From a bacterium (GTDB lineage Bacteria; Vulcanimicrobiota; Vulcanimicrobiia; Vulcanimicrobiales; Vulcanimicrobiaceae): DNA of 39,887 nt. Below are positions 1-39,887 of the stretch, piece by piece; positions within the stretch are counted from its first letter, which is position 1; each line of letters opens with the position of its first letter. Below the pieces are notes generated by a model, which saw nothing but the letters and a program-made list of their open reading frames with translations, made no database searches and was not told the DNA's origin. Both the position numbers and the translations under genes were made by a program. Where the stretch lies: NCBI GenBank assembly GCA_021845615.1, contig JAJZVP010000006.1, forward strand, positions 1 through 39,887. Reading direction: 5' to 3'.

Positions 1-94
1 AGCCCCGCAAGGGCATCGCAGCCCGACGACGGAAAGTTGGGTTCAATGGAAGGCGTTTTCACCTCGCCTTCTTCACCCACGGGAAAGGTTGACC
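1..94 (+). promoter_or_regulatory. Upstream region of pepA with a short hairpin and ribosome binding site
   Basis: No coding region is recognised before pepA. Positions 49-55 and 65-71 form a perfect 7-bp inverted repeat (GAAGGCG/CGCCTTC) around a 9-nt loop. A purine-rich GGAAAGG at 82-88 sits 6 nt before the ATG at 95 and is the likely ribosome binding site. No convincing -35/-10 pair is visible. The hairpin could end an upstream transcript or sit in the pepA leader; it has no T-run after it. Confidence 0.35.
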
Positions 95-1576
95 ATGCAC
101 GTTCTTCAATCATCTGATGCTCTCGGTTCGCTGCCATGCGCGATTGCCGTGCCGATTCCCTCGGAGAGTCCGCTCGCCGGCGTCGCAAAAGAGCTCGATG
201 CCCTCCTCGGCGGGGCGATTGCCGATATTCTCGCCTCCGGTGAGTTCAAGGGGAAGGTCGGAGAGAGCGCGCTGCTCCACGCAGCCGCCCACCCCTTCAA
301 GCGCGTCTTACTCGTCGGCCTCGGCGAGAGCGCGACGTTCAACCCATCGGTTCTCGCTAAAGTCGCAGGGAGTGCGGTGCGCGCGCTCGGGAAACGCGGC
401 GCGACCAAACTCGCGATCGCATTCCCGCAGCAAGCCGCCGGCGACGAAGAGCGCTGCGCCTCGTTTGCCGCCGAAGGAGCGATCGCCGGCAGTTTCGAGA
501 CGACCACTTACCAGAGCGCTCCCGAACGCGCGATCGCGGTCGGCGAGGTGCTCCTCCTCTCGCAAGGATTCAATGCCGAGGCGATCGCCCGCGGCCTCAA
601 GCGCGGCGTTGCGATCGGTGAAGCGGTCAACCTCGCCCGTCGCTTGGCACTGACGCCCGCAAACGATATGACGCCGACGCACCTCGCCGCCGAAGCGAGC
701 GCGGTCGCCAAGGCGCACGGCATGGAGATCGAAGTGCACGACGCGGCGTGGGCGGCGGAGAAAAAGATGGGTTCCTTCCTTTCGGTCGCGCAGGGCAGCG
801 CACAACCTCCCGCCTTCATCGTCATGCACTACCGCGGCGCGCCCGGCAGCGACCAGCTGCTCGCACTCGTCGGCAAAGGCATCACCTTCGATACCGGCGG
901 CATCTCGCTCAAGCCGCCCGAGAAGATGGAAGAGATGAAATACGACATGTCCGGCGGAGCGGGCGTCATCGCCGCAATGGGCGCGATCGCGGCCCTCAAA
1001 CCGAAAATCAACGTCGTCGGAATCGTTCCCGCCACCGAGAATATGCCCGGCGGGAAAGCGACGAAGCCCGGGGATATCGTTCGCGCGAGCAACGGCACGA
1101 CCATCGAGGTCATCAACACCGATGCCGAGGGTCGACTCGTCCTCGCCGATGCACTCGTATACGCACGCTCGCTCAAGGCAACGCAGATCGTCGACGCGGC
1201 GACCCTCACCGGCGCCTGCGTCATCGCGCTCGGCCATGCCGCGAGCGCCGCGGTCAGTAACGACGATGCCTTTGCAACGCTCTTTCTCGATGCGGCGAAG
1301 GATTGCGGCGAACGCTACTGGCGCATGCCGCTCTACGAAGACTACAGCAACGCGATGAAGAGCGATATCGCCGATCTGAAAAACACCGGCGGTCGCCCCG
1401 CCGGAACGTTGACCGCAGCGGCGTTCTTAAAAGCCTTCGTTGAAAAGACGCCGTGGATTCACCTCGATGTCGCCGGCACGGCGTACGTCGACGGCGAGAC
1501 CGCATGGTCGGCGAAAGGCCCGACCGGAACGCCCGTGCGCGCATTCGTCCATCTCGCCGAGAAGATCGCGGGATAG
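95..1576 (+). CDS. pepA: Leucyl aminopeptidase (M17 family)
   Basis: Cytosolic two-metal aminopeptidase that removes N-terminal residues from peptides during protein turnover. The 493-aa product has the usual M17 length and the complete metal site by alignment with the E. coli enzyme: Lys261, Asp266, Asp284, Asp343 and Glu345, the last two in the signature NTDAEGRL. The first ~160 residues form the usual variable N-terminal domain and the rest is the peptidase domain. I chose ATG at 95 over the in-frame TTG at 89 because GGAAAGG at 82-88 is correctly spaced for 95 and would nearly abut 89. panB starts 2 nt after the stop, so the two are probably cotranscribed. Family assignment is very secure; the physiological substrate is not visible. 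Confidence 0.96.
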   Translation: MHVLQSSDALGSLPCAIAVPIPSESPLAGVAKELDALLGGAIADILASGEFKGKVGESALLHAAAHPFKRVLLVGLGESATFNPSVLAKVAGSAVRALGKRGATKLAIAFPQQAAGDEERCASFAAEGAIAGSFETTTYQSAPERAIAVGEVLLLSQGFNAEAIARGLKRGVAIGEAVNLARRLALTPANDMTPTHLAAEASAVAKAHGMEIEVHDAAWAAEKKMGSFLSVAQGSAQPPAFIVMHYRGAPGSDQLLALVGKGITFDTGGISLKPPEKMEEMKYDMSGGAGVIAAMGAIAALKPKINVVGIVPATENMPGGKATKPGDIVRASNGTTIEVINTDAEGRLVLADALVYARSLKATQIVDAATLTGACVIALGHAASAAVSNDDAFATLFLDAAKDCGERYWRMPLYEDYSNAMKSDIADLKNTGGRPAGTLTAAAFLKAFVEKTPWIHLDVAGTAYVDGETAWSAKGPTGTPVRAFVHLAEKIAG

Positions 1577-1578
1577 CG

Positions 1579-2403
1579 ATGTCCGCGCACGGCGGAAGCG
1601 ATCAGGCGCGTCCCTACGAGCCGGCGCACGGACGCGCGGTACGCCGAATAACCGCCGGCGCCGTTCGGCGCCGGAAGGGCACGCCGTTTCCGATCGTCAC
1701 GGCGTACGACGCGCCGTTCGCCGGTTTCGCCGAAGCTGCGGGTATCGACATTATTCTCGTCGGCGATAGCCTCGCCAACGTCGTGCTCGGCTACGACGAA
1801 ACGACGCCGATCACCGTCGAAGTGATGATCCATCACGCGCAAGCGGTGGTGCGCGGTACCTCGCGCGCGCACATCGTCGTCGATATGCCGTTCGGTTCGT
1901 ATCACGTCAGCGACGAAGATGCGGTGCGCAACGCCATCCGTTTGGTCAAAGAAGGCGGCGCGTGCAGCGTCAAACTCGAAGGCGGAGGCATGGAAGCCGA
2001 TCGCATCGCCGCGATCGCCGCGACCGGAATCCCGGTCATGGGGCATATCGGCGTGATGCCGCAGACCGCCGGGCTCGGCCCCGGTTACAAAAAGCGCGCC
2101 AACCGCGAACGCCTGTTGGAGCAGGCAAAAAAGGTCGAAGCCGCCGGCGCGTACGCGATCGTGCTCGAAGTCGTCGACAGCGAGATCGCCGAAGAGATTA
2201 CCGCTTCGATTGCGATTCCGACGGTCGGCATCGGCGCCGGGCCGCACTGCGACGCGCAGGTGCTGGTGCTACACGACGCCTTGGGAATCTATTCTCAATC
2301 ACCGCCCTTTGCAAAACGTTTTGCCGAACTAGGCTCGGCGGCAACGCACGCGCTGGCGGAGTACGCTCGCGAAGTGCGCGAGCGAGCTTTCCCCGCGCGA
2401 TAA
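1579..2403 (+). CDS. panB: 3-methyl-2-oxobutanoate hydroxymethyltransferase
   Basis: First committed enzyme of pantothenate synthesis: transfers a hydroxymethyl group from 5,10-methylene-tetrahydrofolate to 2-oxoisovalerate, giving ketopantoate. The 274-aa product shows the PanB TIM-barrel landmarks: TAYDAPFA near the N-terminus, the metal-binding LVGDSLANVVLGY, the MGHIGVMPQ segment, and IGIGAGPHCDAQVLVLHD near the C-terminus. The ATG at 1579 follows the pepA stop by 2 nt; the open frame extends further upstream but that part only shadows pepA. The N-terminus is about 15 residues longer than the common core and Arg-rich, so an internal start is possible. panC and panD are not in the window. 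It ends 12 nt from the convergent HD-GYP gene. Confidence 0.95.
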   Translation: MSAHGGSDQARPYEPAHGRAVRRITAGAVRRRKGTPFPIVTAYDAPFAGFAEAAGIDIILVGDSLANVVLGYDETTPITVEVMIHHAQAVVRGTSRAHIVVDMPFGSYHVSDEDAVRNAIRLVKEGGACSVKLEGGGMEADRIAAIAATGIPVMGHIGVMPQTAGLGPGYKKRANRERLLEQAKKVEAAGAYAIVLEVVDSEIAEEITASIAIPTVGIGAGPHCDAQVLVLHDALGIYSQSPPFAKRFAELGSAATHALAEYAREVRERAFPAR

Positions 2404-2408
2404 GCGGC

Positions 2409-2423
2409 TTTCGTTCTACGAAA
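2409..2423. terminator. Short inverted repeat between convergent panB and HD-GYP genes
   Basis: TTTCGT-TCT-ACGAAA is a perfect 6-bp inverted repeat with a 3-nt loop lying across the 3' end of the HD-GYP gene (its stop is at 2416-2418) and just after panB. Being symmetric it could act in both directions, but it is A/T-rich and lacks a T-tract, so terminator function is only a guess. Confidence 0.25.
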
Positions 2424-3021
2424 TACGGCTCGCTCGCGCTCTCCACGGGCTCTTTTCGATCGCCAGCACGAACGCATCGAAGAGCTCGGGGTCGCTGACG
2501 CGCCCGCGTTCGTCGGCCATCAGTTCTAGGGCTTCGTCGTGCGTCAATGGGGGGCGGTACGCGCGCGTCTCGGTGAGCGCGTCGTAACAATCGGCGATGA
2601 GAATGATGCGCGACCAGAGCGGAATCGCCTCGCCGACGAGAGCGTCGGGGTAGCCCCGGCCGTCGAATCGCTCGTGATGGTGGCGGACCGCGTTCACGAT
2701 ATTCGCCGAAGCGTGCGTCCCCTTCCAATTCGGCGACGACTGCGCCCCGATAATCCGCGCTCCGAGCTCGCTATGGTTCTTCATGATCTCCCATTCGTGC
2801 ACCGTCAAGGGAGCCGGCTTGAGTAAGATTCGATCGGGGATCCCGATCTTGCCGACGTCGTGAATGTGCGCCGCCTCGCGCAATGCGTCGATATCGTCGC
2901 TATCGAGTGCGATGGCGCGCCCCAACTCCTCGGCAAGACGGGCCACCTGAAGGCCGTGGACGGCGGTATGCTCGTCCCTCGCCTCGACGGCTGCGTGGAT
3001 CGCTCGATCGACCTGCGTCAC
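2416..3021 (-). CDS. Stand-alone HD-GYP domain phosphodiesterase
   Basis: Predicted cyclic-di-GMP phosphodiesterase made of little more than the catalytic domain (201 aa, no receiver, PAS or membrane segment). The HD pair is at residues 54-55 in HIHDVGKIG, further metal-binding histidines lie at 83 and 114-116, and the hallmark DGRGYP is at about 120-125. An A-Y-R-P stretch then closes the domain. The start is a GTG at 3021 preceded by a good AAGGAG Shine-Dalgarno. The gene stands alone on its strand: it is divergent from the structured leader of the zinc-ribbon gene and convergent with panB. HD-GYP proteins usually carry a sensory domain, so any signal here must come from a partner or from expression control. 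Activity on c-di-GMP versus another cyclic dinucleotide cannot be read from the sequence. Confidence 0.88.
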   Translation of the reverse strand: MTQVDRAIHAAVEARDEHTAVHGLQVARLAEELGRAIALDSDDIDALREAAHIHDVGKIGIPDRILLKPAPLTVHEWEIMKNHSELGARIIGAQSSPNWKGTHASANIVNAVRHHHERFDGRGYPDALVGEAIPLWSRIILIADCYDALTETRAYRPPLTHDEALELMADERGRVSDPELFDAFVLAIEKSPWRARASRIS

Positions 3022-3206
3022 GATATCTCCTTAACAACAACAACGAACACGAAACCGAAGGGACATCCGTATTCCCCCCTCGCCTACGCTCGCATCGCCG
3101 CGGCGATGCCGCCCTTGTGCGTTGCCGACGCCTCCATCGAATCCCTCTCCCCGGGGTACCCCCGCCGGCGATCCCAACGCGTGAAAATCGATGCGAGAAA
3201 AAGCGG

Positions 3207-3344
3207 GCATTGGGGAGACTCCGTGGAAGCAACCGCCTACGGTCACCTGCCGGGTTCGAGGAGTACATCTTCGGCACCGTGCTGGGGCTCTTTGGCCTCG
3301 GGAGCAGCTGCTACTCGCTCTTGCGGATCTACCCACCCCCATGC
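3207..3344 (+). ncRNA. Candidate structured RNA (leader element or 6S-like RNA), family not identified
   Basis: Distant segments pair to close a ~138-nt domain: GCAT at 3207-3210 and GGGG at 3212-3215 pair with CCCC at 3337-3340 and ATGC at 3341-3344, with one bulged T. Inside, an ACCGC segment can pair with GCGG, and an apical hairpin forms around the GGGGCT...GGCCTC region near 3285-3300. A long rod with a closing stem, an internal bubble and an apical stem resembles 6S RNA in outline, but I recognise no family-specific sequence. It could equally be a cis-acting leader of the zinc-ribbon gene. The pairings are visible by eye; the function is inference. Confidence 0.3.
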
Positions 3345-3364
3345 GAGGCAAACGCGCCTCGCAT
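3341..3364 (+). promoter_or_regulatory. Perfect 9-bp hairpin just upstream of the zinc-ribbon ribosome binding site
   Basis: ATGCGAGGC at 3341-3349 and GCCTCGCAT at 3356-3364 are perfect inverted repeats around a 6-nt loop. The stem ends 2 nt before AAGGAG (3367-3372). There is no T-run, so a classical terminator is unlikely. ATGC at 3341-3344 is also the 3' arm of the larger closing stem, so the two folds compete for these four bases. Confidence 0.45.
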
Positions 3365-3381
3365 CCAAGGAGATGTCTCGA

Positions 3382-3687
3382 ATGTACACCGATGAAATGC
3401 TCACCTGCGTCGATTGCGGACGCACGTTTACCTTTACCGCAAACGAACAGCAGTTCTACGCGAGCAAGGGCTTCACGAATAAGCCGAGCCGTTGTGCCGA
3501 TTGTCGCGCCGCCCGTAAGGCGAGCGGCGGCCGCGGTGGAAGCGGCGGCGGCGGCGGTGCGCGCCGCGAAATGTTCAAAGCGACCTGCAGCCAGTGCGGC
3601 GGCGTCGCGGAAGTTCCGTTCCAACCGCGTGGCGACAAGCCAGTTTACTGCCGCGACTGCTTTGCGTCGCGCCCCAGCTACCGTTAG
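3382..3687 (+). CDS. Small double zinc-ribbon protein
   Basis: A 101-aa protein with four CxxC knuckles arranged as two zinc ribbons: CVDC and CADC in the N-terminal half, CSQC and CRDC in the C-terminal half. They are joined by a flexible Gly-rich linker that follows a basic Arg/Lys/Ala stretch. This matches the widespread small bacterial family annotated as zinc-ribbon domain-containing protein, whose function is not settled; nucleic-acid or ribosome binding is a common guess. I chose ATG at 3382 because AAGGAG at 3367-3372 is 9 nt upstream, whereas the in-frame ATG at 3373 directly abuts it. The long folded leader suggests post-transcriptional control. The desaturase begins 6 nt after the stop. 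Confidence 0.85.
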   Translation: MYTDEMLTCVDCGRTFTFTANEQQFYASKGFTNKPSRCADCRAARKASGGRGGSGGGGGARREMFKATCSQCGGVAEVPFQPRGDKPVYCRDCFASRPSYR

Positions 3688-3693
3688 GCCAAT

Positions 3694-4533
3694 GTGACCG
3701 ACCTCGCTCGGCGCCGTATGAATCGCTTCGGACTCGCAGCGATTCATATCGGCGCGCTCGCGGTGTTCATCCCGGGTGCGTTCCAATGGAGCGCACTCGC
3801 GGTCGCCGCAGCGATCGCCTACGCTACCGGCGCACTCGGCGTCACCCTCTTCTACCACCGAACGCTCACGCATCGTGGTTTGCGCCTACGCAAGCCGCTC
3901 GAATACGTCCTGGCGATCTTCGGTGCCCTCGCGCTGCAGGGCGACCCCATCCGCTGGGTTGCGACGCACCGCAAACATCACGCCAACGCCGATACCGCGA
4001 ACGACCCGCATGGGATGGATCGTGGTTTCCGCTGGGCGCATATTCGCTGGATCTACAAGCACAACGACGCGATCCCCAGCGAAGCGGAGATTCGGCGCTT
4101 TGCGCCCGACCTCTGCGATAGCCGCTTCTACCGCTTCCTCGAACGCACGCACGTCTACATGCAGCTCGCGCTCGCACTCGTGCTCTTCGCGCTCGGCGGA
4201 TGGACCTGGGTCGTCTGGGGAATCTTCGTTCGGCTCGTGCTCGGCTACCACACCACGTGGCTGGTTAACAGCGCCGCACATTCGTTAGGCTATCGTACCT
4301 ATCGCACGAAGGATCTCTCCACCAACTGCTGGTGGGTCGCGCTCCTCTCGTGGGGGGAAGGCTGGCACAACAACCATCACGCCTTCCCGTTCTCCGCGCG
4401 TCACGGCCTGCGTTGGTTCGAATTCGACCCGACCTGGCTCAACGTACGTCTTCTCGCCTTCCTCCGGCTCGCCGACCACATCAAGATCCCGGCCGCGAGT
4501 TCGATCGCGCGCAACCTCCAGCCGGAGCGCTAG
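3694..4533 (+). CDS. Membrane fatty-acid desaturase (delta-9 acyl-CoA/acyl-lipid type)
   Basis: Di-iron integral-membrane desaturase that introduces a double bond into a saturated acyl chain, adjusting membrane fluidity. All three histidine boxes are present: HRTLTH at residues 55-60, HRKHH at 92-96, and HNNHH in the C-terminal half inside GEGWHNNHHAF. Hydrophobic segments lie between the boxes as expected. The 279-aa length suits the compact bacterial delta-9 type. The start at GTG 3694 is uncertain: ATG at 3718 (residue 9) is equally possible and neither has a strong ribosome binding site, so expression may depend on the zinc-ribbon gene 6 nt upstream. The exact substrate and regiochemistry are inferred from family resemblance only. 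Confidence 0.9.
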   Translation: MTDLARRRMNRFGLAAIHIGALAVFIPGAFQWSALAVAAAIAYATGALGVTLFYHRTLTHRGLRLRKPLEYVLAIFGALALQGDPIRWVATHRKHHANADTANDPHGMDRGFRWAHIRWIYKHNDAIPSEAEIRRFAPDLCDSRFYRFLERTHVYMQLALALVLFALGGWTWVVWGIFVRLVLGYHTTWLVNSAAHSLGYRTYRTKDLSTNCWWVALLSWGEGWHNNHHAFPFSARHGLRWFEFDPTWLNVRLLAFLRLADHIKIPAASSIARNLQPER

Positions 4534-4548
4534 TTCTGCCGCACTCGC

Positions 4549-4564
4549 CGCTCCGTTAGGAGCG
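4549..4564. terminator. Hairpin at the convergent desaturase/purF junction
   Basis: CGCTCC at 4549-4554 and GGAGCG at 4559-4564 form a perfect 6-bp stem with loop GTTA; the loop contains the purF stop codon on the minus strand. It lies in the ~20-nt gap between two convergent genes and could serve both, but no T-tract follows on either strand. Confidence 0.35.
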
Positions 4565-5935
4565 CGTGAGTGCGTGCGGGCCGCGTTCGTGCACCGCGGG
4601 CTCGGTCGGATAGACCCCGGTGAGGCACCCCAAACACATCTCCTCGCGCTTGCGCCCGGTCGAAGCGATCAGGCCGTCGAGCGAGAGGTACCCCAGCGAA
4701 TCGGCGCCGGTCTTCGCGCGAATCTCATCGACGCTATGATTTGCGGCGATGAGTTCGTCGTAGGTCGCCATATCGACGCCGAGATAGCACGGGTGGAGAA
4801 TCGGCGGCGAGGTGATGCGCAGGTGCACCTCGCGCGCGCCCGCCTCGCGTAACAGCGCGACGATACGCGGCGTCGTCGTTCCCCGAACGATCGAATCGTC
4901 GACCACCACGACGCGTTGGCCGCGGAGATTTTCGACGACCGGATTGAACTTCAAATGCACGCCGCGCGAACGCATCGACTGATCGGGGCTGATGAAGGTT
5001 CGACCGATATATCGATTTTTGATCAGTCCTTCGATGTACGGCAGCCCGCTCTCGGTAGCGTATCCGATGCCACCCGGAACGGCGGAATCGGGGACGGCCA
5101 TGACGCAGTCTGCGTCGACGGGATGCTCGCGCGCGAGAGCGCGCCCCATTTCGTGACGCGCCATGTAGATCGAGCGATTGTCGAGCTTCGAATCGGGGCG
5201 CGCGAAATAAATGTATTCGAACATACAGAGCGCGGGAAACTCGTCGGGCGCGTGAACGTGATACGAAGTGAGCCCGTCGCGCGTTACGTGGACCACCTCG
5301 CCGGCCTCGATCTCGCGAAGATAGCGCGCCCCGACGGTCGCCAGCGCGCAGGATTCGCTCGCGACGACGTAGCCCCCGTCGTCGAAGGTGCCCAAACAGA
5401 GCGGACGGACTCCCCACGGGTCGCGAAATGCGTAGAGTTCGCTCTCCGAACAGAGAACGATGGAATAAGCGCCGCGCGCCCGTTGAATCGCCGCTTCGAT
5501 GCGTTCGATCATCGTGCCCGATCCTTCAACGATCAATTTTGCGAGCACTTCGGTATCCGAGGAGGCTTGCATGATCGTTCCGGCCGGCAATGCGGCGCGC
5601 AGTTCCTCGGTGTTGGTGAGGTTCCCATTATGCGCCAGCGCGAACTCGCCGATATCGGTGCGTTCGAGCAACGGTTGCGCGTTTACGACGATCGAGGATC
5701 CCGTCGTCGAATAGCGCGTGTGCCCGACGGCGAGATGTCCGCTGAGTTGCGCGAGAATCTCTTCGTCGAAGATCGCTCCAAGCAACCCCATCTCTTTATG
5801 CGAGCGGAGCGTTCCTCCATCGCCGGCGGCGATCCCCGCCGATTCCTGGCCGCGATGTTGGAGCGCGTAGAGCCCGAAATAGGCGAGCCGCGCTGCGTCA
5901 CGACCGGGGGCGAAGAGACCGACGATCCCACACAC
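4556..5935 (-). CDS. purF: Amidophosphoribosyltransferase
   Basis: First committed step of purine synthesis: PRPP plus glutamine to 5-phosphoribosylamine. The 459-aa protein begins M-C-G-I-V-G, so Cys2 is the N-terminal nucleophile once Met is removed; no propeptide is encoded, unlike the Bacillus enzyme. Cysteines in LCMFEYIYF, HPCYLGVD and the C-terminal MCLGCLTG match the four ligands of the Bacillus-type [4Fe-4S] cluster. The PRPP loop VVVVDDSIVRGTTT is intact. The start is GTG at 5935, 9 nt after the stop of the BI-1 gene, so purF is probably expressed from that promoter and not with the large purine run at 8.5-19.5 kb. The start lacks a strong ribosome binding site. Confidence 0.96.
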   Translation of the reverse strand: MCGIVGLFAPGRDAARLAYFGLYALQHRGQESAGIAAGDGGTLRSHKEMGLLGAIFDEEILAQLSGHLAVGHTRYSTTGSSIVVNAQPLLERTDIGEFALAHNGNLTNTEELRAALPAGTIMQASSDTEVLAKLIVEGSGTMIERIEAAIQRARGAYSIVLCSESELYAFRDPWGVRPLCLGTFDDGGYVVASESCALATVGARYLREIEAGEVVHVTRDGLTSYHVHAPDEFPALCMFEYIYFARPDSKLDNRSIYMARHEMGRALAREHPVDADCVMAVPDSAVPGGIGYATESGLPYIEGLIKNRYIGRTFISPDQSMRSRGVHLKFNPVVENLRGQRVVVVDDSIVRGTTTPRIVALLREAGAREVHLRITSPPILHPCYLGVDMATYDELIAANHSVDEIRAKTGADSLGYLSLDGLIASTGRKREEMCLGCLTGVYPTEPAVHERGPHALTRS

Positions 5936-5944
5936 GTTCGACCG

Positions 5945-6607
5945 CTAATCGTTCGAGCGACGGCCGCCGAAGATTTGCAGCAACGCGAGGAAGATATTGA
6001 TCGCGTCGAGATAGATGCTCACCGCCAGCATGACCGCACTCGATCCGTCACCGCCGGCGCGAATGCGCGCGAAATCGGCGAGCGTTAGCCCCGCAAAGAT
6101 GAACAGGATCACCCACGAGATCGCCGTCGGCGAGACGAAATGGATGAAGAGCGAAACGATGCTGATAAGGATGACCGCCATGAGCGCCATCATCAGCACG
6201 CCGTAGAAGCGACGGAAATCGAAGGTCGTCGCATAGACGATCGCACCGAGCCCGAGCATTCCGAGGCCGGTGGTCAGCGCGGCGTTGACGACCACGCTCG
6301 GCCCATCGATGTGCGCGTAATAGGCGATCGTCGGCGCGATGCCGATGCCTTCGAGAAACGTAAACGTGTAAAATAGCAACAACGCAACGGGCTCGTTCGC
6401 TCTCATGCGCTGGATCGCAAAGAGCAATACGAATCCGAGAATCAACGCCCCAAGGGCGAGAAAGCCGGGTGCCATCCCGCGAAAGAGATAGGCGGCGAGC
6501 GCGGTAATGCAGAGGCCCAGGCCGGTAATCCCGAGCACTTGGCCGAGCAGCGTGGAGGTCGATGCCGTGGCGCCATAGGGGCGCGGAGGTTGAAACTGGT
6601 AGCTCAT
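5945..6607 (-). CDS. Bax inhibitor-1 / YccA-family membrane protein
   Basis: A 220-aa integral membrane protein with about seven hydrophobic helices and a short proline-rich cytosolic N-terminus. The order of segments, the FLEGIGIAPTIAYY stretch, the ATTFDF turn and the C-terminal SIYLDAINIFLALLQIF helix are typical of the bacterial BI-1/YccA (UPF0005) family; one characterised member is a pH-sensitive calcium leak channel. The biological role in bacteria is largely unknown. It is the first gene of a two-gene unit with purF, 9 nt apart. It is divergent from the ClC gene across ~135 nt. Just upstream of the ATG the minus strand reads TTATAGAGAGCG, which offers both a -10-like TATAGA and a weak GAGAG ribosome binding site. 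Confidence 0.9.
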   Translation of the reverse strand: MSYQFQPPRPYGATASTSTLLGQVLGITGLGLCITALAAYLFRGMAPGFLALGALILGFVLLFAIQRMRANEPVALLLFYTFTFLEGIGIAPTIAYYAHIDGPSVVVNAALTTGLGMLGLGAIVYATTFDFRRFYGVLMMALMAVILISIVSLFIHFVSPTAISWVILFIFAGLTLADFARIRAGGDGSSAVMLAVSIYLDAINIFLALLQIFGGRRSND

Positions 6608-6742
6608 CGCTCTCTATAATCGCTCATCGAGCCGCTTAGGTTCCCTTCGCGGCGATTCCGCCCTGCCGTAGGTTCCGGTCGCCGCTCCGTCGCAGCGCGC
6701 GTCGTCGGCAGTAAATCAACCCCACCCTAAGAAAAACGTCGT
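6608..6742. promoter_or_regulatory. Divergent intergenic region (BI-1/purF and ClC)
   Basis: 135 nt that must hold the promoters for both the BI-1/purF unit (minus) and the ClC gene (plus). On the minus strand TATAGA ends only a few bases before the BI-1 ATG, which would give a leaderless or very short leader. No convincing -35 is visible for either direction and the sequence is very GC-rich in the middle. Confidence 0.4.
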
Positions 6743-8473
6743 GTGAATTTTTCGTTCGAGCCCAAGGGAAGCGGATACGTCTTACGCCTCGCGCGGTTTT
6801 CTATTTCCCAGAGCGCCTTTATGATCGCCGCCGCGGTGCTCGTCGGCGTCGGCGGCGGGCTCGGTGCGGTCGTCTTTCGTCGCATGATCGCCGGAGCCGG
6901 GTGGCTGGCGTTCGGTCGCCTTCTTCCCGCGCTCGAGTCGCATCTGGGAGCGATCGGCCTGATTCTGCTGTTGGCGATCGGCGGCACGATCGCCGCCTTT
7001 ATCACCGTCCGTTTCGCCCCCGAGGCGAAGGGGCACGGTGTCCCCGAGGTGATGGAATCGGTCGCCCTACGCGGCGGCGTGATGCGCCCGCGTATCATCG
7101 CGATCAAATCGATCGCGTCGGCGACCTCGATCGGATTCGGCGGTAGTTGCGGGCGCGAGGGCCCCATCGTCCAAATTGGCTCGGCGATCGGCTCGGTGAT
7201 CGGACAGGCGACGAAAGCCCCGGCCTCGGTCGTCCGCACCCTGGTCGCCTGCGGCGCTGCAGCGGGAATCTCGGCGACCTTTAACGCGCCGATCGGCGGG
7301 GTATTCTTCGCCGCCGAGGTGATCCTCGGTGAGTTTGCGCCGCGCTCGTTCGCGGCGATCGTCGTCGCCTCGGTGATCTCGGCGGTGATCGGGCGGGCGT
7401 TCCTCGGAAACCACCCCTCCTTCAACGCCGCGGCGTTCCAACTCGCGTCGCCCTGGGAATTGATCCTGTACGGCGTCCTCGGCGTGCTCGCGGCGATCTG
7501 GGCGACCGGGTTCGTCAAGCTGCTCTATGCCGTCGAAGACCGCTTTGAAGCGGCGCGTTTGCCGGCATGGTCGAAGGGCGCCATCGGTTTCGCAGGCGTC
7601 GGGGCGATCGGGATCTGGTTTCCGCAGGTCTTCGGTGTGGGATACGATTCGATTCAGCAGGTGCTCTACGAACACGTCGCCGCACCCCATGCCTTTCTAC
7701 TCGCCGCGCTCAAGCCGCTCGCAACCTCGCTCACACTGGGGAGCGGCGGCTCGGGCGGCGTCTTCGCGCCCTCGCTCTTCACCGGCGCCTTTCTCGGCGA
7801 TGCCTATGGGCGGATCGTCCACGGGCTCTTTCCGCTCTGGACCGGCCCACCGGCCGCCTACGGTTTGGTTGCCATGGCGGCGCTCTTCGCCGCCGCGGCG
7901 GAGGCACCGATCACCGCGATTATGATCGTCTTCGAGATGTCGAGCGATTACACGATCATTCTTCCGCTCATGGTCACCGTCGTGATCGCCTCGCTGCTCG
8001 GGCGGCGTCTGCTCGGCGCGACCGTCTACGAACAGAAGCTGCTGCGACGCGGCGTCGACTGGAGAAAGGCGCGCAACCCGGGCTTCTTCACGCGCCTCAC
8101 CGTCGCCGCCTACACGCGCAAAGCTCCGGTCGTCGCTCAGATCGACGAACCGATCGCCGGCGCGATCGACGACGAACGCGATGAGAACGAGTTGGCGATA
8201 CCCGTCTGCGATGGCGAGCGATTCGTCGGCGTCGTCACCGCGCTCGATCTCGCGCGCGCGGTTGCAGAGCGCCGCGGTGCGGAGCCGCTCCGTTCGATCC
8301 TCCACTTGCATCCCGGCGCGCTCGCACCGACCGACACGCTCGACCGCGCCGCCGCGCTGATGGCCGAGAGCGATACCCCGCTCCTACCGGTTCTCGGGGA
8401 GGGCGAAACGCTGATCGGTATCCTGACGCGGCGCGATCTGCTTCTCGCGTATCGCAGCGCGGGGAGCGGCTAG
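6743..8473 (+). CDS. ClC-family chloride channel with C-terminal CBS pair
   Basis: A 576-aa ClC protein moving chloride across the cytoplasmic membrane. Helix-end motifs are clear: GHGVPEV at 97-103 (GSGIP position), GREGP with the gating Glu139, and GSGGSGGVFAPSLF later in the channel domain. The conserved Tyr is in ATVYEQKLL. From about residue 450 a CBS pair follows, usually a nucleotide-sensing module. The Glu that carries protons in ClC exchangers (E203 of the E. coli protein) aligns with Val193 in FFAAEVI, as in true ClC channels, so passive chloride conduction is more likely than H+/Cl- exchange; this is my alignment by eye. The GTG start has only a weak A-rich upstream element. It ends 10 nt from the convergent purD. 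Confidence 0.92.
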   Translation: MNFSFEPKGSGYVLRLARFSISQSAFMIAAAVLVGVGGGLGAVVFRRMIAGAGWLAFGRLLPALESHLGAIGLILLLAIGGTIAAFITVRFAPEAKGHGVPEVMESVALRGGVMRPRIIAIKSIASATSIGFGGSCGREGPIVQIGSAIGSVIGQATKAPASVVRTLVACGAAAGISATFNAPIGGVFFAAEVILGEFAPRSFAAIVVASVISAVIGRAFLGNHPSFNAAAFQLASPWELILYGVLGVLAAIWATGFVKLLYAVEDRFEAARLPAWSKGAIGFAGVGAIGIWFPQVFGVGYDSIQQVLYEHVAAPHAFLLAALKPLATSLTLGSGGSGGVFAPSLFTGAFLGDAYGRIVHGLFPLWTGPPAAYGLVAMAALFAAAAEAPITAIMIVFEMSSDYTIILPLMVTVVIASLLGRRLLGATVYEQKLLRRGVDWRKARNPGFFTRLTVAAYTRKAPVVAQIDEPIAGAIDDERDENELAIPVCDGERFVGVVTALDLARAVAERRGAEPLRSILHLHPGALAPTDTLDRAAALMAESDTPLLPVLGEGETLIGILTRRDLLLAYRSAGSG

Positions 8474-8483
8474 CGGCGTACGC

Positions 8484-9755
8484 CTAAAAGAGCGCGATGT
8501 CGCTGCGAAACGTGAGGTCGGCCTCGCCGAAGCGTGCGCGCAGCGATCGAACGCCTTCGTACGCGCGCGCGCGTGCATCGTGAAGTGTCGCCGCAACGGC
8601 GGCAACCGTCAACACCCGCCCGCCGGGGCTCGATACTTTTCCGTCGACGAGCTGCGAGCTTCCCCAGAACGCCCGCACGCCCTCGGGCAAGCGGAGATCT
8701 GCCGGAAGGCCGGCGACCGGCGTGCTTTCGGTTGGATATTTCGAACTCGCCAAAACGACGCCGACGCACGGTTCGGGATTGACGTGCGCGAGCGAGAGAT
8801 CGATCGTCCCATCGGCACACGATTTCAAGAGCCCCGCGAAATCGCCGCCGATGCGCGGCATCAGCACCTGCGTTTCGGGATCGCCGAATCGCACGTTGAA
8901 CTCGATCACCTTCGGGCCATCCGCACACCACATGAGCCCCGCATAGAGAACGCCGACATATCGTTCGTTCTCGGCGGCTAAACCGCGCAGCATCGGTGCG
9001 AAAATACTCTCGCGGACGATATCCATGAAGCCCTCTGGGAAACCATGCGGCGGCGAGTAGGCGCCCATGCCGCCGGTATTGGGCCCGGTGTCCCCATCGC
9101 CCGCACGCTTGTAGTCGCACGCAGCGATAAACGGCATCATCGCGCGCCCGTCGCAGAGCGCGAAGACGGAGAGTTCCCGCCCGACGAGCCGCTCTTCGAG
9201 CACCACGTCGCTACCGCCACCGGGAATCGCGCGCTCGCCGTACCAATGCGCGAGCAGCGCCTCGGCCTCGGCGGGCCCCGAGGTAACGACGACGCCTTTG
9301 CCGGCGGCCAAACCGTCGGCTTTCACCACCACTCCGCGTTCGCCCCAGGTCGCGAGAATTTTTCGCGCGTGATCGAGCCCGTGCACGACTGCATACCGCG
9401 CGCTCGGAACGCCGTTGCGCTCCATAAAACGCTTGGCAAAACTCTTCGAACTCTCCAACCGTCCGATCGAACGATTCGGGCCGAAAACGGCGAGCCCGAG
9501 TTCGCGCGCGCGATCCGCGACGCCGGCGGCGATCGCCGTCTCGGGACCGATCACCACGAGGTCGATGCGTTCCTCGAGCGCCCGTTGCGCGATGCCTTTC
9601 GCATCGGTGACCGACAGGTTCCAATTCGTACCGTGTCGTGCGGTGCCGGCATTCCCAGGTGTCGTAAAGAGCGCATCGCACGACGGCGAGCTTGCGATAC
9701 GCCAGCCGAGTGCGTCTTCGCGCGCACCGTTTCCGACGAGAAGAACGCGCATCAT
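8484..9755 (-). CDS. purD: Phosphoribosylamine-glycine ligase
   Basis: Second step of purine synthesis: ATP-dependent joining of glycine to phosphoribosylamine (ATP-grasp enzyme). The 423-aa product starts with the PurD signature VLLVGNGARE, has the ATP-grasp stretch VVKADGLAAGKGVVV, and the metal-binding E-F-N-V-R-F-G-D-P-E-T-Q. I chose ATG at 9755, which overlaps the guaA stop as ATGA, with a GGTGGAG stretch upstream; a GTG two codons earlier is the only alternative. It is the last gene of the 13-gene minus-strand run, convergent with the ClC gene. Its distance from purF, which is in a different unit, means the first two pathway enzymes are not cotranscribed here. Confidence 0.96.
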   Translation of the reverse strand: MMRVLLVGNGAREDALGWRIASSPSCDALFTTPGNAGTARHGTNWNLSVTDAKGIAQRALEERIDLVVIGPETAIAAGVADRARELGLAVFGPNRSIGRLESSKSFAKRFMERNGVPSARYAVVHGLDHARKILATWGERGVVVKADGLAAGKGVVVTSGPAEAEALLAHWYGERAIPGGGSDVVLEERLVGRELSVFALCDGRAMMPFIAACDYKRAGDGDTGPNTGGMGAYSPPHGFPEGFMDIVRESIFAPMLRGLAAENERYVGVLYAGLMWCADGPKVIEFNVRFGDPETQVLMPRIGGDFAGLLKSCADGTIDLSLAHVNPEPCVGVVLASSKYPTESTPVAGLPADLRLPEGVRAFWGSSQLVDGKVSSPGGRVLTVAAVAATLHDARARAYEGVRSLRARFGEADLTFRSDIALF

Positions 9756-11290
9756 TCCCACTCCACCGTTGCGGGGGGTTTGGAGGTGATATCGTAGGCG
9801 ATACGGTTGACGCCGGCGACCTCATTCACGATTCGCGTCGAGATTCGAGCGAGCAGGTCGTGCGGCAAGCGCGCCCAATCCGCGGTCATTCCGTCTTCGC
9901 TCACGATCGCGCGCACCGCGACGAGATTGGCGTAGGTACGTCCGTCGCCCATCACGCCGACCGATTTCACCGGCGTGAGTACCGCGAAGTACTGCCACGG
10001 ATGCGGTTCGAGCACGGCGCGATCGATCTCGTCGCGCACGATCGCATCGGCCTCGCGCACGATCGTCAGACGCTCCTCGTCGACCGCACCGATGATGCGT
10101 ACCGCCAGCCCCGGCCCCGGGAAGGGTTGGCGCGCGACGATATGTTCGGGGAGTCCGAGCACGCGGCCGAGCGCGCGTACCTCATCTTTAAAGAGCGAAC
10201 GGAGCGGCTCGACGAGCGCGAAGTTCATATGCTCGGGGAGGCCGCCGACGTTGTGATGCGACTTAATTTTATGCCCGGCCTTGCTCTGCGGCGTCTTCGA
10301 TTCGATGACGTCGGGATAGAGCGTGCCCTGAACCAGAAAGCCGACATCGGGGAGCTTCGCCGCTTCTTCTTCGAAGATCGCGATGAATTCGTGCCCGATG
10401 AGAATGCGTTTTCGCTCCGGGTCTTCGACGCCCGCGAGTTTTGCTAAAAACCGCTTCGAGGCATCGACGTGAATGACGTTGAGGTGCAACACGTCGCGAA
10501 ACGCCGCGAGCACTTCGCTCGCTTCGTTTTTCCGCAAGAGGCCGTGATCGACGAAGATGCAGGTCAATTGCTCGCCGATCGCTCGCGCGACCAAGGTCGC
10601 CGCGACCGCCGAATCGACCCCACCGGAGAGCGCGCAGATGACGCGTCGCGATCCGACGCGCTCGCGGATATCGGCAATACTCCGATCGAGAAAGGACTCC
10701 ATCGCCCAGTTCGGAGCGATACCGGCGACGTTGCGAAGAAAATTCTCGATCAACCGCTTGCCGTATTCCGTGTGAACCACTTCCGGATGAAATTGAACGC
10801 CGACCATCCGCCGCTTCGTGCTCGCCATCGCGGCGATCGCACACCGCGGAGTCGCCGCAAGAGCGGTGAAATCGACCGGAAGTCGCTGCACCGAGTCGCC
10901 GTGCGACATCCACACGCGCGATTGCTCCGGCAATCCTGCGAGCAACGGGTGCGAGGCGTCGAGCACGCGCAGGGTCGCCGGCCCATATTCGGGTGCGCCG
11001 CCGGAGACCAACTCCGCACCGACCTGCCGCGCGAGCAACTGCATGCCGTAACAGATTCCGAGCATCGGCAGCCCGCTCGCGAGCACCGCTGGGTCGCACG
11101 CGGGCGCCCCCTCCGCGAGGGTGCTCTCCGGTCCTCCGGAGAGGACGATCGCCGAAGGATCGAGTTCGAGAATCTGCTTCCAGGGACGATCGAACGGAAC
11201 GATCTCGCAATAGTATCCGGCCTCTCGAACGCGCCGCGCGATGAGTTGGCTATATTGCGCTCCAAAATCGAGGACGACGACGGTTTTCAT
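9752..11290 (-). CDS. guaA: GMP synthase (glutamine-hydrolysing)
   Basis: Converts XMP to GMP using glutamine and ATP; a single-chain 512-aa enzyme. The N-terminal class I amidotransferase has its Cys in MLGICYGMQLLA and the His/Glu pair in FHPEVVHTE. The ATP pyrophosphatase domain has the P-loop ALSGGVDSAVAA, and the C-terminal dimerisation domain ends with the usual P-P-A-T-V-E-W-E. It begins 4 nt after the stop of the PurP paralog and overlaps purD by 4 nt. With no guaB nearby, it is the only GMP-branch gene in the run. It links the purine genes to RibBA at the head of the run, since GTP is the substrate of the RibA half. Confidence 0.97.
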   Translation of the reverse strand: MKTVVVLDFGAQYSQLIARRVREAGYYCEIVPFDRPWKQILELDPSAIVLSGGPESTLAEGAPACDPAVLASGLPMLGICYGMQLLARQVGAELVSGGAPEYGPATLRVLDASHPLLAGLPEQSRVWMSHGDSVQRLPVDFTALAATPRCAIAAMASTKRRMVGVQFHPEVVHTEYGKRLIENFLRNVAGIAPNWAMESFLDRSIADIRERVGSRRVICALSGGVDSAVAATLVARAIGEQLTCIFVDHGLLRKNEASEVLAAFRDVLHLNVIHVDASKRFLAKLAGVEDPERKRILIGHEFIAIFEEEAAKLPDVGFLVQGTLYPDVIESKTPQSKAGHKIKSHHNVGGLPEHMNFALVEPLRSLFKDEVRALGRVLGLPEHIVARQPFPGPGLAVRIIGAVDEERLTIVREADAIVRDEIDRAVLEPHPWQYFAVLTPVKSVGVMGDGRTYANLVAVRAIVSEDGMTADWARLPHDLLARISTRIVNEVAGVNRIAYDITSKPPATVEWE

Positions 11291-11294
11291 AGCG

Positions 11295-12437
11295 TTATGT
11301 TAGCACCTCGGCCATACGACCGGCGTCGCGAGCGAACTCGATCTCCATGGCGATGCGTTCGCCGACGGAGAGATCGCGTCCCCAACGATAGGACGAATAC
11401 GGAGTGAAACGAGTCCCCGGCGAACCCGGAATGCGCAACGAGACGTCGTAGCACACGAACTCTTTCGGCGGGCCGGCGACGATGGCACACTGCAGCGCAA
11501 AGGGGCCGATCGTCCCCGGAGGGAGTGCTTCGCGCGCCGCAGCGACGAAGCGCTCGCCCATGCCGAACGCCGATTCGAGCGTCGATTCCGTGAGCGTCGC
11601 GGCGATGTGTCCCGCCTCTTCCAGGCGCATCGGGACGTCGCGCAGCTGCTCGTAGACCGAGGGCGGCACGTTACGAAATCCTTCGAGGTTGGTCTGCCGC
11701 CGAGTATCGGTGCCGAGCAATTCCAATTCTCCGAGGATCGGCGAATAAAAGAAATTCAGGTTGACGGAGGGACCGAGCGCGAATTCCTCGATCACCGCCC
11801 CGGCGAGCCCGCTCTCGTCGAGAATGCCGTCGGCGATGAGTCGCGCGCTGACCTCGCGATACTGTTGCGGGCTCGCGCAGAGAAAGAAGGCACGCTCGAA
11901 ACGCACGCGCGCGTGCGGAGCCTTCACCATGACGAGCCGATCGATCTCCTCCGGCGACGTAAACTGACGGGGATGCCGAATGCCCGCCTTGGCCAACAGT
12001 TCGTACTGGTTTCCGGCCTCGTCGCGCTCCTCGGCTCGAAGGAGGTAACGGTTTCCGAAAAACGGCACCAGCATGCGCTTCTCGATCTCGTCGTAGCTAT
12101 AACGCTGGTGCAGGTAGACTTCGAACGAGCGATTCGCGCAAAAAATGACGTTCCGCGCAAGGAGCTCGCGCTGCACGCGCTCGTCGAGCAGATCGGCAAA
12201 GGCATCGAGCTCGATCGTCTCGTCGACGCACCCGCGCGGAATCGGCGACTCGCGGCGCCGAAAGTGCTCGGTGTAGGTTCGTTCGCGCCCCTTCGCCGTG
12301 ACGACCAAATTCCGAAAGCCGCGCATTCGCGCCCCCGCTGCGACCTCGAGCGCCGAATGGCTTCCGATCGAGCATATCGTCAACGCGTCGAGATCGTAGC
12401 CTCGTAACGTCTCTTCGACCGAGGTAAAGCTCGCCAT
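11295..12437 (-). CDS. PurP-family ATP-grasp protein, divergent paralog
   Basis: A 380-aa member of the PurP family (FAICAR synthetase), recognisable from the N-terminal LRGYDLDAL...SIGSHSALEVAAGA block (residues ~11-36), the pocket segment MLVPFFGNR at ~122-130, and a C-terminal ATP-grasp half ending in S-L-R-I-P-G-S-P-G. Where the neighbouring PurP has a Gly-rich ATP loop, this one reads KAPHARVRFERAFF (~172-185), with no GGKGY. I recall a second archaeal PurP-like type with an ERAFF-style motif here, but cannot check it. It may be a non-catalytic partner, a regulator, or an enzyme with altered substrate. It sits 3 nt downstream of the canonical purP and 4 nt upstream of guaA. Confident of the family, unsure of the reaction. 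Confidence 0.85.
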   Translation of the reverse strand: MASFTSVEETLRGYDLDALTICSIGSHSALEVAAGARMRGFRNLVVTAKGRERTYTEHFRRRESPIPRGCVDETIELDAFADLLDERVQRELLARNVIFCANRSFEVYLHQRYSYDEIEKRMLVPFFGNRYLLRAEERDEAGNQYELLAKAGIRHPRQFTSPEEIDRLVMVKAPHARVRFERAFFLCASPQQYREVSARLIADGILDESGLAGAVIEEFALGPSVNLNFFYSPILGELELLGTDTRRQTNLEGFRNVPPSVYEQLRDVPMRLEEAGHIAATLTESTLESAFGMGERFVAAAREALPPGTIGPFALQCAIVAGPPKEFVCYDVSLRIPGSPGTRFTPYSSYRWGRDLSVGERIAMEIEFARDAGRMAEVLT

Positions 12438-12440
12438 CGG

Positions 12441-13463
12441 CTAGAGCACGCTCGAGTCGTCGAGGACCGCGCGCAGGTTCGAAGAGAGCAACGCGTTTTT
12501 AATTTCCCGTGCGATGCGCCGCCCGGTCGACATCGGCTCGGAGTAGTGGAGGTACGAGTATGGGGAGCCGTCGATAAACAGGTTGCTCCCCGCAACGATA
12601 CGCGCCGAAATTTCCATGATGTAAAAATGCATATCGGGCGTGATGATGGTTTCGATACAGAACGCCCCAAACAGTCCCTTCGGCCCGCAAATTTCCTTGC
12701 TGACGCGAACGACGTTGTCGCCCATTTCGAGCGCCTCGGCGAGCATCGATTCGCGTAGGCTAACCGGCGAATTCCCGACGACGACGTAGGATGGATCGAC
12801 GTCCATTCCCTCTTGTGCCGCTGCAGGGATGCGCCCCAGCGAGTCCACGTTCGTTTCGTAGCGACGGTCCATCGACATGATTTCGAGCTCGCCGGAGAGC
12901 GGCGAGTAAAAATAATGGATGTAGAGCGGCACGCCGATGATATATTCTTGAATCGTATATTGAGCTTTGAGCGAACCCGCCCGCTCCTCGAAATCGGCGG
13001 CGTCACGGATGAACATATATCCCTTGCCGCCGGCGGCTCCATACAATTTGACGATGACCGGCCGGTCGATCTCCGCGCCGCTCTTGAATTGTCTCGGCAG
13101 GCGTAACCCCGCTCGCGTCAGCCAATCGCGCTGCAACTCGCGGCTCGCCTCCCAATCGAGTACCGCTTTATTCCCGAAGTAGGGAATCGTCATCTTCTTA
13201 TGCTCTTCGGGCGAGAGATAGGCGACGAAGGATCCGTGCGGAACGACGATCGCCTTTCGCGCTTGCAGCTCCTCGAAGAGGGTCGGGAAGGCCGAGTACG
13301 ACGGGAGCACGATGACCTCGTCGACAAAGCGAAACGATCGATAGAGTCGTTCGGTTTGAGGATTGGTGATCGCCAACGTGCGAAAACCTTCGTCGCGCGC
13401 CCCTTTCAGAATCTGAAGAGCGGAGTGCGAGCCCAAGGTCGCGATGGTATAGTGCCGATTCAT
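12441..13463 (-). CDS. purP: FAICAR synthetase (formate- and ATP-dependent AICAR formylation)
   Basis: Canonical PurP: uses formate and ATP to turn AICAR into FAICAR, the step that PurH performs with 10-formyl-tetrahydrofolate in most bacteria. The 340-aa protein begins with IATLGSHSALQILKGA (~7-22), has the pocket segment MTIPYFGNKA (~91-100), then the ATP-grasp half with VIVKLYGAAGGKGYMF (~136-151). Metal-binding and base-binding residues cluster in the C-terminal FCIETIITPD and MEISARIVAGSN. PurP is characteristically archaeal, so its presence inside a bacterial pur operon is notable. The start ATG overlaps the stop of the 134-aa gene as ATGA. No purH or purO is in the window, so the final cyclohydrolase must be elsewhere. 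Confidence 0.92.
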   Translation of the reverse strand: MNRHYTIATLGSHSALQILKGARDEGFRTLAITNPQTERLYRSFRFVDEVIVLPSYSAFPTLFEELQARKAIVVPHGSFVAYLSPEEHKKMTIPYFGNKAVLDWEASRELQRDWLTRAGLRLPRQFKSGAEIDRPVIVKLYGAAGGKGYMFIRDAADFEERAGSLKAQYTIQEYIIGVPLYIHYFYSPLSGELEIMSMDRRYETNVDSLGRIPAAAQEGMDVDPSYVVVGNSPVSLRESMLAEALEMGDNVVRVSKEICGPKGLFGAFCIETIITPDMHFYIMEISARIVAGSNLFIDGSPYSYLHYSEPMSTGRRIAREIKNALLSSNLRAVLDDSSVL

Positions 13464-13864
13464 CGGATCGCCCTTTCGATGGCGGGATTACAAAGCAGTC
13501 GAACGCATGCGGCATCGAGCTCGTCGCCGCCGAGCGGTTCGTCGGCGCCGCCGAAGAGCCGCCAACTGACGAGGCGACGCATCGGCGCCGACCGCGGCGC
13601 GTCGAGCATCTCGATCCACACTTCACCCGCGCGCGGCTGCATGCTCGCGAGCCGCTCGAGGCGATGTTTGTTGGGGTTGAAAAGCGTTTCGTCGCGCTCG
13701 ATGCGCTCGCGCAACGTTTCGTTACCTTCGTCGCCGTTAAAGACGAGCACGTCGGCGCGTCGAACGTGCGCGACGGCGATACCAAGGCGTTGGAGCGCCC
13801 GCATCGCGGTGTAAGCTTCGTTATCGGGGATTTTCAACGCAACCGCAAATGCCCGTTCGCCCAT
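13460..13864 (-). CDS. Small protein between purQ and purP; candidate PurS-like subunit
   Basis: A 134-aa protein I do not recognise by sequence. It starts at ATG 13864, sharing its A with the purQ stop (TAATG), and its TGA overlaps the purP start (ATGA), so it is tightly coupled to both. The first ~50 residues (FAVALKIPDNEA, then ALQRLGIAVAHVRRADVLVF) alternate short beta-like and helical segments, as in PurS, the ~80-aa subunit required by small-type PurL/PurQ. A charged stretch follows with DETLFNPNKHRLERL, and the C-terminus (~75-134) has no match I know. PurS is otherwise missing from the run although PurL is of the small type. A PurS replacement is therefore the leading hypothesis, from position and rough pattern only. 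Confidence 0.6.
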   Translation of the reverse strand: MGERAFAVALKIPDNEAYTAMRALQRLGIAVAHVRRADVLVFNGDEGNETLRERIERDETLFNPNKHRLERLASMQPRAGEVWIEMLDAPRSAPMRRLVSWRLFGGADEPLGGDELDAACVRLLCNPAIERAIR

Positions 13865-14631
13865 TACCAACGCTCCAATGCAGTGACGAAGCTTCGGAAC
13901 AGGACGCTCCCTCCCGAAGGAGCGAGAACATCCGCACCTTCGCGCCGATCGAGGTGGTTGAAGTTCCATGCGTCGCGTTCGGGGTGCGGCATGATCGCCA
14001 AGACGTTGCCTTCGCGATTCGTCAGCGCCGCCGCACCGAGCGCCGATCCTTGCGGCGCAAGGTGCGCGTCGGTCGCTCCACGAGCGTCGGCGTAGCGAAA
14101 GACGACGTGCCCGCCGCGCTCGATTTCCTCGAGGTGCGCGGCCGAGGCGGCGAGCCGTCCCTGCCCGTGCGCCGCCCATGCCGGGATGAGTGCGTCCTCC
14201 GGCAGCGCGGCGGCGATCGCGCAGCGTTCTGCCGCAACGGTCCGTCGCAAGAGGACGCGTTCGCAAATGAAATGTCCCTGCGCGTTGTGCGTGAAGGCTG
14301 CCGTCGGTCGGCGAATCTCTCCGCTTCCCGGTACGAGCCCCGCCTCCAACAGAATTTGCGCGCCGTTGCAGATTCCCATGACGAGTTTTCCGGCCTGCGC
14401 CGCTTCGATCACAACGTCGAGCATCGCGTCGTGTGCGGCAATAGCTCCGGCGCGAATGCGGTCTTCGTATGCGAAGCCGCCCGGCAGAACGAATGCATCG
14501 TAATACGCGAGGCTCGCCGATTCGCTCCAATGCACGATCCGCGCGTCGGCTCCGCAATCGAGCAGCAGATCGCGGGTCTCTTCTTCGGAATTGGTTCCCG
14601 GGAAAACGAGAACCGCTACGCGTGCAGTCAC
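13864..14631 (-). CDS. purQ: Phosphoribosylformylglycinamidine synthase, glutaminase subunit
   Basis: Class I glutamine amidotransferase supplying ammonia to PurL in the conversion of FGAR to FGAM. The 255-aa product has the N-terminal VLVFPGTNSEEETRD, the nucleophile Cys in MGICNGAQIL, and the catalytic His/Glu in IMPHPERDAW. I chose the GTG at 14631 because it overlaps the purL stop as GTGA and has AGGAGCT upstream; the open frame extends 19 codons further but those residues (rich in Pro and Ala) overlap purL and are not PurQ-like. It is followed with a one-base overlap by the 134-aa candidate PurS gene, reproducing the usual association of PurQ, PurL and a small subunit. Confidence 0.95.
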   Translation of the reverse strand: MTARVAVLVFPGTNSEEETRDLLLDCGADARIVHWSESASLAYYDAFVLPGGFAYEDRIRAGAIAAHDAMLDVVIEAAQAGKLVMGICNGAQILLEAGLVPGSGEIRRPTAAFTHNAQGHFICERVLLRRTVAAERCAIAAALPEDALIPAWAAHGQGRLAASAAHLEEIERGGHVVFRYADARGATDAHLAPQGSALGAAALTNREGNVLAIMPHPERDAWNFNHLDRREGADVLAPSGGSVLFRSFVTALERW

Positions 14632-16934
14632 GGAAAGAGCTCCTGGAGCGGGCGCGACCAACTGCGGTGGAGATCGTCGATCTCCCACGCGTCATCGTCG
14701 AAGGCGAGGATCGGTTGCGGGATCGTCGTGCCGATCTCACGCACGCTCTCCAAGGCACCGGCGAGTTCTTCGAAGCGATCGACGTCGCGCTCTGCGACTT
14801 CGACGACGATCCCGCCCCATTCGCCGAAGAGCGATTCGTAGCGTCCAACGTTCGACCACCCTGCGAGGCCGTCGAGTTCGATGCCGATCGCCGCTCGCTG
14901 CGCCGGATAGCAGGCAAAACTCATCTCGGCGAGCGTCACGAGCAAGCCCCCGTCGGAGATATCGTGCGCGCTGCGAAGGAGCCCCGCACGCGCCGCAGCG
15001 AGGAGGAAGCGGTGCTCGGCGAGCACGCGCTCGAAATCGATAGCGGGCACTCCTTCGTCGCGCAGCGACAGGAGCGCGGCGAGCACGCTCCCACCGAGCG
15101 CGCGCTGCGTTTCACCGACGAGATAGAGCCGCGAGCCGACCTCTTTCAGCGCGAGCGTCACGCACTGCGAAACGTCGGTGAGACGCCCGAGGCAGGCAAC
15201 GATCGGCGAGGCCGGGATCGCATGGCCGTCGCTCGCCGCATTATAGAGACTCACGTTCCCCGATACGTAGGCGAGCCCCAAGGCGCGCGCCGATCGCGCG
15301 AGGCCGTCGATTCCCGCGACGAGTTCGCCGAATTGTCTAGCGTCGCGCGGGCTTCCGTAATTGAGACAATCGGTAAGGCCGATCGGTTCGGCTCCGACGG
15401 CGACGACGTTGCGCACCGCTTCGTAGACCGCGTGTTCGGCGGCTCGCTCCGGGTCGATCCGTCCGATGCGCGGATTGCCGTCGACGCTCAATGCAAACGC
15501 GAGCTGCGAACCGCGTATCGGTGCGAGGACGCCGGCGTCGGCCTCGCCGCGCGGGATCACGGTGCGCCCGCGAACGACGGCGTCGTAATGACGGAAGAGC
15601 GGAGCCCGCGAGCAGACGTCGCGGTGGGCGAGGGTCGCGTGGAGCACATCGTCGAGCGTCCGTTCGCAGGCGAGGTCGTGCTCCCGCCGTTCCCTCGGAG
15701 GAGCGGGCGGCTGTGCCGGAAGCGTATCGCGCACCGTCCCGGTCAGAAAATCGATCGGAACGTCCATCACGAGTTCGCCGCGATGGCGCAACTGATAGCG
15801 TTGCGCGGCGGTCGCACGGCCGATACGAACGGCACGCGCATTCTGGGCGACCTGCGGCAACGAGAACTCTTCGTTATAGATGCGCTCGACCTCGTCGACG
15901 ATCTCCTCGGGTAGCGCCCAAAGCAGCCGTTCCTGCGTCTCGCCGACGGCGATAACTTCGGGGAGCAGGTGGTCGACCGCGACGTTCACGGTGTCGAGAT
16001 CGAGCTCCGCACCGAAACCGCCCGCGCTGCATAATTCCGCCGAACATCCCATAATGCCGCCGGCACCGAGATCTTTAAAGCCGACCTCGATCCCGCGCGC
16101 TCGGAGCATCGAGAAGACGCGATAGCTGGCGCGCATGATGACGTTTTTCAGGAATGGGTCGGGAACCTGAACCGCGCCTTTATTGCTCTCCGTCTCTCGC
16201 GCGTCGAGCGCGACCGAGGAGAACGAAGCCCCCCCGAAACCGCTCGCATCGGTCGCCTTCCCGACGAGCAGCAACACGAAATCCGCTCCATGTTTCGGCA
16301 CGCGCGAATGGATGATCTGCGACTCTTTTACGAGTCCGAGCGCGACCACGTTGACGAGGACGTTATCGTCGAACTCCGGATCGAAATAACAATCGCCCGC
16401 AAGGTTGGGAACCCCGATGGCGTTCCCGTACGCAGCGATGCCGTCGACGACGCCGCGCGCCACCGCGCGTTGATGCGGGCGGGCGGGATCGACGTTGCCG
16501 AAGCGCAGCGGGTCGGCGACGGCGACGACCTCGGCGCCCATGCAGAGGACGTCGCGCACGATGCCGCCGATACCGGTCGCAGCCCCCTCGAACGGCACGA
16601 CCTGCGATGGGTGATTGTGCGACTCGTGAGCGATGACGATTCCATACCGTTCGCCCTCGTGTTCGCCGAGATGCAAGATGCCCGCATCCTCCGCCGGGCC
16701 GAGCACGACGTCGGCGCCCTTCGTCGGAAGGTGGGATAAGAGCGCGCGACTCGATTTATACGAGCAATGCTCGCTCCACTGAGCGTCGAACGCGTAAAGT
16801 TCGACCAAACTCGGCGCTCGCCCGAGGCGATCCGCGATGCCGCGCAGTTCGTCGACGCGCAAGGCGAGCCCCAATGCATCGGCACGCGCGCGCAGAGTTT
16901 CGTCGTCGAGTTCGGCGACGGCTAAATCACGCAA
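14628..16934 (-). CDS. purL: Phosphoribosylformylglycinamidine synthase, large (ATP-binding) subunit, small-type PurL
   Basis: ATPase/synthase subunit for FGAR to FGAM, fourth step of the pathway. At 768 aa it is the small-type PurL (the large fused form is about 1,300 aa), so it should need PurQ and a PurS-like subunit. Landmarks are DAQWSEHCSYKSSR near residue 50, AHESHNHPSQVVPFEGAATG near 105, the GDCYFDPEFDDN segment, DLGAGGIMG, and a second AIR-synthetase-like half with SAHDISDGGLLVTLAEM. The start is TTG at 16934, with GGGAG about 8 nt upstream inside the end of purC; the overlap with purC is 8 nt. No ATG gives a complete N-terminus. The catalytic His and nucleotide-binding regions look intact. 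Confidence 0.95.
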   Translation of the reverse strand: MRDLAVAELDDETLRARADALGLALRVDELRGIADRLGRAPSLVELYAFDAQWSEHCSYKSSRALLSHLPTKGADVVLGPAEDAGILHLGEHEGERYGIVIAHESHNHPSQVVPFEGAATGIGGIVRDVLCMGAEVVAVADPLRFGNVDPARPHQRAVARGVVDGIAAYGNAIGVPNLAGDCYFDPEFDDNVLVNVVALGLVKESQIIHSRVPKHGADFVLLLVGKATDASGFGGASFSSVALDARETESNKGAVQVPDPFLKNVIMRASYRVFSMLRARGIEVGFKDLGAGGIMGCSAELCSAGGFGAELDLDTVNVAVDHLLPEVIAVGETQERLLWALPEEIVDEVERIYNEEFSLPQVAQNARAVRIGRATAAQRYQLRHRGELVMDVPIDFLTGTVRDTLPAQPPAPPRERREHDLACERTLDDVLHATLAHRDVCSRAPLFRHYDAVVRGRTVIPRGEADAGVLAPIRGSQLAFALSVDGNPRIGRIDPERAAEHAVYEAVRNVVAVGAEPIGLTDCLNYGSPRDARQFGELVAGIDGLARSARALGLAYVSGNVSLYNAASDGHAIPASPIVACLGRLTDVSQCVTLALKEVGSRLYLVGETQRALGGSVLAALLSLRDEGVPAIDFERVLAEHRFLLAAARAGLLRSAHDISDGGLLVTLAEMSFACYPAQRAAIGIELDGLAGWSNVGRYESLFGEWGGIVVEVAERDVDRFEELAGALESVREIGTTIPQPILAFDDDAWEIDDLHRSWSRPLQELFP

Positions 16935-18117
16935 TGACGGCTCCCGGCGGCAATTGTTGTTGGAGGAGCGCGTCGACGCGCAGCATTTCGGAGCGCGCGT
17001 TCGACTGAGCGAGCATCACGCGTCCGAACATCGCCGAGTCGTCGATCGCCAGTAATTTCGCACAGGCGAGCGCGATGCGGTGCGGTTCGTCGTTTCCGTC
17101 GATGACCGGCGAGCTCGCGCTGCCGTCGAGGGTGGCGCGCAGCGTGTGGTCGCCGATCGCCACGAAGATCGGCCGGGCGAAGCCCGCCTCGATCTGCGAC
17201 ACGATCTGCAAGACGTAGCCCGGCGTCACCGTGACGCTGGCGAGATGGCGCGCCGTCGGAATACCGAAGGAATGGAGCGCGGTCGCGACTTCGTTCGCTC
17301 GGTCGACCATCTGCGCATCGTCGACGAAGATCGCCGCGACTCCAGGGCGCATCGCCGGAAAATTGCCGACGAAATCGGCGACCTGTTCGTAGGCGGCCTT
17401 CACGCGGGCGAGCCCCGCCGCATCGACCGGATCGAGATTGCGGTAGATCTGCTTATCGAGCATCTGATCTTCGTGTCCGTGCCGCCAGATGCGCCACGAA
17501 TCGTTGTCGATAACGTCGGCGATCACGAGCTGCCCTTGGTTCTCACCGCCGATCAATCGGCCGAACTCCACCTTCATATCGACGAGCAAGACGTCGCGAT
17601 GGCGCCAGGCGTGGGCGAGAATTTCGAAGGTCAACCGAGCGATCTCGCTCATCGCTCCAATTTCGTTGGGCGAAGCGATCCCGCGTGCGGCGATCTCCTC
17701 GGGGGTAATGAGCGGATCGTGATTTGCATCGTCCTTGAGGAAAAATTCCGTCACCCGCGGCACCAGGATCGCCCCGCGCTGGAGCCCCGTATGACGGCGC
17801 ACGAACGAGCCCGCCGCGACGCCGCGCACGACCACTTCCAACGGAATCATCGAGCAGCGGCGCACCAACATTTCGTTGTCGTCGTCGTCCTCGCCACCGT
17901 TGAGAAAATGCGTCGGCAATCCGCAGAGATTGAGCAACCGGAAGACGCGCGAGGTGGTCTGAGCGGCGAGCCGCCCTTTGCCGGGGATTTCGTCGCGCCG
18001 CGCGCCGTCGCCGGCGGTAATCGCATCGCCCTGCGCGACGACGAGTTGGTCGGGAGAACTCGGGACTTCGTAGAGAACTTTGGTCTTGCCCCGTGCGATC
18101 TCGATCCCTTTATCCAC
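16927..18117 (-). CDS. purC: PAICS-like fusion: SAICAR synthetase plus degenerate PurE-type domain
   Basis: Residues 1-255 are SAICAR synthetase: ARGKTKVLYE (8-17), DAITAGDGAR (31-40), EVVVRGVAAGSF (94-105), FFLKDDANHDP (125-135) and ADVIDNDSWRIW (200-211). These resemble animal PAICS more than the short bacterial PurC. Residues ~258-396 align with the PurE half of PAICS, but the active site is lost: the GSxSD loop is FVDDAQ (264-269), the SAH(R/K) motif is SVTV (294-297), and the SSLRMPSG-type loop is deleted, while the ending LAIDDSAMFGRVML (356-369) remains PurE-like. So PurC should be active and the PurE part probably structural or regulatory. The GTG start at 18117 has GGAGGA upstream and overlaps purB by 8 nt. 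AIR carboxylation must come from another locus. Confidence 0.92.
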   Translation of the reverse strand: MDKGIEIARGKTKVLYEVPSSPDQLVVAQGDAITAGDGARRDEIPGKGRLAAQTTSRVFRLLNLCGLPTHFLNGGEDDDDNEMLVRRCSMIPLEVVVRGVAAGSFVRRHTGLQRGAILVPRVTEFFLKDDANHDPLITPEEIAARGIASPNEIGAMSEIARLTFEILAHAWRHRDVLLVDMKVEFGRLIGGENQGQLVIADVIDNDSWRIWRHGHEDQMLDKQIYRNLDPVDAAGLARVKAAYEQVADFVGNFPAMRPGVAAIFVDDAQMVDRANEVATALHSFGIPTARHLASVTVTPGYVLQIVSQIEAGFARPIFVAIGDHTLRATLDGSASSPVIDGNDEPHRIALACAKLLAIDDSAMFGRVMLAQSNARSEMLRVDALLQQQLPPGAVIA

Positions 18118-19549
18118 GTTCTTCCTCCGCCCGATGTTCGGCGACGATGCGTTGCTGCGGGAAATCCGGCAATGCGGCGATCTGCGCCGCAACCATGCGC
18201 GCGCGCCGCGCCGCGAGCCCGACATGTCCCGTGGGATCGAGCGAGCGACGGATCTCGGCGGGATCGATCAGCGCGGTCAACGCCGGATCGCCGGCGAGTA
18301 ACCCCGCGAGCGGATTATCCTCGCCTCGGGCGAGCGCGTCCCACGCCTCCATCGCGCGTCCGCGCAGCGTTTCGTGCAACTCCTGACGGTCGCCGCCGGC
18401 GCGCGCGGCTTCCATCATCACCCGCTCGGTACCCGCAAACGGACCGTAGGTACGGACGTTCTGTGCGATGCGCCGTTCGTCGATGCGCAGCCCGCGCACC
18501 ACGCGCAGCGCGAGCGAGAGCAACTCGTCGACGCAGAGCAGCGCTTCGGGGATCGTGGTGCGTCGATTCGCACTATCGTCGAGCGTGCGCTCGAGGTAAT
18601 TCGTCGCGGCGTTCTGCCACGCGACGTCGGCGTATGCCGGCAAGAGCCGCGCGAGCGAATCGATCCGTTCGCAAAGAATCGGATTGCGCTTGAACGGCAT
18701 CGCGCTGCTGCCGACCTGCGCGCTTCCGAAGGGTTCGGCGAGCTCGCCGAACGGCGGCGCGCTGAGAATGCGCATATCGGCAGCGAACTTCGAAAGCGAT
18801 GTGCCGATGCCGGCGAGAGCGGCGAGCAACAGGTAATCGAGTTTGCGCGTGTAGGTTTGCGTGCTCGCCGCTCGCGCTTCGAGCCCGAAATGCTCGAGCA
18901 CCTCGCGCTCGAGATCGATCGACGCGCCGGTACCGCCGAGCAATTGTTCGTAGGACGCGGAGGTCCCGACGGCGCCGCGCAATCCCTTCGTCGTCATCTG
19001 CGCGAAGACGTGGCGGAGGTTCGCGTCGTCGATAAGGAGATCTTGGGCGTAGATCGCAAAGCGGTAGCCCAGCGTCGTCGGCTCCGCCGGCTGCAAGTGC
19101 GTGAACGCCATGCAGAGGCGATCGGCCTGCGCCTCAATCCGTTCGGCGAACGCCGCGAGCAACTCGTGTAAGCGTTCCCCGATACTGGAGAGCGCGCGGC
19201 GGATGCGATAGGTTTCGACCGTATCCTCGATGTCCATCGAGGTCGCGCCGAGATGGAGCTTGCCGCCGCCGATACGCGCCTGCGACGCGTAGACGCGGAT
19301 CTCGGCCATGAGATCGTGGTGGATCGAGCGCTCGATCTCTAATGCCGCCTCGATATCGATCTCATCGGCATGCGCGCGCAGGTCGGCGAGCTCCGCCTCG
19401 CTGACGAATCCGTGCTTCGATTGGGCTTGGGCGAGCGCGATCCAAACCTCGCGCCAGAGCCGCCGCCGCGTTCGCTCCGAGAAGAGCGAGCGCACGTCCT
19501 TGCGACCGTACCTCCAAGAGAACGGCGAAGCATAACTGGAGTGATCCAT
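18110..19549 (-). CDS. purB: Adenylosuccinate lyase
   Basis: Cleaves fumarate from SAICAR and from adenylosuccinate, serving both the IMP pathway and AMP formation. The 479-aa protein shows the fumarase/aspartase-superfamily pattern: LHLGATSMDIEDT around residue 95, the THLQPAEPTTLGYR catalytic-His segment, and the signature GSAQVGSSAMPFKRNP. The ATG at 19549 gives a typical N-terminus beginning YASPFSWRYGRKDVR. The open frame runs far upstream but only as a shadow of holA. Its last codons hold the ribosome binding site of purC, consistent with coupling. It follows holA after an 83-nt gap, the largest gap in the 13-gene run, so an internal promoter here is possible. Confidence 0.96.
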   Translation of the reverse strand: MDHSSYASPFSWRYGRKDVRSLFSERTRRRLWREVWIALAQAQSKHGFVSEAELADLRAHADEIDIEAALEIERSIHHDLMAEIRVYASQARIGGGKLHLGATSMDIEDTVETYRIRRALSSIGERLHELLAAFAERIEAQADRLCMAFTHLQPAEPTTLGYRFAIYAQDLLIDDANLRHVFAQMTTKGLRGAVGTSASYEQLLGGTGASIDLEREVLEHFGLEARAASTQTYTRKLDYLLLAALAGIGTSLSKFAADMRILSAPPFGELAEPFGSAQVGSSAMPFKRNPILCERIDSLARLLPAYADVAWQNAATNYLERTLDDSANRRTTIPEALLCVDELLSLALRVVRGLRIDERRIAQNVRTYGPFAGTERVMMEAARAGGDRQELHETLRGRAMEAWDALARGEDNPLAGLLAGDPALTALIDPAEIRRSLDPTGHVGLAARRARMVAAQIAALPDFPQQRIVAEHRAEEERG

Positions 19550-19632
19550 GGGTGCTCGCCGCTGTTCGCTCCGCGCGTAGCCGCGGCCTCGTTCGCGGCG
19601 CGAGTTTTCGGCCTCGCCGCGGGGGGGCGCGA
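19550..19632 (-). promoter_or_regulatory. GC-rich holA-purB spacer with a hairpin
   Basis: 83 nt between holA and purB. CGCGGCG at 19593-19599 and CGCCGCG at 19614-19620 form a perfect 7-bp stem with a 14-nt loop, next to a run of seven G on the + strand at 19621-19627. It could be an RNA stability or attenuation element before purB. No promoter-like hexamers stand out. Confidence 0.3.
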
Positions 19633-20613
19633 CTAGCGAAGCGCGAGCTCGAGGCTGGTCCGCTCGACGAGGAGGCGGAGGTCCTCCAGATCGCTGCCGG
19701 CTCGCCCGGTCACGATGCTCTCGATCCCACGCAGGGCTCGCTCGTAGCCCGCCCGCGCCCGCCGCTCCCCGACGCGGCGCGCGATCGGCCGGAGCGCCCG
19801 CTCCCGCCAGGCCATCCGGGCGGGCAGGGTGCCGCCCGGGCGCGCCATCTCCCAGAGGAGTGCGTATTCGTTGGCGAGCGCCGAGAGCAGGGGCATCGCG
19901 GCGTTCCGCGGATCGTGCTCGAAGCAGTCGCCGAGGATCGTGAACGCCTCGGCGAGGCGCCCTTCGACGAGTGCTCCGGCGAAGCGATAGGGTTTGGGGT
20001 CGTCGACGGCGAGGCTCTCCTGCTCCAGGTCGGCGAGCCGTATCGTACGTCCCAGCAACGAGAGCTTCGCGAGATCGTTGCGGATGCTCGCAAGATCGCT
20101 TTCGGAGCGCGAGAGGTGGGCGAGGACCTGGCGTTCGGCCTCCACTCCGGCGGCCGCCAATTCTTCGCTCACGAAACGCGCGCGAACGTCCTCGTTCACC
20201 GAGCAGTCGATGCGCTGCGCGCTGCGGCCGAGTTGGGAACCCAGCGAGACCGGGCGCGTCGAGCGGGGAGCGACGAGATCGCAGAGCACCAACAGATTCT
20301 CGCCCTCGGCGCAGCGTTGCGCGAGTTCGAGGAGCGCGCGGCGCGGGGCCGCTTTCGCATTCTGCGCGTCGTTGACGATGACGACGCGCCGCGTGGCGAG
20401 AAAAGGCATCGCCGAAATCGCTTCTTCGATCTGCGCGCAATCGTCGACGCTTTCGATGGTCACGCTGCTGCAGTTCAGCGCGCGAATATCCTCGGAGAGC
20501 TCTCGTGCGACGATGGCGTCGCGCACGCGCTCTGCGAGCAGTCGATCGGTTCCCTCGATTGCGACGAGCGCGCCGATCTTCGGAGCGGTATCGAGAAAAT
20601 CGTAGGCTTTCAC
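19633..20613 (-). CDS. holA: DNA polymerase III, delta subunit (clamp loader)
   Basis: The 326-aa product fits the delta subunit of the clamp loader, which opens the sliding clamp. Features are an N-terminal AAA-like domain without a Walker A motif, the AISAMPFLATRRVVIVNDAQ segment that resembles the clamp-contacting region, a middle helical domain (LSRSESDLASIRNDLAKLSLL is the classic delta pattern for the L-x-x-E/D-L-x-K-L motif), and a C-terminal collar domain. The start is GTG at 20613, overlapping the mtnA stop as GTGA. A replication gene in the middle of a nucleotide/cofactor run is unusual but delta genes are often placed among unrelated genes. The protein is divergent at the N-terminus, so I rely mainly on the middle domain. 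Confidence 0.88.
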   Translation of the reverse strand: MKAYDFLDTAPKIGALVAIEGTDRLLAERVRDAIVARELSEDIRALNCSSVTIESVDDCAQIEEAISAMPFLATRRVVIVNDAQNAKAAPRRALLELAQRCAEGENLLVLCDLVAPRSTRPVSLGSQLGRSAQRIDCSVNEDVRARFVSEELAAAGVEAERQVLAHLSRSESDLASIRNDLAKLSLLGRTIRLADLEQESLAVDDPKPYRFAGALVEGRLAEAFTILGDCFEHDPRNAAMPLLSALANEYALLWEMARPGGTLPARMAWRERALRPIARRVGERRARAGYERALRGIESIVTGRAGSDLEDLRLLVERTSLELALR

Positions 20614-21641
20614 GCGCGCAACTCTTCGGCATTCCGCAACGCCGACCAAGCGGGGCGGCCGGCGAGGGTCGCGATGCTTTCGAGATAGGGAGGGCGGAGG
20701 AGGCCGTACTCGGTGATAAAGGCGGCGACGAGATGTCCCGGCGTTACGTCGAAGGCGGGGTTATAGACCCGCGCGTCCTCCGGTGCGACCGCCCTGCCGG
20801 CGAACGAACGCACCTCCGCCGCATCGCGTTCTTCGATGGGAATCTCGGCGCCCGACGCGATGGTAAAATCGAACGTCGAACGCGGTGCCGCGACGTAGAA
20901 CGGAATGGCGTGATGCGCTGCGAGAATCGCGAGCGCGTAGGTACCGATCTTATTCGCCGTATCGCCGTTGCGCGCGATGCGATCGGCGCCGACGATGACC
21001 GCATCGACGCGGCCGCGCGCCATCGCGATCGCCGCCGCCCCATCGACCTGCAGCGTCGCATCGATACCCGCGCGTTGACACTCGAGATAGGTGAGCCGAG
21101 CGCCCTGTAAGAGCGGGCGCGTTTCGTCGACGATCGCGTGCGGTGCGAGCCCCGCGCGCTGTGCCGCGATCAACACGCCGAGCGCGCTCCCATATCCCGC
21201 GGTCGCGATCGGTCCGGTGTTGCAATGGGTGAGCACGCGCGCGCCCTTGCCGAAGAGCGGTACGCCGTTGCTGCCGATCGCCGCGTCGATCGATCGCTGC
21301 TCTTCGTGAATAGCGATCGCCTCGCGCTCCATATCCGGCGCGGCAAGCACGCGATCGACCGCCCACGCCAAGTTCACCGCAGTCGGGCGCGCCGAACGAA
21401 CCCGTGCGGCGGCGGCGGCAAACGCACGGTCGTCACGTTCGACTACGCGCAGCACGGCGATTCCGTACGCCGCAAAGACGCCGATGCACGGCGCGCCGCG
21501 CACCGCTAACGTCGCGATCGCTGCGACGATGTCGTCGCACGTGCGCGCGCGCTCGTAGCGGATCTCCGCCGGGAGCAAGCGTTGGTCGAGGTACTGCAGC
21601 TGCCCGTTCTCGTAGCGAACCGCTTCGAGCGCATCGCTCAC
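20610..21641 (-). CDS. mtnA: S-methyl-5-thioribose-1-phosphate isomerase
   Basis: Methionine-salvage isomerase converting methylthioribose-1-phosphate to methylthioribulose-1-phosphate; related to eIF2B alpha. The 343-aa protein has the catalytic Cys in THCNTGPIATAGYGSALG and the Asp in VIVGADRIARNGDTANKIG, plus RGAPCIGVFAAYG near the N-terminus. I chose the GTG at 21641 because its GTGA overlaps the ribH stop, the same junction style as mtnA-holA; a GTG at 21656 would add five residues. No other methionine-salvage gene is present. Given its place between ribH and holA, a different aldose-phosphate substrate cannot be excluded, but the active site looks standard. Confidence 0.93.
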   Translation of the reverse strand: MSDALEAVRYENGQLQYLDQRLLPAEIRYERARTCDDIVAAIATLAVRGAPCIGVFAAYGIAVLRVVERDDRAFAAAAARVRSARPTAVNLAWAVDRVLAAPDMEREAIAIHEEQRSIDAAIGSNGVPLFGKGARVLTHCNTGPIATAGYGSALGVLIAAQRAGLAPHAIVDETRPLLQGARLTYLECQRAGIDATLQVDGAAAIAMARGRVDAVIVGADRIARNGDTANKIGTYALAILAAHHAIPFYVAAPRSTFDFTIASGAEIPIEERDAAEVRSFAGRAVAPEDARVYNPAFDVTPGHLVAAFITEYGLLRPPYLESIATLAGRPAWSALRNAEELRA

Positions 21642-22108
21642 AACGCGAGCACGCACGCCGCGGCGAACGCCGCATCGTACCCCTTATCGCCGCGCGCCGG
21701 GTCGGCACGCTCCTCCGCCTGGGCGAGCGTATCGGTGGTCAGCACGCCGAACCCGACCGGAGCTCCGGTGCGCATCTGCACCTCCATCAGGCCGCGCGCG
21801 CATTCGCCGGCGACGAAATCGAAGTGCGGCGTTTCGCCGCGCACGACGACACCGAGCGCGACGACGGCGTCGACCTCGCCGTCCCGCAGCACTTTCAGCG
21901 CCGCGAGCGGGAGTTCGAAGCAACCGGGAACGTCGAAAAACAGCACGTCCTTATCGTCGACGCCGCAGTCGCGCAGTGCGCGTTTCGCACCGTCGATCAT
22001 CCACTCGGCCAAATCGTCGTAAAATCGCGCCGATAGAACGGCAAAACGTTTGCCCGCGCACGAAGGCACGGGCAAACGGCGCTTGGCGGAGCGATCGGTC
22101 GGTTTCAC
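21638..22108 (-). CDS. ribH: 6,7-dimethyl-8-ribityllumazine synthase
   Basis: Condenses the RibB product (3,4-dihydroxybutanone 4-phosphate) with the pyrimidine from the RibA/RibD branch to make lumazine, the penultimate riboflavin intermediate. The 156-aa product has SARFYDDLAEWMIDGA at the substrate site, DVPGCFELPLAA, the signature GVVVRGETPHFDFVAGE with the catalytic His, and GFGVLTTDTLAQAEERA. It overlaps ribBA by 4 nt (ATGA) and mtnA by 4 nt (GTGA). A basic N-terminal tail of about 20 residues precedes the core. Lumazine synthases usually assemble into pentamers or icosahedra; nothing here indicates which. Confidence 0.96.
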   Translation of the reverse strand: MKPTDRSAKRRLPVPSCAGKRFAVLSARFYDDLAEWMIDGAKRALRDCGVDDKDVLFFDVPGCFELPLAALKVLRDGEVDAVVALGVVVRGETPHFDFVAGECARGLMEVQMRTGAPVGFGVLTTDTLAQAEERADPARGDKGYDAAFAAACVLAL

Positions 22109-23526
22109 GACGCGGGTGCGTTCTGTACCGATTCGTCGAAGAGATGGCCGAGTTTCGAGCGCTTGGTGCCCATATAGCGTCGATTAAACGGCGTCGGGGT
22201 CGTCTCCATCGGAACGCGCTCGACGATCTTCAAACCGTAGCCCTCGAGGCCGAAGATCTTGCGCGGATTATTGGTAATGAGTTTGAGCTCTTTAATACCG
22301 AGATCGACGAGAATCTGCGAACCGATGCCGTAATCGCGCTTGTCGACGGGGAGGCCGAGCGCGAGATTCGCCTCGACGGTGTCGGCGCCGTTATCCTGGA
22401 GTTCATAGGCGCGCAATTTGTTGGCTAGTCCGATTCCGCGCCCTTCTTGGCGCAGGTAGAGGAGGACGCCGCGCCCCGCGTCGGCGATCATGCGCATCGC
22501 GCCGTCGCGTTGCGCCGCGCAGTCGCAGCGAATCGAATGCAGGGCATCCCCGGTGAGGCACTCGCTGTGCACGCGGACGAGAAGATCTTTGCCGTCGCCG
22601 ATCTCTCCCATAACCAGTGCGACGTGCGTGTTCTCATCGACGGAGGTCTCGTAAGCGATACCGCTCCAGAGACCGTAGGTCGTCGGAAGCGAAAATTCCG
22701 CGACGCGCGTGACGAGTTGTTCGGTTTTCATACGGTAAGCGATCAGCTCCCTGACGGTGACGAGTTTCATGCCGTGGTGATCGGCAAAAGCTCGTAACCC
22801 GTCGCGCCGCTCCATCGTTCCATCTTCGGCCATGATCTCGCAGATGACGCCGGCCGGAGCGAGCCCGGCGAGGCGCGCGAGATCTACCGACGCCTCGGTC
22901 TGCCCCGCCCGTACCAAGACGCCTCCCTCGCGCGCGCGTAACGGAAACATATGTCCCGGCCGCAGAAAATCCGCGGGCGTCGCCTGAGGATCGAGCAACT
23001 TTTGAATCGTCGCGGCGCGGTCGTGTGCGGAGATCCCCGTCGTCGTCACCCCACGCGCTTCGACCGAGACGGTGAATGCGGTCTCGTGTACCGCCGTGTT
23101 ATCGCTCACCATCATGGGAATATCGAGCTCGTCGAGCCGCGCACCGGTCATCGCGATACAGATCAATCCGCCCGCCTCGCGACGCATGAAATTGATCGCT
23201 TCGGCATCGACTTTCTCGGCAGCCATGACGAGATCGCCCTCATTCTCGCGATCCTCGTCGTCGAGGACGACCACCATCTTCCCGGCGCGAATATCGGCGA
23301 TCGCCTCCTCGATGGGATCGGTCACCGATTCGCGTTCGATCTTCGGGGCGGCGAGTTCGGGGAGTACGCTCGAGAGGCGCTCGAACGTTTGATAGGAGGG
23401 CTGGCGCCGTCCGGCGCGCAGGAGCGAGATCGCCGATTCGGTCACCCCGGAGCGCGCGGCAAGCTCGGCGGCGGTCAAACGGCTTTTCTCGAGGGCGGCA
23501 TTCAACCGTTCGGCAAAGCTCGGCAT
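22105..23526 (-). CDS. ribBA: XRE-type HTH fused to RibBA (DHBP synthase / GTP cyclohydrolase II)
   Basis: A 473-aa three-part protein. Residues ~17-40 are a canonical XRE helix-turn-helix (LTAAELAARSGVTESAIS, then LRAGRRQPS), inside a ~60-aa N-terminal domain. From ~70 comes RibB, with acidic metal/substrate residues in DDEDRENEGD (89-98) and GVTTTGISAHDR; it makes 3,4-dihydroxybutanone 4-phosphate. From ~275 comes RibA, with the zinc cysteines in HSECLTGD and IRCDCA and the LRQEGRGIGL motif; it opens GTP. Both enzyme halves look intact. A DNA-binding domain on this bifunctional enzyme suggests an autogenous regulator, an inference. It is the first gene of the 13-gene run and has a promoter (see 23533-23561) that would make the mRNA leaderless; no ribosome binding site precedes the ATG. 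Confidence 0.95.
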   Translation of the reverse strand: MPSFAERLNAALEKSRLTAAELAARSGVTESAISLLRAGRRQPSYQTFERLSSVLPELAAPKIERESVTDPIEEAIADIRAGKMVVVLDDEDRENEGDLVMAAEKVDAEAINFMRREAGGLICIAMTGARLDELDIPMMVSDNTAVHETAFTVSVEARGVTTTGISAHDRAATIQKLLDPQATPADFLRPGHMFPLRAREGGVLVRAGQTEASVDLARLAGLAPAGVICEIMAEDGTMERRDGLRAFADHHGMKLVTVRELIAYRMKTEQLVTRVAEFSLPTTYGLWSGIAYETSVDENTHVALVMGEIGDGKDLLVRVHSECLTGDALHSIRCDCAAQRDGAMRMIADAGRGVLLYLRQEGRGIGLANKLRAYELQDNGADTVEANLALGLPVDKRDYGIGSQILVDLGIKELKLITNNPRKIFGLEGYGLKIVERVPMETTPTPFNRRYMGTKRSKLGHLFDESVQNAPAS

Positions 23527-23532
23527 GAGCGA

Positions 23533-23561
23533 ACGCTACGCCCAGTCTTTTCAGTTGTCAA
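23533..23561 (-). promoter_or_regulatory. Promoter of the ribBA-to-purD run (leaderless)
   Basis: On the minus strand a perfect -35 TTGACA (23561-23556) is followed after exactly 17 nt by TAGCGT (23538-23533), which keeps the important T-A-----T of a -10. Six nt separate the -10 from the ribBA ATG, so transcription would begin at or next to the A of the start codon. The absence of a Shine-Dalgarno agrees with a leaderless message. There is no room for a leader riboswitch. Confidence 0.6.
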
Positions 23562-23567
23562 GCGACT

Positions 23568-23581
23568 TTGGAGTGCTCCGA
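23568..23581 (-). promoter_or_regulatory. Candidate operator overlapping/adjacent to the ribBA -35
   Basis: TTGGAG-TG-CTCCGA is an imperfect inverted repeat (5 of 6 pairs) immediately upstream of the ribBA -35. It has the size and symmetry expected for an XRE-family dimer and could be the target of the HTH domain of RibBA itself. Short dyads occur by chance, so this is a weak candidate. Confidence 0.3.
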
Positions 23582-23678
23582 CATACCGAATGCCGAAGAA
23601 CGGATTCAACGCTATGCCATGCAGGTGGCACTCTATCGCGATACGCTCATCCGTGGAATTTGAAGCCCGGCCAACGCC

Positions 23679-23751
23679 GGGGGCGTGGTCTAGCGGTAAA
23701 GATGCCTGCTTGATACGTAGCGAGACGTGGGTTCGAATCCCACCGCCTCCA
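23679..23751 (+). tRNA. tRNA-Ile (anticodon GAU)
   Basis: A complete 73-nt cloverleaf by hand folding: acceptor GGGGGCG/CGCCTCC (one G-U), D stem GTCT/AGAT with GG in the loop, anticodon stem 23705-23709/23717-23721, T stem GTGGG/CCCAC with loop TTCGAAT, discriminator A at 23751. The anticodon at 23712-23714 is GAT, read as isoleucine. CCA is not encoded. Oddities are a C-C mismatch at the top of the anticodon stem (27-43) and C at position 38. It is the only + strand gene between two long minus-strand runs. Downstream, 23804-23820 is nearly the reverse complement of its anticodon arm. Confidence 0.8.
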
Positions 23752-23760
23752 ACTTCCGCC

Positions 23761-23786
23761 AAGAGGCTCGCGAAGGCGAACCTCTT
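23761..23786 (+). terminator. Hairpin after the tRNA (candidate terminator or processing signal)
   Basis: AAGAGG/CCTCTT (23761-23766 / 23781-23786) and TCGC/GCGA (23768-23771 / 23776-23779) make a 10-bp stem with one C-A mismatch and loop GAAG, starting 9 nt after the tRNA. Only T-T-G-T-G follows, so termination would be inefficient; it may instead guide 3' processing. Confidence 0.4.
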
Positions 23787-23787
23787 G

Positions 23788-23796
23788 TGCTACAAT
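23788..23796 (+). promoter_or_regulatory. Extended -10 promoter-like element
   Basis: TGCTACAAT is a TG-n extended -10 with hexamer TACAAT (one mismatch to TATAAT). No -35 is evident, which extended -10 promoters can tolerate. Transcription would start near 23803, just ahead of the segment complementary to the tRNA anticodon arm. Confidence 0.4.
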
Positions 23797-23802
23797 CGGG
23801 CC

Positions 23803-23855
23803 GCGTATCAAGCAAGCAGGTGAGGCCGGGGAGCAATCCCTGGCCTCCCGCTTTT
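23803..23855 (+). ncRNA. Candidate small RNA with anti-tRNA segment and terminator hairpin
   Basis: If transcription begins after the extended -10 element, a ~53-nt RNA results. Its 5' part (CGTATCAAGCAAGCAGG, 23804-23820) is the reverse complement of the tRNA-Ile anticodon arm (23705-23717) apart from a 4-nt AAGC duplication. Its 3' part is the terminator at 23822-23855. Alternatively the same bases are the 3' extension of the tRNA transcript and would pair within it. No reading frame of note is present. The complementarity is seen directly; the existence of the RNA is inference. Confidence 0.35.
23822..23855 (+). terminator. Intrinsic terminator
   Basis: GAGGCC/GGCCTC (23822-23827 / 23842-23847), a G-T pair, and GGGA/TCCC (23829-23832 / 23837-23840) give an 11-bp stem capped by a GCAA tetraloop, followed by CCGC and TTTT at 23852-23855. 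This is the best rho-independent terminator in the window and ends the + strand RNA island. Confidence 0.7.
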
Positions 23856-23871
23856 AGCTCCCCGATCGCAT

Positions 23872-23927
23872 GCCCACAACACTCGGCGTTATCCCCTGCG
23901 CTAGGAAATCACGTCGAGTTTATGGGC
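23872..23927 (-). terminator. Long imperfect inverted repeat after the second minus-strand run
   Basis: On the minus strand GCCCATAA-ACTCG (23927-23915) pairs with CGAGT-G-TTGTGGGC (23885-23872): 13 pairs including one G-U, one bulged G, and a 29-nt loop. It begins 5 nt after the stop of the last dehydrogenase gene and is the only obvious structure that could end this transcript. There is no T-tract. Pairing is better as minus-strand RNA than as plus-strand RNA. Confidence 0.4.
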
Positions 23928-23932
23928 AAGGC

Positions 23933-24973
23933 CTAGCCGCGACCCTCACCAAACGTCAGGATCGGCTTGATGCACCGCGCCGCACGGAGATCGGCGTAGG
24001 CGGCGCCGACTTCCTCGAAGGGGCGCACCGTTGCGCCGAGCATATCGGCGCTCGCGACTCCGGCGGCGAGCAAGGCGAGCGCCTCGCGGGTATCGTCGGG
24101 GCCGCATGAATAGCTGGCGATGAGCCGTCGATCTCCGAAGTAGAACGCCGCCGGATCGAGGTCGATCGCAGTCCCAGGTTCGAGCGGCGTGAACATGACG
24201 ACGCGCCCCCCGGGTGCGCAGGCATCGAGCGCCGCGCGGAGCGCCGCGGGATGCCCCGGCCCGCAGATCGTGAGATCGGCGCCGGTTCCATCGCCCCAGG
24301 CCGCGAGCGCCGCCCCAAGCTCCTCGGGAGCGACGGCGCGCGCCCCGAGCGCCCGCGCCGCTTCTCGACGTTGCGGAAGCGGGTCGCTCCCGAGCACCTC
24401 GGCACCGCGATGGCGCGCGAGCGCGACGTGCATGAGCCCCATCACCCCCAAACCGATGCAGAGCACGCGGTCGCGCGATTGCAGCGCGCCGCGCCGGAGC
24501 GATTTCACGACGCAGGCGAACGGTTCGACGAGCGAGGCGTCGACGTACGACATGCCGTCGGGAATCCGTAACGTATCGCGCACGTTTTCGCGCGGAACGC
24601 GAAAATATTCGGCGATCGCACCGGGGTCGATGCGCGTCGCACGCCAGGTCGCGCACTGCACGTAGTCGCCGCGCGCGCAGGCCGCACACGCGAAACACGG
24701 CGCGTGGTGGTGAACGAAGACGCGATCCCCGGGCGCAAACGGGCGCCCGTCGTCGTCGCAGGGTGGTGTTCCCGGGCCGACCGCCGCGATCTCTCCGGCG
24801 GGCTCGTGCCCGAGCACCATCGGGGCTTTGCGCGCGACGTACCAGGCCATAATATCGCCACTGCAGATCCCCGCAGCACGCGTGCGCACGAGCAGTTCCC
24901 CTTCGGCGAGTTCGGGCACGGCGACGCGTTCGATCGCGATATCGTCGACGCTGCGCAGCATTGCCGCGCGCAT
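23933..24973 (-). CDS. Zinc-binding alcohol dehydrogenase-like protein (MDR family), last gene of the run
   Basis: A medium-chain dehydrogenase/reductase of about 346 aa. The catalytic-zinc pattern is intact (Cys in AAGICSGDI, then GHEPAGEI), the structural zinc lobe has four cysteines (CFACAACARGDYVQC), and the Rossmann fold shows GLGVMGLMHVALA. It resembles sorbitol- or threonine-type dehydrogenases; the substrate cannot be told. I start it at ATG 24973, where alignment with its upstream paralog begins (MRAAML versus MRVAML); a GTG at 24994, one base after the preceding stop, would add seven residues. It is the last gene of the long minus-strand run and is followed by an inverted repeat. 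Its role beside riboflavin genes is unexplained. Confidence 0.85.
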   Translation of the reverse strand: MRAAMLRSVDDIAIERVAVPELAEGELLVRTRAAGICSGDIMAWYVARKAPMVLGHEPAGEIAAVGPGTPPCDDDGRPFAPGDRVFVHHHAPCFACAACARGDYVQCATWRATRIDPGAIAEYFRVPRENVRDTLRIPDGMSYVDASLVEPFACVVKSLRRGALQSRDRVLCIGLGVMGLMHVALARHRGAEVLGSDPLPQRREAARALGARAVAPEELGAALAAWGDGTGADLTICGPGHPAALRAALDACAPGGRVVMFTPLEPGTAIDLDPAAFYFGDRRLIASYSCGPDDTREALALLAAGVASADMLGATVRPFEEVGAAYADLRAARCIKPILTFGEGRG

Positions 24974-24995
24974 GCGCTCGGGATGCGTTGCCACG

Positions 24996-26015
24996 TTACG
25001 TCTCGATCGCCGCTTTGAGCCCGATCCCGGAATCGAGCGCGGCGAAGGCATCGACGATGCGATCGAGTGGATAGCGGTGCGAGATGAGCCGCGTGCAATC
25101 GAACGCGCGCTCGCGCAACAATGCGAACGCTTCGGCGACCGCGCGCGGCGTAAAGTGAAACGGCGAAATCAGGCGCACTTCATCGTAATGGAGACGCGCC
25201 GCGCGAAACGAAACGTTCGCCTCGGCGGGCAACCCGCCGAAGAACGACACGGTGCCGCCCCGACGCACCAACGATGGAGCGAGTTCCCACACCTCGGCCG
25301 TGCCGGTACATTCGACCAGCGCGTCGGCGCCACGCCCGCCGGTTCGCTCGCGCAAGGACGCGCCGACGTCGTTCGCGCTTGCATCGATCGTCGCGAGCCC
25401 GAGCGAAGCGGCGAGCGCGAGCCGTTCGGGGCGACGCCCGACGAGCACGCACTCGTGCCCGTCACGTGCGAACAGCAAGGCGTGGAGCATGCCGAAGCCG
25501 CCGTCGCCGAAGACCGCGACGCTGCTGCGAGGGCGCGGAGCGAGCACGTTGCGCGAATGCACCACGCACGAGAGCGGCTCGAGAAAGGCCGCCTCGGCAA
25601 ACGTCATCGCCTCGGGCTTACGGAAGGCGTTGCGCGCGAGAATGTGCTGAGGAACCACGATGGCATCGGCGTAGGCGCCGAGAATTTTGCGCTCCATCAC
25701 GCTCTCGCAGAGTTCTTCTTCTCCGGCGGCACACCAGAAGCAGCCCCCGCAGGGGGCCGAGTGCACGCAGGCGATCGCCTCACCGACGCGCCAATCGCTC
25801 GCGCCCGAGCCGAGCGCGAGAATCTCGCCGGAAAATTCATGCCCGAACGGCGTCGGAAACGGCATCTGCGGGTGCCCGCGACGATAGGCCTTCAAATCGG
25901 TGCCGTCGGTCAACGCGACGCGCACGGCGACGACCGCTCCGCCCGGCGGCGGTTCGGGCATCGCGACCTCACGCAATTCGATGTTGCGCGGCGCCGTCAA
26001 CATCGCGACGCGCAT
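24996..26015 (-). CDS. Zinc-binding dehydrogenase-like protein (MDR family) with altered catalytic-zinc position
   Basis: A 339-aa MDR protein paralogous to its downstream neighbour. The structural-zinc cysteines (PCGGCFWCAAGEEELC) and GHEFSGEI are present, and the nucleotide-binding fold has VAVFGDGGFGMLHALL. In the block that normally reads G-I-C-G-T-D the sequence is A-L-T-D-G-T-D, so the zinc-ligand Cys is replaced, probably by Asp. Some archaeal glucose dehydrogenases use Asp at this ligand, so zinc may still bind; loss of the usual activity is also possible. It starts 3 nt after the thioesterase stop, with the second dehydrogenase following directly. Substrate unknown; the two may act in sequence or as a hetero-oligomer. 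Confidence 0.83.
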   Translation of the reverse strand: MRVAMLTAPRNIELREVAMPEPPPGGAVVAVRVALTDGTDLKAYRRGHPQMPFPTPFGHEFSGEILALGSGASDWRVGEAIACVHSAPCGGCFWCAAGEEELCESVMERKILGAYADAIVVPQHILARNAFRKPEAMTFAEAAFLEPLSCVVHSRNVLAPRPRSSVAVFGDGGFGMLHALLFARDGHECVLVGRRPERLALAASLGLATIDASANDVGASLRERTGGRGADALVECTGTAEVWELAPSLVRRGGTVSFFGGLPAEANVSFRAARLHYDEVRLISPFHFTPRAVAEAFALLRERAFDCTRLISHRYPLDRIVDAFAALDSGIGLKAAIET

Positions 26016-26018
26016 CGG

Positions 26019-26474
26019 TTACCGCTCCGGTGCGAGGGCCGAGCGCAGCGCGTCGCGCAAGGCGGGAGCGAGCGGCTTGCTCGTGCGTTTCACGCGATCC
26101 ATGCACGCGCAGGTCAGCGTGAACCGCGCCCCGGGCTCTCCGAGTCGCTCGTTCATCACGACGGTCTGCCAACGGATGCTCGCGGTACCGACGTGTTCGA
26201 TCGAGGTCTGTAGCTCCAGCCAATCGTCCATCAACGCGGGGCCGAAGTATTCGGCATCGGTCTTCACGCGCGGCAACCAGAAATCGTATTCCTCGAATAT
26301 TTTCTCGTACGCAAATCCAAGATCGCGAAAAAATTCCATCTCGGCACGCTCGATATAGCGCCAATAGGCGGCAAAATACATGATACCGGCGGCGTCGATA
26401 TCGGCCCACTGAACGCGCACCCGCGTGCGAAAAAGCCTCGCGCCGGGCGGACGCGTATCGACGTACCGGCTCAT
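26019..26474 (-). CDS. Hotdog-fold acyl-CoA thioesterase (YbgC/4HBT-like)
   Basis: A 151-aa single hotdog domain. The N-terminal VRVQWADIDAAGIMYFAAYWRYIERA matches the 4-hydroxybenzoyl-CoA thioesterase/YbgC signature with the catalytic Asp in the W-A-D-I-D-A-A-G segment. It is followed by the long helix and a beta sheet ending in RFTLTCACMDRVKR. It would hydrolyse a short- or aromatic-acyl-CoA; the substrate is unknown. Its ATG overlaps the ribE stop as ATGA, and it is followed 3 nt later by the dehydrogenase pair, so it is tied to both the riboflavin genes and the dehydrogenases. The longer open frame upstream shadows ribE and is not part of the gene. Confidence 0.88.
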   Translation of the reverse strand: MSRYVDTRPPGARLFRTRVRVQWADIDAAGIMYFAAYWRYIERAEMEFFRDLGFAYEKIFEEYDFWLPRVKTDAEYFGPALMDDWLELQTSIEHVGTASIRWQTVVMNERLGEPGARFTLTCACMDRVKRTSKPLAPALRDALRSALAPER

Positions 26475-27070
26475 CGGCGCTCCCCGAGTGCGGCCGCAAC
26501 GTAGCGCGCGAGCGGATCGATCTCGAGGTTGACTTCGCTGCCGACGGGGCGCGCCCCGAGCGTCGTCCGCCGGATGGTTTCGGGAATGAGGGCGAGTTCG
26601 AACCAATCGGGCCCGGTCGCGGCGACGGTAAGGCTGACGCCGTCGACGGCGACGTATCCTTTCTCGACGATGCCTTCGGCAATTCGTGCCGGACGCTCGA
26701 TGCGCATGCGTTCTCCTTGCCCTTCGGGCGTTCGTGCGATCACGTGCGCTCGCGCATCCACGTGTGCGTAAACAAAATGACCGCCCATGCGGTCGCCGAC
26801 GCGCAGACTATATTCGACGTTGACGCGCTCTCCCTGGGTGCGAGCACCCAAGGTGCTCCGTTCGATCGTCTCGGGAATCACGTCGAAGGTGATGCGCTCC
26901 CCGGAGACCTCGGTTGCCGTGAGGCAGACGCCGTCGATGGCGATCGAATCCTTCACCTCGGGACGCTCGCGCTCGACGCCCTCGCAGGCAACGACGAGAC
27001 GCATGCCGCCGCGCGCGTCGCGCTCGATCTCATGGATGCGGCCGCCGTAGGCGACGAGTCCGCTAAACAT
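26471..27070 (-). CDS. ribE: Riboflavin synthase, alpha chain
   Basis: Dismutates two lumazine molecules into riboflavin. The 199-aa protein is two tandem lumazine-binding barrels: the first starts MFSGLV and has SIAIDGVCLTATEV with FDVIPETIERSTLG, the second repeats this as YVAVDGVSLTVAAT and LALIPETIRRTTLG. The trimerisation tail is short. The ATG at 27070 gives the canonical M-F-(S/T)-G start and overlaps the deaminase gene by 8 nt; the thioesterase overlaps its end by 4 nt. Together with the two RibD genes upstream it completes the riboflavin pathway begun by ribBA and ribH on the other side of the tRNA island. Confidence 0.96.
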   Translation of the reverse strand: MFSGLVAYGGRIHEIERDARGGMRLVVACEGVERERPEVKDSIAIDGVCLTATEVSGERITFDVIPETIERSTLGARTQGERVNVEYSLRVGDRMGGHFVYAHVDARAHVIARTPEGQGERMRIERPARIAEGIVEKGYVAVDGVSLTVAATGPDWFELALIPETIRRTTLGARPVGSEVNLEIDPLARYVAAALGERR

Positions 27071-27554
27071 GCTCGCTCCCGTTCCTACGCGTAGCGACCG
27101 GGCCGAGCAGATGCGCGTTGATCGCGACGACCTCGTCGGCGAGCTCCGGAAACGCGCGCACCTCGACGCCGGCGGCACGGAGCAGCCGTTCGCCGTGCGC
27201 TTCAACGAAGAGCGCGGGTTCGGCGAAAGCGAAGACGACGCGCGGAATACCGACCTCGAGAATCCGCGTCACGCACGAACGGCGCGGCGAGAGACGCGCA
27301 CCGCAGGGTTCGAGCGAACTATAGAGGGTGCAGGCGCGCAGGTCGGCGCCCGCCGCTTCGGCTTTCTCGATCGCCACTTCTTCGGCGTGAGCGAGGTCCT
27401 CGTTCTCGCGGCTGTACCCCGTCGCGACGCACTGGCCTTCGGCGTCGACGATCGCGCATCCGACGGAGAATGCACGGTTCGACGGCGGCGCGGAGCGCGA
27501 TAGCTCCACCGCCTCGCGTAACCACGCGCGGTCGCGCGCCTCAACAGAGGACAT
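27063..27554 (-). CDS. ribD: Riboflavin-specific deaminase (RibD N-terminal domain as a separate protein)
   Basis: Deaminates the pyrimidine released by GTP cyclohydrolase II. The 163-aa product is a stand-alone CMP/dCMP-deaminase fold: zinc His in AHAEEVAIEKA, and zinc cysteines in SLEPCGARLSPRRSC. In most bacteria this domain is fused to the reductase in one ~360-aa RibD; here the reductase is the gene just upstream, overlapping by 14 nt. ATG at 27554 was chosen because it gives the normal start of the domain; the longer open frame shadows the reductase. The C-terminus carries about 40 residues beyond the second cysteine motif. The separation looks genuine and not a frameshift, since both genes have sensible starts and stops. 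Confidence 0.9.
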   Translation of the reverse strand: MSSVEARDRAWLREAVELSRSAPPSNRAFSVGCAIVDAEGQCVATGYSRENEDLAHAEEVAIEKAEAAGADLRACTLYSSLEPCGARLSPRRSCVTRILEVGIPRVVFAFAEPALFVEAHGERLLRAAGVEVRAFPELADEVVAINAHLLGPVATRRNGSEHV

Positions 27555-28182
27555 CGTCGGTATTCTCAAAGTCGAGGACGGCACAGTTCCCCAGAGTACG
27601 CACCGCGAGCAGATGCAGACGACGATCTTTGTCGTGCCGAAAGCTCGCCGGCTCGACGAAACGCGCCCGGCCATGCGCGCCGAGAAAAAACGGCGCGATC
27701 GAAAGGCGAAGGTGCGTGAAGAGCCCCGCCGAGAGAAACATCGTCAACACGCGCGTCCCGCCCTCGACGAAGAGGCTCGAGATACCTCGGCGTTCCAGCG
27801 CCGCAACGATGCCGCGCGCGTCGGCGCGTTCGAGAGAGATCACCTCGGCGCGTTCGCCGATCCGTTCGCGTACTGCGGCGAACGCGTCGTGCGGTGCGAG
27901 AACGATGCTCCGATCGCCGCCGTCGGCGGCGAAGAAGCGCGCCTCGTGCGGAATCGCACCGCTGCGCGTCAGGGTCACGCGGCGCGGTTGCACGCCGGCC
28001 CCCCGCAAAGAGGGATCGTCGCGGCGAACCGTCTCCGCCCCCACCAATATGGCCTCGTACTCCGAGCGGAGGCTCCGCACTTCCGCAAAATCTTCCGGAC
28101 TCGAGAGCACGAGCCGTTCCGCGCGATCGTCGTCGAGGAAACCGTCGAGCGAAAGTGCGGCGGAGAGGGCGATCGCTTTCAT
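27541..28182 (-). CDS. RibD-type pyrimidine reductase (separate protein)
   Basis: NADPH-dependent reduction of the ribosyl side chain in riboflavin synthesis. The 213-aa protein is a DHFR-like RibD_C domain: ALSAALSLDGFLDDD at the N-terminus, ILVGAETVRRDDPSL at ~45-60, RRVTLTRSG, and the C-terminal SLFVEGGTRVLTMFLSAGL. Alone it resembles archaeal and fungal stand-alone reductases; order of deaminase and reductase steps differs in those organisms, so this pair could use either order. It starts at ATG 28182, overlapping the comF stop as ATGA. The two-gene arrangement is upstream of ribE, forming reductase, deaminase, synthase in order. Confidence 0.9.
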   Translation of the reverse strand: MKAIALSAALSLDGFLDDDRAERLVLSSPEDFAEVRSLRSEYEAILVGAETVRRDDPSLRGAGVQPRRVTLTRSGAIPHEARFFAADGGDRSIVLAPHDAFAAVRERIGERAEVISLERADARGIVAALERRGISSLFVEGGTRVLTMFLSAGLFTHLRLSIAPFFLGAHGRARFVEPASFRHDKDRRLHLLAVRTLGNCAVLDFENTDDVLC

Positions 28183-28793
28183 CGTGGAGCGCGCTTTCGG
28201 CTCGCATCGGTAAGTGCGACGACCACGGCGCGTTCGACGATCGCACCCCGAGCGCGCAGCGCGAAGACAGCGTCGACGAGGGTCGCCCCGGTGGTACAGA
28301 CGTCGTCGATCAACGTCACGCGCGTTCCCGCCGCGAGCATCTCGTTCGCGCGAAAGCGCCCGCGCGCTTCGAGCCGTTCGGCACGCGAGCGGCCGCGCTG
28401 CCGATCGCGCGCGGCGAAGATCAATGCGCGGCTCGCCATCCGCCCGGCGGCGCGGGCCGCAAGCGACGCAAGGCACTCCCCGCCATCGAAACCGCGGCGC
28501 ATGCGGCGCGATGCGCTGGTAGGAATACCGACCAAATGGAGATCCTCGCTCGCGAGCGCGGCGCCCAAACGCGCACCGAGCGCTGTGGCGAGATCGCGAC
28601 GCCCGTCCTTTAATGCAAGCACCGCTCGCCTCCACGCGCCGTCGTACGGACCGAGCGCGCGAACCTCGATATCACCGAGCGTGCGGCGCAACGGCGCGCG
28701 ATTCGGCGCGCACTCCATGCAGAGCGCTTCGCCGATTCGCCCACAGAGAAGGCAACGCGGCGGAAAGAGCAGATCGAGGGCGCGGTCGAACAT
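28179..28793 (-). CDS. comF: ComF-family phosphoribosyltransferase-like protein
   Basis: A 204-aa ComF homolog: N-terminal zinc knuckle (LFPPRCLLCGR, then LCMEC), a middle segment with the ALKDGRR motif, and the C-terminal PRTase loop TLIDDVCTTGATL. ComF assists DNA uptake in naturally competent bacteria, where it is linked to ComFA; the biochemical reaction is unclear. The ATG at 28793 has AAGGA upstream. It overlaps the reductase by 4 nt and lies 45 nt after the nucleotidyltransferase, so it may head the riboflavin part of the run. No other competence gene is in the window, so a role in PRPP or nucleotide salvage is equally compatible with the riboflavin context. Confidence 0.88.
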   Translation of the reverse strand: MFDRALDLLFPPRCLLCGRIGEALCMECAPNRAPLRRTLGDIEVRALGPYDGAWRRAVLALKDGRRDLATALGARLGAALASEDLHLVGIPTSASRRMRRGFDGGECLASLAARAAGRMASRALIFAARDRQRGRSRAERLEARGRFRANEMLAAGTRVTLIDDVCTTGATLVDAVFALRARGAIVERAVVVALTDASRKRAPR

Positions 28794-28805
28794 ACCCGTC
28801 CTTCA

Positions 28806-28834
28806 CGCGCTCGCACGAACGCGTCAAGAGCGCG
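28806..28834 (-). promoter_or_regulatory. Inverted repeat in the nucleotidyltransferase-comF gap
   Basis: CGCGCTC (28806-28812) and GAGCGCG (28828-28834) are perfect 7-bp inverted repeats around 15 nt, in the 45-nt gap that is the largest in this part of the run. On the minus strand the loop contains TTGACG, a -35-like sequence, but no -10 follows at the right distance. Role unknown. Confidence 0.25.
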
Positions 28835-28838
28835 CCGA

Positions 28839-29858
28839 TCATTCATTGGCGACCGAACACGCGATCAGCTCGCTACCCGCTTCGACGCGATAGTCGAGCC
28901 CGACCAACGCGTCGCGCAGCCGCGACCCGGCGCCGATCTCAGCGCGATCCCAGAGCACGCTGCGTTCGACGAGCGCATCGCGCCCGACGCTCGCGCCGAC
29001 CCCGACGACGCTCGGGCCGACGACGTGCGCACCGCGCTCGATCCGCGCTCCCGCGCCGATCCACACCTTCCCTTCGATACGCGCTCCCGTAGCGATCTCG
29101 GCATCTGCGGCGACGCCGACGGGGCGCGCACCGATGGGTACGAAGCGCCCTTCAAGCACGTCGTAGGTCGCGCGCCGATATTCTTCGGGCGTGCCGATAT
29201 CCGACCAATACGCGTCGGGCGCGCGAAAACCAAAGAATGCCGCGCGCGCGGCCTCCAGCGCCGGGAAGACTTGCTTGCCGAAATCGTAGAACGTCGCCGC
29301 CGGAATCTCGTTGAAGATCGACCGTGAAAAGGCGTAGATTCCGGTGTTGACCAGCCGGCTGCGCTCGGTTCCGAGCGCGGGCTTCTCCTGAAAGCCGACG
29401 ATGCGTTCATCGTCGTCGAGCACGACCACGCCGTATTGATCGACGCGTTCGCGCGGGACGAGGCCGATCGTGGCGATCGCTCGGTTCGCGCGGTGCCGCG
29501 CGAGCAAGGCGTCGAGAGGAAGATCGGTGAGGTCGTCGCAGCCGACGACGATAAAATCGTCGCTATCGGAAAAATAGGACTCCATCTGCTTGAGCGCGCC
29601 GGCACTCCCCATCAGCTCGCGTTCGTGCAGGTACTCCAGATGAACGCCGAATCGCGAGCCGTCACCGAGCGCTTCGCGGATTGCATCGGGAAGATAGAAA
29701 ATATTGATCGCAATTTCATTAAAACCGTAGCGCTTGAGATACCGAATCACGTGCGCGGCGTTCGGTTCGCCGGCGACGGGAACCAAGGGTTTGGGAACCT
29801 GTCGGGTGAGCGGATAGAGTCGCGTCGAGAGCCCGCCCGCGAGAATCATCGCCTTCAT
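28839..29858 (-). CDS. Sugar-1-phosphate nucleotidyltransferase with left-handed beta-helix tail
   Basis: Makes an NDP-sugar for surface polysaccharide or glycolipid. The 339-aa product has the nucleotide loop AGGLSTRLYPLTRQVPKP at residues ~7-24, a catalytic Asp in VVGCDDLTDLP, and a second in YWSDIGTPEEY. A C-terminal hexapeptide-repeat region (GARIEGKVWIGAGARIERGA) forms the beta-helix. Mannose-1-phosphate guanylyltransferase and glucose-1-phosphate thymidylyl- or uridylyltransferase are all possible. The ATG at 29858 overlaps the wecG stop, with AGGAGG ~14 nt upstream. A second member of the same family lies at the right edge of the window in the same run. Confidence 0.9.
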   Translation of the reverse strand: MKAMILAGGLSTRLYPLTRQVPKPLVPVAGEPNAAHVIRYLKRYGFNEIAINIFYLPDAIREALGDGSRFGVHLEYLHERELMGSAGALKQMESYFSDSDDFIVVGCDDLTDLPLDALLARHRANRAIATIGLVPRERVDQYGVVVLDDDERIVGFQEKPALGTERSRLVNTGIYAFSRSIFNEIPAATFYDFGKQVFPALEAARAAFFGFRAPDAYWSDIGTPEEYRRATYDVLEGRFVPIGARPVGVAADAEIATGARIEGKVWIGAGARIERGAHVVGPSVVGVGASVGRDALVERSVLWDRAEIGAGSRLRDALVGLDYRVEAGSELIACSVANE

Positions 29859-30619
29859 GGTGTTCGCCGTCCTCCTAATGATGCACGCACTTCGTCGATG
29901 AGAACGAGAGCGAGGAATTGCGGCAGCGCGAGCTGACGCCGCCACCGATGGGGTTCTCGAAGCAGGCGATAGAGCCATTCGAGATTGAGGCGCTGCCAGC
30001 GCTCCGGCGCGCGCGGTACCCGCCCGACGATGGCGTCGAAGGCCCCACCGACCCCGATCCCCGCCCCGGCGCCGCTTGCGGCGAGATGATCGGCGAGCCA
30101 GAGCTCTTGGCGCGGCGAGCCCAACCCGACGAAGAGCAGGCGCGCGCCGCTTCGCGCGATCGCTTCGGCGACCGCAGCGGATCGATCGACGGGAAAATAT
30201 CCATCGGCGGCGCCGGCGACGCGCAGACCCGGAAAGCGCTCCGCCAACCGTTGCGCCGCCTCGATCGCGACGCCGGGCGCCCCGCCGAGGAGATAGATCG
30301 GGAGCGCCTCTTTCGCTGCTGCGGCACAGAGGCGTTCGAGCAGTTCGACGCCGGTCACGCGCGCCGACATGCGTGCGCCGCGCCGACGAGCGGCGGCGAG
30401 CACGCCGACCGTGTCGCAGACGTTGAGCGCGCTCGCGGCAAGCGTCGCCCGAAAACGCGCATCGCGTTGCGCCGCGACGACCATCTCGGTTCCGAGCGTG
30501 ACGACCTGCGCGGGGCGATCGCCGTGCGCGAACGCGAGGATACGCGCGGTCGCCTCATCGATATCGACGCAATCGAGGCGACACCCGAGCACCTCGACCG
30601 ATCTGGGGGCCTCCGTCAC
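29855..30619 (-). CDS. WecG/TagA/CpsF-family glycosyltransferase
   Basis: A 254-aa GT26 enzyme: VTLGTEMVVAAQRDARF near residue 40-55, then NVCDTVGVLAAARRRG, LYLLGG-type PIYLLGGAPGVA, the ADGYFPVDR turn and the closing LLFVGLGSPRQELWLADH with GVGGAFDAIVGRVPRAPE. Family members transfer N-acetylmannosamine or its uronic acid to a polyprenyl-linked GlcNAc in teichoic acid, ECA or capsule synthesis. Most relatives are peripheral membrane proteins. The start is GTG at 30619, overlapping the dapA stop as GTGA. It is followed by the nucleotidyltransferase, so together they suggest a cell-surface glycan after the lysine/DAP genes. Confidence 0.93.
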   Translation of the reverse strand: MTEAPRSVEVLGCRLDCVDIDEATARILAFAHGDRPAQVVTLGTEMVVAAQRDARFRATLAASALNVCDTVGVLAAARRRGARMSARVTGVELLERLCAAAAKEALPIYLLGGAPGVAIEAAQRLAERFPGLRVAGAADGYFPVDRSAAVAEAIARSGARLLFVGLGSPRQELWLADHLAASGAGAGIGVGGAFDAIVGRVPRAPERWQRLNLEWLYRLLREPHRWRRQLALPQFLALVLIDEVRASLGGRRTP

Positions 30620-31494
30620 GCGGCGTATGCGGCGAGCAACGGCTTCAGGCGCCGTGCGAGATCCGCGGGCATCGCATCGAGCGGGAGGCGACAGGATCCA
30701 ACAGCAAAGCCGAGTTCGCCCATCGCCCATTTCACCGGGATCGGATTGCTCACCGTGAAGAGCAACTCGAAGAGCTCGAGCAGCGAGGTGTGAATGCGCG
30801 CTGCTTCGTCAACCCGGCCCGCGCGAAATGCATCGCGCATCGCGCGAAACTCGCGCGAGCAGAGGTGCGTCGCCACGCCGACGATGCCGTCGGCCCCGAG
30901 CGCGAGCCCCGGAAGATAGAGATGGTCGTCGCCGACGAGGAACTGGAAGCCCTCGGGGCGATCGCGGAGGATCGTCGCGAATTGTTTGAGATCGCCGCTC
31001 GACTCTTTCACGCCGATGATGTTGCCGTGCCGGCGCGCGAGTTCGACGAGCGTGGCCGAAAGCATATTGGTCGCCGTACGGCCGGGAATATTATAGATCG
31101 CAATTGGAAGCTCGGTCGCCTCGGCGATCGCACCGAAATGCGCGAGCAAACCGCTCTGCGTCGGCTTGTTGTAATAGGGAACGACGGCGAGTAACGCATC
31201 GGCTCCCGCCGCCTGCATGCCGCGCGCCGCCTCGACCGATCCGCGGGTTTCGTTCGTGCCGGCATTGGCGATGACGCAGGCATCGTTTCCGACGCTCTCT
31301 TTCACGGCGGCGACGAGTTCCAAACGCTCGCCTTCGTCGAGCGCCATCCCTTCGCCGGTCGATCCCGCAACGACCAATCCGTCGTTTCCACGATCGACGA
31401 GCCAGCGCGCCAAACGCTTCGCTTCCGCGACGTCGAGCGCGCCGCTACTATCGAACGGCGTGATCATCGCCGTGAGAATGCTACCGAGTTTCAC
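30616..31494 (-). CDS. dapA: 4-hydroxy-tetrahydrodipicolinate synthase
   Basis: Condenses pyruvate with aspartate semialdehyde in DAP/lysine synthesis. The 292-aa TIM barrel has GSILTAMITPF at the N-terminus, the AGSTGEGMALDEGER loop, the Tyr in VVPYYNKPTQSG, and the Schiff-base Lys in IIGVKESSGDL (~160). It overlaps lysC by 14 nt and wecG by 4 nt. With dapB, asd and lysC upstream, four consecutive genes carry aspartate to tetrahydrodipicolinate, though the order is dapB, asd, lysC, dapA. No lysine riboswitch or other leader is apparent since the genes abut pcrA. Confidence 0.96.
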   Translation of the reverse strand: MKLGSILTAMITPFDSSGALDVAEAKRLARWLVDRGNDGLVVAGSTGEGMALDEGERLELVAAVKESVGNDACVIANAGTNETRGSVEAARGMQAAGADALLAVVPYYNKPTQSGLLAHFGAIAEATELPIAIYNIPGRTATNMLSATLVELARRHGNIIGVKESSGDLKQFATILRDRPEGFQFLVGDDHLYLPGLALGADGIVGVATHLCSREFRAMRDAFRAGRVDEAARIHTSLLELFELLFTVSNPIPVKWAMGELGFAVGSCRLPLDAMPADLARRLKPLLAAYAA

Positions 31495-32716
31495 CGCTCA
31501 TCACTTTCTGCTCTGCGAGCTCGAATGCATCGAAGACCGCGCGTTCGGCACGTGCGGCGTCCGACGCCGGAACGAGGACCGAAATCGTGACGTTGCTGTC
31601 GGTGAGGTGAATGACCTCGACGTTTTCGGCGCTCAAAGCTTCGACGACCCGCAACACGACTCCGGGCAGTTCGCGCATGCCCGCACCGACGATCGAGAGT
31701 TTGGCGCAACCTTCGCGCACGCGAACGGCGAGATTGAGATCGCCGAGCAACGCCCGCAATTCGCCTCCGCGGTCACCTTCGACGACGAACGAGACGCCCG
31801 ATTGATTGATCGCGACCTGATCGATCGAAATACCGGCATCCGCGACGCGAGCAAACATTTCGAGTTCGACCTGCATGCGCCGTTTCGGGGATTCGATATC
31901 ACCGCGAATGACGCGCACCCACGTCAGCCGGTCGCTCACCGCAACGCCGGTCACCGGCGCGTCGTGACGCAGGCTTTCGACGACGAGGGTGCCTCGATCG
32001 CTGGTGAGTCCTTTGATGGCATAGGTGCGCTCCCGCTCCCGCGCGTACTCCGCGGCGACCGCGTGCATCACTTTCGCTCCGTGGGTCGCGAGCTCGGCCA
32101 TCTCTTCCAGCGAAGCGCGAGCGATCGTGCGCGCGCGCTCGATGCGGCGAGGATCTGCGGTCATCGCGCCGCTGACGTCGGTGTAGATATCGATGCGCTC
32201 GGCGTCGAGCGCGTCGCCGAGCGCGACGGCGGTTAAATCGCTCCCACCGCGCCCGAGCGTCGTCGTCGAGCCATCCGCGCTCGCTCCCTGGAACCCGGTG
32301 ACGACGGGCACGTAGCCCGCCGCGATCGCTCCGAGGAGCGCGGTCGGATCGACCGCGCCGATGCGCGCGTTCCCATAGCGCGCATCGGTAAGGATCCCCG
32401 CTTCGCGCCCGGTGAACGCTCGCGCGACGATGCCGTTGTCGCGAAGATGCTTCGCTACGACCGCGGCGGCGATACTCTCGCCGCACGAAAGCAGCAGGTC
32501 GCTCTCGGGCGTCGCGCTCTCGCCATCGAGCAACGCGAGCAGCGCGTCGGTGGAATAGGGTGCGGGTGCGCGGCCCATCGCCGAAACCACCAGCACCGGG
32601 GCGAAGTTCGCCGACAGCGCATCGCGTACGCGCTCGACGACGTGCGTGCGCTGCTCGGCCGTCGCGACCGAGGTGCCGCCGAATTTCATCACGGCGATGC
32701 GCGGTGCCGCAGTCAT
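31481..32716 (-). CDS. lysC: Aspartate kinase
   Basis: Phosphorylates aspartate at the head of the lysine, threonine and methionine pathways. The 411-aa protein has the N-terminal VMKFGGTSVA, the GRGGSDLTAVALGDAL substrate loop, YTDVSGAMTADPR, and two C-terminal ACT domains (one containing ISIDQVAINQSGVSFV, the other VIHLTDSNVTISVLV), where lysine or threonine usually inhibits. It is monofunctional, with no homoserine dehydrogenase. ATG at 32716 overlaps the asd stop as ATGA; a longer open frame upstream shadows asd. An additional internal start for a beta subunit, as in some bacteria, cannot be excluded. Confidence 0.95.
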   Translation of the reverse strand: MTAAPRIAVMKFGGTSVATAEQRTHVVERVRDALSANFAPVLVVSAMGRAPAPYSTDALLALLDGESATPESDLLLSCGESIAAAVVAKHLRDNGIVARAFTGREAGILTDARYGNARIGAVDPTALLGAIAAGYVPVVTGFQGASADGSTTTLGRGGSDLTAVALGDALDAERIDIYTDVSGAMTADPRRIERARTIARASLEEMAELATHGAKVMHAVAAEYARERERTYAIKGLTSDRGTLVVESLRHDAPVTGVAVSDRLTWVRVIRGDIESPKRRMQVELEMFARVADAGISIDQVAINQSGVSFVVEGDRGGELRALLGDLNLAVRVREGCAKLSIVGAGMRELPGVVLRVVEALSAENVEVIHLTDSNVTISVLVPASDAARAERAVFDAFELAEQKVMSGETR

Positions 32717-33717
32717 CCGAGGAAGCCTCGCGCGAGCAAGAGTTCCAACAATTGCACGGCGTTCGTCGCCGCACCCTTGCGGAGCTGATCGCCAACGCAC
32801 CAGAGCGCGAAGCGCGTCCCCTCCGCGCCGTCGGCGCGGAGCCGCGCGACGTGCACTGCGTCGCCGCCTTCGACCTCCCGCGGCGTCACGATCCCTTCGG
32901 CGTGAAAGCGTAGCCCCGGCGCACCTTCGAATGCAGCGCGAAGCGCGGAGATATCGGTCGGACGCTCCGTGCGTACCACGATCGACTCGGCATGCGCGGT
33001 ACGGACAGGAACGCGCACGCAGGTCGCACTCACGTGCAATTCCGGCAATCCGAGCATCTTGCGCGTCTCTGCGGCGACCTTGCGTTCCTCACCGCTCCAT
33101 CCGTCGGCGTCGAACGTTCCGATCTGCGGCACCACGTTGCGCGCGAGCGGGGCCGGGAAAACGAGCGCGGGCGATTCGGGCTCGCCGAGGGCGAGCGCGC
33201 GCTGCGCGGCATCGAGTTCGTCGAGACCCGCGCGCCCCGCGCCGCTCGCGGCCTGGTAGGTCGAGACGACGACCTCGCGCAACCCGGCAACGTCGCGAAT
33301 CGGTGCGAGTGCGAGCGCGAGCAAAATTGCGGTGCAATTCCCGACGGGTAGGATATGGTGCCGACGCTCGAGGGCTGCGGCGTTGATCTCGGGAACGATC
33401 AACGGAATATCCTCGTGCAGGCGAAACGTCGCGTTGTTGTCGATGCAGTAGATGCCGCGCGCGGCGAGATCGGCGACGAACGCCTCGCCGAGCGATTCGC
33501 CCCCGGCGAAGAAGACGACGTCGCGGTCGGCGAGCGCTTCACCGGTGGTCGCACGCACGTCGAGCAAATCGCCGGCGTAACGAACCGCAGCGCTACGCTC
33601 GCGCGAGCCGAAGGCGGCGACGTGCGCGAGCGGCAGACGGCGCTCTTCGAGCACCCGCAAGAGCGTCTCGCCGACCGCGCCGGTCGCACCGACGATGCCG
33701 ACGCGAAGCGCGCTCAC
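32713..33717 (-). CDS. asd: Aspartate-semialdehyde dehydrogenase
   Basis: NADPH-dependent reduction of aspartyl phosphate to aspartate semialdehyde. The 334-aa product has the dinucleotide loop GIVGATGAVGETLLR, the catalytic Cys in ILPVGNCTAILLALAL (~132), the QAASGAGRAGLDEL loop, and the C-terminal His in the SATCVRVPVRTAHAE segment. It overlaps dapB and lysC by 4 nt each. The start ATG at 33717 leaves a normal N-terminus. Confidence 0.95.
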   Translation of the reverse strand: MSALRVGIVGATGAVGETLLRVLEERRLPLAHVAAFGSRERSAAVRYAGDLLDVRATTGEALADRDVVFFAGGESLGEAFVADLAARGIYCIDNNATFRLHEDIPLIVPEINAAALERRHHILPVGNCTAILLALALAPIRDVAGLREVVVSTYQAASGAGRAGLDELDAAQRALALGEPESPALVFPAPLARNVVPQIGTFDADGWSGEERKVAAETRKMLGLPELHVSATCVRVPVRTAHAESIVVRTERPTDISALRAAFEGAPGLRFHAEGIVTPREVEGGDAVHVARLRADGAEGTRFALWCVGDQLRKGAATNAVQLLELLLARGFLG

Positions 33718-34433
33718 AGGACGAGTTCGAGGCCGACGTGCAGCCCCGGCGGAAGACGGCGCACGCCGCGCAACGCCGCCACGATACCATCGGCGAAGGA
33801 TTCCCGCGAGAGCGAATCGTGACGCACGGTCAGCACCTCGCCGCGACTTCCGAAAATAACCTCCTGATGGGCGACGAGTCCGGGAAGGCGCACGCTATGA
33901 ATGACGACCGGCGCCGCCCCGGCTGCCTCCATTCTTTTCGCCGTCACCTTCGCCGTGCCCGACGGCGCGTCGCGTTTGGTGTCATGATGCATCTCGACGA
34001 TCTCGGCGTGCGGAAAGCTCCGGGCGATCTCCGCCGCGACGCGCATCATCACGACCGCACCGATGGCGAAGTTCGGCACGAAGAGCGCGGGAACGCGTTT
34101 TTCGGCGGCGATTACGCCGATCTCGTCGAGCGTCGCCTCGTTCCAGCCGCTGCTCCCACTGACGACGGGAATGCCGTGCGAAACGGCTTCACGCGTCCAA
34201 CGCTCGCTGCCCGGTTGGGTAGCGACGTCGAGGAGTACGTCGATCGATCCCCGCGCGAGTAAATCGTCGAGCGAGCGAACGTACGTCGCATTATCGAGCG
34301 CCGTCCGTTCGCTTACCAAACCACCGACGAGCTCGAGCGTCTCGGCCTCGCGTACCGCATCGGCGGCGATGCCTCCGAGACGGCCGGCGATGCCCGCGAT
34401 GCCGATGCGCAGCGGCGCCCGTGCCTCAGACAC
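33714..34433 (-). CDS. dapB: 4-hydroxy-tetrahydrodipicolinate reductase
   Basis: Reduces the DapA product to tetrahydrodipicolinate. The 239-aa protein has the Rossmann loop GIAGIAGRLG (one residue changed from the usual G-x-x-G-x-M/x-G), the active-site MHHDTKRDAPSGTA with catalytic His and Lys, and the C-terminal SRESFADGI. The start is GTG at 34433, overlapping pcrA by 8 nt. It is the first of four lysine genes after the helicase. It is slightly shorter than many DapB proteins but all core motifs are there. Confidence 0.94.
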   Translation of the reverse strand: MSEARAPLRIGIAGIAGRLGGIAADAVREAETLELVGGLVSERTALDNATYVRSLDDLLARGSIDVLLDVATQPGSERWTREAVSHGIPVVSGSSGWNEATLDEIGVIAAEKRVPALFVPNFAIGAVVMMRVAAEIARSFPHAEIVEMHHDTKRDAPSGTAKVTAKRMEAAGAAPVVIHSVRLPGLVAHQEVIFGSRGEVLTVRHDSLSRESFADGIVAALRGVRRLPPGLHVGLELVL

Positions 34434-36588
34434 GTTCGAGCGGGGCGTATTTGAGCATCAGCATTTTTTCGCCGACGTTCGGAAAATCGATCGTGACCAA
34501 GCCGTCGCCGCCGGCGCCGACGAGATCGCGGATCGTTCCCTCGCCCCACTTGGGATGACGAACCTTATCGCCGGGCCCGAGATTGAGTTCCAAGCCCGCG
34601 CCGGCGGTCTCGTGAATCGCCACCTCGCGCCAACGTCCACCTGCCGGGCGGGGAGCGACCGCGCCCTCACCATCGATCGTTTCGAGATTGGGAATCTCTT
34701 CGAGAAAACGCGATTTTGGGTAGGAGTACGTGTTGCCGTAGATCATACGCCGCTGTGCGTGCGTGAGATAGAGGCGATCCATCGCGCGAGTGACGCCGAC
34801 GTAAGCGAGACGCCGCTCTTCTTCGAGTTCGCCGGTATCGCTCAGCGCGCGGGTATGCGGGAAGACGCCTTCTTCCAAGCCGGTCAGAAAGACGACCGGG
34901 AACTCCAGGCCCTTCGCTCCGTGGAGCGTCATCAGCGTCACGTACGACGATTCGGGATCGAGCGCATCGAGATCGCTGATGAGCGCGATATTCGCGAGAA
35001 AACCATCGAGCGAGGGCTCCTCTTCGCGTTCCTCATATTCGCGCGCGACGCCGACGAGTTCGCGCAGGTTGTCGAGGCGCGCGCGCGCATCGTTGGTCTC
35101 TTCGCTCTGCAGCTCGCGGGCGTACCCCGAATCCTCGAGCACGGCCAACAATAGATCGGCGATGCCGAGCGTTCGCTGCTTTTCGATCAGCGAGCGCATG
35201 AGATCGGCGAACCGCTCCATCTCTTTGAGCTTCTTGGGAACGGCACGTTTGAGCAGTGCGGCATCGAAGAGCCCTTCGCCAACGGCGACTTTCGCCCGGG
35301 CCGCTTCGGCAACTAACGCGCCGAGCGTCTGCGAGCCGATCCCGCGGCGCGGCACGTTAATGATCCGCTTGAAGGCGATCGAATCGCGCGGGTTGGCGAG
35401 GTATCGTAAATAGGCGACCGCGTCTTTAATCTCCGATCGCGCGTAGAAGCCGACGCCGCCGACGACGCGATAGGGGATACCCTCTGCTATCAACGCTTCT
35501 TCGAAAATGCGCGATTGCGCGTTCGTGCGATAGAGCACGAGAAAATCGCGATAGGCGAGCCCGTCGCGCACGAGTTCTTTCACCTTTTCGACGACGAAGC
35601 GGCCTTCGTCGCGCTCGGTCGGCGCGCGGTACGCAACCACCGGCTCGCCCTCGGCCCGCTTGGTGAAGAGCTTCTTCTTCGCCCGCGTCTTATTGTTGGC
35701 GACCAAAGCGTTGGCCGCTTCGAGAATGTGCTGCGTGCTGCGATAGTTTTCTTCGAGTTTGAACACCTTCGCGCCCGGAAAATCTTCCTCGAAGCGCAAG
35801 ATCATTCGGTGGTCGCTGCCGCGCCACGAATAGATCGATTGGTCGTCGTCGCCGACGACGGTGATGTTGCGGTGTTCTCCGGCGAGCATCGAGACGAGCG
35901 TATACTGCGCCATGTTGACGTCTTGGTATTCGTCGACCAGGATATACGAGAAACGCGCGCGGTATTTCGCAAGCGTTTTTGCGTCGCGCTGCAAGAGATC
36001 GATCGCACGCACGATGAGATCGTCGAAATCGAGCGAGTTCGCCTCACGGAGTTTGCGATCGTATTCGCGATACACGTTTGCGAGACGCTCGCCGAGCGCA
36101 TTTTTTTGCTTTTTCGCAAACGCATCCGGCCAAACCAACGCGTTCTTCGCCTTCGAGATTTCGCTGAGACAGAAACCGGGGCTGAGTTGCCGTTCGTCGT
36201 AGTCGAGCTCGTCGAGAATTTCTTTCACCAGCGACCGTTGGTCGCCGTCGTCGACGATGGCGAAATTGCTCTCGATGCCGATTTTCGAGCCGTCGCGGCG
36301 CAGAATGCGCACGCACATCGCGTGGAACGTGCCGACCCAAAGCTCGCGCGCGGTCGCACCGATCATGCGCTCGAGGCGAGCTTTCATCTCGCCGGCAGCT
36401 TTGTTGGTGAATGTGACCGCTAAAATAGAATCCGGCGCCACACCATGCTCTTCAAGCAGATAGGCGATACGGTGCGTCAGAACGCGGGTTTTGCCGCTCC
36501 CGGCGCCGGCGAAGATCAAACACGGGCCGTCCCCGTGCGATACAGCCGCCGTTTGCACGGCGTTGAGAGCATCACGTTGTTGGAGCAT
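34426..36588 (-). CDS. pcrA: UvrD/PcrA-family DNA helicase
   Basis: SF1A 3'-5' helicase in DNA repair and rolling-circle replication. The 720-aa protein has motif I GAGSGKTRVL (~28-37), motif Ia, motif II LVDEYQDVN (~218-226), motif III VVGDDDQSIYSWRGS, motif IV, motif V VTLMTLHGAKGLEFPVVF and motif VI EERRLAYVGVTRA. The C-terminal tail ends in a PcrA/UvrD Tudor-like fold (DKVRHPKWGEGTI, VTIDFPNVGEKML) that contacts RNA polymerase in known examples. ATG at 36588 is 50 nt downstream of the glycan gene; the gap has no clear promoter. Length and motifs are complete. Confidence 0.96.
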   Translation of the reverse strand: MLQQRDALNAVQTAAVSHGDGPCLIFAGAGSGKTRVLTHRIAYLLEEHGVAPDSILAVTFTNKAAGEMKARLERMIGATARELWVGTFHAMCVRILRRDGSKIGIESNFAIVDDGDQRSLVKEILDELDYDERQLSPGFCLSEISKAKNALVWPDAFAKKQKNALGERLANVYREYDRKLREANSLDFDDLIVRAIDLLQRDAKTLAKYRARFSYILVDEYQDVNMAQYTLVSMLAGEHRNITVVGDDDQSIYSWRGSDHRMILRFEEDFPGAKVFKLEENYRSTQHILEAANALVANNKTRAKKKLFTKRAEGEPVVAYRAPTERDEGRFVVEKVKELVRDGLAYRDFLVLYRTNAQSRIFEEALIAEGIPYRVVGGVGFYARSEIKDAVAYLRYLANPRDSIAFKRIINVPRRGIGSQTLGALVAEAARAKVAVGEGLFDAALLKRAVPKKLKEMERFADLMRSLIEKQRTLGIADLLLAVLEDSGYARELQSEETNDARARLDNLRELVGVAREYEEREEEPSLDGFLANIALISDLDALDPESSYVTLMTLHGAKGLEFPVVFLTGLEEGVFPHTRALSDTGELEEERRLAYVGVTRAMDRLYLTHAQRRMIYGNTYSYPKSRFLEEIPNLETIDGEGAVAPRPAGGRWREVAIHETAGAGLELNLGPGDKVRHPKWGEGTIRDLVGAGGDGLVTIDFPNVGEKMLMLKYAPLERV

Positions 36589-36638
36589 TGTTCTGGTTTC
36601 GACGCCTGCGAGCGAAAGGCCTCGGCGTGGAGCGAGTT

Positions 36639-37631
36639 TTACGATAATTCCCAGGCTTGAGCCGCCATGAGGTACGCCAGCGTCGATTCGGCACCGCGAT
36701 TGGCGTTAAGCCCGTCGGCATCGACGCCGTCGGAGCAACCGCCGCGCTCGTCGACCAGCGGAATCCCCAGCACGTTTTGCCCGTAAAACCATTGTAGAGC
36801 CCGCTCGGCATCGGCGCGAGCGCCCCGCAGCCCGGCCCGATCGGCCGCTAAAAACGCGTCGACCGCCGCCGCCGCTTCGAGCGGTTGCTGGTCGAAACGC
36901 GCCCTTTCGCCGCCGCGCGAGAGCCAACCGCGGTTGCCGACCGGCGAAAAGAGCGCTCCTTCGAGGTTTTGCAAGCGATAAAACGCGAGGGCGAGCAGCG
37001 CCTCATCGCGGGCCTCGGCGTCGCCGAGAAGATCGGCGAGGAGCAGCTCTGCCAGCGGTAGCCGCGCGTTGTCGTAGGTCATCTGCGATTCGTACCAGTG
37101 CCAATCGTCGCCGGAATTCGCCGCGAACGCCGCTCGGAGTCGTCCCAAAACCGCGGCTGCTACCGCGCCGCGCGCGCGCGCCGCGGAGAGCCCGAGCGCG
37201 GCATACGCGAGCGGACGCAAAAACGTAAACGCCTCGATGGTAGGAAGCGCGCGCTCGAACGCCGCGGCGCTACGATCGCGCCAATCGTCGCGACGCGCGT
37301 GCGCGCTTGCGTGCCCGAGCGCCCAAATCGCCCGGCCGCAGCTATCTTCGGTGCCGACGTCATCGAGCCACTCGCGGCCGTAACTCATGAAGTTATGAAA
37401 GCGACCGTCGGGAAGTTGCGCGTGGAGGAGAAAGGCGAGCGCGGTATGCGCGATGCGTTCGGCGTCGGCGCTCGACGGATCGAGGGCTTGATGCTGGATC
37501 GCGACGATCGACGAGCGCGCGAGATCGTCGGTGCAGTATCCGGTCGCGCGATTGGGCAACGTTCCGAAGGCGTGCTGGATCGTGCCGACATCGTCGGTCA
37601 GCGATGCGAGATGGGCGAGCGATGGAAACAT
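36639..37631 (-). CDS. Six-hairpin-type (alpha/alpha) glycan-associated protein
   Basis: A 330-aa protein rich in Trp, Tyr and paired helices, as in (alpha/alpha)6-barrel glycosidases and epimerases. Repeated helical units read GYCTDDLARSSIVAI, LPDGRFHNFMSYGREWLDDV and SQMTYDNARLPLAEL. Acidic residues in GYCTDD and GREWLDDVGTEDS may be catalytic. It resembles proteins often found beside GT4 glycosyltransferases in sugar-1-phosphate clusters, with no firm assigned reaction; I do not name a function. It starts 4 nt after the GT4 gene and 50 nt before pcrA. No signal peptide or membrane segment is apparent, so it probably acts in the cytosol. Confidence 0.75.
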   Translation of the reverse strand: MFPSLAHLASLTDDVGTIQHAFGTLPNRATGYCTDDLARSSIVAIQHQALDPSSADAERIAHTALAFLLHAQLPDGRFHNFMSYGREWLDDVGTEDSCGRAIWALGHASAHARRDDWRDRSAAAFERALPTIEAFTFLRPLAYAALGLSAARARGAVAAAVLGRLRAAFAANSGDDWHWYESQMTYDNARLPLAELLLADLLGDAEARDEALLALAFYRLQNLEGALFSPVGNRGWLSRGGERARFDQQPLEAAAAVDAFLAADRAGLRGARADAERALQWFYGQNVLGIPLVDERGGCSDGVDADGLNANRGAESTLAYLMAAQAWELS

Positions 37632-37635
37632 GCGC

Positions 37636-38802
37636 CTACGCGGTGTGGGCCAGCGTCGCCGGGCGAGGCTCGGTGAGTTCGCTGAAGAGCCGCTCGTAGG
37701 CGGTGGCGACGGCGTGCCACGTCATCGCGCGGGCGTACCGATACGCTCGGCGTTCGGTCGCTCGCCGCAGGCTTGGATCGTCGAGGAGCGCGGTGAGCTG
37801 CGCGGCGATCGACGAGGCATCGCGCACCTCCGCGAGCCTCCCGCGCCCGAACGCCAGCAATTCTTGCGCGTAGAGATAGGGCGTCGATACGATCGCTTTG
37901 CCGCATCCCAACGCGTAGGCGAGCGTCCCCGAGACGATCTGCGTGAGGTTGAGATAGGGCGTGAGATAGATGTCGGTCGCTTCGAGATAAGCGAGCAATT
38001 CGGACATGGTGAGGTATTTATCGATGAGTTGCACGTTATTGCGCAGCCCCTTGGCGACCACGAGTTCCTGGAGGGATTCGCGATACGATTCGCCTTCTTG
38101 CCTCCGGACGACCGGGTGCGTCTCGCCGAGAATGAGATAGAGCGCTTCGGGATGACGGCGCACGACCGCAGCCATCGCATCGATGGCGTATTCGAGCCCT
38201 TTACCGCGATTGATCAGGCCGAAGGTCGAAATCACGGTGCGCTGCCCGATGCCGAAACTCGCTTTCGCCGCAGCGGTATCGCGGAAGGGCACGTCGGGAA
38301 CGCCGTGCGGAATGACGTGCAGCTTTACCGGATTGACGCCGTAGACGTGCTCGAGCAGATCGCGCCCGGTATCGGAGAGCGAGACGACGGCACTCGCGAA
38401 ATCGCAGAGCGATCGCGCGACGCGCAGCATCACCGGATCGGGCTCGGGCAACACGGTGTGCATCGTAATGACGGTCGGCTTCGCGACTTGACGCACGAGA
38501 TCGACGAGCCACTCGCCGCGCTCGCCGCCGAAGAGGCCGTATTCGTGTTGGATATTGAGAATCGTCGCGGGGTGCGCGTCGATACGCGCGGCGATCTCGG
38601 AGTACGCCTGCCGATCGCGCTCGTCGAAGCGCGCGTAGACGCGCGCGGGATACCGGCGAAGATCCCCGCCCGGTTCGTTCACCGCGATCACCTCGCTGCT
38701 CGTGCCTTCTTCGCGATCGATCGCACTCACCAAATCGGAGGTAAAGGTCGCGATGCCGCACTCGCGCGGCGGAAAGGAACTGAGGAAGAGCACGCTCGGC
38801 AC
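37636..38802 (-). CDS. Group 4 glycosyltransferase (GT-B fold)
   Basis: A 388-aa GT4 enzyme. The N-terminal acceptor domain starts VLFLSSFPPRECGIATFT and has the NIQHEYGLFGGERGEWL segment; the donor domain has STFGLINRGKGLEYAIDAM, LYLILGETHPVV, the LTPYLNLTQIVSGTLAYALG catalytic region with E-type replaced by Q-I-V, and ends with the helical tail. The donor and acceptor are unknown. It lies between the two sugar genes and is probably in one operon with them (gaps of 4 and 6 nt). In this GT4 type the usual E-x7-E motif is not obvious, so I would not call a retaining mannosyltransferase from sequence alone. Confidence 0.9.
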   Translation of the reverse strand: MPSVLFLSSFPPRECGIATFTSDLVSAIDREEGTSSEVIAVNEPGGDLRRYPARVYARFDERDRQAYSEIAARIDAHPATILNIQHEYGLFGGERGEWLVDLVRQVAKPTVITMHTVLPEPDPVMLRVARSLCDFASAVVSLSDTGRDLLEHVYGVNPVKLHVIPHGVPDVPFRDTAAAKASFGIGQRTVISTFGLINRGKGLEYAIDAMAAVVRRHPEALYLILGETHPVVRRQEGESYRESLQELVVAKGLRNNVQLIDKYLTMSELLAYLEATDIYLTPYLNLTQIVSGTLAYALGCGKAIVSTPYLYAQELLAFGRGRLAEVRDASSIAAQLTALLDDPSLRRATERRAYRYARAMTWHAVATAYERLFSELTEPRPATLAHTA

Positions 38803-38808
38803 GGCGTT

Positions 38809-39887
38809 CTACCGCATCGCCGTCTGCGCGCCGACGCGGGCGCCCGGCTCGAGCATGCGACCCGATTCGATCACGACGTCGTGGCCGATCACGCTACCGC
38901 TCCCAACGGTAGCGCGCGCCCCGATACGCGTGCGACTCGCAACGATGGACTCTTCGATTCGTGCGTCATCACCGACTATAACCCCATCCCAGAGCACGGA
39001 GTCGCGAATGAGCGCTCGCTCGCCAACGTGGGTCCCGGCGCCGAGCACGACATTGGGACCGATCCGGGCGGTCGGCGCGACGACGACGCCCTCGTCGGCG
39101 TGGACCGGCTGGGCGACCCCAGGATGGCCGCGCAGGGCGGCGGAGCCGGCCCCGCTGATCCCCGGCTCGAGGACGAGCGGCATCGTCCCGGCGAGAATAT
39201 CTCGATGGGCGGCGAGGTAAGCCTCCGGACGCCCGAGATCGAGCCAATAGTCGGAGGTGGTGAACGCATAGAGCGGGCGCTCCCCTGAGATGAGCGCCGG
39301 GAAGGTCTCGCGCTCGATGGAGACCGGGCGCCCGGCGGGGATCGCCGCGAGCACCTCGGGTTCGAGCAGGTAGGTACCGGCATTGATTTCGTCGGTTGGA
39401 GCGGTCCCCGGGGCCGGCTTCTCGATAAAGGCTTCGATTCGCCCGTTCGCATCGTGGGCGACGCAGCCGAAGGCCGAGGGATCGGCGACGTGGATCAGGT
39501 GCAGGGTGCCGATGCCGCCGTGCGCCTGATGGGCGGCGAGCATGGCGCGCAGATCGAGGCTGGTGAGGATGTCGCCGTTCAGAACGAAAAAGACCCCGGT
39601 GATGTAGCGTTCGACATTCTTGAGCGCCCCTGCGGTGCCGAGCGGCGACTCTTCAATGACGTAGGTAAAGCGCATATCGAAGCGCGAGCCGTCCCCAAAA
39701 TAGTCGACGATGGGCTGGGGCAGATAGCCCGCCGGAAAGATGACGTCGCGGATGCCGGCTTTATAGAGCCGCTCGACGGTGCGCGCGAGGAAGGGCACGC
39801 CGAGGATCGGGACCATCGGTTTGGGGGTACCGTAGGTAAGCGGGCGCAGGCGCGTGCCTTCGCCGCCGACGAGAACGATTGCTTGCA
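38809..39887 (-). CDS. Sugar-1-phosphate nucleotidyltransferase with left-handed beta-helix tail, cut by window edge
   Basis: The N-terminus reaches the right edge: the last bases read (A/G)TG, CAA, GCA on the minus strand, so probably only the first base of the start codon is missing. The open frame gives QAIVLVGGEGTRLRPLTYG..., with the nucleotide loop GGEGTRLRPLT, VLNGDILTSLD as the metal site, and YWLDLGRPEAY. The C-terminal hexapeptide region (TARIGPNVVLGAGTHVG) makes the beta-helix. Length is ~359 aa. It is homologous to the enzyme at 28839-29858; the sugar and base cannot be told. It is the most upstream visible gene of the second minus-strand run and lies 6 nt from the GT4 gene. Confidence 0.9.
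   Translation of the reverse strand, partial: QAIVLVGGEGTRLRPLTYGTPKPMVPILGVPFLARTVERLYKAGIRDVIFPAGYLPQPIVDYFGDGSRFDMRFTYVIEESPLGTAGALKNVERYITGVFFVLNGDILTSLDLRAMLAAHQAHGGIGTLHLIHVADPSAFGCVAHDANGRIEAFIEKPAPGTAPTDEINAGTYLLEPEVLAAIPAGRPVSIERETFPALISGERPLYAFTTSDYWLDLGRPEAYLAAHRDILAGTMPLVLEPGISGAGSAALRGHPGVAQPVHADEGVVVAPTARIGPNVVLGAGTHVGERALIRDSVLWDGVIVGDDARIEESIVASRTRIGARATVGSGSVIGHDVVIESGRMLEPGARVGAQTAMR

Follow-up and report, generated by a model that had tools for sequence, protein, structure and literature searches.

A PurC–PurE fusion with a decayed, apparently non-catalytic PurE domain in the Vulcanimicrobiota

Why would a cell keep an enzyme domain, fused to a partner, after the domain has lost its active site? 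The question is raised by a gene, here called purC-purE', in a stretch of 39,887 nucleotides from a member of the Vulcanimicrobiaceae (the window), whose source genome comprises 186 contigs and is 81% complete. The original prediction, a PurC–PurE fusion with a dead PurE domain, was upheld by a PF01259 match of 203 bits, a predicted PurE fold and the loss of the catalytic segments, the death of the domain being read from its sequence. The gene and its parts are as follows.

16927..18117, minus strand: purC-purE' gene, 396 amino acids, GTG start, stop included (reading frame, profile match and phmmer)
17356..18117, minus strand: PurC (SAICAR synthetase) domain, residues 1-254 (PF01259; columns invariant across 42 relatives)
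16930..17355, minus strand: decayed PurE (AIR carboxylase) domain, residues 255-396 (fold match to class II PurE and PAICS; weak TIGR01162)
17308..17322, minus strand: lost GSxSD site, residues 266-270, DDAQM (human PAICS 273-277; alignment columns 273-277)
17227..17238, minus strand: lost SAHK site, residues 294-297, SVTV, with general base His303 replaced by Thr296 (alignment columns 301-304)
17100..17101, minus strand: point between I339 and D340 at which 25 columns, mobile loop included, are deleted (alignment columns 351-375)
16957..17085, minus strand: conserved C-terminal helices, residues 345-387 (DSSP of the model; lowest pN/pS of the gene)

The N-terminal part of the protein retains the marks of PurC. 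Profile searches matched PF01259 to residues 7-227 (cut-off 20 bits), and TIGR00081 scored 142.7 bits, below its equivalog cut-off of 189.9. The segments GKTK, FFLKDDANHDP, VDMKVEFG, ADVIDNDSWRIW and LDKQIYRN are all present, and GKTK, KDDANHDP, ADVIDND and LDKQ are invariant or nearly so across the 42 relatives, as fits a SAICAR synthetase. By phmmer the protein aligned with silkworm PAICS (E 1e-57) and human PAICS (E 1e-53) over residues 7-340; together with the fold match below, this establishes the PurC-then-PurE order in one chain that had been likened to animal PAICS. The best reading of the protein is thus a predicted working SAICAR synthetase joined to what would formerly have been a class II AIR carboxylase.

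The C-terminal domain was barely visible to profiles, with no PF00731 match in the gene and a TIGR01162 match to residues 273-339 of 18.6 bits, below the curated PurE cut-off of 149.6. Its fold was recovered by structure prediction, which was carried out on single chains. The whole-chain AlphaFold model, built with the 42 relatives, reached a pLDDT of 90.7, and its top Foldseek match was human PAICS (6yb8; TM 0.88/0.84); the domain modelled alone (pLDDT 89.6) matched the class II PurE of Treponema denticola (3rg8; TM 0.75), which we rank as the best solved match for the domain by itself, and PAICS (TM 0.78). Residues 255-396 are therefore predicted to adopt a PurE-family fold and not an unrelated one, and the end of the domain, earlier described as still recognisable, is indeed retained in the alignment.

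The active site has fared differently, and the earlier account of lost GSxSD, SAH(R/K) and mobile-loop motifs proved correct at each place. With catalytic positions taken from the human PAICS active-site list (PMC9376930), human GSTSD corresponds to DDAQM in the window protein (G273, S274 and D277 being D266, D267 and M270), and S301-A302-H303-K304 corresponds to S294-V295-T296-V297, in which the serine alone is kept. The GRSN motif is also gone, and the 25 deleted columns hold the mobile loop GMDxLSSLxxPxGIAS. Class II PurE 3rg8 resembles the domain in fold, but GSxxD, SAHK and GRSN, which are kept in relatives of the window protein outside its family, are missing from the window domain together with the loop; likewise the AIR carboxylase of animal PAICS is active, whereas the window protein fails to present a competent site. 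His303 of human PAICS is the general base, and studies cited in PMC9376930 found PurE to be inactive, or almost so, once the catalytic histidine was changed. From these losses we infer that the domain is unable to make CAIR and is catalytically dead.

To place this protein among its relatives, we surveyed first 60 related genomes and later 149 from the phylum Eremiobacterota/Vulcanimicrobiota, which revealed a graded series. In family f3, the nearest intact relative within the same class, an intact PurC–PurE fusion of the same architecture keeps GSxxD, SAHK and GRSN; no PurK above cut-off was found in these genomes, and beyond the fusion the PurE-type hits were limited to a weaker and more distant AIRC match, which we take to be LarB. 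In family f2 the loop is present, the catalytic histidine is replaced by Gln or Leu, and class I purE lies beside purK (cut by the contig end in genome G040). In family f1, to which the window belongs, the loop is missing from the aligned sequences, with a few unrelated residues at its place in L034 and L036, and purE-purK is present. Finally, in the genus g19 of this family the gene stops after PurC and the domain is gone, so that PurC does not depend on the domain in all lineages. The order of events suggested by these sequences is loss of the histidine, then of the motifs and loop, then of the domain. Two bins carried double PurC-type genes, which may reflect binning: in G115 a complete decayed fusion (71% identity, one stop) is accompanied by a gene for PurC alone, on contigs C9 and C86, and G107 (contamination 7%) has two decayed fusions on C1 and C2.

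The fragmented state of the source genome could in principle point to a sequencing, assembly or binning artefact, but the full-length decayed domain is shared by 80 f1 genomes from 36 genera besides g19. Among them is genome G017, taken as that of the isolate Vulcanimicrobium alpinum WC8-2, so that the decayed form appears to occur in a cultured organism too. These comparative data rule out a local sequencing or assembly error, and the chance of an artefact of any of these kinds is negligible.

If the fused domain is dead, AIR carboxylation has to be performed elsewhere, as had been argued, and a genome search located a candidate: in the window's own genome a class I purE adjoins purK on contig C18, a different contig from the purine cluster of purC-purE'. 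The standalone PurE sequences that we read carry the class I motifs GSxSD, SAHR and GGAA.LPG. No standalone PurE was found in 4 of 37 f1 genomes (G008, G010, G015 and G036); these may be assembly gaps, and real losses are also possible, while G089, a genus mate of G015, does have the gene. Outside the class, G066 (family f11) encodes on contigs C18 and C8 both a fusion whose PurE part matches well (115 bits) and a PurE on its own (213 bits); the same replacement may have begun there a second time. The V. alpinum isolate needs high CO2 for growth (PMC9758169), which might have pointed to reliance on a class II PurE; since its genome (G017, locus L028) has purE-purK and the dead class II domain, the AIR step does not obviously explain this need.

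The presence of the class I pair also bears on whether the fused domain might still be catalytic, either performing its former reaction by means of substitute residues or having taken up another. All 28 f1 sequences compared have Ser294 and Leu326 (human Ser301 and Leu335), and 6 of them retain the histidine, as might be expected of a working site. Nevertheless, the domain lacks the mobile loop as well as the segments for phosphate binding and catalysis, the cited effects of histidine changes argue the other way, and a purE-purK pair is at hand; we therefore regard continued catalysis as highly improbable.

The gene itself sits in a purine cluster, with the following neighbours.

18110..19540, minus strand: purB, upstream neighbour of purC-purE' (TIGR00928, 341 bits)
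14628..16934, minus strand: purL, overlapping the end of purC-purE' (TIGR01736, 643 bits)
13864..14688, minus strand: purQ (TIGR01737, 200 bits)

After purQ, a frame at 13463-13864 on the minus strand matched TIGR00302 at 19.7 bits (cut-off 39) in two stretches and has the appearance of a divergent PurS whose middle part is an insertion. A PF02700 profile search gave no PurS match in the window's genome, and the idea that PurS is absent from it is undercut, at least partly, by this frame. Two further minus-strand frames, 12441-13463 and 11295-12437, scored 387 and 239 bits as formate-dependent AICAR ligases of the PurP type, in each case short of the equivalog cut-off; such ligases have been described in archaea (PMC3261824). 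The same genome has an AICARFT/PurH-type match at C186.

We then compared the selective constraint on the two domains in ten genomes of the window's genus, using a simple counting method. In this one genus pN/pS was 0.067 for the dead domain (95% CI 0.039-0.105) and 0.048 for PurC (0.033-0.067), with the lowest value of the gene at residues 341-390 (0.029; 0.005-0.067), and all ten genes were identical in length, with no indels, frameshifts or stops. Divergence of the domain relative to PurC was 2.68 across f1 genera versus 1.32 in f3, a difference that would suit relaxed constraint as well. Furthermore, P254, R257, A262, R290, F313 and N373 are invariant in the 28 f1 sequences and differ from the commonest f3 residue, which suggests new constraints. 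The dead domain is thus under strong purifying selection now, and the constraint differs from the ancestral one; such selection fits a non-catalytic role, which may be one of oligomerisation, channelling, docking or allostery. Relaxed constraint alone is an insufficient explanation because pN/pS is low.

The faster evolution of the domain in f1, its large deletion, its variable linker lengths and its complete loss in g19 would suit a fading remnant of little function that is heading to loss, kept mainly since its deletion would disturb PurC folding. Set against this are the low pN/pS and the unbroken frames within the genus, as well as the retention of the full-length domain in so many f1 genera, and a mere remnant seems quite unlikely.

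We consider it probable that the domain is a non-catalytic structural part, left after PurK and class I PurE replaced a CO2-using class II carboxylase. Under this reading, and judging from f3 and other families, the ancestor would have had an active PurC–PurE fusion carboxylating AIR with CO2. Class I purE beside purK, which reach the same product by means of ATP and bicarbonate, would then have been gained by the ancestor of the order, after which the fused domain could have lost its catalytic histidine (the state seen in f2) and later the phosphate-binding motifs and mobile loop (f1). The fold and C-terminal helices would have been kept under strong purifying selection, and the domain not discarded, most likely because the PurC subunits are still held together as they are by the PurE core of octameric PAICS. 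PurE domains form the octamer core of PAICS, and it is the fold and the C-terminal helices that are best preserved here; by this analogy a structural role for the dead domain is favoured. PAICS itself is an octamer (PMC9376930).

The main rival to a structural role is docking of a separate PurE: the domain would be a docking or channelling module to which the standalone class I PurE (or PurK) attaches, possibly in mixed assemblies, and from which CAIR passes to PurC. PurE domains self-associate, a PurE homologue persists here alongside a separate PurE, and the f1-specific invariant residues could form a new surface; yet g19 has purE and does without the domain, and purE-purK lies on another contig, outside the purine cluster, so that we hold docking to be unlikely. 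A broader proposal, that the dead domain has become a new family-wide assembly part with invariant residues of its own, organising PurC with the newly acquired PurE and PurK, is possible and, on balance, doubtful; if true, a pseudoenzyme domain would structure a central metabolic step.

Returning to the structural reading and the fusion behind it, we examined the origin of the architecture. The stretches quoted as PAICS-like in the original prediction (FFLKDDANHDP and the ADVIDND-containing segment) are present as described; a special closeness to animal PAICS was not borne out, since unfused PurC proteins of Chloroflexota also carry them and the stretches are therefore general to a PurC subfamily. 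In a PurC tree, the root of which is uncertain and several branches of which are long, the Eremiobacterota proteins clustered with unfused Chloroflexota PurC and with a bin that has separate adjacent genes, while animal PAICS fell in another group with Armatimonadota and Melainabacteria-type fusions. On this grouping the Eremiobacterota/Vulcanimicrobiota fusion probably arose separately from that of animals. Animal PAICS (human 6yb8 and 2h31, silkworm 4ja0) resembles the window protein in having PurC then PurE in one chain, but differs in that the PurC of the latter is nearer to unfused Chloroflexota PurC; the intact fusions of f3 and of Armatimonadota and Melainabacteria-type bins share the architecture. 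At seven loci (L109, L116, L118, L120, L122, L125 and L131; Chloroflexota and one other bin) purC is closely followed by a separate PurE-type frame, and such adjacent genes probably represent the state that preceded fusion.

In the literature that we searched, a limited set of open papers, we found no report of a PurC joined to a decayed PurE. The closest parallel there is PurE-PurE' of Methanobacteria, in which a divergent second PurE-like domain is needed for complementation and a structural role is one of two readings proposed (PMC3261824). As in the window protein, a purine enzyme carries a fused, divergent PurE-like domain; in contrast, the partner is PurE and not PurC, and those species have no purK (PMC3261824).

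These results describe a large group of mostly uncultured soil bacteria whose PurC carries a dead PurE domain that selection still keeps. For the f1 family, an annotation or metabolic model would err in treating PurC–PurE fusions as active AIR carboxylases. Among the relatives, one activity of a bifunctional metabolic enzyme can be followed through successive stages of its loss, from the intact fusion through a missing catalytic residue and a missing loop to the absence of the whole domain, and genomes with the decaying domain also contain purE-purK, the replacement that came in. With this series it becomes testable why cells retain an enzyme domain after its death.
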